From: Natronohydrobacter sp.
Lineage (GTDB): Bacteria > Pseudomonadota > Alphaproteobacteria > Rhodobacterales > Rhodobacteraceae
Assembly: GCA_020832555.1 (NCBI GenBank)
Contig: JAFIEM010000004.1
Coordinates: forward strand, 18,845-82,844
Reading direction: 5' to 3'
Length of the DNA stretch: 64,000 nucleotides
The notes below the pieces were generated by a model that saw only the letters and a list, made by a program, of their open reading frames with translations, searched no databases and was not told the DNA's origin. This document shows positions 1 through 64,000 of this stretch, in pieces. Made by a program: the position numbers and the translations under genes. Numbering within the stretch: the stretch's first letter is position 1; the number at the start of each line of letters is the position of its first letter.

Positions 1-123
1 GTGCTGTATGAAGTGCTTCTGGGCGCAGAGCAGGGGCCGCGCTGGGGCAGTTTCATCGCGCTTTATGGTGTGCCGGAAACTGTCGCGCTGATCGAAAAGG
101 GTCTGGCAGGCGAATTGCGCTAG
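1..123 (+). CDS. lysK: Lysine--tRNA ligase, class I (C-terminal fragment)
   Basis: Frame 1 is open from the window edge to a TAG at 121-123 and gives the last 40 residues of a protein whose N-terminus lies outside the window. The tail, with the pieces '[13 protein letters not shown]' and '[12 protein letters not shown]', resembles the C-terminus of the class I (archaeal-type) lysyl-tRNA synthetase found in many alphaproteobacteria, which charges tRNA-Lys in the cytoplasm. Only the tail can be seen, so no catalytic motif (HIGH, KMSKS) can be checked. The gene converges on the CHAD gene, whose stop codon overlaps this one by three bases. The assignment rests on memory of the family's C-terminus and is moderate. 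Confidence 0.6.
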
Positions 124-1019
124 GATTTGCGCCAGCGACGCCACCAGCCCTGCCATTGCCGGACAAGGGCTTTGTCGGGCCTGTCCATGATCGGACGGGC
201 CTGATCGAGAGCAGAGCGCGCCAGCTTGTCGCGGCGCGCTGCGGCATGGCGTCGAAACAGGGTGCGGGCGTATTCATCTTCTGACGACAGGTCCGGCAGG
301 GCATCAAGGAAGCAGATCAGCACGTCCAGATCATTGTGATCCCCCAGAGTTTCGGCAAGCGCGTCGATCCGGGCAATGTGGCGGGACATGCGTCTGGGCT
401 TGATCTGCGCCAGAAATCTTGCCTGATACCAGTGGCGCTTGAGCGCCTTGCGCCAGTCGTGGAAGGGTTGCGCATCGCGCTCTGGCGTATATCCGGTCCT
501 GGCGTCTTGCCATGACTTGCGCGCCCGATCCCATGTGCGTTGCAGGCCATTCCAGACAATGTGATTGGCCTTGTCGGACAGGGAAAGTTGCGCAACTTCG
601 CGTTGCAGGGTGCAAAGCGCATCAGCCATCTGCGGCAAGGCCACCTCGCTGATCTCGGTGCTGCGTTGTCTGTGCTCCTCGATCAGATACGCGCGAAGGC
701 CGTAGAAGCGTGAGGGATCGCGCAGCAGTGCAGTAATGGCGTCGAACTGCTCCAGCATCACCTCGGCGTCGCGGGCAGGCGCCAGGCTTTGTGCCGCATC
801 GCGCAGGACAGAGTTGAACGCGTGGAACGCAGGCAAACCGGGGCGTAGCATCTGAATCAGTCCGCGCAATTCCTTGGTGCGTTTGCGCAGGTCATGCAGC
901 GAGGCGTCGGAACCCTTCTCGGTAACCTCTGTCAGCCCGTCTTGCAGACAGTCGTGGAGAACGCGTTCGAGCGCGGCTTTGGTGGACCGGTCAGTGCGGC
1001 GCGCGGCGAGATCTGTCAT
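120..1019 (-). CDS. CHAD domain protein
   Basis: The 299-residue protein is a CHAD domain (conserved histidine alpha-helical domain), a family that binds polyphosphate through basic residues. Visible family signatures are '[15 protein letters not shown]' near the N-terminus, '[14 protein letters not shown]' in the middle, and '[12 protein letters not shown]' toward the end. Many R, K and H residues line the predicted helices. No CYTH domain is fused to it, so this is a stand-alone CHAD protein. The ORF track starts earlier, at 1250, but the extra N-terminus overlaps the divergent secreted-protein gene and is not CHAD-like; I chose the ATG at 1019 (MTDLAARR). The substrate is inferred from the family only. 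Confidence 0.88.
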
Positions 1020-1113
1020 GGCAGAAAGATATGGGGGGCGAGACAGACACACAAGCCGGTTGCAAATGATCCGATGCGCAACATGTTTCGTAGAGACAGA
1101 GGGAGGACTGAAC

Positions 1114-1515
1114 ATGCGACCTGCAATCCTGTCTTTCATTCTTGCTTTCGGTCTGGCCTTGCCCGCTCTTGCGCAGGACAACCCCATTGCGAAGGTCATT
1201 TCCGACCAGATTGCCGCCTTGCAGGCGGATGATTTCGAGACAGCGTTCACCTATGCCAGCCCCAAGATAAAGCGCATCTTCGGAACGCCCGAGCGCTTTG
1301 GCCAGATGGTGCGCGAAGGTTATCCGATGGTGCATCGTCCCGCTGAGGTCACTATGCTCGACCAGACCCCCAGCGGTTCGCAGATCATCCAGCGCGTGAT
1401 GATGCGCGATGCAAGCGGTCGTTTGCATATTCTGGCCTATGCCATGGTCGAAACCGAAGAGGGCTGGCAAATCAACGGCGTGCAGATTTTGCGCGCGCCC
1501 GAGGTCGGAGCATAG
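1114..1515 (+). CDS. Secreted DUF4864 protein
   Basis: This small protein of 133 residues begins with a clear Sec signal peptide (MRPAILSFILAFGLALPALA, cleavage after ALA). The mature part is a compact domain of about 110 residues matching DUF4864, an uncharacterised NTF2-like family common in Rhodobacterales. The start at 1114 has GGGAGG about eight bases upstream; the longer ORF-track start at 874 runs into the CHAD gene and is rejected. It is divergent from the CHAD gene, with about 94 bp between the two starts. A periplasmic location is inferred from the signal peptide; function is unknown. Confidence 0.82.
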   Translation: MRPAILSFILAFGLALPALAQDNPIAKVISDQIAALQADDFETAFTYASPKIKRIFGTPERFGQMVREGYPMVHRPAEVTMLDQTPSGSQIIQRVMMRDASGRLHILAYAMVETEEGWQINGVQILRAPEVGA

Positions 1516-1647
1516 GGGCAGCGTGCGCTGACCTCAGCCGGGTTTAACGGCTCATTGCTAAATCTTGTCCGATCCGGAAGACCGGGGCGTTTGGCGCTGT
1601 CTGGTCCTTCCGCAAGGCTCAGATCGAAGGACAAGAGGGTTTTCTCC

Positions 1648-3936
1648 ATGAACATGGCCGTTACTCAGGGGCTGGCGATCATGCCACCACCTTTCTCTGC
1701 CGGGCTGGATGTCTGGTCGCAATCGACAGGCCGTCCGGGCACACCGACCTATGACAGCGCCGGATTTGCGGCTTTTGTTCCAACTGACCCCGATTTCGGC
1801 GGGGCTCTTGAAATCCAGAAAATCTCGGCCACGACCCGTCTGCGCTGGATGGGCGAGGTTCCGATCATGCCGGGCTGCTATCTGCGTATCCGCGCCCGGA
1901 TCAAGGCGATGGGCGGCGTCCTGCCCAATGTTTCTGTCGCGGCTTGGGCGGGCACGGCTGCTGGCGTGCAGGTCGGCGGGATCACGACCACTGGTCCTGT
2001 CACCAGCCTGACCAGCTATGGCTCGATTGTCGAGGTCTCGGCGATTGTGGGCACGGGCGCGCGTCCCGGTGTGGATATGGTCTGGCCCACAAACGTCGCG
2101 ATTGCGCATTTCGGGATTGACCTGACGGGCCCGACAGGCGGCGTTGTGCGGGTCGATGACATCATCATCGAGGACGTGACAAGCTTCTATGCTTCGGATT
2201 TGATTGGTGTGGTCGATGTGCGCGATTACGGCGCTGTGGGCAATGGCAGCACGGATGATCGCCCGGCCTTTGTGGCAGCCATGGCAGCCGCCGGCGGGCG
2301 TCGTCTGATGGTGCCCGAGGGCACATATCTGATCGGGTCTGATCTGACGATCACAACGCCTGTGATTTTTCGCGGCACGCTAAGCATGGCTGAAAGTGTC
2401 GTGTTGATCCTGCGCGAGAATTTCGATTATCCCAGCTATCTTGCGGCTTTCGGCAATTCCGAGACCGGGTTTCGCAAGGGTCTGCAAGCGCTTTTCCATT
2501 CGTCGCAGCATGTGAATTTCGATCTGAAGGGCCGTCGCGTCACGCTGAGCGCACCAGTCGATGTGCGCGCGCTGGTGGGATTTGACGATATCACGACGCG
2601 CAGGATGCTGAGCAATGGTGTGCTTGATGCCCAAGAGTCGACAGACTGGAATACGGTCACGGTGACGCGGACAGCGACCTACAATGTTTCCAATCAGACG
2701 CGCCTCGAGGGGATCTCCAATGTTTCAGGCGTACCGGTCGGTGCGCGTGTGTCCGGCGTCGGTGTCGGGCGCGAAGTGTATGTGCGTAGCCGCAGCATCT
2801 CGAACAGCCGTGTAACTCTGAGCCAGCCTTTGTTTGGCGGGTCTGGCACCCAGAGCTATACTTTCGAGCGTTATCAGTACATGCTTGATTTTTCCGGATT
2901 TTCAAGCTTTCGCAATTTCGAGATGCGCAATGTTGAATTGCGCTGCCGGGGGCGGTGTTCTGCGGTCATGCTGCCCGAGGACGGGCGCATCTTCCGTTTC
3001 CTTGGGTGTCAGTTTGAGCGCCCCCGCGACAGGGCCATCACATCTATCGGGGGGGGCTGTCAGGGCATGTGGATCGAATCCTGCCAGTTTGAAAGCTCGC
3101 AGCAACCTCTGAATGCGCAGGATCGAACGGTGATTGCCTTCAACGTCAACAGCAACGACGCGAAGATCCGCAACAACCGGGCTGTGCTCTGGGCGCATTT
3201 CGGGATTCTTGCGGGTTCTGGCCACCTGATTTCGGGCAATCATTTCTTTCAGGGGGATACACAGAACCTCGGGGTTCGGCAGGCCGGGCTGATCCTGACA
3301 AACAAGAATTGCACGACCAGCTTCTCGGGCAACTATGTAGACAACTGTTTTCTGGAACTGACCAACGAGTATGATGCCCAGCCAGCACATAGTAGCGGGT
3401 TTTCATTCGGTGGGCTGACAGTCGACGGGAATATCTTCTTTGCGATCAATGTCGCGAGTTCATTCAATTTCATTGTTGTCCGACCGTTTGGGCCGGGTCA
3501 TTTCCTGCAGGGGCTGCATGTCAATGGCAACGTCTTCCGCACGGTCGGGTCGCGCATCGCAAGGGCCGAAAGGGTCGACACGACCTTTGCCTCGCTTGCC
3601 TCCAATCGTTTCCGCAATGTCATTTTCGAGAACAATGCCTATAACGGGATTGATTTCCCTGCGGAAAGCCCCGCTGTCATAGTTCATGACCAGAATACAG
3701 AGGCGACGAACTGGACAGTGGGCACAGGGGGCAAGTTACCCTTTGGTGGCTTTGCTCGGACTGTGACATCTGTGGTTATGGAAGGTCCGGCGCGCGACAG
3801 CGGCAATTCAACCCGCTATGACATGCCCTTCGCCGAGGTCCAGCAGGGGGCTAATAACAATCAGGTCCGATTGCGCTGGCCGCAGGCCATGCGGGGTCGG
3901 GCGCTGGTCACTGTCAGGGTTGACCGACCGATCTGA
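1648..3936 (+). CDS. Pectate-lyase-superfamily parallel beta-helix protein
   Basis: The 762-residue protein has an N-terminal carbohydrate-binding-like beta domain (about residues 1-185), then the classic entry motif of the pectate lyase superfamily/GH28-related fold, 'VRDYGAVGNGSTDDRPAF', at about 190-207, followed by a long stretch of short beta repeats rich in N, G and V. This layout is shared with phage tail spikes and with polysaccharide lyases or hydrolases. No signal peptide is seen and catalytic residues cannot be placed from sequence. The start at 1648 was chosen because the protein becomes family-like there; 'ACAAGAGGG' lies upstream. Homologous single genes occur in other roseobacters. 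A strong hairpin terminator follows. It could act on the cell's own exopolysaccharide; that is inference. Confidence 0.75.
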   Translation: MNMAVTQGLAIMPPPFSAGLDVWSQSTGRPGTPTYDSAGFAAFVPTDPDFGGALEIQKISATTRLRWMGEVPIMPGCYLRIRARIKAMGGVLPNVSVAAWAGTAAGVQVGGITTTGPVTSLTSYGSIVEVSAIVGTGARPGVDMVWPTNVAIAHFGIDLTGPTGGVVRVDDIIIEDVTSFYASDLIGVVDVRDYGAVGNGSTDDRPAFVAAMAAAGGRRLMVPEGTYLIGSDLTITTPVIFRGTLSMAESVVLILRENFDYPSYLAAFGNSETGFRKGLQALFHSSQHVNFDLKGRRVTLSAPVDVRALVGFDDITTRRMLSNGVLDAQESTDWNTVTVTRTATYNVSNQTRLEGISNVSGVPVGARVSGVGVGREVYVRSRSISNSRVTLSQPLFGGSGTQSYTFERYQYMLDFSGFSSFRNFEMRNVELRCRGRCSAVMLPEDGRIFRFLGCQFERPRDRAITSIGGGCQGMWIESCQFESSQQPLNAQDRTVIAFNVNSNDAKIRNNRAVLWAHFGILAGSGHLISGNHFFQGDTQNLGVRQAGLILTNKNCTTSFSGNYVDNCFLELTNEYDAQPAHSSGFSFGGLTVDGNIFFAINVASSFNFIVVRPFGPGHFLQGLHVNGNVFRTVGSRIARAERVDTTFASLASNRFRNVIFENNAYNGIDFPAESPAVIVHDQNTEATNWTVGTGGKLPFGGFARTVTSVVMEGPARDSGNSTRYDMPFAEVQQGANNNQVRLRWPQAMRGRALVTVRVDRPI

Positions 3937-3960
3937 GCATTTGCAATCCCGTGCCGCAAG

Positions 3961-3988
3961 CGCGCCATCCTTTCGGATGGCGCGTTTT
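3961..3988 (+). terminator. Intrinsic terminator after the beta-helix gene
   Basis: A perfect 10-bp stem (CGCGCCATCC / GGATGGCGCG) closes a TTTC loop and is followed by TTTT. It lies 24 bp after the stop codon of the beta-helix gene. Confidence 0.85.
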
Positions 3989-4498
3989 CGCATGCGCTCA
4001 GGTTGCAGCCCGTCGCGGCCAGCATGCTGTCACGTTTCCCTTCGATGCAAGGACGCGCATGGCACCTGTTCTTGATCAGAAATTGTACGTTGGCAGATGA
4101 GAACGGAGCCGGGTTGGAATCGCTCCGAATCAGTTTGTGTCGCTGTGCCGCGGTCAGGCTTTACGAAAGTTTCGCGGCGTGTTTGCGCTGCCATCCATTC
4201 TGGTTCCTCGGTGCCTTGTCGGCATGATCCGAATGGTCGTCACTTCGTGCTGGCTTCGAAAGTCCATGTTTTTCCACAAAATCTGCACTGCAGCGAAAAT
4301 TTATTGACCAAATTTACATATGTTTTGTGAAGTAATTTACAGAAAAATCGTTATTTTAAAAAATGTTACCCATTTCTTGACGATTGTGCTACAAGTTCGC
4401 AGGGGAAGTGTGACGCTGCGTAATTTGCGTCGGGAAATCTTTGGGGGGATGGTTGGGCGTCAGGCGTCAATGCATCCCCTGCCACTGGAGGAGTATTC
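3989..4498. other. Intergenic region before acs, 5' part featureless, 3' part AT-rich leader/promoter
   Basis: About 510 bp hold no supportable gene; the listed ORFs here have no RBS and unlikely composition. The last 200 bp are clearly AT-rich compared with the neighbours (4270-4390, with runs such as TTATTTTAAAAAATG), which fits a promoter and upstream activator zone for acs. A TTGACG hexamer lies at 4377-4382, but no convincing -10 element sits at the right distance. The long leader suggests that acs is regulated. Confidence 0.4.
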
Positions 4499-6445
4499 AT
4501 GTCCGATCTTTATCCTGCATCTGATGAGTTTGTCGCCAATGCGCATGTCGACGCGGCGAAATACGAAGAGATGTACGCGGCGTCCATTGCCGACCCGGAA
4601 GCGTTCTGGGGGGAGCAGGGCAAGCGCATCGACTGGATCAAGCCCTACAGCAAGGTCAAGAACACGTCTTTTGCGCCCGGCAATATCAGCATCAACTGGT
4701 TTGAAGACGGCACCTTGAATGTCTCGGCCAATTGCATTGACCGCCATATCGCCAAGCGTGGCGATCAGACTGCGATCATCTGGGAGCCGGACGAAACCAC
4801 GACGCCTGCCAAGCACATCACTTACCGCGAATTGCTGGAGCAGACCTGCCGCATGGCCAATGTGCTGAAAGCACAGGGTGTAGGCAAGGGTGACCGGGTG
4901 GTGCTCTATCTGCCGATGATCCCCGAGGCTGCCTATGCGATGCTGGCCTGTGCGCGGATCGGCGCAATTCATTCCATCGTTTTCGCAGGCTTCTCGCCAG
5001 ATGCCTTGGCAGACCGGATCAACGGGTCCGAAGCCAAGGCGGTGATCACTGCCGATTTCGCGCCGCGTGGCGGGCGCCGCACGCCGCTCAAGAGCAACAC
5101 GGACAAGGCGCTGCAGCATTGCTCGGACAAGGTGAAATGCCTTGTGGTCAAGCATACTGGCGATCAGACAACCTGGATTGACGGGCGCGATGTGGATGTG
5201 AAGGCTGAAATGGCCGCCGCCAGCACGGATTGCGCCCCGGTCGAGATGGGCGCGGAAGATCCGTTGTTCATTCTCTATACCTCAGGCTCGACCGGCAAAC
5301 CCAAGGGCGTGGTGCACACCTCGGGCGGCTATCTGGTCTATGCCTCGATGACGCAGCAATACACGTTCGACTATCACGATGGCGATGTGTTCTGGTGCAC
5401 CGCCGATGTGGGTTGGGTGACAGGGCACAGCTACATCATCTATGGACCGCTTGCGAATGGCGCGACGACACTGATGTTCGAGGGCGTGCCGACCTATCCC
5501 GATGCAGGCCGGTTCTGGGAAGTCTGCGCCAAGCACAAGGTCAACCAGTTCTACACGGCACCCACGGCGATCCGTGCGCTGATGGGGCAGGGGACAGAGT
5601 GGGTTGAAAAGCATGACCTGTCCTCGCTGAAACTGCTGGGTTCGGTGGGTGAGCCGATCAACCCGGAGGCCTGGAACTGGTACAATACCCATGTTGGCAA
5701 AGGGAAATGCCCCATTGTCGATACGTTCTGGCAGACCGAGACCGGCGGGCACATGATCACCTCGCTGCCGGGCGCGATCCCCAACAAGCCCGGTTCGGCA
5801 ACAAAGCCGTTTTTCGGCGTGCAGCCCGTTGTTCTGGATGCGGCAACAGCCGAGGTGCAGTCTGAAACCAAGGCCGAAGGCGTGCTGTGCATCAAGGACA
5901 GCTGGCCCGGTCAGATGCGCACGCTCTGGGGGGATCACGCCCGTTTCGAGGAAGCCTATTTCAGCCAGTACAAGGGCTATTACTTCACTGGTGACGGCTG
6001 CCGTCGTGATGAGGATGGCTATTACTGGATCACGGGCCGGGTTGATGATGTGATCAACGTCTCCGGGCACCGGATGGGCACGGCAGAGGTTGAATCGGCG
6101 CTCGTCGCGCATGAAGCGGTGGCCGAGGCGGCCGTGGTGGGCTACCCGCATGACATCAAGGGGCAGGGTATCTATGCCTATGTCACGCTGATGAACGGGG
6201 TCGAGCCGTCGGATGATCTGCGCAAGGAACTGGTGAAATGGGTGCGTCAGGAAATCGGGCCGATTGCCAGCCCTGATCTGATCCAGTGGGCGCCTGGCCT
6301 GCCCAAGACCCGTTCGGGCAAGATCATGCGCCGTATCCTGCGCAAGATCGCAGAGAACGATTTCGGAGCTTTGGGCGATACTTCGACGCTGGCGGAACCG
6401 GCGGTCGTTGACGACCTGATCGAAAACCGCATGAACCGGGCCTGA
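4499..6445 (+). CDS. acs: Acetyl-coenzyme A synthetase
   Basis: The 648-residue protein has the normal length and motifs of AMP-forming acetyl-CoA synthetase, which converts acetate, ATP and CoA to acetyl-CoA, AMP and PPi in the cytoplasm. Seen in order: the P-loop-like '[15 protein letters not shown]' (about 260-274), '[11 protein letters not shown]' (about 410), the hinge region '[19 protein letters not shown]', and the C-terminal '[13 protein letters not shown]', whose lysine is the known site of regulatory acetylation in this family. GGAGGAG precedes the ATG by six bases. adk follows after 5 bp and probably shares the transcript. The symporter genes further on could supply acetate or another short organic acid. 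Confidence 0.97.
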
Positions 6446-6450
6446 ACAGG

Positions 6451-7131
6451 ATGAGCGAGACAATGACAAAATCCGCTGTTCTGATCCTGCTTGGCCCTCC
6501 GGGGGCAGGCAAGGGCACCCAAGCGCGTATGCTGGAAGAGAAATTCGGTCTGGTGCAATTGTCGACGGGCGACCTGCTGCGTGCGGCGGTCGCTGCTGGG
6601 ACAGAGGCCGGCAAAGCCGCGCAGGAGGTCATGTCCGCCGGTGGTCTGGTCAGCGACGAGATCGTTCTGGCAATCTTGAAAGACCGCATGGCCGAGCCGG
6701 ATACCGCGAAAGGTGTCATCCTTGACGGTTTTCCGCGTACGGAAGGGCAGGCCGCGGCGCTTGACGACCTGCTGGCGGCACAAGGCCAGAGCATTGGTGC
6801 TGCCATTTCGCTGGATGTCGATGACGCCGCCATGATTGAGCGTGTGTCGGGCCGCTATACCTGCGCCAACTGTGGTGAGGGCTATCACGACAGCTTCAAG
6901 CAGCCAGCGGTTGCAGGCGTGTGCGACAAGTGTGGCAGCACCGAGTTCAAGCGCCGGGCAGACGACAATGCGGAAACCGTCAGTGCGCGGCTGGAAGCCT
7001 ATCACGCGCAGACCGCACCATTGATCAGTTACTATGAGGGCAAAGGCGTGCTGAGCCGCGTTGATGCCATGGGCCAGATCGACCGCGTTGCGGCAGATCT
7101 GGCCCAAATCGTCACGCAAGTGACGAACTAG
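6451..7131 (+). CDS. adk: Adenylate kinase with zinc-type LID
   Basis: The 226-residue protein catalyses ATP + AMP = 2 ADP. It has the P-loop 'GPPGAGKGTQA' near residue 14, the AMP-binding 'STGDLLRAAV', 'DGFPRTEGQA', and a LID domain with four cysteines (CANC ... CDKC) that should bind zinc; this is the long-LID form. An in-frame ATG at 6463 (MTKSAVL) is an alternative start, since the RBS is weak at both. Position right after acs is functionally sensible: Acs releases AMP, which Adk recycles. Rhodobacterales also carry an adk in the ribosomal protein operon, so this may be a second copy; that cannot be checked here. Confidence 0.95.
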   Translation: MSETMTKSAVLILLGPPGAGKGTQARMLEEKFGLVQLSTGDLLRAAVAAGTEAGKAAQEVMSAGGLVSDEIVLAILKDRMAEPDTAKGVILDGFPRTEGQAAALDDLLAAQGQSIGAAISLDVDDAAMIERVSGRYTCANCGEGYHDSFKQPAVAGVCDKCGSTEFKRRADDNAETVSARLEAYHAQTAPLISYYEGKGVLSRVDAMGQIDRVAADLAQIVTQVTN

Positions 7132-7136
7132 AGTTC

Positions 7137-7168
7137 CGGGCAACCGGTTTGGCACCCACCGGTGCCCG
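7137..7168 (+). terminator. Hairpin after adk, possible terminator
   Basis: CGGGC(A)ACCGGT pairs with ACCGGTGCCCG (11 bp, one bulged A, 9-nt loop). No T-run follows, so it may be a weak terminator or an mRNA-stabilising structure between acs-adk and the symporter genes. Confidence 0.45.
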
Positions 7169-7284
7169 AATGCAGTTCCTGCACAGCGCAGGGCTGCAAA
7201 CACCCTCGGCTTGCGTCGTGGGTGGCAAGGAGAGGAAGCTGTTCCGCTTTGGGACAGCACAGGAGGAAAACTGGGAGACGTCAC

Positions 7285-7539
7285 ATGTCAGACAAGTCGA
7301 CAGACGCCTACTGGAAGGCCAATGTGCGCATCATCACCATCTGCATGGTGATCTGGGCGCTGGTGTCCTTCGGGTTTGGTATCGTATTTCGCCCGCTTCT
7401 GGCGGGTATTCCGATCGGAGGAACCGATCTGGGGTTCTGGTTCGCGCAGCAGGGGTCGATGCTGACCTTCATCGCTCTGATCTTTTATTACCGCTCTTAC
7501 ATGAACAAACTCGACAAAGAGTTTGGCGTGGAAGAGTGA
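7285..7539 (+). CDS. DUF4212 small membrane subunit of sodium/solute symporter
   Basis: The protein has 84 residues and two hydrophobic segments (about 15-37 and 50-68), ending in a charged tail. It matches the DUF4212 family, small proteins encoded directly before a VC_2705-type sodium/solute symporter and thought to be its accessory subunit. The start at 7285 has GGGAG about nine bases upstream; the ORF-track start at 7162 adds a non-conserved leader. The stop codon lies 12 bp before the symporter gene, indicating one operon. Confidence 0.88.
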   Translation: MSDKSTDAYWKANVRIITICMVIWALVSFGFGIVFRPLLAGIPIGGTDLGFWFAQQGSMLTFIALIFYYRSYMNKLDKEFGVEE

Positions 7540-7551
7540 GGGGGATAATCC

Positions 7552-9318
7552 ATGGATCAGTATATTCTTAACCTGATTTTCGTGGGCGGTTCATTCGCCC
7601 TCTATATCGGGATCGCGATCTGGGCCCGCGCTGGCTCGACCTCGGACTTCTACGCGGCTTCGCGTGGCGTCAACCCGGTTGTCAACGGTGCCGCAACTGC
7701 GGCTGACTGGATGTCGGCGGCCTCCTTTATCTCGATGGCCGGTCTGATTGCGGCTGTCGGCTATGGCAACTCGACCTTCCTGATGGGCTGGACGGGCGGC
7801 TATGTGCTTCTGGCCATGCTTCTTGCACCCTATCTGCGCAAGTTCGGCCGCTTCACTGTGCCTGACTTCATCGGCGACCGTTTCTACAGCCAGACCGCGC
7901 GTCTGGTGGCAGTTATCTCGCTGCTGATCATCTCGATCACCTACGTTATCGGGCAGATGACCGGGGCCGCCGTCGCCTTCTCGCGCTTCCTGGAAGTGAC
8001 GAACCAGACGGGCCTGTTCATCGCATCGGGCGTCGTGTTCTGCTATGCCGTTCTTGGCGGCATGAAGGGCATCACCTACACCCAGCTTGCACAGTATGTC
8101 GTGCTGATCATCGCCTATACCATCCCGGCGGTCTTCATCTCGTTCCAGCTGACCGGCAATCCGATCCCGCAGCTTGGCCTCTGGAGCACGCACACAGGTT
8201 CGGGTGAGCCGCTTCTTGCGACGCTGAACTCCGTCCTGATGGATCTCGGCTTCAACGACTACACCGGCAACCATGGCTCGACCTTCAACATGGTTCTGTT
8301 TACCATGTCGCTGATGGTTGGCACCGCCGGTTTGCCTCACGTCATCATCCGCTTCTTCACCGTGCCGCGCGTGGCTGATGCCCGTACTTCGGCTGGCTGG
8401 GCGCTGGTGTTCATCGCGCTGCTCTACACGGTCGCTCCGGCTGTGGGTGCCATGGCGCGCCTGAACATCATCACGACCCTCTGGCCGCAGGGCATTGAAG
8501 GCGAGCCTCTGGCATTCGACGCCAAGCCCGACTGGATGCTGAACTGGGAACGTACGGGTCTGCTGCGCTTTGAAGACAAGAACGGCGATGGCCTGATCCA
8601 GTACTACAACCAGGCGAATCCGCCCGCCCGCGCGATCGAAGAGGGCTGGGAAGGCAACGAGATGGTGCTGTTCAACAACGACATCCTCGTTCTGGCCAAT
8701 CCCGAGATTGCACAGCTTCCAGGCTGGGTGATCGGTCTGATCGCGGCAGGTGGTCTTGCGGCTGCTCTGTCCACGGCGGCTGGTCTGCTGCTGGCCATCT
8801 CTTCGGCTGTGTCGCATGACTTGCTCAAGAAGATGATCATGCCGCAGATCTCGGAAAAGGCCGAGCTGATGGCCGCGCGCGTCTCGATGGCCTTTGCCAT
8901 TGCGCTTGCGACATGGTTGGGCCTCAACCCTCCGGGCTTTGCCGCGCAGGTGGTGGCTCTGGCCTTCGGTCTGGCGGCTGCATCGCTCTTCCCGGCGATC
9001 ATGATGGGCATCTTCTCGAAGAAGATGAACTCGACGGGTGCCATCGTGGGGATGCTGGTCGGTCTGCTTTCGACCGTGCTTTACATCTTCACCTATCTGG
9101 GCTGGTTCTTCATCCCCGGCACCAACATGCTGGCCAACACGCCTGACAACTGGCTGTTTGGCATCTCGCCGCTGTCCTTCGGGACTGTGGGTGCGGCCCT
9201 GAACTTCGCAGCGGCCTACATCACGCTGTCGATGACCAAGGAAGCGCCTGCCGAAATCCAGGAACTGGTCGAGTCGATCCGTGTGCCGAAAGGTGCCGGC
9301 GCGGCGGTCGATCACTGA
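7552..9318 (+). CDS. Sodium/solute symporter (SSF, VC_2705/ActP-like)
   Basis: The 588-residue integral membrane protein has about 13 predicted transmembrane segments and the SSF family core, including 'AADWMSAASFISMAGLI' (about 57-73) and 'GTAGLPHVIIRFFTVP'. It belongs to the branch paired with DUF4212, related to the acetate permease ActP, so acetate or another small organic anion is a likely substrate. A hydrophilic loop at about 340-365 contains 'DKNGDGLIQYYN', a calcium EF-hand-like loop that I recall as typical of this subfamily. GAGGGGG precedes the ATG. The genes downstream are regulators, which fits a transport-and-sensing unit. Confidence 0.92.
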   Translation: MDQYILNLIFVGGSFALYIGIAIWARAGSTSDFYAASRGVNPVVNGAATAADWMSAASFISMAGLIAAVGYGNSTFLMGWTGGYVLLAMLLAPYLRKFGRFTVPDFIGDRFYSQTARLVAVISLLIISITYVIGQMTGAAVAFSRFLEVTNQTGLFIASGVVFCYAVLGGMKGITYTQLAQYVVLIIAYTIPAVFISFQLTGNPIPQLGLWSTHTGSGEPLLATLNSVLMDLGFNDYTGNHGSTFNMVLFTMSLMVGTAGLPHVIIRFFTVPRVADARTSAGWALVFIALLYTVAPAVGAMARLNIITTLWPQGIEGEPLAFDAKPDWMLNWERTGLLRFEDKNGDGLIQYYNQANPPARAIEEGWEGNEMVLFNNDILVLANPEIAQLPGWVIGLIAAGGLAAALSTAAGLLLAISSAVSHDLLKKMIMPQISEKAELMAARVSMAFAIALATWLGLNPPGFAAQVVALAFGLAAASLFPAIMMGIFSKKMNSTGAIVGMLVGLLSTVLYIFTYLGWFFIPGTNMLANTPDNWLFGISPLSFGTVGAALNFAAAYITLSMTKEAPAEIQELVESIRVPKGAGAAVDH

Positions 9319-9336
9319 TCTGGCGCAAGGAAACTG

Positions 9337-9365
9337 GCCTGTCCCCGTGCTAACCGGGGGCAGGC
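9337..9365 (+). terminator. Hairpin after symporter gene
   Basis: GCCTGTCCCCG pairs with CGGGGGCAGGC (11 bp with one G-T wobble, 7-nt loop). No T-run follows, so read-through into the next gene is likely. Confidence 0.45.
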
Positions 9366-9402
9366 TGCCCAATCCCGGGCCGTCAGATCAGGATATCAGG
9401 AC

Positions 9403-11229
9403 ATGACTGACATCTCGCCCAAGGTTCTGGAATTTCTTCAGAACGTGCATCCTTACGATTCTCTGCCGCAGGACGAGCTGGCGCGTGTCGCCAGTTGCTT
9501 CAGCCGCAGCGAAGTGCCCGCGGGCACGGTGGTCTATTCGGCTGGTGATCCGATCACCGGGGTCTATCTGGTGAAATCCGGCACCGTTGAGGTGACTGAT
9601 ACGCATGGCGCGTTGGTTTCGATGCTCAGCCCGCGCAATTCTTTCGGCGAGCGTGGTCTGTTGCGCGACGGGCTGGCTGTGACCACTGCGACCACGACAT
9701 CGGATGCGGTGCTGTTGTGTTTGCCCGCCGATGAGTTGCGCCATCTGATCGCGAATTTCCCGGCATTCGAGCGGTTCTTCAGTCGCGGCAAGAGCGGAGC
9801 CGCCGCACGCCAGAATGATCTGGCAACGCTGAAAGTTGCGGATCTGATGGCGCGCAAACCGTTGAGCGTGACCACCACGACCACGGCGCAGCAGGCCGCG
9901 CAACTGATGCGAGAGCACCGGTTTTCCTGCGTGCCGGTGGTCGAGGGTGAAAAGCTTGTGGGCATTGTCACCACACGCGATCTGTCTGGCCGTGTTCTGG
10001 CCGAAGGGCGTCCGCCGGAAACACCCTTGGCCGAGATCATGACGCCTGATCCCCTGGCGCTCAGCCCGCAATCTTTGGGATCAGACATTCTGCATATGAT
10101 GCTGGAAAACCGCATCGGGCATTTGCCGGTGGTGCGGGATGGCAAGTTGCTGGGCATGATCACCCAGACGGATCTGACACGGTTTCAGGCGATCAGTTCC
10201 GGTCAGCTTGTGCGTGATGCCGCCGTCGCGGATACGTTCGAGGCGCTGGCAAGTGTCACCAGCCGTATTCCGCAACTGCTGGTGCAACTGGTCGGTGCAC
10301 ATAATGCACATGAGGTCGTGACCCGTCTGATCACCGATATTGCCGACACTGTGACGCGACGCCTGCTGAAACTGGGCGAAGAGAAGCTTGGCCCGCCCCC
10401 GGTGCCCTATCTCTGGGCGGCCTGTGGCAGCCAGGGTCGACAAGAGCAGACCGGGGTCAGCGATCAGGACAACTGCATCATCATTGATGACAATGTGACA
10501 CCTGACGACATGGCCTATTTCACCGATCTTGCGCGTTTCGTGTCTGACGGGCTGAATGCGGCTGGATATTTCTACTGTCCGGGCGACATGATGGCGACCA
10601 ATCCGCGTTGGTGCCAGCCCGTGAATGTCTGGCGGCGCTATTTCAGGGGCTGGATCAACTCGCCTTCGCCCGAAGCGCAGATGCTGGCCTCTGTCATGTT
10701 CGACCTGCGCCCGATTGGCGGGCAGGTCAGCCTGTTCCGCGATTTGCAGGAAGAAACGCTGGCCGCTGCGAGCAAGAACTCGATTTTCGTGGCGCATATG
10801 GTCTCGAATTCGGTCAAGCACGCGCCGCCGTTGGGTCTGTTGCGCAGCTTTGCCACGATCCGCTCGGGCGAACACAAGAACCATGTGGATATGAAGCTCG
10901 GTGGCGTTGTGCCGGTCACTGATCTTGCGCGCGTTTATGCGCTACGGGGCCGCATTTCGGCGGCCAATACGCGCGCGCGCCTGATGGCGGCAGAAGAGCA
11001 GGGGATCATCTCTGTTTCTGGCGCGCGCGATCTGATTGAGGCTTATGATCTGATCGCCAATTTGCGACTGGAAAACCAGGCCAATCTGGTGCGCATGGGC
11101 CGCAAACCGGACAATTTTCTTGCGCCGTCCGATCTGTCGGATTTCGAGCGCAGCCATTTGCGCGACGCGTTTGTTGTCGTGCGCACCATGCAATCTGCAG
11201 TCGGCCAGCTGGCCGGCACTCTGGGCTGA
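9403..11229 (+). CDS. cNMP-binding / CBS-pair / DUF294 nucleotidyltransferase-like regulator
   Basis: The 608-residue soluble protein carries, in order, a cyclic-nucleotide-binding domain (about 1-125), two CBS domains (about 143-265), a DUF294 putative nucleotidyltransferase domain (about 295-430) with 'GSQGRQEQTGVSDQDN' around 341-356, and a DUF294 C-terminal helical domain (to about 600). The layout resembles GlnD-type nucleotidyltransferases combined with adenylate-sensing CBS and cNMP modules. Proteins of this design are commonly encoded next to the DUF4212/SSF pair and an exonuclease. It probably senses nucleotide state and modifies an unknown partner. The target, and whether it is active, cannot be told from sequence. 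Confidence 0.87.
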   Translation: MTDISPKVLEFLQNVHPYDSLPQDELARVASCFSRSEVPAGTVVYSAGDPITGVYLVKSGTVEVTDTHGALVSMLSPRNSFGERGLLRDGLAVTTATTTSDAVLLCLPADELRHLIANFPAFERFFSRGKSGAAARQNDLATLKVADLMARKPLSVTTTTTAQQAAQLMREHRFSCVPVVEGEKLVGIVTTRDLSGRVLAEGRPPETPLAEIMTPDPLALSPQSLGSDILHMMLENRIGHLPVVRDGKLLGMITQTDLTRFQAISSGQLVRDAAVADTFEALASVTSRIPQLLVQLVGAHNAHEVVTRLITDIADTVTRRLLKLGEEKLGPPPVPYLWAACGSQGRQEQTGVSDQDNCIIIDDNVTPDDMAYFTDLARFVSDGLNAAGYFYCPGDMMATNPRWCQPVNVWRRYFRGWINSPSPEAQMLASVMFDLRPIGGQVSLFRDLQEETLAAASKNSIFVAHMVSNSVKHAPPLGLLRSFATIRSGEHKNHVDMKLGGVVPVTDLARVYALRGRISAANTRARLMAAEEQGIISVSGARDLIEAYDLIANLRLENQANLVRMGRKPDNFLAPSDLSDFERSHLRDAFVVVRTMQSAVGQLAGTLG

Positions 11230-11240
11230 AAGGAACGCGC

Positions 11241-11789
11241 GTGATTCTGGAATTTCTGGCAGTCATAGTGGCAGGGTTTGGTGGTGGCGGAACCGCCATG
11301 ATCCTGCGGCGTCTGAGTGGTCGACGCCTGCCGGAATGGCTGACGCCGGCCGGAGTTGCCGCAGGCATGCTCGCCATGGTGATCTATCTCGAATATTCCT
11401 GGGCGCCGCGCTATGAGGCTGGCCTGCCGCCCGATGTCACGGTCGTCAGCAAGAACCAGCATGTTTCCTGGATGCGCCCCTGGACCTATGCGTTTCCGCT
11501 GACCAACCGGATCATCGCGGTCGATAATCGCATCCGGCAGCGCAACACGCGCAATCCCGATCTGGTTCTGACAGGGGTGATCCTGCAAGAGCGCTGGGCG
11601 CTGACCATGGGCTTTCAGTCTATGTTCGATTGCGCCAACGCCCGCCGTGCCGATCTGACCGAGGCCACTGTGCTGGATGAACTGGGGGTTCCCGTCGCCG
11701 CTGAGTGGTATGCGCTGTCCCCCGATGACCGTTTTCTGACGACTGCTTGTGAAGGAGGAGCACATGGAGGACACGTCGAGGAAGGCTGA
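11241..11789 (+). CDS. Hypothetical membrane-anchored protein
   Basis: A GTG start with GAAAGGA upstream opens a 182-residue protein with two hydrophobic segments (about 2-20 and 35-54) and a soluble remainder. I do not recognise the family. It lies 11 bp after the DUF294 gene and its 3' end overlaps the response-regulator gene by 26 bp, so it is co-transcribed with both. A role as a membrane partner in this signalling operon is only a guess. Confidence 0.7.
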   Translation: MILEFLAVIVAGFGGGGTAMILRRLSGRRLPEWLTPAGVAAGMLAMVIYLEYSWAPRYEAGLPPDVTVVSKNQHVSWMRPWTYAFPLTNRIIAVDNRIRQRNTRNPDLVLTGVILQERWALTMGFQSMFDCANARRADLTEATVLDELGVPVAAEWYALSPDDRFLTTACEGGAHGGHVEEG

Positions 11790-12186
11790 AATTCTGGTGG
11801 TCGAGGACGAGGATAATATCGCCATCGCCCTCAACTACCTTCTGACCCGCGAGGGCTATAACCAGACCCGTATCGCAACCGGAGAGGGGGCGGTGGAGCT
11901 GATCCGCAAGAGCAAGCCTGATCTGGTCTTACTGGATGTGATGCTGCCGGTCGTTTCGGGGTATGAGATCTGTCAATCCGTGCGCGCCGATCCCGACTGC
12001 AAGGGCGTGCGTATCCTGATGATGACGGCACGCGGTTCGGCGATGGAGCGCCGCAAGGGGCTTGCGATGGGGGCGGATGGGTTCATTTCGAAACCTTTCG
12101 AGTTGAAGGAATTGCGCGAAGAGGTGCGCAAGATCCTGGCAGGAGAAACCAGCGATTTGCCACATACAGGCGTTGCGGATGCTTGA
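11764..12186 (+). CDS. Single-domain response regulator
   Basis: The 140-residue protein is a lone receiver domain with no DNA-binding output. Key residues are visible: acidic pair 'EDED' (14-17), phosphoacceptor Asp58 in 'VLLDVMLP', the Thr in 'MMTARG', and the Lys in 'SKPF'. The start at 11764 has the excellent RBS AAGGAGGAG; the longer GTG start in the ORF track would bury it. It is translationally coupled upstream (26-bp overlap) and overlaps the next gene by eight bases (ATGCTTGA). The neighbouring kinase-like protein lacks its phosphoacceptor His, so the phosphodonor is probably another kinase. Confidence 0.93.
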   Translation: MEDTSRKAEILVVEDEDNIAIALNYLLTREGYNQTRIATGEGAVELIRKSKPDLVLLDVMLPVVSGYEICQSVRADPDCKGVRILMMTARGSAMERRKGLAMGADGFISKPFELKELREEVRKILAGETSDLPHTGVADA

Positions 12187-14266
12187 CCGCCTGAGCCTGC
12201 GTATCCGAATCCTGTTGTTCTTCGTGGCGCTTGCCGGAGGGGCGGTGCTTGCGACGGCACTGGGGGGATGGTTGGTCCTGTCGCGCGCCGACCAGCCCGA
12301 ACTTGCAGGGCCGATGCTGCAGGCCGGGATCCTGAGTGGGTTCCTGATCCTGTTTCTTGTCACCGGTATCTGGTATCTCTTCGATGCCAATGTCGCCCGC
12401 GCGATTGAAGCGCTGGCGAATGCGATCCGCACCCGCGCTGTGACCGATGTGAATGAGGATATCGGAGCCGAGCGCGAGAAGGCGCGGTATCTGGGCGATC
12501 TTGCCCCTGCCGCAGCGGCCATCACGCGCTCGTTGTCCGAGACCCGCTCTGCGCTGGCCGAGTCGGTGGCGCGCGAGACCTCGCGCCTGTCAGCCGAGAA
12601 ATCGCGGCTGGAGAAACTGCTCGCTGATGTGCCCGTGGCCGTGCTGCTTTGCACAGCGGATTATCAGCTTGTGTTCTACAACGGGCAGGCTGTGAACGTG
12701 CTGGAAGCGGGCGGGGCGCCCGGGCTTGACCGGAACCTGCTGGACTACCTGCGCGAAGGCCCGGTGCGCCACGCCTATGAGCGTCTGAGCAAACTCAACG
12801 ACCCCGAAGCCGCGTCGGACCTGATCTGCGCAACCACCGGGACCGGACGCCTGCTCTCGGGCCGGATGCGCGTGTTGCGGCGCACCGACAGCACACGCCG
12901 CCCTGGATTCGTGCTGACGCTGCGCGATGTCACAACCGATCTCGCGGCCCATGCTGCGCGTGAAGCCTTGCTGGCGGAAGTCTTCGACCGGGTGCGCCGC
13001 CCGGCGGCCAACCTGCAAACCGTGATCGGCGTGCTGTCGGAAGACAGCGAGATGGCGCAGAATGAAGACCTGACACGCGCGATGATGGCAGAGATCCGGA
13101 TTCTGTCCGGTGCGATCACGGAACTGGGTGCGCGCTATGATGCAGGACGCAGCGACTGGCGCCCGCAAAGCCAGATCCGCGCGGCTGATCTGATGGATGC
13201 GGTCAACGCGCAGTTCGACGCTTCCGATCTGGCATTGGAGGTTGATGGTCCCGATCTGATTCTGACCTGCGACGGGTTTGAGTTGGCGCTGCTGTTCCGC
13301 TGGCTGGGCGAGAAACTGGCAGCAAGCGGTCATGCGCGCAGCTTCCGCCTGTGTTTGAGCGAAGAGGATGGCCCCGGTGCGGTGTTTGATCTGGTCTGGC
13401 AAGGTGCCACGTTGCCTGTGGGCGAGTTTGATGCCTGGCTCGGGGAGCAGATGGATCCCGATATTCCCGACCTCACCGCGCGCGCGGTCCTGAATGCGCA
13501 TGCGACCGAAGCCTGGACCGAAGCGCGCTCCGATGGCAAGGCGTCGGTACGTCTGCCAATCCCCAATGCGCGCCGCGCCACAACTCGCCCCGCGCCGATC
13601 CAGCGCGAGGTGGTTTACGACTTCGAACTCTTGTCCAAGGAACGCAATGCGGGCGTGCTGGAAAGCAGGCTGGAAGATCTGACCTATGTGGTCTTTGACA
13701 CCGAGACCACGGGCCTGATGCCCTCCAGCGACGAGATCGTGCAGATTGCCGCCGTACGTGTGGTCAATGGTCGTCGCGTACAGCGCGAGGTGTTTGACAC
13801 GCTGGTTGATCCGCAGCGACCGATCCCGCAAAGCTCGACCGAAGTGCATGGCATTACAGAGGAAATGGTCAAGGGCGCGCCCACCATTTCAAACGCCGGG
13901 AAGAAGTTCCATGAATTTGCACGCGGCGCCGTTCTTGTCGCGCATAATGCGCCTTTTGACATGGAGTTTCTGCGTCGTCATGAGAAGGATATCGGCGCAA
14001 GCTTCGATCATCCGGTGCTGGATACGGTGCTTTTGTCAGCAGTTGTCTATGGCCAGTTGGAACAGCATTCGCTTGATGCGCTTACGGCGCGTTTGGGAAT
14101 CACCATACCGGAAGAAGCGCGGCATACGGCCATTGGCGATACTGTCGCGACAGCGGATGCGTTTCTGAAGCTGATCCCGATTCTCAAATCCCGCGGCCTC
14201 GAAACCTTTGGAGATGTGCTGACGGAAGTGCGCAGACATGGACGCTTGCTCAAGGATCTGAACTGA
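12179..14266 (+). CDS. Membrane PAS/degenerate histidine kinase fused to DEDDh 3'-5' exonuclease
   Basis: The 695-residue protein starts with two transmembrane helices (about 10-32 and 45-67), then a HAMP-like/coiled region, a PAS domain (about 150-270) and a histidine-kinase-like region in which the expected 'HELRTP' reads 'DRVRRP', so the phosphoacceptor His is missing. The last 190 residues are a DNA polymerase III epsilon-type exonuclease: 'VVFDTETTG' (Exo I), 'LVAHNAPFDMEF' (Exo II) and 'HTAIGDTVAT' (Exo III, DEDDh). The exonuclease looks catalytically complete. The start overlaps the response-regulator stop. A membrane-tethered nuclease controlled by a pseudokinase sensor is the inference; the substrate is unknown. 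Confidence 0.88.
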   Translation: MLDRLSLRIRILLFFVALAGGAVLATALGGWLVLSRADQPELAGPMLQAGILSGFLILFLVTGIWYLFDANVARAIEALANAIRTRAVTDVNEDIGAEREKARYLGDLAPAAAAITRSLSETRSALAESVARETSRLSAEKSRLEKLLADVPVAVLLCTADYQLVFYNGQAVNVLEAGGAPGLDRNLLDYLREGPVRHAYERLSKLNDPEAASDLICATTGTGRLLSGRMRVLRRTDSTRRPGFVLTLRDVTTDLAAHAAREALLAEVFDRVRRPAANLQTVIGVLSEDSEMAQNEDLTRAMMAEIRILSGAITELGARYDAGRSDWRPQSQIRAADLMDAVNAQFDASDLALEVDGPDLILTCDGFELALLFRWLGEKLAASGHARSFRLCLSEEDGPGAVFDLVWQGATLPVGEFDAWLGEQMDPDIPDLTARAVLNAHATEAWTEARSDGKASVRLPIPNARRATTRPAPIQREVVYDFELLSKERNAGVLESRLEDLTYVVFDTETTGLMPSSDEIVQIAAVRVVNGRRVQREVFDTLVDPQRPIPQSSTEVHGITEEMVKGAPTISNAGKKFHEFARGAVLVAHNAPFDMEFLRRHEKDIGASFDHPVLDTVLLSAVVYGQLEQHSLDALTARLGITIPEEARHTAIGDTVATADAFLKLIPILKSRGLETFGDVLTEVRRHGRLLKDLN

Positions 14267-14282
14267 GTTTGGCGCCCATCTC

Positions 14283-14298
14283 TTAACCCAAGCTTAAC
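14283..14298 (+). promoter_or_regulatory. Predicted CtrA-binding site
   Basis: The sequence TTAACCCAAGCTTAAC matches the CtrA consensus TTAA-N7-TTAAC exactly. It lies 51 bp before the ATG of the divL-like gene and after the stop of the exonuclease gene, a normal promoter position. Confidence 0.6.
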
Positions 14299-14348
14299 CA
14301 AAGCCTGCAAGGCTGTCGCTATGCACCATTGCGGCGAGGAGCTTGCGC

Positions 14349-16052
14349 ATGACGGACGCGATCTTGTTGAGCTTGACCATAGTGACTTCGGCAAGTCTGG
14401 TCTTGCTGGGCAGTCTGGCGATGTTCGCAGGTCTATCGCGCGGCAGATCACAGTCAGAGATCAGTTTTGGCCCCGCGGATCAGGACGCTGTGTTCATCTT
14501 TCGCGAAAAAGCCCTGGTCGATTGTTCGGAACAGGGACAGAAGCTGCTCGATATGCTGGCGGAGAAAGGGGAAGCCACCCGCAGATCCGCGATCTGGACG
14601 CGGTTGCGTGCCTATCTTGACCCTCGGTTTCCGGATCTGGAGCCGACGCTGGAGGGTCTGTTAGGAAGCGGGCAAGCGGAACTGCAATCGATCATGGGGG
14701 ACGGGCTGGTTCTCGGGCTGCGCTACTGGAATGGTCTGATTCATCTGCGGCTGACGGATACCTCTGCCGAAGGGGCACTTGTCGCGATCGACAGGCTGAG
14801 TTTCAACGCGCTGCAGAACGAACTCCGGACGCTGCGCAGCGTTGCGCGCAACGCTCCGGCCCTTGTCTGGAAGACCGATGCAGATGGGCGCGTGATCTGG
14901 GCCAATTCTGCCTATCTCAAGACCGTTCAGCAGACGACGCCGGAAGATACAGAACTGACATGGCCGTTGCCGTCTCTGTTCGGTGACGCAGGCAGTGCCG
15001 GAAAGGGACGGCTCGCGTTGCAGCAGGATGAGGTTTTGCGCTGGTTCGCTCATTCCGAGGTCGAGTGCGATGGCCAGACCCTGCATTTCGCGGTGCCAAT
15101 CGACTCGACCGTGCAGTCCGAGGTGGCAAGACGGGAAACCCTTCAGACCCTGACGCGCACCTTTGCTTGCCTGCCGATTGGGCTTGCCTTGTTCGACGCC
15201 GAGCGCAGGTTGCAAGTTTTCAACCCCGCGCTGATTGATCTTACCGGGCTGGAGCCATTGTTCCTGGCGGCGCGCCCGAGTTTCGAACAGGTTCTCTATG
15301 CGTTGCGCGAGAAACGGATGTTGCCGGAACCCAAGGATTTCCAGAACTGGCGACGTGAGATCATCGAGATGGAAAAAGCAGCCGAGACAGGGGAATATGC
15401 CGAAGAATGGTGCCTTGACGGAGGGCGCATCTTCTACGTCACCGGGCGTCCGCAGCCCAATGGCGCCATAGCGCTTTTCATCGAGGATGTAACAACCGAA
15501 GCTGCCTTGACCCGGAACTTTCGCAATGAAATCGAGACAGTGCATCATGTTCTGGATGCTCTGGGTGACGGCATTGCTGTCTTCGGCCTGTCTGGTCAGG
15601 CGCTGCTTGCCAATGCGGGATATACACGGCTCTGGAACTCCGATCCCTGTGTTGATCTGGCGGATGAGGGCTTGGCACAGGCTTTGGCACTCTGGTCGAA
15701 TGCCTGCGCGCCGACGACTTTCTGGGCGCGGCTGGCAGAATTCGTGACCAGATCCGACACACATGAGGAAATCAACGGTTCGGCAGCCTTGCGCACAGGC
15801 ATACCTCTTGCGCTGCGCGCCCGCCGGCTGTCTGGCGGTGCGGTGATGGTGGTGTTTCAGCCACTGGCGCAAGGACTCTTGTCGCAGCGCCCTGATCTTG
15901 CCCTGCAAGCCGAACTGATCGGCAGACAGGATCTTGCAGGACACTCGCAGGAACGGGCCGTGCAAAGCGCTACGACAAATGATCCGGCGCGACTGCTGCC
16001 CTCTCGCAAACCGCGCACAGCGCGTCACACGGGCACCCGAATGCGCGTCTGA
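14349..16052 (+). CDS. divL: DivL-like membrane protein with PAS domains
   Basis: The 567-residue protein has one N-terminal transmembrane helix (about 2-25) and two or three PAS domains, seen at about 170-260 ('ALVWKTDADGRVIWANSAYL'), 275-390 and 395-500 ('VLDALGDGIAVFG'). It ends soon after the last PAS domain, with no HisKA or HATPase domain. In Caulobacter and Rhodobacter, as I recall, DivL is a PAS protein in the CckA-ChpT-CtrA phosphorelay, and tsaE is its neighbour, as here. A CtrA box in the promoter fits feedback control. GAGGAG is spaced eight bases from the chosen ATG. The name rests on architecture and synteny, so it is moderately sure. Confidence 0.65.
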   Translation: MTDAILLSLTIVTSASLVLLGSLAMFAGLSRGRSQSEISFGPADQDAVFIFREKALVDCSEQGQKLLDMLAEKGEATRRSAIWTRLRAYLDPRFPDLEPTLEGLLGSGQAELQSIMGDGLVLGLRYWNGLIHLRLTDTSAEGALVAIDRLSFNALQNELRTLRSVARNAPALVWKTDADGRVIWANSAYLKTVQQTTPEDTELTWPLPSLFGDAGSAGKGRLALQQDEVLRWFAHSEVECDGQTLHFAVPIDSTVQSEVARRETLQTLTRTFACLPIGLALFDAERRLQVFNPALIDLTGLEPLFLAARPSFEQVLYALREKRMLPEPKDFQNWRREIIEMEKAAETGEYAEEWCLDGGRIFYVTGRPQPNGAIALFIEDVTTEAALTRNFRNEIETVHHVLDALGDGIAVFGLSGQALLANAGYTRLWNSDPCVDLADEGLAQALALWSNACAPTTFWARLAEFVTRSDTHEEINGSAALRTGIPLALRARRLSGGAVMVVFQPLAQGLLSQRPDLALQAELIGRQDLAGHSQERAVQSATTNDPARLLPSRKPRTARHTGTRMRV

Positions 16053-16093
16053 CGGCTGTCACGGCTTCGCACTGGCGCAGCCGTGACAGTCGT
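16052..16093 (+). repeat. 15-bp inverted repeat overlapping the divL-like stop codon
   Basis: ACGGCTGTCACGGCT pairs with AGCCGTGACAGTCGT (one G-T wobble) around a 12-nt loop. There is no T-run. It sits between the divL-like stop and tsaE and could terminate transcription, stabilise mRNA or bind a regulator. Confidence 0.6.
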
Positions 16094-16107
16094 GGCAAAG
16101 TCTGCGC

Positions 16108-16596
16108 ATGACTGATGCTTTCCATCTGACAACCGAAACGCTTGCACCGGAACAGACCGCAGATCTCGCCATGCGCCTTGGAGCCTTGCTTGGTCCGGGC
16201 GACACTGTGCTGCTGGAGGGTCCGGTCGGGGCTGGCAAGAGCCATTTCTGCCGCGCGCTGATCCAGTCGCGACTCGCCGCTCAGGGTCGGATGGAAGATG
16301 TGCCCTCGCCAAGTTTCACGTTGGTCCAGACCTATGATGCGGGAGATGTCGAGATTTGGCATGCAGACCTCTACCGTCTCTCCGACCCGCAGGAGATTGT
16401 CGAGCTTGGTCTGGAAGACGCTTTCTCAACCGCGATTTGCCTTGTCGAATGGGCCGGGCGTCTGGGCGACATGGCACCGCCCGAAGCGCTTCAGGTGACA
16501 ATCCTTCCCGGTGTGGCCCCCGAGGCGCGGCAGATCGTCTTCAGCGGTCCCCCGTGCTGGCAGGAGCGCTTGCGCACATTTCTGGTCATGGCCTGA
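16108..16596 (+). CDS. tsaE: tRNA threonylcarbamoyladenosine biosynthesis ATPase TsaE
   Basis: TsaE is the ATPase that works with TsaB and TsaD to make the t6A37 modification of ANN-decoding tRNAs. The 162-residue product has the Walker A 'GPVGAGKSHF' near 36-45, the switch-like 'PSPSFTLVQTY', 'HADLYRL' and 'LVEWAGRL', all hallmarks of the family. addB begins 10 bp downstream. In many Rhodobacterales, as I recall, a phosphotransferase (AmgK) and a nucleotidyltransferase (MurU) gene lie between tsaE and addB; both are absent here. Confidence 0.94.
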   Translation: MTDAFHLTTETLAPEQTADLAMRLGALLGPGDTVLLEGPVGAGKSHFCRALIQSRLAAQGRMEDVPSPSFTLVQTYDAGDVEIWHADLYRLSDPQEIVELGLEDAFSTAICLVEWAGRLGDMAPPEALQVTILPGVAPEARQIVFSGPPCWQERLRTFLVMA

Positions 16597-16605
16597 GGGC
16601 ATAGG

Positions 16606-19536
16606 ATGTTCGCGCTAGACCCTGCCCCGCCCCGCCTTTTCGCCCTTCCGCCCGGTGTCGATTTTCCGCAGGCTTTCGCGCAGGGCTGCCTGGCCCGTAT
16701 GACGGACCTGCCACCGGAAGCGCGGGCGCGGGTGACGGTACTGGCCAATTCCGCCCGGATGCGCAGCCGGTTGCGCGCGGCCTTTGCGGCACAGGGGCCG
16801 GGGTTGCAGCCGCGTATCCGGTTGATCAGCGATCCGCTGCTGTTCGAAGGGGCTGCGGCGCTTCCTCCTGCGATCCCTCCGCTGCGACGCAGGCTTGAAC
16901 TGGCGCAACTTGTCGAGCGATTGTTGCAGTCCGCGCCCGATCTTGCGCCGCGCAGCGCACTTTTTGACCTGTCTGACAGTCTGGCGCGGCTTTTTGCCGA
17001 AATGCAGGCCGAGGGTGTGCCGCCGGAGCGGTTGCGCGATCTGGATGTGAGTCGCCATTCCGGACATTGGGCGCGGTCTCTCGCATTCATCTTGCTGGCC
17101 GAGCAGGTCGTTCATGCCGATACCCCTGACGCCGAGGGCCGCCTGCGCGCGCAAGCCGAAGCGCTGATCGCACGGTGGCAGGACAGACCACCGCAAGATC
17201 CGATCCTGATCGCCGGATCGACGGGCTCGCGCGGGACAACCGCGCTGCTGATGCAGGCTGTGGCGCGGTTGCCCTTGGGCGCGGTCGTTCTGCCGGGCTT
17301 CGATTTCGACATGCAAGGCGACACATGGGGCGCGCTGACAGCTGGGGCCGCGCCAGAGGATCACCCACAATTCAGGTTCTTGCGGTTGTGTCAGGCACTG
17401 GACATCGCGCCGGAACAGGTCACGCCATGGGGCGAGCGCGCGGCGCCTGAACCTGCGCGCAATGCGCTGGTCTCGCTGGCGCTACGACCGGCCCCGGTCA
17501 CTGATCAGTGGATGCAGGACGGTCCGCGCCTGTGCGATCTGGACCAGGCCTGCGCTGGTTTGACGCTGATCGAGGCGCCGTCGCCGCGCATGGAAGCGCA
17601 GGCTATCGCGTTGCGCCTGCGCCATGCTGCCGAAGCTGGCCAGAGCGCTTCGCTGATCACGCCCGACCGCGATCTGACGCGACGGGTAACGGCCACGCTG
17701 GATCAATGGCGCATTACGCCCGATGACAGCGCGGGCCGCCCGCTGGCACTGTCTGCGCCGGGGCGGTTTCTGCGTCATGTCGCGGGCTTGATGGCGCAGC
17801 GCATGGACGGACAGGCGTTGCTGACGCTTCTGAAACACCCGTTGACCCATAGCGCGGGCGACCGGGGGCCGCATCTGCTGCACACGCGCGATCTGGAATT
17901 GCGCTTGCGGCGCAGGGGTGTGGCCTATCCAGCCCCGGAATTTCTGCGCGAATTCGCGGTGCGGGCCGATTGCGCGGGCTGGGCCGAGTGGCTGTGCGCG
18001 GTCCTGCCCTTCGCGCCTGACCCGACCCCGCGCCCGCTTGCGGACCTGGTCGCGGCCCATCTGGCCTTGACCGAGGCACTGGCGGCTGGTCCTGAAGGCG
18101 GCGAAAGCGAATTGTGGAGAGCGGCAGCTGGGGCCAAGGCGCTGAGTGCCATGACGGATCTCGCGCATGAAGCCGGTCATGGTGGCGCGCTCTCGCCGCG
18201 CGATTACGAGGCTTTCGTCACCGCCTATCTGCAGGGTTTCGAGGTACGCGAACCTGTGACCGCCCATCCCGGTATCATGATCTGGGGCACGCTGGAAGCC
18301 CGCGTGCAGGGCGCGGATCTGGTCATACTTGCGGGGCTGAACGAAGGCATCTGGCCAAAATCGCCCGACCCGGACCCTTGGCTGAACCGCCGGATGCGCG
18401 CGGATGCCGGGCTTTTGCTGCCCGAACGCCAGATCGGTCTGTCTGCGCATGATTTCCAGCAGGCGATTGCTGCGCGCGAGGTGGTGCTGAGCCGCGCTGT
18501 GCGCGATTCGGAAGCGCAGACGGTGCCTTCGCGCTGGCTGAACCGGCTGACCAACCTGCTGAACGGCTTGCCCGAACAGGGGGTGCATGCGCTGGACGGG
18601 ATGCGTGCGCGCGGCGAGCACTGGCTGCGCATGGCCGAGGCATTCGATGCCCATTTCGACCATCTGCCCGATGACCCGTCCGCGCTGCGCCCGGCCCCTG
18701 CGCCGCCGATTGCTGCGCGCCCGCGCGAGTTGCCTGTAACCGCGATCAACCGGCTGATCCGCGACCCGTATGAGATTTACGCGAAATATGTACTGGGGCT
18801 GCGCAAGCTGAATTCGCTGCATCCCTCGCCCGATGCGCTATTGCGCGGGACGGTGCTGCATAAGGTTCTGGAAGTGTTCACCAAAGCCGCGCCAGAGCCG
18901 GACCCGATGGCGCAACTGATGCGGATCGGGGCAGAGGTGCTGCAAGATGAAGTGCCCTGGCCTGCGGCGCGTGCGCTGTTTCAGGCACGGCTGGCGCGGT
19001 CGGCGCAGGCGTTCTTGCAATTCCATATGGACCAGCCGGGCCGCGTGCTGATGCTGGAAGAACGCGGCGCGATGCCGTTTCGCGATCCGGCCTTCACGCT
19101 GGTCGCCAAACCCGACCGCGTGGATGAATGGCCTGACGGGCGGGTGCATATCATCGACTACAAGACCGGAAACCCGCCGACCCAGTCGCAACAAAAGCAT
19201 TTCGACAAGCAGCTTTTGCTACAGGCCATGATGGCCGAAGAGGCCGCTTTCGAGGCGCTGGGCCTGCGCGAGGTCGCGCGGATCACCTATCTGGGGCTTG
19301 GGGCGAAGCCGAAGATCGAAGCGACCGAGATCACGCCCGCGCTGCTGGCGGAAACGCGGGAGCAGTTCGAGAGGCTGATCCGCGCCTATCTGTCGCCGGA
19401 ACGCGGCTTTCCCGCGCGGCGCTATCTGCTGAAAGAACAGGATGTTTCGGATTACGATCACCTGTCGCGTTTTGGCGAATGGGTGATGCAGGACGAACCC
19501 GTGACCCTGCCGGTGGGGGATGCAGATGCAGTTTGA
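16606..19536 (+). CDS. addB: Double-strand break repair protein AddB
   Basis: AddB is the second subunit of the AddAB helicase-nuclease that processes DNA double-strand breaks for RecA-dependent repair. The 976-residue alphaproteobacterial type begins 'MFALDPAPPRLFALPPGVDF'. The C-terminal RecB-like nuclease is visible from about 730 onward, with 'LLRGTVLHKVLEVF' and the catalytic 'VHIIDYKTGNPP' near 848. I do not see the four iron-sulfur cysteines known from Bacillus AddB. The ATG has GAGGGCATAGG before it. The 3' end overlaps addA by 11 bp, so the subunits are translated together. Confidence 0.95.
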   Translation: MFALDPAPPRLFALPPGVDFPQAFAQGCLARMTDLPPEARARVTVLANSARMRSRLRAAFAAQGPGLQPRIRLISDPLLFEGAAALPPAIPPLRRRLELAQLVERLLQSAPDLAPRSALFDLSDSLARLFAEMQAEGVPPERLRDLDVSRHSGHWARSLAFILLAEQVVHADTPDAEGRLRAQAEALIARWQDRPPQDPILIAGSTGSRGTTALLMQAVARLPLGAVVLPGFDFDMQGDTWGALTAGAAPEDHPQFRFLRLCQALDIAPEQVTPWGERAAPEPARNALVSLALRPAPVTDQWMQDGPRLCDLDQACAGLTLIEAPSPRMEAQAIALRLRHAAEAGQSASLITPDRDLTRRVTATLDQWRITPDDSAGRPLALSAPGRFLRHVAGLMAQRMDGQALLTLLKHPLTHSAGDRGPHLLHTRDLELRLRRRGVAYPAPEFLREFAVRADCAGWAEWLCAVLPFAPDPTPRPLADLVAAHLALTEALAAGPEGGESELWRAAAGAKALSAMTDLAHEAGHGGALSPRDYEAFVTAYLQGFEVREPVTAHPGIMIWGTLEARVQGADLVILAGLNEGIWPKSPDPDPWLNRRMRADAGLLLPERQIGLSAHDFQQAIAAREVVLSRAVRDSEAQTVPSRWLNRLTNLLNGLPEQGVHALDGMRARGEHWLRMAEAFDAHFDHLPDDPSALRPAPAPPIAARPRELPVTAINRLIRDPYEIYAKYVLGLRKLNSLHPSPDALLRGTVLHKVLEVFTKAAPEPDPMAQLMRIGAEVLQDEVPWPAARALFQARLARSAQAFLQFHMDQPGRVLMLEERGAMPFRDPAFTLVAKPDRVDEWPDGRVHIIDYKTGNPPTQSQQKHFDKQLLLQAMMAEEAAFEALGLREVARITYLGLGAKPKIEATEITPALLAETREQFERLIRAYLSPERGFPARRYLLKEQDVSDYDHLSRFGEWVMQDEPVTLPVGDADAV

Positions 19537-22500
19537 TGAAGCGACCCTTGCGCAGAACCGCGCCTCCAGCCCACTCGATTCGACCTGGCTTTCGGCCAAT
19601 GCGGGGTCAGGCAAGACCAAGGTTCTGACCGACCGCGTGGCGCGGCTGCTGCTGCGCGGGGTAGAGCCGCAGCGCATCCTGTGCCTGACCTATACCAAGG
19701 CGGCGGCCAGCGAGATGCAGAACCGCCTGTTCACGCTTCTGGGCAAATGGGCGATGCTGCCAGAGGCCAGTTTGCGGTCAGAGCTTGCAAAGATCGATGC
19801 GGAACCGACCGGCGGGCTGGCCGAAGCGCGGCGCCTGTTCGCCCGCGCGATCGAGGCACCGGGCGGGCTGAAAATCCAGACGATCCATTCCTTCTGCGCG
19901 GCGCTCTTGCGGCGGTTTCCTTTGGAAGCCGGATTGTCCCCGGCCTTTACCGAAATGGATGACCGCTCAGCCCGCATCCTGCGCGCGGATGTACTGGACC
20001 TTTTGGCCGAAGGGGAAGGGCGGGCGGCGCTCGACGCCTTGGCGCAGGTATTCACTGGGGCTGATCTGGACGACCTGCTGCGCGAAATTTGCGGGCAGGC
20101 GCAGGCGTTTGAGGGAGATTTGCCAGAGGCGGAGTTGCGGACGGCGCTGGATTTGCCCGAAGGGTTTGACGAACAGAGGCTTCTGGCGGATGTGTTTCTG
20201 GGTAGCGAGTTTGCGCTGTTCGACGATCTGGTGCCGGTGCTGGCCGCGGGTAGCGTGACCGATACCAAGAACGCCGAAAAACTGCGCGTGATCGCGCAGG
20301 CCGCGCCGGAAATGGCCCTGCTGGAGGCGCTGGAAGGGCTGTTTCTGACGGGCGCCGGCGCGAAGGAACCCTTCACGGCGAAAATCGGCAGCTTCCCCAC
20401 CAAAGCGACCCAGAAAGCGCTTGGCCCGCTGCTTGACCCTCTCAATCACCTGATGGCGCGGGTCGAAGGCGCCCGCGCGCGCAGGCTGGCATTGGCCTGT
20501 TTCACCCGAAGCAAGGCTCTGCACGAATTCGCCCGCAGCTTTCTGCCTGCTTATGCGCAGGCCAAATCCGCGCGCGGCTGGCTGGATTTCGACGATCTGA
20601 TCGCCCGCGCAGGCCAGTTGCTGACTGATCCATCCGTGGCGCAATGGGTGCTGTTCAAGCTTGATGGCGGGGTCGATCACATTCTGGTCGATGAGGCGCA
20701 GGACACTTCCCCCGGCCAATGGCGCGTGATCGAACATCTGGCGCAGGAATTCACCGCCGGGATCGGCGCGGTGGACGCCAGCCGCACGCTGTTTGTCGTG
20801 GGTGACAAGAAGCAGTCGATCTATTCCTTTCAAGGGGCTGATCTGCGCGTGTTTGACGCGATGCAGGCGCAGTTCCGCGAGAAACTCGCCCATGTCGATC
20901 TGCGGCTGAACGAGGCGCTTCTGGCCCATTCCTTCCGCTCTTCGGATGCGATTTTGCGTATGGTCGATGCGACCTTCCGCCCGCCGCGCGATGCGGGGCT
21001 GGGGGGCGTGCCGCAGCATATTGCCTTTTTCTCTGATCTGCCCGGACGTGTGGATTTGTGGCCTGTAATCGAGAGTGGCGAGCCCCCCAAGCCGCCCGAA
21101 TGGTATGATCCGGTCGATGTATTGCCCGAAGAGCACCATTACCGCCAGCTTGCCCGTGCGATTGCAGCCGAGTTGCGCAGGATGATCGACGCGCGCGTGA
21201 TGCTGCCCCATCGGGATGGTGCGAAACCGATGACTGAAGGCGATGTGCTGATCCTCGTGCGCCGCCGCAACGCGCTGTTTCACGAGATCATCGCGGCCTG
21301 CAAGGCCGAAGGGTTGCAGATGGCAGGAGCGGACCGGTTGCGTTTGGGCGGCGAGATGGCCGTACGTGATCTCACAGCGCTTCTCGCGTTTCTTGCCACG
21401 CCTGAAGATGACCTGTCATTGGCCGCCTGTCTGCGTTCTCCCCTTTTCGGTTGGTCCGAGGATCAGTTGTTCCGGCTTGCCCAGGGTCGGGAAAAGACGT
21501 TCCTGTGGACCCGGCTGCGTGAGAGTGGTGAGGACATGACGCTGGAGGTCATCAACGATCTGAGACGTCAGACCGATTTCCTGCGCCCCTATGATCTGAT
21601 CGAGCGGATGCTGACCCGCCATGACGGTCGCCGCCGCCTGATCGCGCGATTGGGGCCAGAGGCCGAGGACGGGATTGATGCCTTTCTGGCTCAGGCGCTG
21701 GCCTATGAGCCTTTGGAAACACCAAGCCTGACCGGGTTTCTGGCATGGCTGGAACAGGGCGATGTGCAGATCAAGCGCGAGTTGGGACGCGCGGACGGAC
21801 GGTTGCGGGTGATGACCGTGCATGGTGCGAAGGGACTGGAAGCACCAGTCGTTATCCTGCCCGATACAAGCGACCGCAGCGCGCGCGACAGCGGGCAGAT
21901 CGTGGATCTTGGGAAGCTGCCCGTCTGGCGCACCTCAAAGGACGATGCGCCGGAGCGAGTGCTGGAGAGCATGGAGGCACGCGCGATACGGAGCGCGGAA
22001 GAGGATGCGCGCCTCTTGTATGTTGCGATGACACGTGCCGAGCATTGGCTGATCATAGCGGGTGCGGGGAAGGTCAACCAACCCGAGTGCTGGTATAGGC
22101 GGATCGCCGAAGGCATGGAGCACATCGGGGCTGTGCCCTTCGACATGCCCACAGGACGCGGGATGCGGTATCAGCATCTCGATTGGCCCGAGCCGGCCGA
22201 TGCCGGACATGGACTAACGAGTGCGGTGCAAGTCGATCTGCCAGGAATGCTTTGGCAGGCTGCATCTGCCCCGGTAGTGGCCCCGCCTGATCTGTCACCA
22301 TCGTCGCTTGGTGGTGCCAAGGCGCTGCCCGGAGAGGCCGGCGAAAGCACCGAGGCAGCACTGACGCGCGGCACGCAGTTGCATCTGTTGCTCGAGCATC
22401 TGCCGCTCTGGCCTGACGCTGAATGGCAATCGCGCGCGCGCGATCTGCTGGCGAGTCACGAGGCAGGGCTGCCTGCGGACTTCGAGACGCTTCTGGCAGA

Positions 22501-22879
22501 AGCCGCGCAAGTTTTGAGCGCGCCCGGTCTTGCAGAGCTGTTCGGGCCGGAAAGCCTTGCAGAGGTCGAGATCACGGCAGAACTGTTTGAGCGTCCTCTC
22601 TCGGGGGTTATCGACCGGTTGATCGTCACGCCGGGTCGCGTCTTGGCCGTCGACTACAAGTCTAACCGCGTTGTGCCTGCGCGCGCGAGTGATGTGCCGG
22701 AAGGGTTGCTGCGGCAGATGGGGGCGTATCGCGCGGCACTGGCGCAGGTTTTTCCTGGTCGCGAGATAGGTGTCGCGCTCCTGTGGACCGCCAAGGCGGA
22801 GGTGATGCACCTGCCGGCAGCACTGGTCGATAGCGCAGTTGCGCGCGCGGCGCTTGAATCCGGCGCGGCACAGGCTTAG
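19526..22879 (+). CDS. addA: Double-strand break repair helicase AddA
   Basis: AddA is the UvrD-type helicase and nuclease subunit of AddAB. Motifs appear in order: 'SANAGSGKTKVLTDRV' (Walker A), 'LVDEAQDTSPGQW' (Walker B, about 390), 'VVGDKKQSIYSFQGAD' (motif III), 'MTVHGAKGLEAPVVIL' (about 765), 'LLYVAMTRAEHW' (motif VI), and the nuclease 'VLAVDYKSNRVV' near 1040. The length of 1117 residues is normal. I chose the ATG at 19526 because GGTGGGGG lies six bases before it; the ATG at 19520 has no spacing. It overlaps the addB end, and trxA follows after 34 bp. Confidence 0.95.
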   Translation: MQFDEATLAQNRASSPLDSTWLSANAGSGKTKVLTDRVARLLLRGVEPQRILCLTYTKAAASEMQNRLFTLLGKWAMLPEASLRSELAKIDAEPTGGLAEARRLFARAIEAPGGLKIQTIHSFCAALLRRFPLEAGLSPAFTEMDDRSARILRADVLDLLAEGEGRAALDALAQVFTGADLDDLLREICGQAQAFEGDLPEAELRTALDLPEGFDEQRLLADVFLGSEFALFDDLVPVLAAGSVTDTKNAEKLRVIAQAAPEMALLEALEGLFLTGAGAKEPFTAKIGSFPTKATQKALGPLLDPLNHLMARVEGARARRLALACFTRSKALHEFARSFLPAYAQAKSARGWLDFDDLIARAGQLLTDPSVAQWVLFKLDGGVDHILVDEAQDTSPGQWRVIEHLAQEFTAGIGAVDASRTLFVVGDKKQSIYSFQGADLRVFDAMQAQFREKLAHVDLRLNEALLAHSFRSSDAILRMVDATFRPPRDAGLGGVPQHIAFFSDLPGRVDLWPVIESGEPPKPPEWYDPVDVLPEEHHYRQLARAIAAELRRMIDARVMLPHRDGAKPMTEGDVLILVRRRNALFHEIIAACKAEGLQMAGADRLRLGGEMAVRDLTALLAFLATPEDDLSLAACLRSPLFGWSEDQLFRLAQGREKTFLWTRLRESGEDMTLEVINDLRRQTDFLRPYDLIERMLTRHDGRRRLIARLGPEAEDGIDAFLAQALAYEPLETPSLTGFLAWLEQGDVQIKRELGRADGRLRVMTVHGAKGLEAPVVILPDTSDRSARDSGQIVDLGKLPVWRTSKDDAPERVLESMEARAIRSAEEDARLLYVAMTRAEHWLIIAGAGKVNQPECWYRRIAEGMEHIGAVPFDMPTGRGMRYQHLDWPEPADAGHGLTSAVQVDLPGMLWQAASAPVVAPPDLSPSSLGGAKALPGEAGESTEAALTRGTQLHLLLEHLPLWPDAEWQSRARDLLASHEAGLPADFETLLAEAAQVLSAPGLAELFGPESLAEVEITAELFERPLSGVIDRLIVTPGRVLAVDYKSNRVVPARASDVPEGLLRQMGAYRAALAQVFPGREIGVALLWTAKAEVMHLPAALVDSAVARAALESGAAQA

Positions 22880-22913
22880 GTAGGTCGCAACATAACCCAG
22901 ATTGGAGGGGCCG

Positions 22914-23234
22914 ATGCCCACTGTTGCCGTGACCGATGCCACTTTTGACGCCGAAGTGCGCCAGTCCGATATTCCCGTTGTGGTCGATTTCTGGGCCGAA
23001 TGGTGTGGCCCTTGCAAGCAGATCGGCCCAGCTCTGGAAGAGCTGTCGGCAGAGTTCGAAGGCCGGGTGAAGATCGCCAAGGTCAATGTGGATGAGAATC
23101 CGAATACTGCGGCCTCGATGGGGATTCGCGGCATTCCGGCGCTCTTCCTGTTCAAGGATGGTCAGGTCGTGTCGAACAAGGTAGGTGCCGCACCCAAATC
23201 GGCCCTGCAAAGCTGGATCAGCGAGTCCGTCTGA
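22914..23234 (+). CDS. trxA: Thioredoxin
   Basis: This 106-residue thioredoxin carries the redox site 'EWCGPCKQI' and the family's cis-proline segment '[11 protein letters not shown]'. It reduces protein disulfides in the cytoplasm; there is no signal peptide. GGAGGGG sits just before the chosen ATG; the TTG start of the ORF track is upstream of this RBS and is rejected. Association with addA is conserved in Rhodobacterales as I recall. A hairpin terminator follows. Confidence 0.96.
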
Positions 23235-23239
23235 TCAGA

Positions 23240-23270
23240 GAGAGGGCGCGAGCGGATCGCGCCCTTCTCC
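23240..23270 (+). terminator. Intrinsic terminator after trxA
   Basis: GAGAGGGCGCG pairs with CGCGCCCTTCTC (one bulged T) around a 7-nt loop, followed by TCCTATCTC. The T-run is poor, so termination may be partial. Confidence 0.6.
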
Positions 23271-23293
23271 TATCTCACTCCGTGCCGAGAGAT

Positions 23294-23331
23294 GCGCCTC
23301 CGGCGGGAGTATTTTCGGCAAGATGAAGAGG
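23294..23331 (+). repeat. REP-like intergenic repeat, copy 1
   Basis: The stretch with GGGAGTATTTTCGGCAAG followed by ATGAAGAGG resembles a short repeat I recall as frequent after genes in Rhodobacterales. A second, diverged copy lies at 55380-55415 in this window. Its right end, GAAGAGG, provides the RBS of hslV. Confidence 0.5.
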
Positions 23332-23336
23332 CTGCG

Positions 23337-23888
23337 ATGAGCGATTTTCCGGGCTGGCATGGCACGACGATTCTGGCCGTGCGACGTGGCGGAGAAGTGG
23401 TTGTGGCCGGAGATGGTCAGGTCTCGTTGGGCCAGACCGTGATCAAGGGCGGCGCGCGCAAGGTGCGCAGGCTGTCGCCGGGTGGCTATGAGGTGGTCGC
23501 GGGCTTCGCCGGATCGACTGCTGATGCCTTTACGCTGCTGGAGCGGCTGGAGGCGAAGCTGGAAGCGACGCCGGGACAGCTGGCGCGGGCCTCGGTGGAA
23601 CTGGCGAAGGACTGGCGCACAGACAAGTATCTTCAGAAGCTGGAAGCGATGCTCATCGTCACGGATGGGCGCGATCTGTTCGTCATCACCGGCGCGGGCG
23701 ATGTGCTGGAGCCGGAGCATGATATCGCGGCAATCGGCTCGGGTGGAAATTTCGCTTTGGCCGCCGCGCGCGGGCTGATGGCGAGTGAGCTATCAGCGGA
23801 AGAGGTGGCGCGGCGCGCGATGGCAATTGCGGCAGATATCTGCGTTTACACCAATGGCAACCTGACTGTGGAGAAGATCAGCGCATGA
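23337..23888 (+). CDS. hslV: ATP-dependent protease subunit HslV
   Basis: HslV is the proteasome-like peptidase of the HslVU complex. After the propeptide 'MSDFPGWHG' the catalytic N-terminal threonine follows ('[10 protein letters not shown]'), and '[19 protein letters not shown]' is typical. The 183-residue length is normal when translation starts at 23337, whose RBS GAAGAGG is spaced five bases. The earlier ORF-track start lies inside the upstream repeat. The stop overlaps the hslU start (ATGA). Confidence 0.96.
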
Positions 23889-25189
23889 CCGACCTGACCC
23901 CGCGCGAGATTGTCAGCGAACTTGACCGTTTCATCATCGGCCAGAAGGACGCGAAGCGTGCTGTGGCAGTCGCCTTGCGCAATCGCTGGCGGCGCAAGCA
24001 ACTGCCTGCGGATCTGCAGGAAGAAGTGTATCCCAAGAATATCCTGATGATCGGCCCCACAGGGGTCGGCAAGACTGAGATCAGCCGCAGGCTTGCCAAG
24101 CTTGCCCGCGCGCCGTTCCTGAAGGTTGAAGCCACGAAGTTCACCGAAGTCGGCTATGTCGGGCGCGATGTCGAGCAGATCATCCGCGATCTGGTGGACA
24201 GTGCGATCCTGATGACCCGCGAGCAGATGCGCGAGGATGTGAAGGCGCGTGCGCAGGCCGCAGCCGAGGATCGGGTGATTGCGGCGCTGGCGGGTGAGGG
24301 CGCGCGCGACGGCACGCGCGAGATGTTCCGCCGCAAGCTGCTGGCCGGTGATCTGGATGATACCGTGATCGAGATCGAGGTCGCGGATACATCAAATCCG
24401 ATGGGCGGCATGTTCGATATTCCGGGCCAGCCGGGCGGGCAGATGATGAATCTGGGCGAGTTGTTCGGCAAGGCTCTGGGCGGCAGGCGCGTGCGCAAGA
24501 AGGTGACGGTCGCGGAAAGCCATGACCTGCTGGTCGCCGAGGAAGCCGACAAGCTGCTGGATGACGAGACGGTGAAGGCCGCCGCGCTGGAAGCGGTCGA
24601 GCAGAACGGCATCGTGTTTCTGGACGAGATCGACAAGGTCTGCGCGCGTTCTGACATGCGCGGTGGAGATGTCAGCCGCGAGGGCGTTCAGCGTGACCTG
24701 TTGCCGCTGATCGAGGGCACGACGGTCAGCACCAAGCATGGGCCGGTGAAGACCGATCATATCCTGTTCATCGCTTCGGGCGCGTTTCATATCGCGAAGC
24801 CCTCGGACCTGCTGCCGGAATTGCAGGGGCGTCTGCCGATCCGGGTTGAATTACGGGCGCTCACGGAGGGTGATTTCGTGCGCATCCTGACCGAGACCGA
24901 CAATGCGCTGACGCGGCAATACACGGCGCTGATGGCGACTGAAGAAGTGACCGTCACATTCACCGAGGACGGGATTGCCGCGCTGGCCAAGATCGCCGCC
25001 GATGTGAACCAGTCGGTCGAGAATATCGGCGCGCGCAGGCTTTACACGGTGATGGAGCGGGTGTTCGAGGAGTTATCTTTCCATGCGCCGGACCGGGCAG
25101 GGCAGGGAGTGACAGTGGATGCAGCTTTCGTCGAGAAGAATCTGGGTGATCTGGCACGTTCGGCTGACCTGAGCCGCTATGTCTTGTAA
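23885..25189 (+). CDS. hslU: ATP-dependent protease ATPase subunit HslU
   Basis: HslU is the AAA+ unfoldase that feeds substrates to HslV. The 434-residue protein has Walker A '[18 protein letters not shown]' (about 56-73), the pore-loop segment '[10 protein letters not shown]', Walker B '[11 protein letters not shown]', and the sensor 2 region '[15 protein letters not shown]'. The variable I-domain lies in between. Translation is coupled to hslV through an ATGA overlap. Confidence 0.97.
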
Positions 25190-25262
25190 GCCTGCCACTG
25201 GACGGATGGGTTTCTTTTCTTATATAACTGCTCAGGAATAGCTGGCTCGGAGGGCGCAGGAC

Positions 25263-25619
25263 ATGAGCACGGGACAAACAGACGGAGATCTGCTGATCAA
25301 GCCGTCCACCACGGATCATACGCTTTATGAGCCTGTGGTCGAAGCCTGCAAGACCGTGTTTGATCCGGAAATCCCGGTGAATATCTACGATCTGGGGTTG
25401 ATCTACACGATCACGATCTCGGATCAGGGCGAGGTCGGGATCATCATGACCCTGACCGCACCGGGTTGCCCGGTGGCCGGTGAAATGCCTGGCTGGGTGT
25501 CAGATGCGGTTGGCGCTGTTCCGGGGGTGCAGTCCGTTGAGGTGGAAATGACCTTTGATCCGCAATGGGGCATGGACATGATGTCCGATGAGGCACGGCT
25601 TGAACTGGGCTTCATGTGA
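25263..25619 (+). CDS. DUF59/MIP18-family Fe-S assembly protein (SufT-like)
   Basis: The protein (118 residues) belongs to the DUF59/MIP18 family, whose SufT and PaaD members help mature iron-sulfur proteins. 'FDPEIPVNIYDLGLIY' and the conserved cysteine in 'LTAPGCPVAGEM' are the family marks. GGAGGGCG precedes the ATG. The next gene is an A-type Fe-S carrier, which supports the role. In Rhodobacterales this gene usually belongs to the SUF pathway; no other suf gene is in the window. Confidence 0.88.
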   Translation: MSTGQTDGDLLIKPSTTDHTLYEPVVEACKTVFDPEIPVNIYDLGLIYTITISDQGEVGIIMTLTAPGCPVAGEMPGWVSDAVGAVPGVQSVEVEMTFDPQWGMDMMSDEARLELGFM

Positions 25620-25670
25620 GTGTCGCACTCTTGCAGGATAAGCTGCCGCAAAGACGCAAGGTGAATTGAA

Positions 25671-26063
25671 ATGTTCGCGATCCCTGGGAAATCTCCAGTC
25701 ACCCTGACCCCGGCTGCTGTGCGCCAGATCCGGCGGTTGATGGAGCGCGAGGGGGCTTCTGGCCTGCGCGTTGGCGTCAAGAAGGGCGGCTGCGCGGGTA
25801 TGGAATACACGATGGAAAGCGCGCAGGATATCCGCGAGCATGAAGAAGTGGTCGAGCAGGATGGCGCGCGCGTGATCATCGCGCCTATGGCGCAGATGTT
25901 CCTGTTCGGCACCGAAATTGACTATGAAACCGGACTGATTGAAAGCGCGTTCCGGTTCCGCAATCCGAATGTGACCGAAGCCTGTGGCTGTGGCGAGTCG
26001 ATCAAGTTCGATGATGTAGAGACATTGACCGCGCGACTGAGCAACGCGAGATCGACGGGCTGA
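25671..26063 (+). CDS. HesB/IscA-type iron-sulfur carrier protein
   Basis: The 130-residue product is an A-type carrier that takes an Fe-S cluster from a scaffold to target proteins. It shows the three conserved cysteines: one in 'VKKGGCAGMEY' and two in 'EACGCGESIKF'. The SufA, IscA and ErpA subgroups are hard to separate by eye; pairing with the DUF59 gene 51 bp upstream favours the SUF system. Confidence 0.92.
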   Translation: MFAIPGKSPVTLTPAAVRQIRRLMEREGASGLRVGVKKGGCAGMEYTMESAQDIREHEEVVEQDGARVIIAPMAQMFLFGTEIDYETGLIESAFRFRNPNVTEACGCGESIKFDDVETLTARLSNARSTG

Positions 26064-26115
26064 TTGCATCTGACGGGCAGGCCGCGTATCCCTTGCTTCT
26101 GAAAGGGAGAACGCC

Positions 26116-26850
26116 ATGACACAAGCCTGCAAACTTGCCGCCGGAAACTGGAAGATGAACGGGCTGCGCGCCGATCTGGCAGAGGCGCGGGCACTCGCAG
26201 CGGCGCTCACGGCCCCGAGTTGTGGCGTCTTGCTTTGTCCACCTGCAACGCTTGTCGCTGCGATGGCCGACGCACTGAACGGCAGTGCTGTGATGGTGGG
26301 TGGGCAGGATTGTCACGCCGGGGTGTCAGGGGCGCATACCGGTGATATCTCGGCGCAGATGCTGGCGGATAGTGGGGCAAGATATGTGATCCTTGGGCAT
26401 TCCGAGCGCCGCGCGGATCATGGGGAAGCCTCGGGCGATGTAGCGGCCAAGGCGCAAGCGGCCCAAGCGGCGGGTCTGGTCGCGATCATCTGTCTGGGAG
26501 AAACCGAAGCCGAGCGGGACGCCGGGCACACACTGGACGTGGTGCTGAAGCAACTGGCCGAGTCAGTGCCTGAAGGTGCTACTGCCGCCAATACCGTCAT
26601 CGCGTATGAACCCGTCTGGGCGATCGGCACGGGGCGCACACCGACGCTGGAGCAGATCAGCGAAGTGCATGATGCCCTGCGCGTCAACCTGCCCGACAGC
26701 GCCACTTCCTTGCTTTATGGGGGGTCAGTCAAACCCGGAAATGCTGCCAAGATTTTTGCGATTGCCAATGTCGACGGGGCGCTTGTCGGTGGGGCGTCGT
26801 TGAAAGCGGCGGATTTTGGCGCGATTGTCGCGGCACTCGACGCCGCTTAG
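26116..26850 (+). CDS. tpiA: Triose-phosphate isomerase
   Basis: TpiA interconverts dihydroxyacetone phosphate and glyceraldehyde 3-phosphate. The 244-residue TIM barrel shows 'AAGNWKMNG' with the catalytic Lys, 'GHSERR' with the catalytic His, '[15 protein letters not shown]' with the catalytic Glu, and the phosphate-binding '[10 protein letters not shown]'. GAAAGGGAG lies before the ATG. Its stop overlaps that of the convergent rhomboid gene. Confidence 0.97.
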
Positions 26851-27497
26851 GCGCGGTATCGCAGGGTCGGTGTGACGATTGCAGCGAACAGGACTCCTGC
26901 GATGAAACCACCCAGATGGGCCTCCCAGGCGACAAGACCCGATAATGCCAGCCATAGGATGACGTTCAACAAGACCAGCCCCAAGAGCGAGCGCCATAAG
27001 GGTCGCATGGAACTGCGCAGATGCTGACGCGCCTGCCATTCCCAGAATTTCCATGCCCCGATCAGCCCGAATACTGCGCCAGAGGCCCCGACCATCGGGG
27101 CTTCTGATCCTGACAGAAGGGCAAACCCGGCGCCCCCGGCAATAGCCGACAGGATATAGAGCAGCAGAAAACCCTTTTGGCCGATCCGCGCCACCGCGAT
27201 CCCACCAAGCGCCAGAACGGCGATCATGTTGCCAATCAGATGCAACAGGCCCCCGTGCAAGAAGGCGTATGTCAGGAACATTGTCTCGCGCTGTACAGGA
27301 TAGATCGGTTCCCAGCCTGACAGGAGTCCGTTCCAGAATGCGCCGTGCAGCAGCATCTGTCGCCGCAGATCGCTGCCGCCGAACAGAGCAGATTCCAGTA
27401 GTGTCAGCAAAATCTCGGGAAGGCATGTCAGACCGACAAGCCAGATCACGGCAGGTGCATTTGCGTGCGTGGGAAGTGTTATATGCTGTGGACCCAT
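26847..27497 (-). CDS. Rhomboid family intramembrane serine protease
   Basis: The roughly 216-residue protein has six or seven transmembrane helices. The catalytic serine lies in '[13 protein letters not shown]', the catalytic histidine in '[11 protein letters not shown]', and the oxyanion-side motif is 'GLLHLIGNM' (HxxxN). It should cut transmembrane substrates in the inner membrane. The start is uncertain: the ATG at 27497 has no good RBS, and the track's start at 27587 adds 30 residues rich in R that precede no known domain. It converges with tpiA with a 4-bp overlap. Confidence 0.88.
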
Positions 27498-27587
27498 GCG
27501 CGCGGAAGTGACACTCTCATCAACCCTGTGCAAGTCCTGAGCTCGACGCCCCTCCGCGCGGGAAGGGGGTCGCGTCTTTCGTGTCAC

Positions 27588-28289
27588 TCAGTACCCCGTG
27601 CTGTAGAGAACTGTTCGCAGGGTCTTCCCGACAAGGCGAAGGTCTGTCGCAAAGGAAAGATTACGCGCATATTCAATGTCCAGCTCGGCGCGACGCTGAA
27701 AATGCGAATCGTTGCGCTCGGAGACTTGCCAGACACCGGAAATGCCGGGGCGTAGCGAGGTGTAAACAGGCAGGGCAGGGCCGTAGAGATGCTTCTGCTC
27801 GGGCATCATCGGCCGCGGACCGAGAAGGCTCATCTGACCCCGCAGCACATTCCACAGTTGCGGCAACTCATCAATCGAGGTCTTGCGCAGGAACAACCCG
27901 AAGGAGGTCACACGGGGGTCGTGCTTCAGCTTCTGGGTGTCCAACCATTCCGCGCGCATTGCCGGATCGGTGTCGAGAATGTCTTGCAGCAGTCGGTCTG
28001 CATCAGGATGCATCGTGCGGAATTTCCAGATCCGGAAATGCCGACCGCCCTTGCCGATGCGCGCTTGAGAATAAAACGGAGCAACTCCCTGAACCAGAAG
28101 GACAAGGGTCACGACGATGATGATAGGCAGCACGATTGGCGCGATGAGCACTACCAGAAACAGGTCGAACAAGCGCTTTCCGAAAAGGCGGTAAAGGCCC
28201 TGACGGGCGACTTTCTCGCTTGACGGATCGCTCAGATCAGCCGAGTTTGGTATGGAGTTCTCACCGTGATACAAAGCGCGAGATGGCAT
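27588..28289 (-). CDS. Undecaprenyl-phosphate sugar-1-phosphate transferase (ExoY-like)
   Basis: The 233-residue bacterial sugar transferase adds the first sugar-1-phosphate to the lipid carrier in exopolysaccharide synthesis. One N-terminal hydrophobic segment (about 40-65) precedes the cytoplasmic catalytic core with 'FRIWKFRTMHPDADRLL', 'LRKTSIDELPQLWNVLRG', 'LLGPRPMMPEQ' and 'RPGISGVWQVSER', all family signatures. GGGGGAA lies upstream of the ATG. The rest of an exopolysaccharide cluster is not next to it; its divergent neighbour is an ExeA-like ATPase, also often found in such clusters. Confidence 0.92.
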   Translation of the reverse strand: MPSRALYHGENSIPNSADLSDPSSEKVARQGLYRLFGKRLFDLFLVVLIAPIVLPIIIVVTLVLLVQGVAPFYSQARIGKGGRHFRIWKFRTMHPDADRLLQDILDTDPAMRAEWLDTQKLKHDPRVTSFGLFLRKTSIDELPQLWNVLRGQMSLLGPRPMMPEQKHLYGPALPVYTSLRPGISGVWQVSERNDSHFQRRAELDIEYARNLSFATDLRLVGKTLRTVLYSTGY

Positions 28290-28709
28290 AAGAAATTCCC
28301 CCGAGACGTGCGAGTTGGTTCAGCTATTGGCAACAAGAAAGCCCCTTCGGCAGTCGCGGGACACGCGGCGCACCAACTCTTCGCCGTTCTATGGTTGTCA
28401 TACCTTTAACCATTCTGTGTCGCAGCAAAAATCAGCCCCGAGAGTTTGTGTTTCGCAATCTGCAACGGAATCTGTCTGCGAAATGTGAACAAATTGCGGT
28501 ATGGTTAGGGTTTGTTTCTGTCTGGCGTGAATCGCGATCATTCATAACTGTGAATGTGACATTTCTGCGGCCTGAACCGCGAATCACCAGAATGCGGTGA
28601 AGCATAGGATGCCACGACTTGGGCTTAATTTGGCTTGAATCCTGCCATGTCGCAGCAGTAACCACAGCGCAGCGGGTCGCAGTAGCTTCCTGTTTTGTGG
28701 AATGAGGGC
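28290..28709. other. Divergent intergenic region (sugar transferase / ExeA-like ATPase)
   Basis: This 420-bp region contains no convincing gene. It is AT-richer than its flanks in the middle and probably holds two divergent promoters. A short palindrome, AATGTGACATT (28553-28563), and an imperfect repeat TGAAT...ATTCA just before it could be operators. The small ORFs listed here lack RBS and family resemblance. Confidence 0.4.
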
Positions 28710-29552
28710 ATGACTCAGGCATTCAGCTCATATCTGGAGCATTTCGGCTTCAAGCAGCGTCCATTCTCTCTGACGCCTGACCCGGAATTCCTGTTCTGGT
28801 CCGACGCGACGCGTGGTGCCTATACGATGTTGCAATATGGGCTGGCCACGCGCGCACCCATTACCCTGATCACAGGTGAGATCGGTGCCGGGAAAACTGT
28901 GTTGCTGCAGCATTTCATCGAAGAGATCGAGGATGACGACAGTCTCTCGATTGCTTTGGTCACGAATACACGCCCGAATACGCGCGAGATCCTGCAATGG
29001 TTGTTGCCGGAACTGACCAAGTCCGACATCAGCGAAGAAGCCAAATTTCTGCGCGTTCAGGAGTTCCTGGTGCAGGAATATAATGAAGGGCGGCGCGTGC
29101 TGCTGGTGATCGACGAGGCACAGAACCTGTCGCTTGAGGCGCTGGAAGAATTGCGGATGCTGACCAACATAAACCTGGGCAAGGAAGAGGTCTTGCAGTT
29201 GTTCCTGATTGGCCAGCCCGAGTTGCGCGACAATGTGCGTCGCCCTGAACTTGTCCAGTTCGCCCAGCGGGTCGCGGCAAACTATCATCTGCCCTATATG
29301 GAATCGGCCACGGTGCTGAAATACATCGCGCATCGGCTGAGGGTCGCGGGCGGAACGCCGGGGATATTCAGCAAACAGGCCGCAGAGCTGGTGCATGAGG
29401 CGACGGGTGGCATCCCGCGCCTGATCAACCAGCTTTGCGACATGTCCCTTACCTACGCTTTCGCCCAGCAAGAGAAGATGGTCAAACGCAGCACAGTTCA
29501 GGCCGTGATTGACGACGGCATTTTCTTCGCGCCTTTTCCGCGAAAAATGTGA
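28710..29552 (+). CDS. ExeA/GspA-like AAA+ ATPase of polysaccharide loci
   Basis: The 280-residue protein begins 'YLEHFGFKQRPFSLTPDPEF', the hallmark start of the ExeA-like/XrtA-associated AAA ATPases. Walker A is 'GEIGAGKTVLLQHF' (about 51-64) and Walker B 'VLLVIDEAQNLS' (about 130-141). There is no transmembrane helix or peptidoglycan-binding domain. Such ATPases usually sit in exopolysaccharide export clusters; the divergent sugar transferase supports that. The start at 28710 has TGAGGG upstream; the TTG used in the track is less likely. Confidence 0.85.
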   Translation: MTQAFSSYLEHFGFKQRPFSLTPDPEFLFWSDATRGAYTMLQYGLATRAPITLITGEIGAGKTVLLQHFIEEIEDDDSLSIALVTNTRPNTREILQWLLPELTKSDISEEAKFLRVQEFLVQEYNEGRRVLLVIDEAQNLSLEALEELRMLTNINLGKEEVLQLFLIGQPELRDNVRRPELVQFAQRVAANYHLPYMESATVLKYIAHRLRVAGGTPGIFSKQAAELVHEATGGIPRLINQLCDMSLTYAFAQQEKMVKRSTVQAVIDDGIFFAPFPRKM

Positions 29553-29558
29553 CCGCGG

Positions 29559-29981
29559 CTACCAGTGGCCGACGCTCTCCATGCTGGCCCAGGGTTCAGC
29601 CGGGGGCAGGGCGCTGCCCTGTTGCAACAACTCGATCGAGATATTGTCGGGTGAGCGCACGAAAGCCATGCGACCGTCGCGGGGCGGGCGGTTGATCGTG
29701 ATCCCCGCAGCCTGCAACTCGGCGCATTTGGCATAGATATCCTCGACCTCATAGGCGAGATGGCCGAAATGGCGGCTGTCGGCAGGCAGACCATCGTCTC
29801 CGTCCCAGTTATAGGTCAACTCGACCGGACATTCTGGCTGACCTGGGGGGGCCATGAAGACCAAAGTGAAGCGGCCTGACTCGCTTTCATGGCGGCGGGT
29901 TTCCTCCAGTCCCAGCAATTTGTAGAAGGCGATCGAGGCGTCGAGATCCTTCACCCGGACCATTGTGTGCAGATAGCGCAT
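29559..29981 (-). CDS. gloA: Lactoylglutathione lyase (glyoxalase I)
   Basis: Glyoxalase I isomerises the methylglyoxal-glutathione hemithioacetal to S-lactoylglutathione. The 140-residue protein has the two beta-alpha-beta-beta-beta units of the family and the expected metal ligands: His in 'YLHTMVRV', Glu in 'CPVELTYNW', His in 'RHFGHLAYEV' and Glu in 'ISIELLQQ'. AAGGAG precedes the ATG. It ends six bases from the convergent ATPase gene. Confidence 0.95.
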   Translation of the reverse strand: MRYLHTMVRVKDLDASIAFYKLLGLEETRRHESESGRFTLVFMAPPGQPECPVELTYNWDGDDGLPADSRHFGHLAYEVEDIYAKCAELQAAGITINRPPRDGRMAFVRSPDNISIELLQQGSALPPAEPWASMESVGHW

Positions 29982-30105
29982 CCTGTTGCTCCTTGTTCTT
30001 CCGGTCAGAAGATAGGGACTTCTGTCGGGGCTGCAATGGGGGTTTCAGAATCAACCACATCCGTTCTAAGGTGAGCAACACAGCATGTTGTATTGCGGGC
30101 GGGGC

Positions 30106-30885
30106 ATGAAGCAGTATCTGGACGGTTTGCGCTATATCCTGGAAAACGGCATACCTTCGGATGACCGGACGGGAACCGGCACTTTGTCGGTTTTCGGGAT
30201 GCAGATGCGCTATGATCTTGCAGAGGGGTTCCCGCTGGTCACGACAAAACGCGTGCATCTGAAGTCAGTCATCCACGAGTTGCTCTGGTTTCTTTCCGGG
30301 AATACGAATGTTGGCTATCTGCAAGCGAACGGGGTCAGCATCTGGGATGAATGGGCTGATGATTCTGGGGATCTTGGGCCTGTCTATGGGCGCCAGTGGC
30401 GCGATTTCGGCGGCGTGGACCAGATCGCAACTCTGGTGGAGCAGATTAGCCAGACCCCGGACAGCCGGCGCCTGATCGTCTCGGCCTGGAACCCCGCTGA
30501 TGTGCCACAAATGGCGCTGCCGCCGTGTCATACGCTCTGGCAGGTGCGCATTCTGAGCGGCAAATTGCATCTGCAACTCTATCAGCGTTCGGCGGACATG
30601 TTTCTTGGTGTGCCTTTCAACATCGCCTCTTATGCGCTGTTGCAAATGATGCTGGCCAAGGTCACGGGGCTGGAGCCGGGGGTTTTCGTGCATACGCTGG
30701 GGGACGCGCATATCTACTCGAACCATATGGAACAAGTACAGATCCAGCTTGCGCGCGACCCGCGCCCGCTACCGCGCATGGAAATCCTGCGCAGCCCTGA
30801 GACGATTTTCGATTTTGTGTATGAGGATTTCCGCATCCATGATTATGATCCGCATCCCGCGATCAAGGCACCGGTGGCGGTCTGA
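30106..30885 (+). CDS. thyA: Thymidylate synthase
   Basis: ThyA methylates dUMP to dTMP using methylene-tetrahydrofolate. The 259-residue protein starts '[15 protein letters not shown]' like other ThyA proteins; the ORF-track start at 30085 adds seven unlikely residues, and GGCGGGG lies before the chosen ATG. The catalytic cysteine is in '[10 protein letters not shown]', the phosphate-binding arginines in '[11 protein letters not shown]', and the C-terminal 'IKAPVAV' is canonical. folA starts directly after the stop, so the folate oxidised by ThyA is reduced by its neighbour. Confidence 0.97.
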
Positions 30886-31368
30886 ATGCTGAGCCTGATC
30901 GTCGCGCGCGCGCGAAATGGTGCTATCGGGCGGGATGGTTCAATACCTTGGCACGCGCCCGAAGACCTCGCCTTTTTTCAGCGCGAAACGCTGGGTGGTG
31001 CGATCATTATGGGACGCAAGACCTGGGAGAGCCTGCCGAAACGACCTTTGCCGCGCAGGCTGAATATCGTCGTCACCTCGACCACCTGCGCGACGGAAAG
31101 CGAAGGGCTGTTTGTTTCTCTGGACAACGCCCTCGATGCGGCCCGCGCGGCGGGGCATATGCGTGTCTACGCGATTGGTGGCGCCGGGATCTACAGCGCT
31201 TTCCTGCCAAAAGCGGACCGGCTTCTGATCACAGAGGTAGATCTTGAGGTGCCGGATGCCGATACTTTCTTCCCGCAGATCAATTCGGACCAGTGGCGGT
31301 TGACGGCGCGCTTGCCATTACGGTCCGACGACCCGCGCTGCGTGTTGACCGAGTATCTTCGGATCTGA
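30886..31368 (+). CDS. folA: Dihydrofolate reductase
   Basis: FolA reduces dihydrofolate to tetrahydrofolate with NADPH. In the 160-residue protein 'NGAIGRDGSIPWHAPEDLAF' contains the substrate-binding acid, 'IMGRKTWESLP' the cofactor-binding segment, and 'VYAIGGAGIYSAFL' the glycine pair. The ATG is immediately after the thyA stop codon. Confidence 0.96.
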   Translation: MLSLIVARARNGAIGRDGSIPWHAPEDLAFFQRETLGGAIIMGRKTWESLPKRPLPRRLNIVVTSTTCATESEGLFVSLDNALDAARAAGHMRVYAIGGAGIYSAFLPKADRLLITEVDLEVPDADTFFPQINSDQWRLTARLPLRSDDPRCVLTEYLRI

Positions 31369-31434
31369 GTGAAGCGCCATTGCAGAGCCTTGCGCCAGCA
31401 TCTACATCTTGTGAAACCACAGATGGAGTTCCAG

Positions 31435-31752
31435 ATGCAGATTCAGGTAAACACCGATAACACCATTTCCGGGCGCGAGGATGTCGTGTCCTTTGTCGAG
31501 GGGGTGATCGCATCGAAACTGGGGGCGGTGTCCGGTTCGATCACACGCGTCGAAGTGCATCTGCAGGACCAGAATGCAGAGAAGAAAGGTCCGGATGACA
31601 AGCGCTGCATGATCGAAGTGCGGCTCGAAGGTCGCCAGCCGGTCAGCGCGACGCATACGGCCGACAATCTGCAATCGTCAGTCACTGGTGCAGTGGACAA
31701 GATGCGCAACCTGCTTGATCGCGAACTTGGAAAGGCTCGCGCTCGTCGCTGA
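31435..31752 (+). CDS. HPF/RaiA-type ribosome-associated protein
   Basis: The 105-residue protein, starting 'MQIQVNTDN', belongs to the HPF/RaiA (sigma-54 modulation protein) fold and keeps 'ITRVEVHLQDQN' and 'DKRCMIEVRLEG'. Family members bind the 30S subunit under stress. It lacks the long HPF C-terminal domain. GGAG sits nine bases before the chosen ATG; the track's longer start at 31369 begins inside the folA end. It is probably the third gene of the thyA-folA transcript. Confidence 0.85.
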   Translation: MQIQVNTDNTISGREDVVSFVEGVIASKLGAVSGSITRVEVHLQDQNAEKKGPDDKRCMIEVRLEGRQPVSATHTADNLQSSVTGAVDKMRNLLDRELGKARARR

Positions 31753-31767
31753 ACCAGTCTGGCCCTG

Positions 31768-31797
31768 CTGCAATGTGTCTTATTGGACACATTGCAG
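31768..31797. terminator. Perfect 12-bp palindrome: terminator or operator
   Basis: CTGCAATGTGTC pairs perfectly with GACACATTGCAG around TTATTG. It is 15 bp after the hibernation-factor stop. No T-run follows, so it could be an operator instead; it also fits the loose TGT-N12-ACA pattern. Confidence 0.5.
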
Positions 31798-32173
31798 TAT
31801 CCCGGTGTTCGGCAGGCATCTTGCGTTCAAATCAATTTGATTAACCATATGTTGTAGTTTGTTTTGATGCGTGTCTTGCAGTTCCCGTTCTGATTGATAG
31901 GCACCCGTCCATGTCGCGCTCCAGTGAGCCGTTGCCGTGTGTCATGGAGCGGCGCAATGCAGGAAAGATTGTCAAATCGCTTTAATTTAAGTAAAGTTCA
32001 GACGTTAATCCTGAAAACAGGAAACAAGTGACCCTCCGAAAAAAAAGAGAGGGCATTGAGCAGAGGCATAGGCAAGATGGGCTGGTCTTTCGACCATCGC
32101 TTGAAGGATATGTCGCGCGAAGCCATAGGCTTGGCGTGTGTTCTTCATGCGAGACATGCCCGAAGGGCAGATC
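31798..32173. other. Intergenic leader region before the cellulose operon
   Basis: About 375 bp hold no gene I can support. The region is AT-richer than its flanks. A sigma-70-like promoter candidate, TTGTCA-N17-TAAAGT, lies at 31969-31997, and a weak A-rich-loop hairpin (CCCTC/GAGGG) at 32032-32053. No c-di-GMP riboswitch signature was recognised. Confidence 0.4.
31969..31997 (+). promoter_or_regulatory. Candidate promoter of the bcs operon
   Basis: TTGTCA and TAAAGT are separated by 17 bp in an AT-rich stretch, 177 bp before bcsN. This is a pattern match only. Confidence 0.3.
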
Positions 32174-32827
32174 ATGGACATTCATAACCCGATTTCTCGG
32201 AACTGCATACACCCCCGGCAAGGGCGCATCTCGACTGGCCTGCGCCTTGTCGCGGGGCTTGCTCTGGCCGTCGGGTTGAGCGCCTGTCAAATGAGCTCGC
32301 AGGGGGGGCAGACCAGCCGTACCGAATTGGCCGAAGCCCTTTCGGAATATCGGATCGTGCCAACCGGGCGCGCTTTCGTTTCTGTGCCCAACGCTCTTCT
32401 GGTGATGGAACGCGATCTGGGTGTTGCGCTTGAACAGCGCATTACCTTGCCGAACGCGACCACACTGGCCGGTGAAAACACCATTCAGCTGCGCGCGCAA
32501 ACCAGCCGGTCCTCCAGCGCGACACGGCTGCAACTGACCGAGATTCTTGCGCAATTCGGTGGCGTGCCTTCACCGTTCAGAGCTTTGGATGAGTCTTCAC
32601 TGAGTTCCAGTACGGATCAGTATGGCGACGTGACATATACAGTGACCCGCCCCGGCGGGGACGTGACCTGCGTGCTGGCTTTTCGCCGCTCGCAGATCGG
32701 GGCGCGTGCTTTGCCGCGCGGATCATCGGCGCTGGATCTGATGATGCGCAACTGCGTGACAGGATCGGTACAGGATGCGCTCGCCCCACTTGGTCCGCAG
32801 GCTTTCTCGCTTGGTGTGGCGCGATGA
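32174..32827 (+). CDS. bcsN: Cellulose biosynthesis protein BcsN (lipoprotein)
   Basis: The 217-residue protein has a lipoprotein signal with lipobox 'LSAC' (about residues 35-38) and resembles BcsN, an accessory gene at the head of alphaproteobacterial cellulose operons (for example in Agrobacterium). A 'FVSVPNALLVMERDLG' stretch and two further cysteines are visible, but no enzyme motif. The start at 32174 (MDIHNP) has GAAGGGCAG upstream, though the signal is then unusually long; a later start cannot be excluded. bcsA follows after 28 bp. Function in cellulose synthesis is known only genetically. Confidence 0.72.
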   Translation: MDIHNPISRNCIHPRQGRISTGLRLVAGLALAVGLSACQMSSQGGQTSRTELAEALSEYRIVPTGRAFVSVPNALLVMERDLGVALEQRITLPNATTLAGENTIQLRAQTSRSSSATRLQLTEILAQFGGVPSPFRALDESSLSSSTDQYGDVTYTVTRPGGDVTCVLAFRRSQIGARALPRGSSALDLMMRNCVTGSVQDALAPLGPQAFSLGVAR

Positions 32828-32855
32828 CAGTGATTTTAAATAAGGGTGTGTTTCA

Positions 32856-35291
32856 ATGAGTATGCTGATTGCGACACGAAAACTGCGGGTCGGCGAGATA
32901 GGATTGTTCCTGCTCTGGACGGCTTTGGTCGTTCCCCTCGCCATTCTGGCCAGTATTCCGACATCGACCGCAGTGCAGGGGGCGTTGGGGCTGTTCGCTG
33001 TTCTGGTGGTGGCGCTGCTCAAGCCCTTTACCATGAAGAACATCATGGCGCGCTTTGCGCTCCTCTCTGTCGCAAGTGCGATCGTGATGCGGTACTGGTT
33101 CTGGCGGGCGACCGAGACACTGCCACCGCTCGACAACCCGATCTCCTTTTCCGTTGCGCTGGCACTTTTCATCGTTGAAACCTACGCGATCTGTGTCTTC
33201 TTCATCAGTTCTTTCATAACAGCGGATCCGATCAACCGGACCCTGCCGCCCAAGGTTTCCGCGGCCGCGCTTCCGACCGTCGATATTCTGGTGCCGAGCT
33301 ATAACGAACCGACCGAGATGCTTGCGGTGACTTTGTCTGCCGCGAAGAACATGCATTATCCTGCCCATAAGCGCACTGTGGTCCTGTGCGATGACGGTGG
33401 AACCGACCAGCGCTGCAATCACGAAGACCCGGCGATCTCGGAGAAGGCGCGCAAACGTCGTGCAGAGTTGCAGAATCTGTGCGCGGAACTCGGGATCGTC
33501 TATTCGACCCGTCCGAAGAATGAACATGCCAAGGCCGGGAATATGTCTGCCGCGCTGGAGCGGCTGAATGGCGATCTGGTAGTGGTCTTTGACGCAGACC
33601 ATGTGCCCAGTCGTGACTTTCTGGCGCGGACGGTCGGGTATTTCGTCGAAGACCCGAAGCTGTTTCTTGTCCAGACGCCGCATTTCTTTCTCAATCCCGA
33701 TCCGGTCGAACGCAATGTCGGGTTTCGCGCGGATTGCCCGCCCGAAAACGAGATGTTCTATCATCTGGGTCATCGCGGGCTTGACCGCTGGGGCGGGGCG
33801 TTCTTTTGCGGCTCTGCAGCCTTGCTGCGGCGCGCGGCTCTGGACGATGTGGGCGGTTTCGCGGGCGAGACCATTACCGAGGATGCCGAAACGGCACTGG
33901 AGATTCACAGCCGGGGCTGGAAGAGCCTTTATGTCGATCACGCGATGATCGCGGGCCTGCAGCCTGAAACCTTCGTGACCTTTATCGAGCAGCGTGGACG
34001 TTGGGCAGCAGGCATGATGCAGCTTCTGCGTCTGAAAAACCCGCTGCGCCGCAAGGGCATGAGCCTGACACAGCGGCTGTGTTACCTCAATTCCATGACC
34101 TTCTGGCTTTTTCCGTTGGTGCGCATGGTCTTCATCCTCGCACCATTGGCCTATCTGTTCTTCGGCATGCAGATCTTCGTGGCGACCATCGAGGAAGTGC
34201 TGGTTTATATGGGCGCCTATATGGCGGTCAGTTTCATGGTGCAGAACGCCCTTTATGCGCGGGTGCGATGGCCACTTATGTCCGAGATCTACGAGACAGC
34301 GCAGGCACCCTATCTGTCTGGCGTGGTCATCAAGACCTTGCTCAAACCGCGCGGTGCGAAATTCAATGTGACGGCCAAGGACGAGGTTCTGGAAGAAGAT
34401 TACATCTCGCCGCTGTTCAAGCCGCTTCTGGCACTCTGGGTGATTTGTGCGCTGGGTGTAGTGGCGGCAGGAATTCGCTGGGTCATGTTTCCGGGCGATC
34501 ATACGATTCTGATGATCGTCGGCGGCTGGGCCGTGTTCAATTTCATCATTCTGTCAGCAGCTTTGCGGGCGATTGCCGAACGGCAGCAACGACGGGGTGT
34601 GCCGCGGGTTGATATGAAAGTCCCGGCGGTGGCGGCTATTGGACGTGATGGCAGGTTCAGCTTCACGGCGGCAACCATCCTCAATTCGTCGACCAGCGGG
34701 GCAAAGCTCAAACTGATTGGCGGCCCTGAAACTGATCCCGCCGAGCTGGCCTCGATCGCGCCGGGCTACGTGCTCTATTTTACTCCGGAATTCCCGAAAT
34801 CACCGCATCTGGAAAACGCAGTGCGCGTACAGGTCAAGAATGTCGAGCGCACCAATTCAGGTGTCGTCGTCGGTGTACGCTACGACCCGGACCAACCCAT
34901 GCAGGCGCGTGAGACGATTGCGCATCTGATCTTTGGGGACAGCGCGAATTGGGAAATGGTCCGCGCAGGCAAGAACAAGCCCATGCCGATGATCCGGGGC
35001 ATGCTCTATGTTGTCGGTCTTGCCTGTGCCTCTGTGTATCACACCTTGCGCGCGCTGGCCGCAGAACCCGCCCGCCGACGGGCCGCAGAGGAACGCGCCC
35101 GCATGAGCGAGATCCGCGAACTGGAGCCTGCGCATATGCTGGCTTTCGGCGAGGCATTCGATCCCGATATCGCCAATCCCGATTTTTCCTTTGATCAGTT
35201 CGGGACCGGTGTGCCGGGGCTGGCAGGGGGGCGCATGGCCGCCAATCGTCAGACCCAGATCCTGGCGCGTGGATTGGAGGTCAAGCCATGA
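32856..35291 (+). CDS. bcsA: Cellulose synthase catalytic subunit (UDP-forming)
   Basis: BcsA is the inner-membrane glycosyltransferase that polymerises UDP-glucose and threads cellulose outward. In the 811-residue protein the GT-2 core shows 'VLCDDGGTD' (about 180), 'VVFDADHVPS' (DxD, about 245), 'TITEDAETALE' (TED, about 340) and 'EQRGRWAAGM' (QxxRW, about 378). About eight transmembrane helices flank it. The C-terminal PilZ domain (about 565-680) has 'ERQQRRGVPR' and 'LNSSTSG', the two parts of a c-di-GMP site, so activation by c-di-GMP is expected. bcsB starts inside its stop codon (ATGA). Confidence 0.96.
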   Translation: MSMLIATRKLRVGEIGLFLLWTALVVPLAILASIPTSTAVQGALGLFAVLVVALLKPFTMKNIMARFALLSVASAIVMRYWFWRATETLPPLDNPISFSVALALFIVETYAICVFFISSFITADPINRTLPPKVSAAALPTVDILVPSYNEPTEMLAVTLSAAKNMHYPAHKRTVVLCDDGGTDQRCNHEDPAISEKARKRRAELQNLCAELGIVYSTRPKNEHAKAGNMSAALERLNGDLVVVFDADHVPSRDFLARTVGYFVEDPKLFLVQTPHFFLNPDPVERNVGFRADCPPENEMFYHLGHRGLDRWGGAFFCGSAALLRRAALDDVGGFAGETITEDAETALEIHSRGWKSLYVDHAMIAGLQPETFVTFIEQRGRWAAGMMQLLRLKNPLRRKGMSLTQRLCYLNSMTFWLFPLVRMVFILAPLAYLFFGMQIFVATIEEVLVYMGAYMAVSFMVQNALYARVRWPLMSEIYETAQAPYLSGVVIKTLLKPRGAKFNVTAKDEVLEEDYISPLFKPLLALWVICALGVVAAGIRWVMFPGDHTILMIVGGWAVFNFIILSAALRAIAERQQRRGVPRVDMKVPAVAAIGRDGRFSFTAATILNSSTSGAKLKLIGGPETDPAELASIAPGYVLYFTPEFPKSPHLENAVRVQVKNVERTNSGVVVGVRYDPDQPMQARETIAHLIFGDSANWEMVRAGKNKPMPMIRGMLYVVGLACASVYHTLRALAAEPARRRAAEERARMSEIRELEPAHMLAFGEAFDPDIANPDFSFDQFGTGVPGLAGGRMAANRQTQILARGLEVKP

Positions 35292-37582
35292 GCCGCGCAA
35301 CTTGGATGTTGCAGACAGGTGTTGTGCCCGCATTTGCGCATCTGCGCCGTGCGGGTATCACGCTGATTGGCTGTCTGCTTGTTGTTGCGATTCAGACCGC
35401 GCATGCTGCGGCGCAGGGTGTCTCCGACGGCCTGATCCCATTGCCGGAGAGTGCGGTTCAGGAATTGCCGAGCAGCGTTTCGCCCACGGAGATGCTGGAG
35501 CGCTTCGATCCCGCACGGCGTGTTGTAACGTCAGAGGACGTCGTCAATCCTGAATTGCAGTACTGGATTTCGCCCTTGCGCTTGCTGGATCTCGGATATC
35601 CGATGCGTGACAGCGTAACGCGAATTTCGGGCGAGCGCGAATGGGTCGCCTTCGATGTCTATGCCAGTGCCGGAGCCGACCAGCAAATTCTGCGCCTGTC
35701 GACCGTTTCGGGGATCAACAACCTGCCCGAGCGGTCATACCTGCGCGTATCCCTGAATGGCACGGATCTTGGGCGGCGCAATCTGGAGCATGTCGAGTCT
35801 TTCGGCATGATAGATTTCGCGTTGCCGCCCGATGTCCTCGTGCCGGGACGAAACCGCGTGCAGATCGAGTTCCGGCAACATCACAGGATCTATTGTGGAC
35901 CGGAAGCATCGTTTGATCTGTGGACTGATATCGACCTTTCGAAAAGTGGTCTGATAGTCCGCCGTGACCTTGATGCGGTCGGCGTCGAGACCTTTCTGAT
36001 GGCCTTGGCAGCTCAGGCAACCGGTGTGCGACCGGTCGAGATCCGCGGGCTGGATTCGCTGGGCAGCGATTCAGAAAGCTGGCGGAGGTTCCTTGTCGGT
36101 CGTCTCAATCAGGTGCTTTCTGGGGCACCGGTCGTGTTCCGTTTCGATGATTACTGGACCGCCGAGAGTGTGGGCCGTGCCCATGCGCGGATCACCGTTC
36201 TGCCCGCAGCGCAAAGTCGCATGCGATTTGTCATCGGTGGAGATGGCGCGATCGTGATGGTGCTGGACGTGGCGCAGGGGACGCGCCCCGAGGATTTACT
36301 GGCGGGAATACCGCAATTCGAACGGCGCTATGAGGATGTTCGCGCGCCATTGGTAATGCCGGAGCGAGACATTGCTTTCGCGGAGCTCGGGGCGAAGACC
36401 GAAGATTTTTCGCAGCATTATGCCATGCGCAACCATGTATTCAGGCTGCCGAATGACTGGCTGGTGCTGACAGCCGCCAAGGCCCGGATCCAGCTTGACT
36501 ATGCCTTCGCGGCCAATCTGCCCGAAGGCGCCATGCTGCTCTTGAGTGTGAATGGCACTGCGATCCGGCTGTTGCCGCTCTGGCAGGGTGGTGGAGCGCC
36601 GATCGATGCCTTTCCGATCGATTTCGAAGCACGGCTGATGCATCCGGGGACAAATGTCCTGACCTTCCAGATGTTCGTGCCGGGCAATCCCGCCGATCTG
36701 CCCTGTCCTTCGGGAGAAAGCCCGGTCCTGCAGATTTCTGAAACTTCGACGCTGCGCGTGCCCTACAGCCCCGCCATGGTCATCCCGGATATGGATCTGG
36801 CTTTTGCCACGCTCGGGGCAGACAGCCTGCGCAAGAACGAGTTGAGCGCGCGGGCTTTTTCCGACATGGATATGCTGACACTCTCGGCGGCCCTGAGCCG
36901 GTCGCGTGAGGCGCAGTATCCTTCGGTGCTGCACTTGATCGCGATTGATGATCTGGCCTCGATCCCGACCGGGCATCATCGCGCAGACCGCCGCCTGCTG
37001 GAAGATACAGTTCTGAGCGGACCCGAAGAAGGACCGCGTTCCGACGACAATACGGGCACGATGTCACAGGACCCTTTTCTGGCGCGACGTCCGGCATCTC
37101 AGCCTTTCGCGGCGTTTCTGAACGCGGGTTGGGAAAATGTCTTGGGCAGGCTGCAATGGCTGCGCGACAGGGTTTTTCCCAATAGCGGCGACCAGCTGAA
37201 TGCCTGGCTGACCGAGCAGCGAGGGCATGCCGTCCTGTTCCAGCTTGACCCTGATCGCCCGAGTGAAATCTGGATGCTGCGCAGTCCCGACAGCGATATC
37301 CACTCGATTGCACTGGCGATCGCAAGCGCGCGTGCCTTTGGCGGTGGACCAAAAGGACAGGTTTCGGTTCTGACGCATGAGGGTCACTGGATCAACTGGT
37401 TTGCGCCGGATCGCCGACCGGTTCTGCTGGAACCCTGGTCGCGGCAGAATTTCCGTGCGGCAATGGGCAATTTCGTCTCTGCCCGACCGATTTTCTATAC
37501 CATCCTGATGCTGGGGATTGCCCTGCTATCGGCGCTGGTCGCGTTGCGACTGGTAATCTCGACACGGGAGCACAAGACATGA
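35288..37582 (+). CDS. bcsB: Cellulose synthase periplasmic subunit BcsB
   Basis: BcsB is the periplasmic partner that completes the BcsA channel and guides the polymer. The 764-residue protein has a signal sequence (cleavage near 'AHAAAQ', about 38-41), a large beta-rich periplasmic part with the carbohydrate-binding 'HRIYCGPEASFDLW' type segment, and one C-terminal transmembrane helix ('FYTILMLGIALLSALVAL') that docks on BcsA. ATGA overlaps join it to bcsA and bcsZ. Confidence 0.94.
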   Translation: MSRATWMLQTGVVPAFAHLRRAGITLIGCLLVVAIQTAHAAAQGVSDGLIPLPESAVQELPSSVSPTEMLERFDPARRVVTSEDVVNPELQYWISPLRLLDLGYPMRDSVTRISGEREWVAFDVYASAGADQQILRLSTVSGINNLPERSYLRVSLNGTDLGRRNLEHVESFGMIDFALPPDVLVPGRNRVQIEFRQHHRIYCGPEASFDLWTDIDLSKSGLIVRRDLDAVGVETFLMALAAQATGVRPVEIRGLDSLGSDSESWRRFLVGRLNQVLSGAPVVFRFDDYWTAESVGRAHARITVLPAAQSRMRFVIGGDGAIVMVLDVAQGTRPEDLLAGIPQFERRYEDVRAPLVMPERDIAFAELGAKTEDFSQHYAMRNHVFRLPNDWLVLTAAKARIQLDYAFAANLPEGAMLLLSVNGTAIRLLPLWQGGGAPIDAFPIDFEARLMHPGTNVLTFQMFVPGNPADLPCPSGESPVLQISETSTLRVPYSPAMVIPDMDLAFATLGADSLRKNELSARAFSDMDMLTLSAALSRSREAQYPSVLHLIAIDDLASIPTGHHRADRRLLEDTVLSGPEEGPRSDDNTGTMSQDPFLARRPASQPFAAFLNAGWENVLGRLQWLRDRVFPNSGDQLNAWLTEQRGHAVLFQLDPDRPSEIWMLRSPDSDIHSIALAIASARAFGGGPKGQVSVLTHEGHWINWFAPDRRPVLLEPWSRQNFRAAMGNFVSARPIFYTILMLGIALLSALVALRLVISTREHKT

Positions 37583-38655
37583 AACGACGAGATTTTCTGG
37601 CATGTGCGCCCGCCTTTGGCGCGATGATGCTGTCCATGCCTGCGCAGGCCGCATTGCAGGGCGATCTGGCACAAACCGGACGCGCGGTCTGGGAAAGCTG
37701 GAAATCGGCGTTCCTGTCCTCTGATGGGCGTGTGATCGATGGATTGCAGCAACAATCCAGTCATTCTGAAGGGCAGGGCTACGGCATGTTCCTGGCCACG
37801 GTCTTTGATGATGCGGCCAGTTTCCGCCAGATGTATCAATGGACCGAGCGTCACCTGGCCATTCGCCCAGACGCCTTGCTGGCCTGGCGCTGGCTGCCGG
37901 GGCAGGCCAATCCGGTGCCCGACCGCAACAATGCCACGGATGGGGATCTCTTCTATGCCTGGGCGCTTGTGCGTGCTGCTGCGCGCTTTCGGGATCGAAG
38001 CTATCTTGAGCGCGCGCAGGGTATCGCCGCAGCGCTGGCCGAGACATGCATCCTGCCCATGCCAGGACGCAGCGACCAGCTTGTTCTTTTGCCCGCGACC
38101 TTCGGGTTCCAGCATGACTCGCATCTGTCGCTGAACCCGTCCTATTACATGCCGCTTGCCATGCGCGAGGTCGCCGCAGCCACTGGAACCCCTGCGCTGG
38201 CAGCCTGCGCGCAATCCGGCGAGGCGCTGCTGCATGAGATCGCTCGCGAGGGCCTTGTTCCTGACTGGGTTGATGTCACGCCAAGCGGTCTGCGTGCCTC
38301 CGAGGCGCTTTCGGCGAATGCCGGTTATGAGGCGCTGCGCGTGCCGCTCTTCCTGATCTGGTCGCGCGTGCCCGATCACATGGCAGTGCGCCGCATGGCG
38401 GCTGTATACGAGCGCACTGTCCAGCCGGGTGTTGCTGTTCCGACCGTGATAGAACCGCTGTCCGGGGTCGTGCTCGAAAGCAGCGCGGATCCCGGCTATC
38501 AGGCCCTTGCCGGTCTGACGGTCTGTTCCAGCCAGCGAGGTCTTGGGGCCACGATCCCGCCCTTTTCGCCCGATCAGCCTTATTATCCCGCGACGCTGCA
38601 GCTTTTTGCGGTGGTCGCAGTCCATGAAACCCTGCCTGAATGTGTTCCCCTATGA
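37579..38655 (+). CDS. bcsZ: Periplasmic endoglucanase BcsZ (GH8)
   Basis: BcsZ hydrolyses beta-1,4-glucan and is needed for proper cellulose export. The 358-residue precursor has an N-terminal signal (MKRRDFLACAPAFGAMML, with a Tat-like KRRDF). The GH8 general acid is the Glu in 'HSEGQGYGM' (about 58), and 'NNATDGDLFYAWAL' carries the second acidic residue. Coupled by ATGA overlaps on both sides. Confidence 0.94.
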   Translation: MKRRDFLACAPAFGAMMLSMPAQAALQGDLAQTGRAVWESWKSAFLSSDGRVIDGLQQQSSHSEGQGYGMFLATVFDDAASFRQMYQWTERHLAIRPDALLAWRWLPGQANPVPDRNNATDGDLFYAWALVRAAARFRDRSYLERAQGIAAALAETCILPMPGRSDQLVLLPATFGFQHDSHLSLNPSYYMPLAMREVAAATGTPALAACAQSGEALLHEIAREGLVPDWVDVTPSGLRASEALSANAGYEALRVPLFLIWSRVPDHMAVRRMAAVYERTVQPGVAVPTVIEPLSGVVLESSADPGYQALAGLTVCSSQRGLGATIPPFSPDQPYYPATLQLFAVVAVHETLPECVPL

Positions 38656-40064
38656 CGATTGCAACTTCCTTACCGAAAGCTTTGGGTGTCCTTCTCCTTG
38701 CCCTGACACTGGGCTCTGCCGGATCTCTGGCGCAAACCGCGTCGCATGATGACCTGCGCGCGCTGCGCTACTATTTGCAGCAGAATGATCAGGCAGCGGC
38801 ACAGGCTGAATTGCGGCGTTTGCGGGTCGCCTTTCCGGATTGGCGCCCACCTGCCAATCTGAACGACCTTCTCGCCGTCGAGGCTTCGGCAAGCGTCGAT
38901 GAAGGCGCAATCTGGCGTCTGATCGAGCGGCGCGATTACGCGGGTGCGCGCCAGCTGATCGAGCAAGGTCGTGGCCGCGTTGCAGGCTGGACCCCGCCCT
39001 CGGATATGTTGCGTGTGCTTGAGACCAATGAGGCACAGGATAATTTCAGCGCCGCCGTTTCCGCGCGCGATGCGACCCGGGCCATTGCGATTGCGCGGGG
39101 CGCGCCACAGTTGATGAGTTGTGACCGGATCAACAATGCATGGCTGCTGGCGGATATGTACATTCTGGCGGGTCAGAACAATCTTGCGCTCACGACCTAC
39201 CGCAACACGATACAGTCCTGTCCGACCTATAATCAGATGCAGACCACTCTGGAGAAATCCTCCGCCATCGCCTCGCGGTCGGAACTGCGTGATCTTTTCG
39301 TATTGGCACATCGTACCAATCCGGGCGCTAAAGGACAGCTTGATCAACTAGAAGCGCGACTTCTCGGTGGTGGTGGCGCAGCAGTCGCCACCGCTCCAAC
39401 GCCGCGAACCGCTCCGCGAGCTGCACCCGCTCCTGTGGCTGCCCCGGCCCCGGCCCCGGTCGCCGCCGCACCGACTGCCCCGCTGCGGGGCGCGTTGCCT
39501 CTGCGCGGGGATGGGCGTATCGCTGAAGTGCGCCGTTTGAAGGAACAGGAACAATACGCGCGCTGTCTGGCGGCTTCGCAATCCCCGCGCTCGCTGGATG
39601 TTCTCTATGAACGGTCCTGGTGTGCCTATGGCAACAAGCGCCCCACAGAAGCCTTGGTCGGTTTTCAGGCGGCCGCGCAGGCGGGCGATTCGCTGGGGGC
39701 GAATGTGCGCCGTGATGCCCATTTCGGCATGGCGCTTGCCTATCTGGCGATGAACATGACCGAGCAAGGCGCCACTACAGCCGCGCAAGTGCGACTCAGT
39801 GACTCGCAACACAGGGAAGTCGAGACGATCGTGCTCGATCAACGCGGGGTCAGGGCCTATCGCGCGGGTGATTATCGTCAGGCTATCGGATATTTCGACA
39901 CCCTTGAGAAGGTGAATGGGTCGCTGCGCCGCGATCTCGCGATTCTGCGGGCCTATGCCTATCTAAATACCGGCCAACGCCCGACAGCGCGCGCGGAATT
40001 CGAACGACTTCATGCACAACTGGCAACCGCAGAGACCCGTCAGGGGCTGAACGCCGCACGCTAA
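38652..40064 (+). CDS. TPR protein of the cellulose operon (BcsC/BcsK-like, no porin domain)
   Basis: The 470-residue secreted protein has a signal peptide (cleavage after 'GSLA'), tetratricopeptide-like helices on both sides (about 30-235 and 290-470) and an Ala-Pro-rich linker (about 240-285). BcsC, the outer-membrane exporter, has TPRs plus a C-terminal beta-barrel; that barrel is absent here, so this looks like the TPR-only form found in some alphaproteobacterial cellulose operons (called BcsK as I recall). It likely bridges the periplasm, with the porin encoded elsewhere or replaced. The ATG at 38652 overlaps the bcsZ stop (ATGA); the track's start is inside bcsZ. A strong terminator ends the operon. 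Confidence 0.8.
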   Translation: MTIATSLPKALGVLLLALTLGSAGSLAQTASHDDLRALRYYLQQNDQAAAQAELRRLRVAFPDWRPPANLNDLLAVEASASVDEGAIWRLIERRDYAGARQLIEQGRGRVAGWTPPSDMLRVLETNEAQDNFSAAVSARDATRAIAIARGAPQLMSCDRINNAWLLADMYILAGQNNLALTTYRNTIQSCPTYNQMQTTLEKSSAIASRSELRDLFVLAHRTNPGAKGQLDQLEARLLGGGGAAVATAPTPRTAPRAAPAPVAAPAPAPVAAAPTAPLRGALPLRGDGRIAEVRRLKEQEQYARCLAASQSPRSLDVLYERSWCAYGNKRPTEALVGFQAAAQAGDSLGANVRRDAHFGMALAYLAMNMTEQGATTAAQVRLSDSQHREVETIVLDQRGVRAYRAGDYRQAIGYFDTLEKVNGSLRRDLAILRAYAYLNTGQRPTARAEFERLHAQLATAETRQGLNAAR

Positions 40065-40100
40065 AGGGCAGGGTTTGCAAATTCCCCCTCTGGGGTTGAT

Positions 40101-40130
40101 GGACGCGTGTCGCTGGCACGCGTCCTTTTT
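40101..40130 (+). terminator. Intrinsic terminator of the bcs operon
   Basis: Perfect 9-bp stem GGACGCGTG/CACGCGTCC with a 7-nt loop followed by TTTTT; it separates the cellulose genes from the curli genes. Confidence 0.95.
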
Positions 40131-40380
40131 GATTGTGCGATGAAATTTTATAAATAATTGAAATTACTTATATAAAATTGGATTAGGTGGGCGCGGAACC
40201 GGGGGCGTTATCCGATAACACGCCAGCTGCAATCGCATAACGCTGCCCTGATATTGCTTGGCGGGACGGACCGGCGGCAGGTTTGGCTCAGCGGATGATC
40301 CGCAACACACCACACACAACCTACCACCTTCGGGACAGTCCCGACATCACACACCAACCAGATCAACAGGAGTTCCTGAC
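40131..40380 (+). promoter_or_regulatory. AT-rich promoter region of the curli genes with a palindrome
   Basis: With the 3' trailer of the bcs operon, more than 300 bp lie between genes. 40136-40190 is the most AT-rich stretch nearby (TTATAAATAATTGAAATTAC) and likely holds the promoter. A 13-bp palindrome GTTATCCGATAAC sits at 40207-40219, a good operator candidate. AGGAG lies before the first curlin ATG at 40381. No gene is seen. Confidence 0.5.
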
Positions 40381-40824
40381 ATGACCTTTTCCTTCACCAA
40401 CACCCTGACCGGTTCCGCTCTTGCACTCGTTGTCGCTCTTGTGTCCCTGCCCGCAGATGCCGGGTCGAACCGTGTCGTCGTCGATCAATGGGGTCGTGAC
40501 AATGGGGCCGCTGTCGCCCAGACCGGCCATCGCCAGCGTGTCTCGATCACACAGAGCGGTCGCGGCAACCTGTCGCTGAACACGCAGGACGGTGCCCGCA
40601 ACCGCGTCGTCGTGGGTCAGTCGGGCTGCAATAATGTAGCCGATACGGCGCAGGGCGGACGGCGCAATATCGTCGGTGTCTCTCAGATCGGTTGCCGCAA
40701 TGACGCGACCGTGACCCAGACCGGCCATCGCAACGCTGTGGGCGTCATCCAGACCGGCAATGGCAACACGGCCAATACGACCCAGCACGGCAATGGCAAT
40801 GTGGTTCTGATCATTCAGGACTGA
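40381..40824 (+). CDS. Curlin-repeat amyloid subunit (CsgA-like)
   Basis: The 147-residue precursor has a Sec signal peptide (ending 'PADAGS') and then ten and a half tandem 11-residue units of the form x5-Q-x-G-x-x-N, for example 'RVSITQSGRGN', 'RVVVGQSGCNN' and 'AVGVIQTGNGN'. This is the curlin repeat that stacks into a beta-solenoid and polymerises as extracellular amyloid. Two units carry a cysteine (QSGCNN and QIGCRN), which is unusual for curlins. It is the first of three small secreted-protein genes; which of the two curlins acts as nucleator is not known. Confidence 0.9.
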   Translation: MTFSFTNTLTGSALALVVALVSLPADAGSNRVVVDQWGRDNGAAVAQTGHRQRVSITQSGRGNLSLNTQDGARNRVVVGQSGCNNVADTAQGGRRNIVGVSQIGCRNDATVTQTGHRNAVGVIQTGNGNTANTTQHGNGNVVLIIQD

Positions 40825-40895
40825 CCTTGCGTCCAGGCCGGGAGCAACCACTCCCGGCAAAATCCCGAAAAGATACCCGAGAAAGGAATCTTCTC

Positions 40896-41276
40896 ATGTC
40901 TGCGATGCCCTATACGATTGCCGCACTTGTCATTACAGGTGCTGCCTGCACCGCCAGCCTTGCCACCTCACAAGGCGCACCCGCAAGTGAGGCACTTGTC
41001 TGCGAGTTACGCCTGACCGAGTCCAACCGTCAGGTGACGATCGCCGCGGAAGCCGAGGCGCGACAGACCCTGCGCGGCACTTATCAACTGAATATCGACC
41101 AGCGCAGCGCGGCAGGACGTTCCACCATTCGTCAGGGGGGAGAGTTTGACCTAAAGGCCGGGGAACGCACTACGCTTGGTCAGGCCAGCTTTTCTGGCCG
41201 GGCGCGTGATTTCGATGCCGAACTGACGGTAAAGGCCAATGGCCAGACCAAGACCTGCCGCTCGGCGGCTCTTTAG
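40896..41276 (+). CDS. csgH: CsgH-like curli chaperone
   Basis: The 126-residue protein has an N-terminal signal (hydrophobic core 'YTIAALVITGAA') and a beta-sandwich-like mature domain with two cysteines, in 'EALVCELRL' and 'TKTCRSAAL', that probably form a disulfide. Position between two curlin genes and the general pattern fit CsgH, the alphaproteobacterial counterpart of CsgC that keeps curlin from polymerising in the periplasm. GAAAGGAA precedes the ATG; an in-frame ATG three codons later is also possible. Confidence 0.7.
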   Translation: MSAMPYTIAALVITGAACTASLATSQGAPASEALVCELRLTESNRQVTIAAEAEARQTLRGTYQLNIDQRSAAGRSTIRQGGEFDLKAGERTTLGQASFSGRARDFDAELTVKANGQTKTCRSAAL

Positions 41277-41324
41277 CAGGGCCGTCTTCACATCTACTCC
41301 AAGCTTTCAGGAAGGAATACTGCC

Positions 41325-41750
41325 ATGTTCCGATTTTCTCGCACTATCGCTGCCAAACCCGCACGTTTCCCGGTTCTCGCGGCCTTCGCGATGGCGCTCT
41401 CGCTGCCAGCCTCCGCGCTTGATGCGAAATCACTCTCGCTCGCGATCAATGCCCGCAACGCCGACGAAGCGCGCGTCCTGAATACCGCGATCACGCTTTA
41501 TTCCATCCACCGCGACATTCGTGCCGGGGCGGATGTGCGGCAAGTGGGGCGCAACCACGCTGCCCGTGTCCATCAATCGGGCGGTGGCAATCAGGGGATC
41601 ATTCGCCAGCGCGGGCAGGGGCATAGCGCCAATCTGTCCCAGCACGGGGGCAATAACGGGCAGGTGATCTTGCAATATGGTAATGGCGCTCATGCCGATG
41701 TGCACCAGACCGGTGGGCAGGCTGGGATCCTGATCCAGTTCGCGCCCTGA
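41325..41750 (+). CDS. Second curlin-repeat protein (CsgB/CsgA-like)
   Basis: The 141-residue precursor has a signal peptide (ending 'LPASALDA'), a non-repetitive region of about 40 residues, and six to seven curlin units such as 'AARVHQSGGGN' and 'SANLSQHGGNN'. Several positions that are Asn in good curlin units are His or Ala here, so it may be a minor or nucleating subunit like CsgB; that is inference. GAAGGAA lies upstream. Genes for the CsgG secretion pore, CsgE and CsgF do not follow. Confidence 0.85.
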   Translation: MFRFSRTIAAKPARFPVLAAFAMALSLPASALDAKSLSLAINARNADEARVLNTAITLYSIHRDIRAGADVRQVGRNHAARVHQSGGGNQGIIRQRGQGHSANLSQHGGNNGQVILQYGNGAHADVHQTGGQAGILIQFAP

Positions 41751-41799
41751 TTTGCAGGCTTTCACTGGCCAGCCAAACCCGGTAAGTCACGACCCCAGG

Positions 41800-43620
41800 A
41801 TGCAGGGCCAGATGGACCAGGTTTTGTCAGATAAGTTAAAGAACCTAGGCACAACCCGAACGCGCAACGACAGGATCGTTGCGCGTTGGCTTTGGGACAG
41901 TTTTGTGCGCCACAGGCTGAAATTCATTGGCGTTGCCGTGATATTGATGGTGGTCGAGGCGCTGATGCTCGGTGCTTTCAGTTATCTCGTGCAGCCGATG
42001 TTCGATCAGGTCTTCATCGAGGGCGAACACGCGCGCGTCTATCTGGTCGCGCTCGCAATGGCCGCGGTGTTTTTCGGGCGCGGTGTGGCGCGGTTGGGGC
42101 ACAAGGCGCTGATGGTTTGGCAGGCAGAGTCGGCCACTGCGGATCTGCAGACCATGCTTCTGGCGCATCTGACGCGGTTGGATCAGGGGTTTTTCAAACT
42201 CAATGCGCCGGGTGTCCTGATCGAACGGGTGCGCGGCGACTCCGAAGCCTTGCGGCGTGTCTTTACCGGGCTGATCACAGGGCTGGGCCGAGATGGGGCG
42301 GCGGTGATCGTGCTGTTCGGGGTTGCACTGTGGACGGATTGGCAATGGACGCTGATTGCGCTGGTGGCGATCCCCACGCTTGCTGTGCCGCTTCTGGCGA
42401 TTCAGCGCCTGATCCGGCGGCGCAGTCGGGACGCGCGGATTGCGGCGGCGCAAAGCTCGAACCGGCTGGATGAGGCGTTTCATGGCATCGCGACGCTGCA
42501 ACTGACCGGGACGGAGGCGCGCGAGGTAGGGCGTTTTCGCGAGATCACACGGCGCTATGTGTCCAAGGCAACGCGCGCGGCGATCGGGCAGGCAGCGGTT
42601 CCAACCGTGATGGATTTTGGCGCTGCCATCGGTTTTGCGCTGGTACTGATCTATGGCGGATTCCAGATCATCGAGGGCACGCGCACAGTTGGACAGTTCA
42701 TGTCGTTTTTCACGGCATTGGGGCTGTTGTTTGACCCGATGCGGCGCTTTACCGCCCTGACGGCGGACTGGCAGGCGGTGCTGGCCTCGCTGGAGCGCAC
42801 GCATGCGCTGCTGCAGGTGCAGGCCAAAGTGACCAATCCGGCCCCACCCCATGCCCCGATCCCTGCGCGCGATCAGACCAGTGTCGAGCTGCGCAATGTG
42901 GATTTCGCTTATGGCAGCGAGCCAGTATTGCGCGATCTGAGTTTCACTGCGCCTGCGGGCAAGACCACGGCCATTGTGGGGCCATCGGGTGCAGGCAAGA
43001 CGACGGTCTTCGGGTTGCTGACGCGACTGGCGGATGTTGACGCCGGTGCGGTGCTTGTCGGCGGGCAGGATGTGCGCGCGATGGATCTGGGCGCGCTGCG
43101 CGGCCTGTTTGCCGTGGTCAGTCAGGATACGGCGCTGTTTGATGAATCGATCCGCGACAATATCCTGATGGGGGCTGAAGATGTCACGGAAGACGCGCTG
43201 CACGCGGCGCTCGTTGCGGCCCATGTCGATGATTTCCTGCCGCTTCTGTCGGACGGATTGGACAGTCTGGCCGGGCCGCGTGGGTCGTCACTCTCGGGTG
43301 GGCAGCGCCAGAGGGTTGCGATTGCCCGCGCGCTGTTGCGCGATGCGCCGGTCCTGCTGTTGGACGAAGCGACCAGTGCGCTCGATGCAAAATCCGAAGC
43401 GGTCGTGCAGGATGCGCTTGAGAAACTTGCCAAAGGTCGCACGACGCTGGTGATTGCGCATCGGCTGTCCACTGTGCGCAATGCCGATCAGATCATCGTC
43501 ATGGATCGTGGCACGGTGGTCGAGCAAGGCACGCATGAAGCGCTGCTAGTGCAGGGGGGCGTCTATTCGCGACTGCATGCGCTGCAATTCAAGGATGGCG
43601 CTCAGTCGACTCTCTCCTGA
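41800..43620 (+). CDS. MsbA-like ABC exporter (fused membrane and ATPase domains)
   Basis: The roughly 606-residue half-transporter has six transmembrane helices (to about 330) and an ATPase domain with Walker A 'GPSGAGKTTVFG' (about 395), signature 'SLSGGQRQRVAIARALL', Walker B 'VLLLDEATSALD' and the H-loop 'VIAHRLSTV'. Rhodobacterales have such MsbA-type lipid or multidrug flippases; substrate is not deducible. The start is uncertain: ATGs at 41800 and 41812 are both possible, and the TTG at 41752 is unlikely. It lies 49 bp after the second curlin gene, but a link to curli is not implied. Confidence 0.88.
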   Translation: MQGQMDQVLSDKLKNLGTTRTRNDRIVARWLWDSFVRHRLKFIGVAVILMVVEALMLGAFSYLVQPMFDQVFIEGEHARVYLVALAMAAVFFGRGVARLGHKALMVWQAESATADLQTMLLAHLTRLDQGFFKLNAPGVLIERVRGDSEALRRVFTGLITGLGRDGAAVIVLFGVALWTDWQWTLIALVAIPTLAVPLLAIQRLIRRRSRDARIAAAQSSNRLDEAFHGIATLQLTGTEAREVGRFREITRRYVSKATRAAIGQAAVPTVMDFGAAIGFALVLIYGGFQIIEGTRTVGQFMSFFTALGLLFDPMRRFTALTADWQAVLASLERTHALLQVQAKVTNPAPPHAPIPARDQTSVELRNVDFAYGSEPVLRDLSFTAPAGKTTAIVGPSGAGKTTVFGLLTRLADVDAGAVLVGGQDVRAMDLGALRGLFAVVSQDTALFDESIRDNILMGAEDVTEDALHAALVAAHVDDFLPLLSDGLDSLAGPRGSSLSGGQRQRVAIARALLRDAPVLLLDEATSALDAKSEAVVQDALEKLAKGRTTLVIAHRLSTVRNADQIIVMDRGTVVEQGTHEALLVQGGVYSRLHALQFKDGAQSTLS

Positions 43621-43755
43621 ACATATTGCCATGATGATCGGCTGGACAGTTGCGTTTCAGATGTGATGGGCCTTCAGGGCAAGGCGCAAGGGACCTGATT
43701 GCAAATTCATCCATCCTCGCGCATAAGCCCTTTCAAGCACCGAGGGAGCGCCCCG

Positions 43756-44715
43756 ATGAACTATCTCGAATTCGAAAAGCCTCTGGCCGAGATCGAAGGC
43801 AAGGCGGCAGAGTTGCGCGCGATGGGCGCAGCAAATCCGGATATGGATGTCGAAAAGGAAGCTGCGGCGCTGGATGCGAAAGCGCAGAAAATGTTGGTGG
43901 ATCTGTATCGCAATCTGACCCCGTGGCGGAAATGTCAGGTCGCCCGCCATCCCGACCGCCCGCATTGCCGCGACTACATCACGGCGCTGTTCGACGAATT
44001 CACCCCGCTGGCAGGCGATCGTGGCTTTGCCGAAGATGAAGCGGTGATCGGCGGGTTGGGGCGGCTGCGGGATCGTCCTGTCATGGTGATAGGGCAGGAA
44101 AAGGGCCATGACACGCAATCGCGCCTGCGGCGCAATTTCGGCATGGCGCGGCCCGAAGGGTATCGCAAGGCGATTCGCCTGATGGAGATGGCCGACCGCT
44201 TCCGCCTGCCAGTGATCACGCTTGTCGACACACCCGGCGCCTATCCGGGCAAGGGTGCAGAAGAGCGCGGGCAGGCCGAGGCCATCGCGCGCTGCACCCA
44301 GAAATGCCTGTCGCTGGGTGTGCCGCTGCTGTCGGTGATCATCGGCGAGGGCGGTTCGGGTGGTGCGGTGGCCTTTGCGACGGCGAACCGTATCGCGATG
44401 CTGGAACATTCGGTCTATTCGGTGATCTCGCCCGAGGGCTGCGCCTCGATCCTGTGGAAAGACTCCGAGAAGATGCGTGAAGCCGCAGAGGCATTGCGCC
44501 TAACAGCGCAGGATCTCAAGAAACTGGAAGTGATCGACCGTATCATCCCTGAACCATTGGGCGGTGCGCAGCGTGACCCGGCTGTGATGATCAAGGCGGT
44601 CGGTGCGGCGTTGGGTGCGATGCTGGCGGAACTGGACGGCAAGAGCCCGGATGCGTTGCGCAAGGCGCGACGCCAGAAATTCCTTGATATAGGCTCCAAG
44701 GGGCTTGCGGCCTGA
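43756..44715 (+). CDS. accA: Acetyl-CoA carboxylase carboxyltransferase subunit alpha
   Basis: AccA pairs with AccD to transfer the carboxyl group from biotin to acetyl-CoA, the first step of fatty acid synthesis. The 319-residue protein starts '[16 protein letters not shown]', with GAGGGAGCG upstream, and shows 'DRPHCRDYI', '[16 protein letters not shown]' and '[14 protein letters not shown]', typical of the family. The start in the ORF track is 19 codons too early. Confidence 0.97.
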
Positions 44716-44935
44716 ACAGCGCCAGTCGGGTGGCAAGGGCGGTGCAAACCTGGGGTTGCACATCTGAATGCCTTTGTGCCGCCGGGCCTGACACATCGCC
44801 TTCGGCTATTTGTGCGAGTCCAAACCCGAGGGCGCCTTGCTCAAGCCTGGCTGACTGGGATTTCAGTGCCGTCCCGCTCGCGACCAAGCGAGTGAATACC
44901 GGAGTCAATGCATGGCCTTTGGATTTGCATGTCGG

Positions 44936-46024
44936 TCATGTTGCCTGCAACAGCTTCTCTTTCAACGGCCTTTCTTGCTCAATCGCTGCAAGCAAGTCTG
45001 CACAAATCGCCCAGGTCGGTCTGTCCGCAGACAGAATGATCGCGTCAAAATCCGGGCGTTGTTCACGGGCATTGCGGCGGAGGGCTGCGTTAAATCCGCT
45101 GGAGCCAGGCTTGTGGCCAATCGAATTGCGCGCGGCCAGTCGGTCCGCGATCACATGGTCCGGCGCAGACAGGTGAAACACCTGTCGGAAAACATCGCGA
45201 TATGGTGACACGGTCGCCCCGAACCCGCCGATGACAAAGACAGCAGCCCTCTGTCTGCGCGCAGCGGTGAAGCATGCGCGCGCCCGCGTCTCTGGCCAAA
45301 ACCAACGGATATCCGCTTCACCCTGAGGGAAGGCGCGCAGCAGGTCATATCTGACATCGCTGAACCGCCGCCCAAGGCAGAAACTGGCAATCTCGGTATC
45401 AGCGTCAATGATCGCATAGCCCATAGCCTGCAGAAAATGCCCGAGGGTGGATTTGCCAGTGCCGTTATTGCCACAGACAAGGTAGAGCCCCGCAGGCAGC
45501 GTCGTGCGAGGCTTTCGCAGCATCTGAAGACCCGCGCGGGCCATATGTTTGCGCAGTCTGTCAGCCTGCATCCCGAGAAATGCCTGTGCCGCGTCATGCT
45601 GTCCGCACAGGCGCAGGCAGGCCAGTCGGCGCAGGATTGCATAGGGCCCCTGAACCCTGTGCTGGTCAAGCAGGATTTCCCAAGCCTGTTCTGCGAAAGG
45701 GTAGTCTTTGGCCAGCATGGCGATTTCCGCCTGTATGCGTCGTAGCGCCAGGTCTTCCGGCCAACGTTCAAGCGCATCCTGCAACTGGCGCAGCGCGTCG
45801 GAATAGGCTCGACAGCGCATCTGCATCTGTGCCTGCGTAAGTGCCGTGGCCGGATCGGGCGCAATCGCCATCATGCGGCCCAGATACACTATTGCTGCGC
45901 GATAATCGCCGCGCTTGATACGCCCCCTTAGGGCCTTGTCCAGCCCCGGTTGATCCATCAGCGCCGCCTGGGTGCGGTGCCATGTCAGATCACGCTCCGG
46001 CAAGGGTCTGGCCTGATCCGGCAT
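44936..46024 (-). CDS. TPR-like protein with P-loop kinase-type domain
   Basis: The 362-residue protein has an N-terminal helical TPR-like half (about 25-175) and a C-terminal P-loop domain with Walker A 'CGNNGTGKSTLGHF' (about 185-198), an acidic 'IIDADTEIASF', and a lid-like 'DRLAARNSIGHKPGSSG'. This resembles small-molecule kinases (adenylylsulfate/shikimate kinase group), but I cannot assign a substrate. AAGGGGCAG precedes the ATG. It is divergent from a sulfotransferase gene with 143 bp between, so a shared role in sulfated glycan synthesis is possible but unproven. Confidence 0.75.
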   Translation of the reverse strand: MPDQARPLPERDLTWHRTQAALMDQPGLDKALRGRIKRGDYRAAIVYLGRMMAIAPDPATALTQAQMQMRCRAYSDALRQLQDALERWPEDLALRRIQAEIAMLAKDYPFAEQAWEILLDQHRVQGPYAILRRLACLRLCGQHDAAQAFLGMQADRLRKHMARAGLQMLRKPRTTLPAGLYLVCGNNGTGKSTLGHFLQAMGYAIIDADTEIASFCLGRRFSDVRYDLLRAFPQGEADIRWFWPETRARACFTAARRQRAAVFVIGGFGATVSPYRDVFRQVFHLSAPDHVIADRLAARNSIGHKPGSSGFNAALRRNAREQRPDFDAIILSADRPTWAICADLLAAIEQERPLKEKLLQAT

Positions 46025-46167
46025 CCATCTGCCCCTTCGTTTCCTTGTGTCACCCTAGTCCGGACAGATTGCCAAATCGCTAATGTGTCCTGACCGCCGC
46101 GATAAACCCCGCGTTAATCAAACTGCGCGACAAGAAGGACAGTTCAGCAGGCACAAGGTGCGGGGCA

Positions 46168-46857
46168 ATGTCAGATTTCGAGCATCCTGAAGAAGGCTAT
46201 GTTTTCATCGTGACCTATGGGCGTTCGGGCTCGACGCTGCTGCAGAATCTGCTGAACGCGATTCCCGGTTATCAGATTCGCGGCGAGAACAACAATGCGC
46301 TGTACGGTCTGTTCAAGAGTTGGCGGGACATCGTGACCAGCCCCGATATCGCGCGGATGCAGCGCGAGGGGCTTGTGTCGGACGCCACACATCCGTGGTT
46401 CGGGGCCGAGGAAATTGACGCCAACGCCTATCGTGCCGCTCTATGCGGGGTGTTTTCGCGCCTGATTCTGCGCCCTGCTGTCGGCATTCGGGTCAGCGGG
46501 TTCAAGGAAATCCGCACGATCGCCGATCCTGACCTGTTCGCGGCCTATCTTGAATTCATCCAGAATGGCTTTCCCAAAGCGCGGATAGTGTTCAACACAC
46601 GCAATCCTGACGCTGTGTGCCGGTCATCCTGGTGGCGCAAGCACGACCCGCATCAGGTGAAGGCGATGATCCGCTCTGCCGAATCGGTCTTTCAAACCCA
46701 TGTTGAAACGCATCCAGATCGCGCGGTGTTGCTGCACCATGACAACTATGTGGCCGATCACGCCGCGCTAGAGCCGCTCTTCACCTTGCTGAGCGCACGA
46801 CCCCGGACAGAGGCCTTGCACCGGGTGATGCAGACAAGGCTGACCCACGCGACATGA
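46168..46857 (+). CDS. Sulfotransferase family protein
   Basis: The 229-residue protein carries the two PAPS-binding elements of sulfotransferases: the 5'-phosphosulfate loop 'VTYGRSGSTLLQNLL' (about 15-29) and the 3'-phosphate site 'IVFNTRNPDAVCRSSWW' (about 143-159). No transmembrane segment or signal peptide is seen, so it acts in the cytoplasm, on a sugar, lipid or protein acceptor. The next gene, a large glycosyltransferase, begins 31 bp downstream and is probably co-transcribed, which favours a glycan acceptor. Confidence 0.88.
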   Translation: MSDFEHPEEGYVFIVTYGRSGSTLLQNLLNAIPGYQIRGENNNALYGLFKSWRDIVTSPDIARMQREGLVSDATHPWFGAEEIDANAYRAALCGVFSRLILRPAVGIRVSGFKEIRTIADPDLFAAYLEFIQNGFPKARIVFNTRNPDAVCRSSWWRKHDPHQVKAMIRSAESVFQTHVETHPDRAVLLHHDNYVADHAALEPLFTLLSARPRTEALHRVMQTRLTHAT

Positions 46858-46888
46858 CGCAATCTTCCTGCAGAAAGGTACAGCAAAT

Positions 46889-49800
46889 ATGCCGATGACC
46901 CCAAGCCCGGAGTGTCCACCTGAATTGCGCGCAGAGGCAGGCGCGCTGTCAGTCCCGGCGCCTTCGACACTCTTGCTGGAGATTGATCTGCGCGCGCAAT
47001 CCATCGTCAATCTGGATTTCCGAAATCACGCGCAGGATATGATCCCGCTGCACCTGTCCTTGCGTCGCGAAACTGGCCGGATTGTCGCGAATCGCTGGTG
47101 TGACAAAGGGTGGCGGCGCGAGGTGAGCTTCCATGCACCGCTGCGACACGGGACTCACATCCTGCAACTTGTGTTTCGCAGGGGGCTTGGGCGCGGCATC
47201 TGTGTTGATCTGTCGCTCGACGGTTCTGCGCTGGGGTCTCTCGATGCACTCCCGCGACGTGATCCAGAAGGCCGTCTTGGTCTGCGACGTGGCTTTCCTG
47301 ACCTTGGGACGATCGGTGCGATCACCTGGCCTGAGGGTGTGCGCGCTGTGCGGGTGCTACACGCCATCGGGGCAGGGGTCTTGCATCTGACGCCGCGGCT
47401 GGAAGTCGTGATGCAGGATGCGGGCATAGAGGCAATGCTCGATTCCGCCGGTGACATGCCCGCGCGTCCGTTCATTCCATTACAGTCCGAATCTGGTAGC
47501 CATAGCGCCGCGCTTGTGCCGGGTTGGGTCTGGCAGGGGCGCGAGGGGTCGGATGTGATGCTTCTTGCGCGTGACCGGACAGGCCAGGTGATCGCGCGCC
47601 ACAAACTGACCAAGGCGCAGATTCTGGGGCTGCTGGAACGGCCAGAAGTGCTCTGGCAAATCCGCCATGACACAGTGGCGCGATTGCAGATGCTGGAGCA
47701 TGTGCATTTCGCGGATCTGTGGTCCAGCCTTCCGCCTGCGGCGCGTATGTTGCTGGCGCGTGAGGCTCAACGCCACCCCGCAGCCGGTTTTTCGCCCCCG
47801 CAAGAAATTGCCCCGCCTGATCTCACCCAACATATGCGAACCCCCGCCGCCGCGGCTTGCGATGCGTTCCATCGCAGCCGGGTTTCGCTGCGCTCTCCTG
47901 ATCCTGTAGAGAAGCTTCGGTCTCTGGTTCATGCTGATCGCCTTGATCCCGAGCAGATACGCCAGCTTGGGTTGCTGCTGACGGAATGGTTTTGCCTGTA
48001 TGGTGATCCAAATGATCTGGCGAAAGCCATGCGTGATCTGGGCGTTCAGGACTGGGCGGATATTCAGGAACCCTGGGGACGGGTCGCGGCTTTGCCATTG
48101 CTCTGGGCCGCCGGTGACTGGAAGACCTGTCAGCACATCCTGAAAACAAGTTGCGCCCAACGACCCGGTTGGGTCGTTACGCCGGCGCTGGGCTGGCTTG
48201 CATCTGCTCTGGCCAGAGACATGCCAGACCTCTCGGGTAACCGGCCCGACTTGGCGCAGCGCGTTGCCATGTCGCTCGCGCTCCTCGAACTGATCGCTGC
48301 GCTAGCCCCGGCCTATATGGCGCAAATGAGCTGCCAGCGCCTGATTTCCGGCGTGCTGGAATTGCTCGCGGCACGTCACACAATGCCGGATTGGTGCCAG
48401 TCGCGTTTCGTCGAACTTGCCCTGCAAGCCTATGGGCTGAACATGAATTTCTGGCGGCGGAACCCCGAAAGATTGCCTGCGTCCCTGTTGCCCTGGCGCA
48501 CTGCCTTTGCCGGGCTGCATGCGGCGGCAATGGCCGGGGACTGGCAAGCACTGGGTCGCAGAGCCCGGCCGTTTCTGACCAGACCCATTGCCGGAAGCGA
48601 GACCTTGCGCCGACTCGCGCTTTCGTCAGAGGCGCTTGTCTGCGATGAGACGGGTCTGCCCATGATGCACGTCTTGAGCAGTGTCGCTGCACCGGCGCAG
48701 ACCGAGGAAGCTGCGCTGCGCTGGCTGGCATTTCCGCGAAGCGACGCGACCAAGGCGGCGCTTCCGCTCGACAACGAAGTTCCGGTACATCGCGCGGCCT
48801 GTGCAGCACTTGTCGCGGCAACGCCTGATGTGGGTCGTCCGGCCATGTCGCATGCGCAGCGCCATCTGGGCCACCATGTGCAGGCCGTGCTCAAAGTGCT
48901 GCGTACAGGAAGCCCCCTCGCGCGCGCGCAGTTGCTGGAGGCTGTGACCGCCACGCGCAGCCTGATCCGACCGGAAGCCGGGTTTCTGGGCGTCGCGGGC
49001 TTGCTGGCTCTGGCCGAGGCTCTGACCCGCAATGGCTATCCCATAGCCGCGCGCACCTGTATCAGCTTCGTGACCGAAGCCGCGCAGCGCCTCGCCCCGG
49101 AGCGAATTCTGTCATATCCTGCTGTCCAGCTCGCTCTTGCCCGTTTCGACGCCGCGAGCCCCGACCCGGCTTTGCGGGCTGCGCTGCGAGCGTGCCTGCC
49201 ACATGACACGCAGATGCAACCCGGCCCTGCCGAGGACCCGCAAGCATCGGCGCTGCGCATGGCGTCCAACCCTTTCGCGGATACAGTCGTGGCGTTGATT
49301 TCCTGCCATGCCAATCTGGCGACGCGCGTGCCGGAGATACAGGCGGCATGGGGGGGGCGGCTCGCGGAATGGGGGATTCCGCTGATCGTGGTGACTGGGC
49401 GCGCAGCAGGGCAGATAGCAGGCGTCGGGCCGCGCTTCGATGGGTGGCATCTGCAACTTGATGCTCCCGATGATTACGAAGGTCTGCCGCAGAAAATTCT
49501 TGCACTGTCCGAATGGGCGCTGGCGCAGACCGGGTTTTCGCGCATCTACAAGATTGATGATGATTGCTTTCTGAATGTGGAGGCGTTTTTTTCCGATCCC
49601 AGCTATCTGACATTTCCCTATTACGGGCGGCCTTTGCGCCGTGCCCCCGGCGACATGGACCGCGCCTGGCATATCGGCCGCGCACAAACACCGCGTGGGC
49701 GGCATGAACTGGACAAATCACCAGAACCTTCGCGCTATGCTGATGGCGGGTCGGGATATGTCCTTAACCGTCAGGCGCTTGCCGCGCTGTGTGCCGCGCG

Positions 49801-51181
49801 GGAAACACCGCAGGGGCGGGCACTGGAACAGGTGTCCTTCATGGAGGACAAGCTTGTGGGCGATCTGCTGGCTCAATCGGGGATCGAGGTAGCGGGGCAA
49901 AATTACGATATCGCGATCTTTCGCAAATCCGCGCCCGGACTGCCCCCATTGCCACAGTATCATTCCGGTTTCCTGCCCTTCGCAGGCGCTCAGGTGAAGC
50001 TGGCGCATCTCGATTCCGGGGGGGCACCGCAAGACGTGAGCGATGCTTTGGCTTCGCCCTGGCCCAAGCCGATGAGGATCTGGCCGTGTCACCGTCCGGC
50101 AGGATTGGGATGGGCGCAGCATGGGCTGTCGCTGGTCAGTCCGCCGGAGCGGCTTGAGCAGGCGAAATCCGCCGAAGTTGCGGTGGTCTCGGTCATGCGC
50201 AACGAGCGCTTTCTCCTGGATCATTTCCTCGCGCATTACCGCCTTCTGGGCGTCCGTGCCTTTCTGATTGTGGATAATGGTTCCGATGACGGGACATTGG
50301 AGCATCTTGTCGCGCAACCTGATGTCTCGGTCTTCACGACGGATACACCCTATCGTCAGGCGGCCTATGGTGTGATGTGGCAGGAAGCGCTGATGGCGCA
50401 TTTCCGTCTGGGCCGCTGGTCGCTGGTCGCCGATGCGGATGAACTGGCCTTCTGGACGATGCCGGATATCGCAGGTCATGTGCAGGCCGACTTGCCGCTG
50501 TTGCTGCGCGGCGACGATTTCCAGACCTGTGAGGCCGTGCGCCTGCTGATGTTCGACCTTTATCCGAAGGGTCCGCTATCGGCCGCGCAGTTCCAGCAGT
50601 CGCCCTTCATTGAGGCCAGCCATGTCGAGCGCGAACCGTTCAGCATGGAATGGCAGGGGCGTGGCCCGTGGTCGAACTGCAAGACCCTGACCAGTGCCTT
50701 GCGCCATCGTCTTTTGGCAGAAGCTGGCGCGCCTGCGCGCGCCAATCTGTTCGTGGCCCAGAAATACGCCCTGTTGCGCTATCACCCTTTCATGCAGGTT
50801 TCGACTGGGCTGCACTACATTTCCGGGGCCAAAGTCGCGGGGCGGGATCTGGCTTTTGGACATTTCAAGTATCATGCGGAATTCCATGCCAAGGCCCGGC
50901 GCGAAGCTGCGCGGGGGCAGCATTTCAACAATGCCGAGGAATACCGGAACTATCTGGCCTTGCAGGCCGAGGGGCGCGATGTGCTCTACCGACCCGGAGT
51001 GTCAGTGCCCTTGGCCGCCTGTCCACAATTGCGCCGGATATGCAGCCTGCCCGAAGCGCCGGATTTCGCAACGCTGCGCACGGGTATCCCGCAGGTGATC
51101 GTCCGGCGTATTCCGCGCCGCTCTGGCTTTCCGGTGTCGGGTATCCGACCTTCGCCGGGCGTCGAAATCAGGGTATCGTGA
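46889..51181 (+). CDS. Multi-domain glycosyltransferase with galectin-like N-terminal domain
   Basis: The 1430-residue protein shows four regions. (1) About 25-160: a galectin-like beta domain with 'LHLSLRRETGRIVANRWCDK' followed by 'GWRREV', giving H55, R59, N68, W75 and E78 at the spacing of the galectin sugar site (V-x-N-x6-W-x2-E). (2) About 240-790: a helical, repeat-like region with no recognised family. (3) About 795-1045: a GT31-like galactosyltransferase domain with 'YKIDDDCFLN' (DxD), 'YADGGSGYVLNRQAL' and 'MEDKLVGDLLAQSGI'. (4) About 1095-1400: a GT92/GT2-like domain with 'VSVMRNERFLLDHFLAHY', 'VDNGSDDGT' and 'ADADEL'. No signal peptide or membrane helix. It likely builds a surface glycan in the cytoplasm; acceptor and linkage are unknown. 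Confidence 0.75.
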   Translation: MPMTPSPECPPELRAEAGALSVPAPSTLLLEIDLRAQSIVNLDFRNHAQDMIPLHLSLRRETGRIVANRWCDKGWRREVSFHAPLRHGTHILQLVFRRGLGRGICVDLSLDGSALGSLDALPRRDPEGRLGLRRGFPDLGTIGAITWPEGVRAVRVLHAIGAGVLHLTPRLEVVMQDAGIEAMLDSAGDMPARPFIPLQSESGSHSAALVPGWVWQGREGSDVMLLARDRTGQVIARHKLTKAQILGLLERPEVLWQIRHDTVARLQMLEHVHFADLWSSLPPAARMLLAREAQRHPAAGFSPPQEIAPPDLTQHMRTPAAAACDAFHRSRVSLRSPDPVEKLRSLVHADRLDPEQIRQLGLLLTEWFCLYGDPNDLAKAMRDLGVQDWADIQEPWGRVAALPLLWAAGDWKTCQHILKTSCAQRPGWVVTPALGWLASALARDMPDLSGNRPDLAQRVAMSLALLELIAALAPAYMAQMSCQRLISGVLELLAARHTMPDWCQSRFVELALQAYGLNMNFWRRNPERLPASLLPWRTAFAGLHAAAMAGDWQALGRRARPFLTRPIAGSETLRRLALSSEALVCDETGLPMMHVLSSVAAPAQTEEAALRWLAFPRSDATKAALPLDNEVPVHRAACAALVAATPDVGRPAMSHAQRHLGHHVQAVLKVLRTGSPLARAQLLEAVTATRSLIRPEAGFLGVAGLLALAEALTRNGYPIAARTCISFVTEAAQRLAPERILSYPAVQLALARFDAASPDPALRAALRACLPHDTQMQPGPAEDPQASALRMASNPFADTVVALISCHANLATRVPEIQAAWGGRLAEWGIPLIVVTGRAAGQIAGVGPRFDGWHLQLDAPDDYEGLPQKILALSEWALAQTGFSRIYKIDDDCFLNVEAFFSDPSYLTFPYYGRPLRRAPGDMDRAWHIGRAQTPRGRHELDKSPEPSRYADGGSGYVLNRQALAALCAARETPQGRALEQVSFMEDKLVGDLLAQSGIEVAGQNYDIAIFRKSAPGLPPLPQYHSGFLPFAGAQVKLAHLDSGGAPQDVSDALASPWPKPMRIWPCHRPAGLGWAQHGLSLVSPPERLEQAKSAEVAVVSVMRNERFLLDHFLAHYRLLGVRAFLIVDNGSDDGTLEHLVAQPDVSVFTTDTPYRQAAYGVMWQEALMAHFRLGRWSLVADADELAFWTMPDIAGHVQADLPLLLRGDDFQTCEAVRLLMFDLYPKGPLSAAQFQQSPFIEASHVEREPFSMEWQGRGPWSNCKTLTSALRHRLLAEAGAPARANLFVAQKYALLRYHPFMQVSTGLHYISGAKVAGRDLAFGHFKYHAEFHAKARREAARGQHFNNAEEYRNYLALQAEGRDVLYRPGVSVPLAACPQLRRICSLPEAPDFATLRTGIPQVIVRRIPRRSGFPVSGIRPSPGVEIRVS

Positions 51182-52199
51182 GGCGAAAGCCTTCGGGGAT
51201 TGTGTCCTGCCCGTCCAACACCAAATCGGTCATGATCGCAGCCAGGGCAGGGGCCATGGCAAAGCCGATCTTGAAACCGCCATTGAAGACATATTGCCCT
51301 GCGCGCCCCGGCCAGGCGCCCATCAGCGGCGCGCGGCTCTTTGCGCGTGGCCGGACCCCGGCCCAGCGGTGGATCTCAGGTGCGTCATGCAGTGCGGGAC
51401 AGAGCATCCGGGCTTGCGCGACCAGAGCATCGCAGGCCGAGTCCGTACTGGACGGGTCATCGAATGCGCGCTCGGTCGTCGATCCGATGGCTACGGTCCC
51501 GTCGGCATGGGGCACGATATGCAACCCGTCGGCGAATATCTGCGGCGCATCCGGGCAGGACAAGGCAAGGGCGACCGACTGGCCCTTGACGCCCGCACCG
51601 ATATCCACGCCCAGATCACGCGACAGATCCAGCAAGCCCTCATAACCTGTGGCCCAGATGACTGTGCCATCGGGGGGTGTTTCGCCGCTCTCCACTTCCA
51701 CGCCCAGATTTTGCAGCGCACTCACCAGCGCCGCGCCTGCCTTGCGCGGGTGTAGCCGCGCGCTGAGCGTGTCATGCACCACCCAGCCCGAGGGGGTATT
51801 CAGCGGCAGCCCTGGCGCATCTGTCGCGCGCAAGACCCGCCATTCGGCGAAACCCTGCCACAAATCGCGCGCCTGCGCGGCGCGGGCATGGGCCAGATCC
51901 AGCTTGTCTGCCGGAACCGGCTGCACACGTCCAGGGCGTGCATAGCCGGGGTCACGACCGGAACGCGCGGTCACCCCGGCCCAGAACGCATCGGCCATGC
52001 GCAGCGCCTCGAACTGAAACGCTTTCTTGGTATTCCAGTTTTCCGGCACATGCGGGGCCAGAGCCCCCACAAGCCCCCCGCTCGACCCGGCGCAGGGCGC
52101 GCGTTTCTCGATCACCCGTACGCGCGCTCCGCGCTGCGCGCAGCTATAGGCCAGCGCAAGCCCGAAGATGCCTGCGCCCATGATCGTCAGATCGGCCAT
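51168..52199 (-). CDS. FAD-dependent oxidoreductase (MnmC2-like, DAO family)
   Basis: The 343-residue protein starts with the dinucleotide-binding 'IMGAGIFGLALAYSCAQRG' and belongs to the DAO family. It lies head-to-head with mnmD, and in enterobacteria the two activities are fused in MnmC, where the oxidoreductase domain converts cmnm5U34 to nm5U34 of tRNA. That makes an MnmC2 role likely but not certain; a glycine/amino-acid oxidase is the alternative. The ATG at 52199 has AGGGGAA at good spacing; the track's longer start overlaps mnmD. It converges with the glycosyltransferase gene, overlapping by 14 bp. Confidence 0.75.
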   Translation of the reverse strand: MADLTIMGAGIFGLALAYSCAQRGARVRVIEKRAPCAGSSGGLVGALAPHVPENWNTKKAFQFEALRMADAFWAGVTARSGRDPGYARPGRVQPVPADKLDLAHARAAQARDLWQGFAEWRVLRATDAPGLPLNTPSGWVVHDTLSARLHPRKAGAALVSALQNLGVEVESGETPPDGTVIWATGYEGLLDLSRDLGVDIGAGVKGQSVALALSCPDAPQIFADGLHIVPHADGTVAIGSTTERAFDDPSSTDSACDALVAQARMLCPALHDAPEIHRWAGVRPRAKSRAPLMGAWPGRAGQYVFNGGFKIGFAMAPALAAIMTDLVLDGQDTIPEGFRLTIP

Positions 52200-52257
52200 T
52201 GTCATTTCCCCTGCGCCAAGACACAACTGCTGAACATGTGACATAAAGCAGAGCACG

Positions 52258-52911
52258 ATGCAGGACCAGCTTGCAGAATTGGCGTGGCGGGACGGCGGTA
52301 TCCCGGTTTCAACCCGATTCGACGACCCATATTTTTCACTGCAAAGCGGTCTGGAGGAGACGCGCCATGTGTTTTTGCGCGGCAATGGTCTGCCAGAGCG
52401 GGCGCGTCCGGGCTTCCGGATCGCCGAGCTTGGCTTCGGCACCGGACTGAACCTGCTTGCAACCGCGGCTGCTGTGACCAAGGGGCCGGTGCATTATACC
52501 AGTTTCGAAGCCTTTCCCATGGCGTCTGAGGACATGGCGCGCGCGCTTGCGGCCTTTCCCGAACTCGATGCCTCTGCCCTGATCGCTGCCTGGGCGCGGG
52601 GCGCGCGGCACTTCACGCTTGGGGCGCTGGAGGTCGAGATCATTGTCGGAGACGCGCGCCATACCTTGCCGGAGTGGCCGTTCAGGGCAGATGCCTGGTA
52701 TCTCGACGGCTTTTCGCCAGCGAAAAACCCGGAGCTCTGGTCAGAACCGCTGATGACGCAGGTGGCCACCCATACTGCGCCGGGGGGAACATTCGCGACC
52801 TACACGGCGGCCGGCCATGTTCGTCGGGCTTTGTCGCAGGCAGGTTTCACCGTGACGCGCAGCCCCGGTTACGGGCGAAAGCGGCATATGAGCCAAGGGG
52901 TCATGGCATGA
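52258..52911 (+). CDS. mnmD: tRNA 5-(aminomethyl)-2-thiouridine methyltransferase MnmD
   Basis: MnmD makes mnm5(s2)U34 in tRNA using S-adenosylmethionine. The 217-residue protein has 'AELGFGTGLNLLA' (SAM binding) and 'WYLDGFSPAKNPELW', the family signature. It corresponds to the methyltransferase half of MnmC, without the fused oxidase. The oxidase-like gene is divergent, 58 bp away. Its stop overlaps the next start (ATGA). Confidence 0.92.
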   Translation: MQDQLAELAWRDGGIPVSTRFDDPYFSLQSGLEETRHVFLRGNGLPERARPGFRIAELGFGTGLNLLATAAAVTKGPVHYTSFEAFPMASEDMARALAAFPELDASALIAAWARGARHFTLGALEVEIIVGDARHTLPEWPFRADAWYLDGFSPAKNPELWSEPLMTQVATHTAPGGTFATYTAAGHVRRALSQAGFTVTRSPGYGRKRHMSQGVMA

Positions 52912-53777
52912 CACCGCAGAACAATACATTGGGCATCTGGCTTATGGTTGCCACTGCCTTTGTTTTTGCCATGCAGGATGGGTTGTCGCGCCATCTGGCG
53001 GGCGAATATAATGTCTTCATGATCATCATGATCCGCTATTGGTTCTTCGCCAGCTTCGTGATCGTGGTCGCTGCGCGCAAGGCGGGCGGGTTACGTCAGG
53101 CGGTTGCGACAAAGCAACCTGTGCTCCAGATCTTCCGGGGCGTGCTTCTGGCGCTCGAAGTCTGTGTGATGGTCACGGCATTTGTCCTGTTGGGGCTGGT
53201 CGAAAGCCATGCAGTCTTTGCCGTCTACCCGCTTCTGGTTGCGGCGCTGTCCGGCCCAATTCTGGGCGAGAAAGTCGGCTGGCGGCGCTGGGCGGCTATC
53301 GGGATCGGTTTTGTCGGTGTGATTATCATTCTGGAACCGGGCTTTGGCGTTTTCCAGCCTGCAGCCCTGCTGGCTTTGCTGGCGTCGTTCATGTTCGCGC
53401 TCTACAGTCTGTTGACCCGCTACGCTGCGCGCAAGGACAGTGCGGCGGTCAGCTTTTTCTGGACCGGCACGACGGGTGCCATAACCATGACGCTGATCGG
53501 CATCTGGTTCTGGGAGCCGATGGCGCAGGGTGACTGGCTGTGGATGATACTTCTGTGCATGACCGCAGCCTTCAGCCATTTCCTGCTGATCCGCGCCTAT
53601 GAACTGGCCGAGGCCAGTGCGGTCCAACCCTTCGCCTATCTGCAACTGCCTTTTGCAGCAGCACTGGGCGTGCTGATATTCAACGAGACGCTGCGCAGCA
53701 ATGTCGTCCTCGGAACCTGCGTGGTCGTCGCGGCAGGGCTGTTCACGCTCTGGCGGACAAGGGTGAAAGCGGGCTGA
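52908..53777 (+). CDS. DMT-family EamA transporter
   Basis: The 289-residue protein has ten predicted transmembrane helices in two EamA repeats (about 8-140 and 150-285), each beginning in the manner of drug/metabolite transporters. Substrate is unknown. The start at 52908 overlaps the mnmD stop codon. The longer track ORF is the same frame extended through mnmD and is rejected. Confidence 0.9.
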   Translation: MTPQNNTLGIWLMVATAFVFAMQDGLSRHLAGEYNVFMIIMIRYWFFASFVIVVAARKAGGLRQAVATKQPVLQIFRGVLLALEVCVMVTAFVLLGLVESHAVFAVYPLLVAALSGPILGEKVGWRRWAAIGIGFVGVIIILEPGFGVFQPAALLALLASFMFALYSLLTRYAARKDSAAVSFFWTGTTGAITMTLIGIWFWEPMAQGDWLWMILLCMTAAFSHFLLIRAYELAEASAVQPFAYLQLPFAAALGVLIFNETLRSNVVLGTCVVVAAGLFTLWRTRVKAG

Positions 53778-53835
53778 GCGCATTGCACCTGCCCTTTTGC
53801 CGCCCTAGAGTGACGGCAAGCACGAGGGAGGGGAT

Positions 53836-55338
53836 ATGCACAGGCTTTGGGTTCTGGTCGCAATACAGGCCACGGTTGCGGCTGCATCGCTTGTCGTCGA
53901 GATCGTGGCGGGGCGAATGCTGGCGCCCTATGTCGGTATGTCGCTCTACACCTGGACCTCGGTCATAGCGGTGGTTCTGGCGGGATTTTCGGCGGGGCAC
54001 TGGGTTGGGGGACGACTGGCGGAATGGCCAGCAGATCGCGCGCTCAGGGCGAATGGCTGGGCCATGGTGCTGGCAGCCCTGACGACAGCGGGGGCGGTCT
54101 TCTTGCTGCGTGGTGTGGCCGGGCCGGTGATCACGGCCTTGCAAGACCCGGTGGCCGCCATCGTAGCCTTGACGATGCTGGTGTTCTTCCTGCCGTCCTT
54201 TTTCGCCGGTATCCCGGCCCCGATCCTGTCACAGATCGCCGTGACACGTCACCCGGAACATTCGGGCCGCGCGCTGGGCGCGATGTTCGCAGCCGGAGCA
54301 TGGGGCGCGATCATCGGCACCTTGGCGGCAGGGTTCCTGTTCATCTCGTGGTTGGGCTCGGTCGGAACGCTGACAGTTGTCACTGTGGTCTATATCGCGG
54401 TCGCGCTCTATAGCTTTGCGGCTGCGCGGGCGACACGTCGCTGGGTGGTCGAGGGGGCATTGGTGTCCCTGATCCCGCTGGTGCTGGCGGGCGCGGCGCT
54501 CTATCGCCCTGATCCCTGCACGCGCGAAAGCGATTATTTCTGTATCCGTGTGGTCGATATCTCGCCCAGCCCGGCGGAACCTGTGCGGCTGATGGTGCTG
54601 GATCATCTGGTGCATGGCATTTCCGACGGGCTGGACCCCACAGCCATGCTGACCCCGCATGGCATGATGCAGGACGGGCTGTCGCGGATGCGCATGGCGG
54701 GGCGCGATCATTGGGACGGGTTCATCATCGGGGGCGGCACCTATACAGTGCCGCGCGCCTGGGTCGAGATGGGGGAACCGGTCGCGGTGACTGTGGCCGA
54801 GGTCGATCCGGTCGTGACCGAGGTTGCGGCTGAAAGTTTCTGGTTCGACCCTGACAGTGTGCGGGTGATCCATACGGATGCGCGGATCGTGCTGGCGCGC
54901 GAGGACACGACCTATGATCTGATCCTTGGCGATGCGTTTACGGATATCGCGGCCCCACCGCATCTGATCACGCGCGAGTTCTTCGAACTGGCTGCATCGC
55001 GCCTGAACCCGGACGGGTCTTTCCTGATGACAATCATCGACCATATCGACCGGCTGGACGTTCTGGCATCCTTGACGGTGACGGCGCGCGAGGTTTTTGA
55101 TGTGGTCGAGATCTGGGCTGATCCGAGCCATGATATGAGCCAGTCGCGCAGGGTCTTTCTGATGGTGGCGGGCGATACGCGGTCGCCGGTCAGCCAGATC
55201 CGCCATGACGGGCCAGAGCCGCGGCAGGCGGTGCGGGTGTCGGCGGCATCCTTGCAGGCGATAATCGATGAACGCCGTGCCATTGTGCTGACAGATGATT
55301 ACGCCCCGATCGACCGGCTTCTGGGGACTGGCGGGTAA
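53836..55338 (+). CDS. Membrane protein fused to spermidine synthase-like domain
   Basis: The 500-residue protein has seven predicted transmembrane helices (about 5-205) followed by a spermidine-synthase-like Rossmann domain (about 225-480) with 'FIIGGGTYTVPRAW', 'VTVAEVDPVVTEVA' and 'YDLILGDAFTDI'. Such fused MFS/spermidine synthase proteins are widespread and mostly uncharacterised; the SAM-type motif is present, but classic aspartates of polyamine binding are only partly kept, so aminopropyl transfer is not assured. GAGGGAGGGG is a strong RBS. Confidence 0.85.
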   Translation: MHRLWVLVAIQATVAAASLVVEIVAGRMLAPYVGMSLYTWTSVIAVVLAGFSAGHWVGGRLAEWPADRALRANGWAMVLAALTTAGAVFLLRGVAGPVITALQDPVAAIVALTMLVFFLPSFFAGIPAPILSQIAVTRHPEHSGRALGAMFAAGAWGAIIGTLAAGFLFISWLGSVGTLTVVTVVYIAVALYSFAAARATRRWVVEGALVSLIPLVLAGAALYRPDPCTRESDYFCIRVVDISPSPAEPVRLMVLDHLVHGISDGLDPTAMLTPHGMMQDGLSRMRMAGRDHWDGFIIGGGTYTVPRAWVEMGEPVAVTVAEVDPVVTEVAAESFWFDPDSVRVIHTDARIVLAREDTTYDLILGDAFTDIAAPPHLITREFFELAASRLNPDGSFLMTIIDHIDRLDVLASLTVTAREVFDVVEIWADPSHDMSQSRRVFLMVAGDTRSPVSQIRHDGPEPRQAVRVSAASLQAIIDERRAIVLTDDYAPIDRLLGTGG

Positions 55339-55376
55339 AGGGGGCGCTCGCGCCCCCTCTTGGGCCTTTGGCCCAA
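55339..55376 (+). terminator. Tandem hairpins after the spermidine-synthase-like gene
   Basis: AGGGGGCG/CGCCCCCT with loop CTCG, then TTGGGCC/GGCCCAA with loop TTT. Together they should stop transcription on the plus strand, although no long T-run follows. Confidence 0.65.
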
Positions 55377-55379
55377 TTC

Positions 55380-55415
55380 ACCCCCTGAGGATATTTCTGC
55401 AAGAATGAAAGCAGG
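55380..55415 (+). repeat. REP-like intergenic repeat, copy 2
   Basis: ACCCCCTGAGGATATTTCTG followed by CAAGAATGAAAGCAGG aligns with the copy at 23294-23331 (shared core GAGNATATTT..GCAAGA.TGAA). It lies between converging operons. Confidence 0.5.
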
Positions 55416-55420
55416 ATAAG

Positions 55421-55450
55421 AAAAACGGGCGGCGCAATCTGCACCGCCCG
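55421..55450 (-). terminator. Intrinsic terminator of the sox cluster
   Basis: On the minus strand CGGGCGG pairs with CCGCCCG (plus three inner pairs after a C-A mismatch), and TTTTT follows the stem. It is 24 bp after the soxF stop codon. Confidence 0.9.
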
Positions 55451-55474
55451 AATGATTTTGGTCGTGATGGGATT

Positions 55475-56737
55475 TCAGCCGAAGATGTCGGCGACGATCC
55501 CGTTATACCAGCCGATGCTCTCCTCATAGGTCTGGCGGCGCAGGTCGGCATCTTCGCCGGTCTGGCTTATGAAGCTCGACACGCTTGCGATCTTCTCATC
55601 CGTCGGCTCGTAATTCGCGCCGACCTTCACCCCGTCATCGGTCGCGATCAGCGACCAGCAGGTGTTCGAATAGCGCGCCGGGAAGAGGCGGCTGCCGGTC
55701 AGTTCGTGGCGGATGACATTGGCCACGACCTTGGCCTGTGAATTGGCCGAGAAGCCCGATTTCGGCATGTCGCCCTGCGCGCTGGCATCGCCGAGAACGA
55801 ACACATTCTCGTCCATGCGCGAGCGCATATCGGCAGGCGTCACGGGTGCCCAACCCGAATCTGCGGTCAGGCCGGCGAGTTCCGCAATCTTGCCCGCTTT
55901 CTGCGCCGGGATCACGTTGCAGACATCGGCCTGCTCGACCTCGCCATCGATCACGACTTCCATCGACTCAGGGCGCACCTCGACATTCGCGCCGCCGAAA
56001 TCGGGGCCGATACGCGTGACCATGCCGGGATAGTGGCGTTCCCAACCTTCCTCGAACAGGGCCTGTTTCGAATAGTTCTCTTTCGGGTCCACGATCAGGA
56101 TCTTCGCAGTCGGGTTCGATTCCGAGAGCATATGCGCCACCATCGAGATCCGCTCGCCAGGTCCAGGCGGGCAACGGTAGGGGTTCGGCGGCGCGACCAT
56201 GACAAAAAGGCCGCCTTCGCGCATGTTCTCGATCTGGTGTTTCAGAAGCTGGACCTGCGTGCCGGATTTGTAGGCATGCGGCATGAGGCTTTGCTGGCTG
56301 ACATTCCAGCCCGGAACCGAACCTTCGACGAAATCAATGCCGGGTGCGACCACGAGGCGATCATAAGGCACGGATTCGCCCGAGGCGAGTGCGACCGTTT
56401 TTGCGTCGCGGTCCACCCCCACGGCCCAGTCATGGATCACATTGACGCCGGTACGCGCAATATTGCCATAGTCATGACCAAGCGCATCATATTCCCAGAA
56501 CCCGCCCAGATAGAGATTGGAGAAATAGCAGGTATAGTAGCGCCGCGAGGGTTCGATCAGGGTGACATCGACGGCACCATCGCTGTCCTTGGCGATGTAG
56601 CGCGCGACCGTGCCGCCGCCTGATCCGCCACCGATCACGACAACCCGCGGGCGTGTCTGGCCGAGCACTGCGGGTGCCGATAGTGCGGCTGTGGCAAGCG
56701 TCGCCGTGCCCAGAAATCTGCGTCTGTTGAGTTTCAT
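55475..56737 (-). CDS. soxF: SoxF flavoprotein (flavocytochrome c sulfide dehydrogenase subunit)
   Basis: SoxF is the FAD subunit of flavocytochrome c-sulfide dehydrogenase, with SoxE as the cytochrome subunit. The 420-residue precursor has a Tat signal (RRRFLGTA, about 5-12), an FAD-binding 'VVVIGGGSGGGTVARY', and the two redox cysteines in 'YYTCYFSNLY' and 'ADVCNVIPAQ'. I chose the ATG at 56737, preceded by GGGAGAG. It is the last gene of the cluster. Confidence 0.93.
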   Translation of the reverse strand: MKLNRRRFLGTATLATAALSAPAVLGQTRPRVVVIGGGSGGGTVARYIAKDSDGAVDVTLIEPSRRYYTCYFSNLYLGGFWEYDALGHDYGNIARTGVNVIHDWAVGVDRDAKTVALASGESVPYDRLVVAPGIDFVEGSVPGWNVSQQSLMPHAYKSGTQVQLLKHQIENMREGGLFVMVAPPNPYRCPPGPGERISMVAHMLSESNPTAKILIVDPKENYSKQALFEEGWERHYPGMVTRIGPDFGGANVEVRPESMEVVIDGEVEQADVCNVIPAQKAGKIAELAGLTADSGWAPVTPADMRSRMDENVFVLGDASAQGDMPKSGFSANSQAKVVANVIRHELTGSRLFPARYSNTCWSLIATDDGVKVGANYEPTDEKIASVSSFISQTGEDADLRRQTYEESIGWYNGIVADIFG

Positions 56738-56938
56738 GATGTTTTCTCTCCCATTTGCGCCTCGAAAGGCAGGTGTCGCGCCATTCCTCCCGCCTTGTCC
56801 AGATCCATGTTTGGCGACAGCTTTTTCCGGACGAAACACTGTTCCACGCGGCGCGCGTCCTGCGAAACAGAGGCAGTCTTGTCCTGGCGCAGTCGGTCGG
56901 TCTGGCTTTGCCGGAGCTTACGAGACGCGACAGGGTTC

Positions 56939-57670
56939 TTATTGACGCGCGATGGCGCGGAAATAGGCGGCAAGTGCCGCGATTTCTTCGTCATCCAGTC
57001 GCGCAGCTACGGATTGCATCACCGCATGAGGACGCAGTTTCTGCTTGTAGGCATGCATCGCGACGACGAAATCTTCTTCCGGCCAGCCGACAATGCCCGG
57101 AATGCCCGCGTCAGAGCCGGTGCGCTGGTGGCAGGTCGTGCATTCGCTGCTCAGGAATTCGCCATACTCGATGTCGCCTTCGATCGCGAGCACGGCTTCT
57201 GGCAGGTCCACTTCGCGCATGATCGCGGTCGGAGAGGCTTCGGGGATATTCTGTGGCTGATCGGAATAGACCCGCATGTAAGCGATCAGATCAGCACGGC
57301 GCTGGGCATCACTCAGGCCGCGATAGGACATGCGAGTGCCCGAAACCAGCGCGCGCGGGTTTTCGATGTAGGCGTCAAGGCGCCGCAGATCCCATTTCAA
57401 CCCGTCACGACCCTGTCGAAGGAGCGCGTCGGAATAGCGGAAATCGCTGTGACTGCCAGCACCACGGTCGAAAATTCGGTTCAGATGCGGCCCGATCCGA
57501 TGCACCGCGCCTTCGCCGATCTGATGGCAACTTGCGCATTCGCGTCGATAAACGTCTGACCCGGCAGAGGCATCCCCGATGGGTGCTGCTTGCGAGAAGG
57601 CTTGCATCGGGGTCAATGCGACCCCGATGCAGAAGGTCAGGACAAGACGCAGTTTCACTTTCACTCCCAT
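56939..57670 (-). CDS. soxE: SoxE diheme cytochrome c
   Basis: The 243-residue periplasmic protein has a signal peptide (core 'LRLVLTFCIGVAL') and two heme sites, 'CASCH' (about 47-51) and 'CTTCH' (about 180-184), as expected for SoxE, the electron acceptor of SoxF. The ATG overlaps the last base of the soxD stop (TGATG). A 201-bp gap precedes soxF. Confidence 0.88.
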   Translation of the reverse strand: MGVKVKLRLVLTFCIGVALTPMQAFSQAAPIGDASAGSDVYRRECASCHQIGEGAVHRIGPHLNRIFDRGAGSHSDFRYSDALLRQGRDGLKWDLRRLDAYIENPRALVSGTRMSYRGLSDAQRRADLIAYMRVYSDQPQNIPEASPTAIMREVDLPEAVLAIEGDIEYGEFLSSECTTCHQRTGSDAGIPGIVGWPEEDFVVAMHAYKQKLRPHAVMQSVAARLDDEEIAALAAYFRAIARQ

Positions 57671-58755
57671 CAATCTGAATGCGAGGCAAGATAGGCGATC
57701 AGCGCCGCCCGCTCATCCGCACTGCGCACGCCCCGGAAGGACATGCGGTTGCGTGGGATCTTACCTGCCGGATTTTCAAGGAAGGCGTCAAGTGCTTCTT
57801 CGGTCCAGATCAGACCAGCGGCGGCGGCTTCGGTAATGGCCGGGGAATAGCGGAACCCATCGACCTGACCAGCGGCGGCACCAACAATCCCGTTCAGTTG
57901 CGGGCCGGTGCCATTGCGTGCGCCGTCGCCAAGCTGGTGACAGGTCCGGCATTGGCGCCATGCAGTTTCGCCAGCCGCTACCAGCGCGGGATCGAGTGAC
58001 GCGAGCTGCACGTCTTCAGCAGCAGTTTCGGGCGCAGCAGCTTCCTCGACGGCCTCTGCGGCGCTGGCTTCGGTTGCCTCGATCACTGGTGCAGACCCGT
58101 CCGAATAGTGAAAGCGGATCACCGGGAATTCCGGGGTCACGTCGATATCGGTCGCACGCGCAGAAATCGACACGGCGTCACGGCAATCGCTCATGCAGGG
58201 CTCTTGCTGGAGCGTCGGGAATTCCACCTCTGCACGGTCATCGAGATAGAAGCCGCCTTCGTTTGGAAGCCGGATCTCGGTGAAATTCTCGTGGCTGAGT
58301 TCGAAATCATCATCCACCAGCCCAGCCGAATAGAGGATATAGGCGGTGATCGCATAGACCTCGTCCGTTTCGAGCGTCTGGGCCGCACCGAAAGGCATCG
58401 AGCGGTTGATGTAATCCCAGACTGTCGAGAGATAGGGCCAGTAGGATTCAACTGTCTTGAGCGGGCGTTCGGCAGTCAGCGTGCCACGCCCGCCGACAAT
58501 TGCAGGCCAGGCCCCAGCCCCTTCGGCGAAGTCGCCATGGCAGACTGCGCAATAGTCGATCCAGTAATCTTCGCCATCCAAGACGTTGCCGCGTCCTTCG
58601 GGCAGGCCACGACCGTCCGGCATGACCGCCACATCCCAGGCCGCGATTTCCTCGGGCAGGGCCAGTCGGCCAATGCCCAGAGACTCGGCCAGCACAGGGC
58701 TTGCGATGAGTGTCAGCAGGGCTGTCCCCGCGAGAAGATTACGACACTTCGACAT
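57670..58755 (-). CDS. soxD: SoxD diheme cytochrome c of sulfane dehydrogenase
   Basis: SoxD carries electrons from SoxC in the SoxCD sulfane dehydrogenase. The 361-residue precursor starts at MSKCRN (signal, ending 'PVLAES') and has hemes at 'CAVCH' and 'CRTCH'; the two cytochrome domains are joined by an Ala-Glu-rich linker (about 240-265). Two more upstream ATGs (58776, 58782) exist, but the chosen one has GGGGAC at good spacing and gives a normal signal. It overlaps the end of soxC by 17 bp. Confidence 0.92.
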   Translation of the reverse strand: MSKCRNLLAGTALLTLIASPVLAESLGIGRLALPEEIAAWDVAVMPDGRGLPEGRGNVLDGEDYWIDYCAVCHGDFAEGAGAWPAIVGGRGTLTAERPLKTVESYWPYLSTVWDYINRSMPFGAAQTLETDEVYAITAYILYSAGLVDDDFELSHENFTEIRLPNEGGFYLDDRAEVEFPTLQQEPCMSDCRDAVSISARATDIDVTPEFPVIRFHYSDGSAPVIEATEASAAEAVEEAAAPETAAEDVQLASLDPALVAAGETAWRQCRTCHQLGDGARNGTGPQLNGIVGAAAGQVDGFRYSPAITEAAAAGLIWTEEALDAFLENPAGKIPRNRMSFRGVRSADERAALIAYLASHSD

Positions 58756-60025
58756 TTTCAGCGTCCCCGTTTTCATTGACATACCAGGTCTGGATGGCGT
58801 TGTTGTGATAGATCGAGTTCAGCCCGCGAATGGCGCGGAGTTGCTCTTTCGTAGGCTGGACATAACCGGTCTCGTCAATCGCGCGCGATTGCACGAACAT
58901 CGGCTTTCCGTCCCAGACGTGATCGAGATAGAAGCGCGTCACTGCCTTGTCGCCGGGCTCGGTCCCCAGACGCGCGGTCTGCCAGTTCACGCCCCCATCA
59001 ATCGACACATCGACACGCGCGATCTTGCCCAGACCCGACCATGCCAGCCCCGTGATGACCATCGGCCCCGGACCATGCCCGATGGGCATTTGCGGCGAGG
59101 GCGAGGTGACGACGGATTTCGCATGCATGGCCCATGTCCATTTGCGTGCGCGCCCGTCAGGCATCAGGTCGGTGTATTTCGATGTCTCTTCGCGGCTCTG
59201 GACCGGGCCATCCATCACGCCGATGCGGCGCAGCCATTTGACCCAGAGATTGCCCTCCCAGCCCGGCACGACCAGACGAACCGGATAGCCATGCTCCATG
59301 CGCAGCGCTTCGCCATTGGCAAAAAACGCGATCATGCAGTCATCAAGCGCCTTTTCCATCGGGATCGAGCGGCCATTTGAAGAGGCATCATGCCCTTCGA
59401 CATAGATCCACGACCCTTCGGGCTTCACACCGGCCTCGTTCAGCAGCGTGCGCAGGGTGACGCCGGTATATTCCATGTTGTGGATCATGCCATGGGTGAA
59501 TTGCGCGCCATTAAGCTGCGCACCGCCCCATTCCATGCCGCTATTGGCCGCACATTCGCAGAAATGCACACGGGTTTCGCGCGGCAGGCGCATCAGATCG
59601 CCGAAGGTGAAAACCAGCGGGCGCTCGACCAGCCCGTTGATCATCAGGCGGTATTCTTCCTTGCTGACTTCGATCGCGCCGGAATGATGGCGCTCGAACG
59701 CGCAGCCCTGCGGGGTGATCGTGCCGTCAAGCGCATGGATCGGGGTGAAGTTGATCGAACTGATCGGGTCAGCGGTCAGCCACTCGACATTGCGCCGCAC
59801 CACATGATCCTCGAAATGGATCGGCATCCCGTAGGGCGTGGCATCCACCCCTTCGCCGAGGAAAGAGGCGAAGGGCTGAACTTCGGTGATCAGCGGGTCC
59901 GGGGTCGAGGCTTTCGCCCCGGCCCCGACCACAGCGCCCCCGGCAGCCAGCCCTGCAGTGCGCAGGAAATCGCGGCGGGAGGGGCCGCGCGGCGTTTTCG
60001 GGGCGTCATTCGGCATATCTGACAT
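58739..60025 (-). CDS. soxC: SoxC molybdenum sulfane dehydrogenase subunit
   Basis: SoxC is the Mo-cofactor subunit that oxidises the SoxY-bound sulfane. The 428-residue precursor has a Tat signal (SRRDFLRTA) and the sulfite-oxidase-family cysteine in 'HFCECAANSGMEW'; 'WEGNLWVKWLRRIG' and 'DVSIDGGVNWQ' mark the cofactor and dimerisation domains. Presence of SoxCD predicts full oxidation of thiosulfate to sulfate without stored sulfur. AGAGGAAC lies before the ATG. Confidence 0.95.
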   Translation of the reverse strand: MSDMPNDAPKTPRGPSRRDFLRTAGLAAGGAVVGAGAKASTPDPLITEVQPFASFLGEGVDATPYGMPIHFEDHVVRRNVEWLTADPISSINFTPIHALDGTITPQGCAFERHHSGAIEVSKEEYRLMINGLVERPLVFTFGDLMRLPRETRVHFCECAANSGMEWGGAQLNGAQFTHGMIHNMEYTGVTLRTLLNEAGVKPEGSWIYVEGHDASSNGRSIPMEKALDDCMIAFFANGEALRMEHGYPVRLVVPGWEGNLWVKWLRRIGVMDGPVQSREETSKYTDLMPDGRARKWTWAMHAKSVVTSPSPQMPIGHGPGPMVITGLAWSGLGKIARVDVSIDGGVNWQTARLGTEPGDKAVTRFYLDHVWDGKPMFVQSRAIDETGYVQPTKEQLRAIRGLNSIYHNNAIQTWYVNENGDAENVEVS

Positions 60026-60053
60026 GACGACGGTTCCTCTGGTTGTTATGGTG

Positions 60054-61751
60054 TCACAGTCCGCTAACCTGAACCGAGGTATTCGGCTCAAGGCTCACGC
60101 GGCCAATCTTGCGGATATGGTTTTCGACGACATCCCAGATCTGGGGGCCCTCGGTTTCGGGGTTCACGGAAGCCCAACCTGCAACAACATAGTTGCGCGC
60201 TGGGTCAATTGCTTCGCCGGTGCTGAGCAGCGTCATGTTCGAAATGCGCTCGTTAACCGGGGCCGAGACATCGACGTGATAGCCAAGCCCGCCAATGCGC
60301 ACCATGTCGCCGCCCTGTTGGAAATAAGGATCGGGGTTGAAGATATTGTCGGCCACATCTTCCAGCACGACCTTCAGGAACTCGCCCGTCATTTCTGTCC
60401 GGTAGCACTGGCCATAGGTCATCGATGTGACGTTATGAATGTCCTCGCGGGTGATCGCGTCGCCTGGTAGCAGGCTCGCGCCCCAGCGCACGCCGGGTGA
60501 CATGGCGATTTCTGCGTCACGTTCTTCGATCATCGCCTCGCAGATCAGATCGTCCCAGGTGCCGTTGAAATTGCCACGGCGATACAGAAGCGAGTCGGTA
60601 TGCCCAATGACTTCTTCCAGTTGGTCCTTGAAGGGTGCGCGCTCGGCATCGATCAGGGCCGCCATATCGGCATCGGGGGTGATCACATCAGCAAAGATCG
60701 GGATCAGCTTGTGGCGGAAGCCCATCATACGACCGTCGCGCACATCCAGATCCAGTCGGGTGACGAACTTGCCGTGGCTGCCAGAGGCGATCAGCAGCGT
60801 TTCGCCCACGATCACGGGCTCTGGCAGGGCGTCATGCGTGTGGCCCGTCAGAACCACATCGATGCCCGTGACGCGGCTGGCCATCTGGCGATCCACGTCG
60901 AAGCCGTTATGCGACAGCACCACGACCAGATCGGCGCCCTGGCCGCGCACGTCATCGACCATTTCCTGCATGCGGCTTTCGCGGATACCGAAGCTGAAAT
61001 CGGGGAATTTCCAGCCGGGATTGGCAATCGGCATATAGGGGAAGGCCTGACCGATCACCGCGATCTTAACACCACCGCGCTCGAACCAGGTGTAGGGTTC
61101 GAATTCTTCCGACGGCTCGTTCCATTCATTGTCAAAGATGTTCTGTCCAAGGAAGGGGAAGGGCAGGTCGGCCACCACATCGCGCACGCGGTCCTGCCCG
61201 AAAGTCCATTCCCAATGCGAGGTCATCGCATCGACCCCGAGCTTGTTCATGACATTGATCACGTCCTGACCTTCGGTCAGATAGCTGGTCATCGAGCCAT
61301 GCCATGTGTCGCCACCATCGAGCAGGATCGCATCGGGACGGTCCGCGCGGATGGCATTGACCACCGTTGCCACACGGTCCATCCCGCCCATGCGACCATA
61401 AGTGCGCCCCAGCGCCTCGAAATCAACATAGGTCAGCGCATAGGCATCAGCGGAACCCGGCGTGAGATTGAACATCTCGATGAAGTCATGGCCTACCACA
61501 TGCGGGGGTTTGCCCTTCACGCCGCCCACGCCGATATTCCACTCCGGTTCACGGAACCAGATCGGCTTCAGCTGTGCGTGAATATCGGTGATGTGGATCA
61601 GCGAGACATTCCCGAACGTATCGAAACGCAGCAGGTCATCCTGTGTCAGCGCCTGTTGCGCGGCCAGTTTCGACCAGTTTCCGAAACCGGAGATACCGTA
61701 AAGCGCCGAGGCTGCGATGGACGCCTGCAGAAATTCGCGCCGGGAAATCAT
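60054..61751 (-). CDS. soxB: SoxB thiosulfohydrolase
   Basis: SoxB hydrolyses the SoxY-cysteine-S-sulfate to release sulfate; it is a dimanganese enzyme of the 5'-nucleotidase family. The 565-residue precursor has a Tat signal (SRREFLQA) and metal-ligand motifs 'HITDIHAQLKP', 'LLDGGDTWHGS', 'VVLSHNGFD' and 'VLTGHTHDA'. AAGGAG lies ten bases before the ATG at 61751. Confidence 0.96.
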   Translation of the reverse strand: MISRREFLQASIAASALYGISGFGNWSKLAAQQALTQDDLLRFDTFGNVSLIHITDIHAQLKPIWFREPEWNIGVGGVKGKPPHVVGHDFIEMFNLTPGSADAYALTYVDFEALGRTYGRMGGMDRVATVVNAIRADRPDAILLDGGDTWHGSMTSYLTEGQDVINVMNKLGVDAMTSHWEWTFGQDRVRDVVADLPFPFLGQNIFDNEWNEPSEEFEPYTWFERGGVKIAVIGQAFPYMPIANPGWKFPDFSFGIRESRMQEMVDDVRGQGADLVVVLSHNGFDVDRQMASRVTGIDVVLTGHTHDALPEPVIVGETLLIASGSHGKFVTRLDLDVRDGRMMGFRHKLIPIFADVITPDADMAALIDAERAPFKDQLEEVIGHTDSLLYRRGNFNGTWDDLICEAMIEERDAEIAMSPGVRWGASLLPGDAITREDIHNVTSMTYGQCYRTEMTGEFLKVVLEDVADNIFNPDPYFQQGGDMVRIGGLGYHVDVSAPVNERISNMTLLSTGEAIDPARNYVVAGWASVNPETEGPQIWDVVENHIRKIGRVSLEPNTSVQVSGL

Positions 61752-61836
61752 GGGTCTTGCTCCTTGAGAGAGAGATGGATGGGCGCGGGAGGATGTCGCC
61801 ACATGCCAATCTGCGAAAGTTTGAATATTGCGCGGC

Positions 61837-61892
61837 AAAAAAAACGCCAGACCGCGATGGGGCGCCGCGTGATGCAGCGCCCCGCGATGCGG
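61837..61892 (-). terminator. Hairpin and U8 tract between soxA and soxB (attenuator or partial terminator)
   Basis: Just after the soxA stop, GGGGCGC pairs with GCGCCCC around 11 nt, an outer CCGC/GCGG stem adds stability, and TTTTTTTT follows after a further seven bases on the minus strand. It could lower expression of soxB-F relative to soxXYZA or protect the upstream mRNA. Confidence 0.6.
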
Positions 61893-62750
61893 TTACTGAC
61901 GCACGGACACGCCTTCGATGGGCAGGCCCAGACCGCGCGAGGACACATAGAGTTCCAACGCGGTGAATTCGGGCGAGCCTTCGCGGAATGTCTCGCCGCG
62001 CGTGTCGCGGATACAGCCGCGGAAACGCTGGTGCAGCGGCACGATGGTCGCGTTCTTCAGCCGGTAGGTCGGAAAGCCGTTCGACATGCCCTGCGACAGG
62101 TGGTCCGCGCGGATCATCCGGCCCCAGTTATCCTCATGACAGTTTGCACAGGACATTTCCAACTGGCCAAAGCGCGTGTAATACATCTCTTTGCCCTGCT
62201 CCCAGAAGGGGGCATAATCGCCATCCATCTGAACAGCGACCGGCATTCCGCGTGATTGCAGCGAAATCAACGAGGACATGTCTTTCATCGGCTCGCTGTT
62301 CCAGCCCCAGGCATCAGCCTCCATCCGGGTGGTCCGGCAGTTGTTGACATAATGCTCAAGAGCCCAAAGCTCGCCATTCTCGTTGATCTTGGGCATTGCG
62401 GCGCGAACACCGGCCATGGACTCTACGTCGCCATGGCAATCCGCACAGGACTGACCTGCCGCGCCGTCTGCTGCATTCCAACGGTCCAGACCACGCTCGG
62501 CGAACAGAATGCCGGGATTGTCGAAGTCATCCATTTGCAACGCACGGGTTTCGTCCGTGCGGAACAGCCAGCCCGAGTAGATTTCGGGAAACACGCCGCC
62601 CAAATGCTCTGGTGGTGCGGCGCGGGTCGCAAGGTGCAATTCACCTTCAATGATCAGTTCAGCATCGGGATGCGGGTCCGCCTGGGCCATGCCTGTCAGC
62701 ATGGCCCCGCAAATGGCCGCACTGGCCCAAAGCTTGGTGATGGTCTTCAT
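61893..62750 (-). CDS. soxA: SoxA diheme cytochrome c (SoxAX)
   Basis: SoxA with SoxX couples thiosulfate to the SoxY cysteine. The 285-residue precursor has a Sec signal (ending 'MAQADP') and two heme motifs, 'CADCH' and 'CANCH', plus the expected active-site cysteine in 'RFRGCIRDTRG'. GGAGGAG precedes the ATG. Confidence 0.95.
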   Translation of the reverse strand: MKTITKLWASAAICGAMLTGMAQADPHPDAELIIEGELHLATRAAPPEHLGGVFPEIYSGWLFRTDETRALQMDDFDNPGILFAERGLDRWNAADGAAGQSCADCHGDVESMAGVRAAMPKINENGELWALEHYVNNCRTTRMEADAWGWNSEPMKDMSSLISLQSRGMPVAVQMDGDYAPFWEQGKEMYYTRFGQLEMSCANCHEDNWGRMIRADHLSQGMSNGFPTYRLKNATIVPLHQRFRGCIRDTRGETFREGSPEFTALELYVSSRGLGLPIEGVSVRQ

Positions 62751-62787
62751 GCGTGTCTCCTCCCAGACTGGCTGCGACCTTAGTGTA

Positions 62788-63114
62788 TTACCCGACTTCG
62801 AAAGCCTGGGTCTCGGAATAGACCGAGCCATCGTCATCATACCAGGTGAAGACGAAGTCTGCGGATTCCTCGACCTTTACATCGAATTCGACATAGGGAT
62901 TGGCCGAGATGGCCGGGTGCATTTCCATATCAACCACCATCTTGCCCGCATATTCGCAGGTAAAGCGATTGATGATCTGGCGCGGGATCACATTTCCCGA
63001 GCCATCACGGCGCGTGCCGGTTTCCATGTTGTGGCTGATCAGGGTTTTCACCTCGACTACGTCACCGGCTTTGGCGGAACGTGGCAGGCGGATGCGGGGT
63101 CTGACGTCAGACAT
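62788..63114 (-). CDS. soxZ: SoxZ sulfur carrier partner
   Basis: SoxZ forms the SoxYZ carrier complex. The 108-residue protein lacks a signal peptide, so it is exported with SoxY, as known for Paracoccus. 'PRIRLPRSAKAGDVVEVKTL' is typical, and the sequence keeps one cysteine ('RFTCEYAG'). Confidence 0.95.
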   Translation of the reverse strand: MSDVRPRIRLPRSAKAGDVVEVKTLISHNMETGTRRDGSGNVIPRQIINRFTCEYAGKMVVDMEMHPAISANPYVEFDVKVEESADFVFTWYDDDGSVYSETQAFEVG

Positions 63115-63159
63115 GAGATGTCTCCTCGATTGGGTGTTGCAAGGTCAGGGCAGGCCGGA

Positions 63160-63576
63160 TCAGCCGCCGCAACCGCCGATGGTCACTTTCACTTCGACTG
63201 CGCCGCGTGCGAAACTGCCATCCGCAAGCTTGGCAATGGCGATCACGTCCTGCGTGCCGCCCAGACGAATGCGGGTCGCCGCACGCGAGGTACCCGCGCC
63301 TTCGCCGAAATTGAATGTCGCCACGCCCGGTGTCGGGTTGCCTGCAGCGAGCATCAGGATCGACACAGCGCCTGCGGCTTCGACCTCGATTGGCACCGTG
63401 TTGCCATTCTCGGCAATCTCGGGGGCATTGATGGTCACACCGCCATCGGCCACGGCGGCACCGCCAGTGAATGCGGAAATCGCGTCATCGACAGCCGAGG
63501 CGCTTGCCACGCCCGGAACCATCGCGACAGCAGCCACGCCAAGGCCAAGTGCCATGGTATCGCGTCTCGTCAGCAT
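63160..63576 (-). CDS. soxY: SoxY sulfur carrier
   Basis: SoxY carries sulfur intermediates on the cysteine of its C-terminal swinging arm, visible here as 'VTIGGCGG' at the very end. The 138-residue precursor has a Tat-type signal (TRRDTMALGLGV). Confidence 0.96.
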   Translation of the reverse strand: MLTRRDTMALGLGVAAVAMVPGVASASAVDDAISAFTGGAAVADGGVTINAPEIAENGNTVPIEVEAAGAVSILMLAAGNPTPGVATFNFGEGAGTSRAATRIRLGGTQDVIAIAKLADGSFARGAVEVKVTIGGCGG

Positions 63577-63635
63577 GTTGTCATCCTCTCATATGCTTGC
63601 GTTACAGGTCTCTGTCCCGTTCGTGACCTTGCGGC

Positions 63636-64000
63636 TTACCAATCGGTCAATGTCACCAGATAGGCCACGATATCTTCAATCTCTTGCGCCGACAGCAACG
63701 TGGAGAAAGTGTCGGGATCGTAGGCATTGCCGGTATAGGCATTGCCAGGTCGAATATAATCGGCCGGATTGTCATTGTAGAAGACCGGCATCATGGAATC
63801 GGGGAACACGCGTTTGGCATTCGCCACGATTCCGCGCAATTCCGCCTCGCTCCAGCGGGCGCCTGCGCCGTCAAGCGGCGGGGCAATATTACCCTGGAAA
63901 TCATGTTCGGGCTGGGCCGAATTCACATGACAGGACAGGCAGTTGCCGATGGACCGGCTGGCGAGGGCATTCGCGCCTGCGACGGGATCGCCCGGAGCGC
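63636..64000 (-). CDS. soxX: SoxX monoheme cytochrome c (5' end outside window)
   Basis: The frame stays open to the window edge; the last 121 residues are present. The heme motif 'CLSCH' lies upstream of the track's start at 63926, so the real gene is longer than the listed ORF. 'PPLDGAGARWSEAELR' and 'DSMMPVFY', with the methionine ligand, identify the SoxX subunit of SoxAX. The signal peptide is beyond the window. Confidence 0.9.
   Translation of the reverse strand, partial: APGDPVAGANALASRSIGNCLSCHVNSAQPEHDFQGNIAPPLDGAGARWSEAELRGIVANAKRVFPDSMMPVFYNDNPADYIRPGNAYTGNAYDPDTFSTLLSAQEIEDIVAYLVTLTDW

Follow-up and report, generated by a model that had tools for sequence, protein, structure and literature searches.

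A dead histidine-kinase module fused to a membrane-anchored DEDDh exonuclease is probably a response-regulator reader

What does a nuclease do at the end of a sensor kinase that has lost its kinase chemistry? This question is raised by a gene in a 64,000-nucleotide stretch of DNA from Natronohydrobacter sp. (contig JAFIEM010000004.1; hereafter, the window), which runs from an ATG at 12179 to a stop at 14266, the mechanically called open reading frame beginning at a TTG at 12173. A preliminary description had read the product as a degenerate histidine kinase joined to a complete DEDDh exonuclease, i.e., a membrane sensor with a degradative output. Pfam detected only RNase_T (E 8.8e-39) and a weak PAS domain in the 695-aa protein, and found neither HisKA nor HATPase_c in it. 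A profile built from 50 diverse homologues matched VicK with its positions 67-461, spanning HAMP-PAS-DHp-CA (E 1.7e-24), as well as the PolC exonuclease (E 2.2e-48), and PDB profile searches matched the TM2-HAMP of NpHtrII and the PAS domains of DosP and WalK. The AlphaFold2 model was confident throughout (mean pLDDT 87.8, pTM 0.72) and contained two TM helices, HAMP-like helices into which the second TM helix continues (to about residue 149), a PAS domain, a two-helix DHp hairpin, a CA-like sandwich and the exonuclease (Table 1). Foldseek placed WalK (3.3e-16) and the PolC, DinG and epsilon exonucleases as the best matches of this model, while the best solved match of the kinase-like module was DivL (4q20, E 8.7e-12). 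The structure prediction and the VicK, DivL and WalK matches thus bear out a histidine-kinase ancestry for the DHp hairpin and CA alpha/beta sandwich, as well as the membrane segments and PAS domain that the preliminary description took to be kept, and the protein is predicted to be a complete sensor-kinase chassis ending in a nuclease.

Table 1 Features of the exonuclease locus, in positions of the window
Feature	Coordinates	Strand	Basis or size
DUF4212 small symporter subunit	7282..7539	+	TIGR03647, PF13937
VC_2705-type sodium:solute (acetate-like) symporter	7552..9318	+	TIGR03648, 804 bits
cNMP-CBS-CBS-DUF294 nucleotidyltransferase, intact GSxGRxE...SDQDN	9403..11229	+	Pfam, conservation
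Membrane protein, no known family	11241..11789	+	No Pfam/NCBIfam match; synteny
Stand-alone CheY-like response regulator (RR)	11764..12186	+	Pfam Response_reg, 9.5e-27
TM-HAMP-PAS-pseudo-histidine-kinase-DEDDh exonuclease, whole gene	12179..14266	+	695 aa
Two membrane helices, residues 7-35 and 43-88	12197..12442	+	AlphaFold2, profile matches
PAS domain, residues 143-252	12605..12934	+	Weak Pfam PAS_4/PAS, PDB profiles, fold
DHp-like helical hairpin without phospho-His, residues 252-327	12932..13159	+	Fold, profile matches
D270 codon at phospho-acceptor position	12986..12988	+	Homologue alignments
CA-like (HATPase) domain, residues 331-466, ATP boxes lost	13169..13576	+	SLC5-HK alignment, fold
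DEDDh (RNase_T/DnaQ) 3'-5' exonuclease domain, residues 504-662	13688..14164	+	Pfam, profiles, Foldseek

The exonuclease half was rightly called complete: all five catalytic residues of ExoI-III (D507, E509, D594, H649 and D654) are present and invariant in 50/50 homologues. From this active site we infer a nuclease output, although the domain may be used otherwise, e.g., to reverse a nucleotidylation made by the neighbouring DUF294 enzyme. One rival reading is a conventional DnaQ-type enzyme for DNA proofreading or repair that is only incidentally tethered to the membrane. Among solved structures, the exonuclease stands nearest to those of PolC and Pol III epsilon (2p1j and 1j53), with which it has the DEDDh fold and the catalytic residues in common (37-39% identical to 2p1j when searched by structure), and its PADLOC, PHROGs and NCBIfam matches are all generic DnaQ/DEDDh. 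However, its score against the NCBIfam model dnaQ_proteo lies far under the cut-off (TIGR01406; 105.1 vs 222.7 bits), and unlike PolC and epsilon it has a membrane anchor and sensor modules in a signalling architecture, with no polymerase or Pol III context. Its conserved neighbours are a symporter, a DUF294 gene and an RR gene, not repair genes, and an RNase_T family member, PP_0353 of Pseudomonas putida, acts in pyruvate use, growth of the PP_0353 mutant with added DNA being unaffected (PMC9927547). We regard a plain proofreading or repair role as most improbable. A role in anti-phage defence was also rejected, since the defence search gave generic DEDDh matches only. Within the limited set of literature searched, no pertinent account of an HK, PAS or HAMP protein with a DnaQ output was found.

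The kinase-like half is conserved in a different way. The segment FDRVRRPAANL (residues 269-279) aligns with the H-box THELRTPLTSI such that D270 occupies the phospho-His position, and among the 50 diverse homologues this position is Glu in 21, Asp in 20, another residue in nine and His in none (Asp/Glu in 41/50). Loss of the phosphoacceptor His, noted earlier from DRVRRP standing for HELRTP, therefore holds across the family. A conserved His elsewhere in the domain would have spoken against that reading; it was looked for in the H-box helix and none was found in the 50 homologues. Alignment of the module to 17 intact SLC5-fused kinases revealed that the ATP boxes are gone as well: the N-box Asn (N379) has mostly given way to Arg/Lys or some other residue, the G1 Asp is Trp (W407) in 49/50 homologues, the ATP lid is deleted in 50/50 and the G2 glycines are lost. 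Thus, the module lacks both a phosphorylatable His in DHp helix 1 and the N, G1, F and G2 boxes of a working kinase. The acidic residue that replaces the His may serve as a permanent phospho-mimic, or may merely block transfer.

A module in this state could be the remnant of a decaying two-component system, in which the kinase half drifts neutrally and is being shed and only the nuclease matters. The kinase half is indeed divergent (75-78% identical in pairs whose exonuclease is 91% identical) and has been lost in roseobacters. We nonetheless think decay very unlikely, because the degenerate part is under purifying selection (dN/dS 0.19-0.20 for DHp and CA, compared with 0.066 for PAS and 0.065 for the exonuclease), R273, E305, W407, G409, W420, H441 and W446 hardly vary among alpha- and other proteobacteria, and the length of full-length relatives is conserved over the phylum. 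These relatives, labelled '3'-5' exonuclease' in public records, occur in Rhodobacterales, in other alphaproteobacterial orders and in other classes of Pseudomonadota. The alignments and substitution rates indicate that the module no longer works as a kinase yet is under selection.

A candidate for what the module binds lies directly upstream, where the 3' end of a stand-alone CheY-like RR gene overlaps the start of the exonuclease gene. The phospho-site of this RR is conserved (Asp in 124/125, Thr in 120/125 and Lys in 124/125). Across 176 loci, 121 have both a DHp and an adjacent RR, 51 have neither, two have the DHp only and two the RR only, so that an RR is adjacent in 121 of the 123 DHp-positive loci. 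Among the four discordant loci, the RR of L165 lies elsewhere in the cluster beside an SLC5 kinase, an RR of this type was not found in the stretch examined for L192, L243 belongs to a clade with a barely detectable DHp, and the RR of L206 is aberrant. On a tree of 99 rows made from the TM, PAS and exonuclease columns (which replaced an exonuclease-only tree that was too poorly supported), module and RR vanished jointly in some three lineages: the roseobacter clade, a DHp-deleted clade and L172/L173. In L172/L173 the module is gone and an RR remains beside an SLC5 kinase. In the DHp-deleted clade the DHp and the RR are gone while the CA part is kept, which points at the DHp as the partner of the RR. 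With about three joint losses, an independent-pairs test had no power (median p 0.5), and the association is thus suggestive rather than statistically independent proof.

Could the module instead be a structural connector, which dimerises and relays TM, HAMP and PAS signals mechanically, with the adjacent RR serving the SLC5 kinase or other targets? Coupling of HAMP-PAS units to outputs is common, and the far stronger constraint on PAS than on DHp/CA fits such a relay. Moreover, RR-exonuclease covariation (MI-APC, 115 pairs, Neff 60) was dominated by clade structure and gave no signal for a DHp-RR interface. Natural RR-exonuclease fusions were absent from the 177 loci. Against a mere connector, however, the RR gene overlaps the exonuclease gene exactly in those loci that have a DHp and disappears along with it, the DHp-deleted clade retains CA and not the RR, and the surroundings of the H-box are still conserved (R273 in 47/50 homologues, P275 in 36/50 and E305 in 47/50). 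We consider a connector without RR input unlikely, though it deserves more weight than decay or proofreading. The module has a non-His residue at the acceptor position and is tied to a single-domain RR with an intact phospho-site, two features of a DivL-type reader. Together with its kinship to SLC5 kinases (see below), its co-occurrence with the adjacent RR suggests that the kinase-like module probably serves to read the response regulator. The preliminary description missed this tie to the overlapping upstream gene. Its picture of a sensor-like protein with an intact nuclease site stands, while the membrane and PAS segments are probably not the sole input.

DivL, the pseudo-histidine kinase by which Caulobacter reads DivK~P, is a precedent, since its kinase domains sense RR input in a phospho-specific manner and keep the N, G1, F and G2 boxes (PMC4211667). 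Both proteins combine a PAS domain with a histidine-kinase transmitter whose phospho-His is replaced, and both are tied to a single-domain response regulator. DivL has Tyr for His, itself lacks an enzymatic output and acts on CckA, whereas the exonuclease protein has Asp/Glu for His, a destroyed ATP site and an attached exonuclease. Because the module has lost the ATP boxes that DivL keeps, signal transmission through its CA part must differ. A DivL homologue also adjoins the exonuclease as the next gene (14343-16052), upstream of tsaE and addB; in this genus it ends before DHp/CA (about 570-600 aa, with a conserved tail), while in other alphaproteobacteria it has 812-875 aa and a VSY-Q/E-LR-T/N-PL H-box.

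Despite this adjacency, origin of the module from DivL was rejected. When nine whole genomes were searched with a profile of the module, the best match after the exonuclease itself was an SLC5-type kinase in 9/9 (44-64 bits), including one genome (G379) where the exonuclease is module-less; in Natronohydrobacter sp. this kinase scored 44.2 bits and the next protein 31.5. The DHp-like hairpin matches the DHp domains of genuine SLC5-HKs at 30-47 bits. In most of the clusters examined outside Rhodobacterales, an intact SLC5-HisKA-HATPase kinase (roughly 900 aa, with an SLC5-like N-terminus followed by HisKA/HATPase_c) is encoded next to the RR and exonuclease, although the SLC5 label rests partly on mutual homology, because several of these kinases match Pfam SSF weakly or below threshold. 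The SLC5 kinase of Natronohydrobacter sp. is unlinked, lying on contig 98 with its own RR alongside (G000:C98:22850-25507); it matches the L172 kinase, which has an SSF Pfam match, over its full length (E 1.1e-219). Among 34 other receivers, the RR beside it comes nearest to that of the exonuclease locus. With the module nearest the SLC5 kinase and its RR nearest the RR beside that kinase, module and RR look like a duplicated kinase-RR pair whose kinase half turned receptor. Presence of an SLC5-fused histidine kinase was uninformative as a predictor of the long exonuclease form because 194/198 genomes of the order have one. Like the exonuclease protein, the SLC5/STAC kinases CrbS (MxtR), CbrA and RpuS have an acetate/pyruvate gene context, and the module's nearest relative is such a kinase, often in the same cluster. 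They are active kinases whose sensor resembles a transporter, whereas the exonuclease protein is a two-TM-HAMP-PAS sensor with a nuclease output and no kinase chemistry.

A second protein with a DHp-like segment was seen beside the RR and SLC5 kinase at three loci (L283:12332-13660, which is on contig 98 of Natronohydrobacter sp., L172:1345-2946 and L173:1466-3052). This is an ScfR-type (short-chain acyl-CoA regulator) transcription factor whose DHp-like segment has a conserved His in 11/11 sequences and no CA part, and it is possibly a second DHp-tagged effector of the same RR.

Shorter exonucleases also exist. The short form (TM-PAS-exonuclease, about 470 aa) is without the kinase-like part, a TM-only form is also without PAS (310-324 aa), and a soluble form has 234 aa. 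All of these occur beside DUF294, which indicates that the core function of the exonuclease needs no RR control. L182, L179, L255, L258 and L259 are intermediates in which the DHp and the RR gene are lost and the CA-like domain is kept. At two loci the same DEDDh exonuclease is fused to an EamA-type transporter (L126:601-2109 and L125:1483-2994; Pfam EamA plus RNase_T); a DUF294 gene is close by, and the transporter represents a different choice of membrane module.

The DUF294 nucleotidyltransferase is a constant companion of the exonuclease, with a gene nearby in 169/177 loci and key motif residues invariant in 167/167. That an enzyme with an invariant motif accompanies all exonuclease forms suggests a nucleotide-adding and nucleotide-removing pair. 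The 180-aa membrane protein encoded between the DUF294 and RR/exonuclease genes occurs in Rhodobacterales only and is kept even where the RR and kinase-like module are lost. In Paracoccus denitrificans, the cluster comes after acs; in strain PD1222 the locus is PDEN_RS22680-22695. The physiology of a comparable locus has been described in P. putida, where the RNase_T protein PP_0353 is encoded in one operon with PP_0354, a CBS protein. This operon is a target of the CrbS/R-type system MxtR/ErdR, and deletion of PP_0353 delays growth on pyruvate (PMC9927547). PP_0353 is thus a DEDDh/RNase_T exonuclease operonic with a CBS-domain protein, like the exonuclease and DUF294 loci, its kinship to this exonuclease family being drawn from the family name and from the analogous locus L356. 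There, a free-standing 234-aa exonuclease lies beside DUF294 without TM, PAS or kinase-like module, in a PP_0353-like arrangement.

We favor, with somewhat better than even confidence, a circuit in an acetate/pyruvate cluster in which the regulatory half of a membrane-anchored DEDDh 3'-5' exonuclease is a repurposed dead histidine-kinase transmitter. An SLC5-fused (CrbS-like) kinase would sense a small monocarboxylate and phosphorylate the stand-alone CheY-like RR. RR~P would then dock on the pseudo-DHp as DivK~P does on DivL, a step suggested by precedent, homology and co-inheritance, and docking together with TM-HAMP-PAS input would switch the C-terminal exonuclease. The exonuclease would act in one circuit with the cNMP/CBS-regulated DUF294 enzyme and the acetate-type symporter to adjust acetate/pyruvate metabolism. 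The simplest mode would be the trimming of RNA at its 3' ends, and a more speculative one the undoing of a nucleotidylation that DUF294 has placed on a target. More tentatively, an output-less RR may signal by docking on DHp modules that descend from its cognate kinase and are fused to different effectors, namely the DEDDh exonuclease (His replaced by Asp/Glu) and the short-chain-fatty-acyl regulator-type factor (His kept, no CA); we hold this broader idea to be plausible at best. If it is true, kinase docking domains would serve as transferable tags through which effectors join a single phospho-relay, the membrane nuclease and DUF294 nucleotidyltransferase pair being a metabolic output.

To our knowledge, few pseudo-histidine kinases are understood. 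Here, one is fused to a nuclease in a single chain, in contrast to DivL, which acts on another kinase, and this fusion makes the idea of an RR-driven enzyme controlled via a dead kinase directly testable. If the proposed circuit is true, two-component sensing of acetate/pyruvate would be coupled to the processing of nucleic acids or nucleotides with no transcriptional step in between. The circuit would also assign a biochemical function to the exonuclease/DUF294 pair, which is uncharacterised although it occurs throughout Pseudomonadota, and might account for the poor growth of the nuclease mutant on pyruvate.
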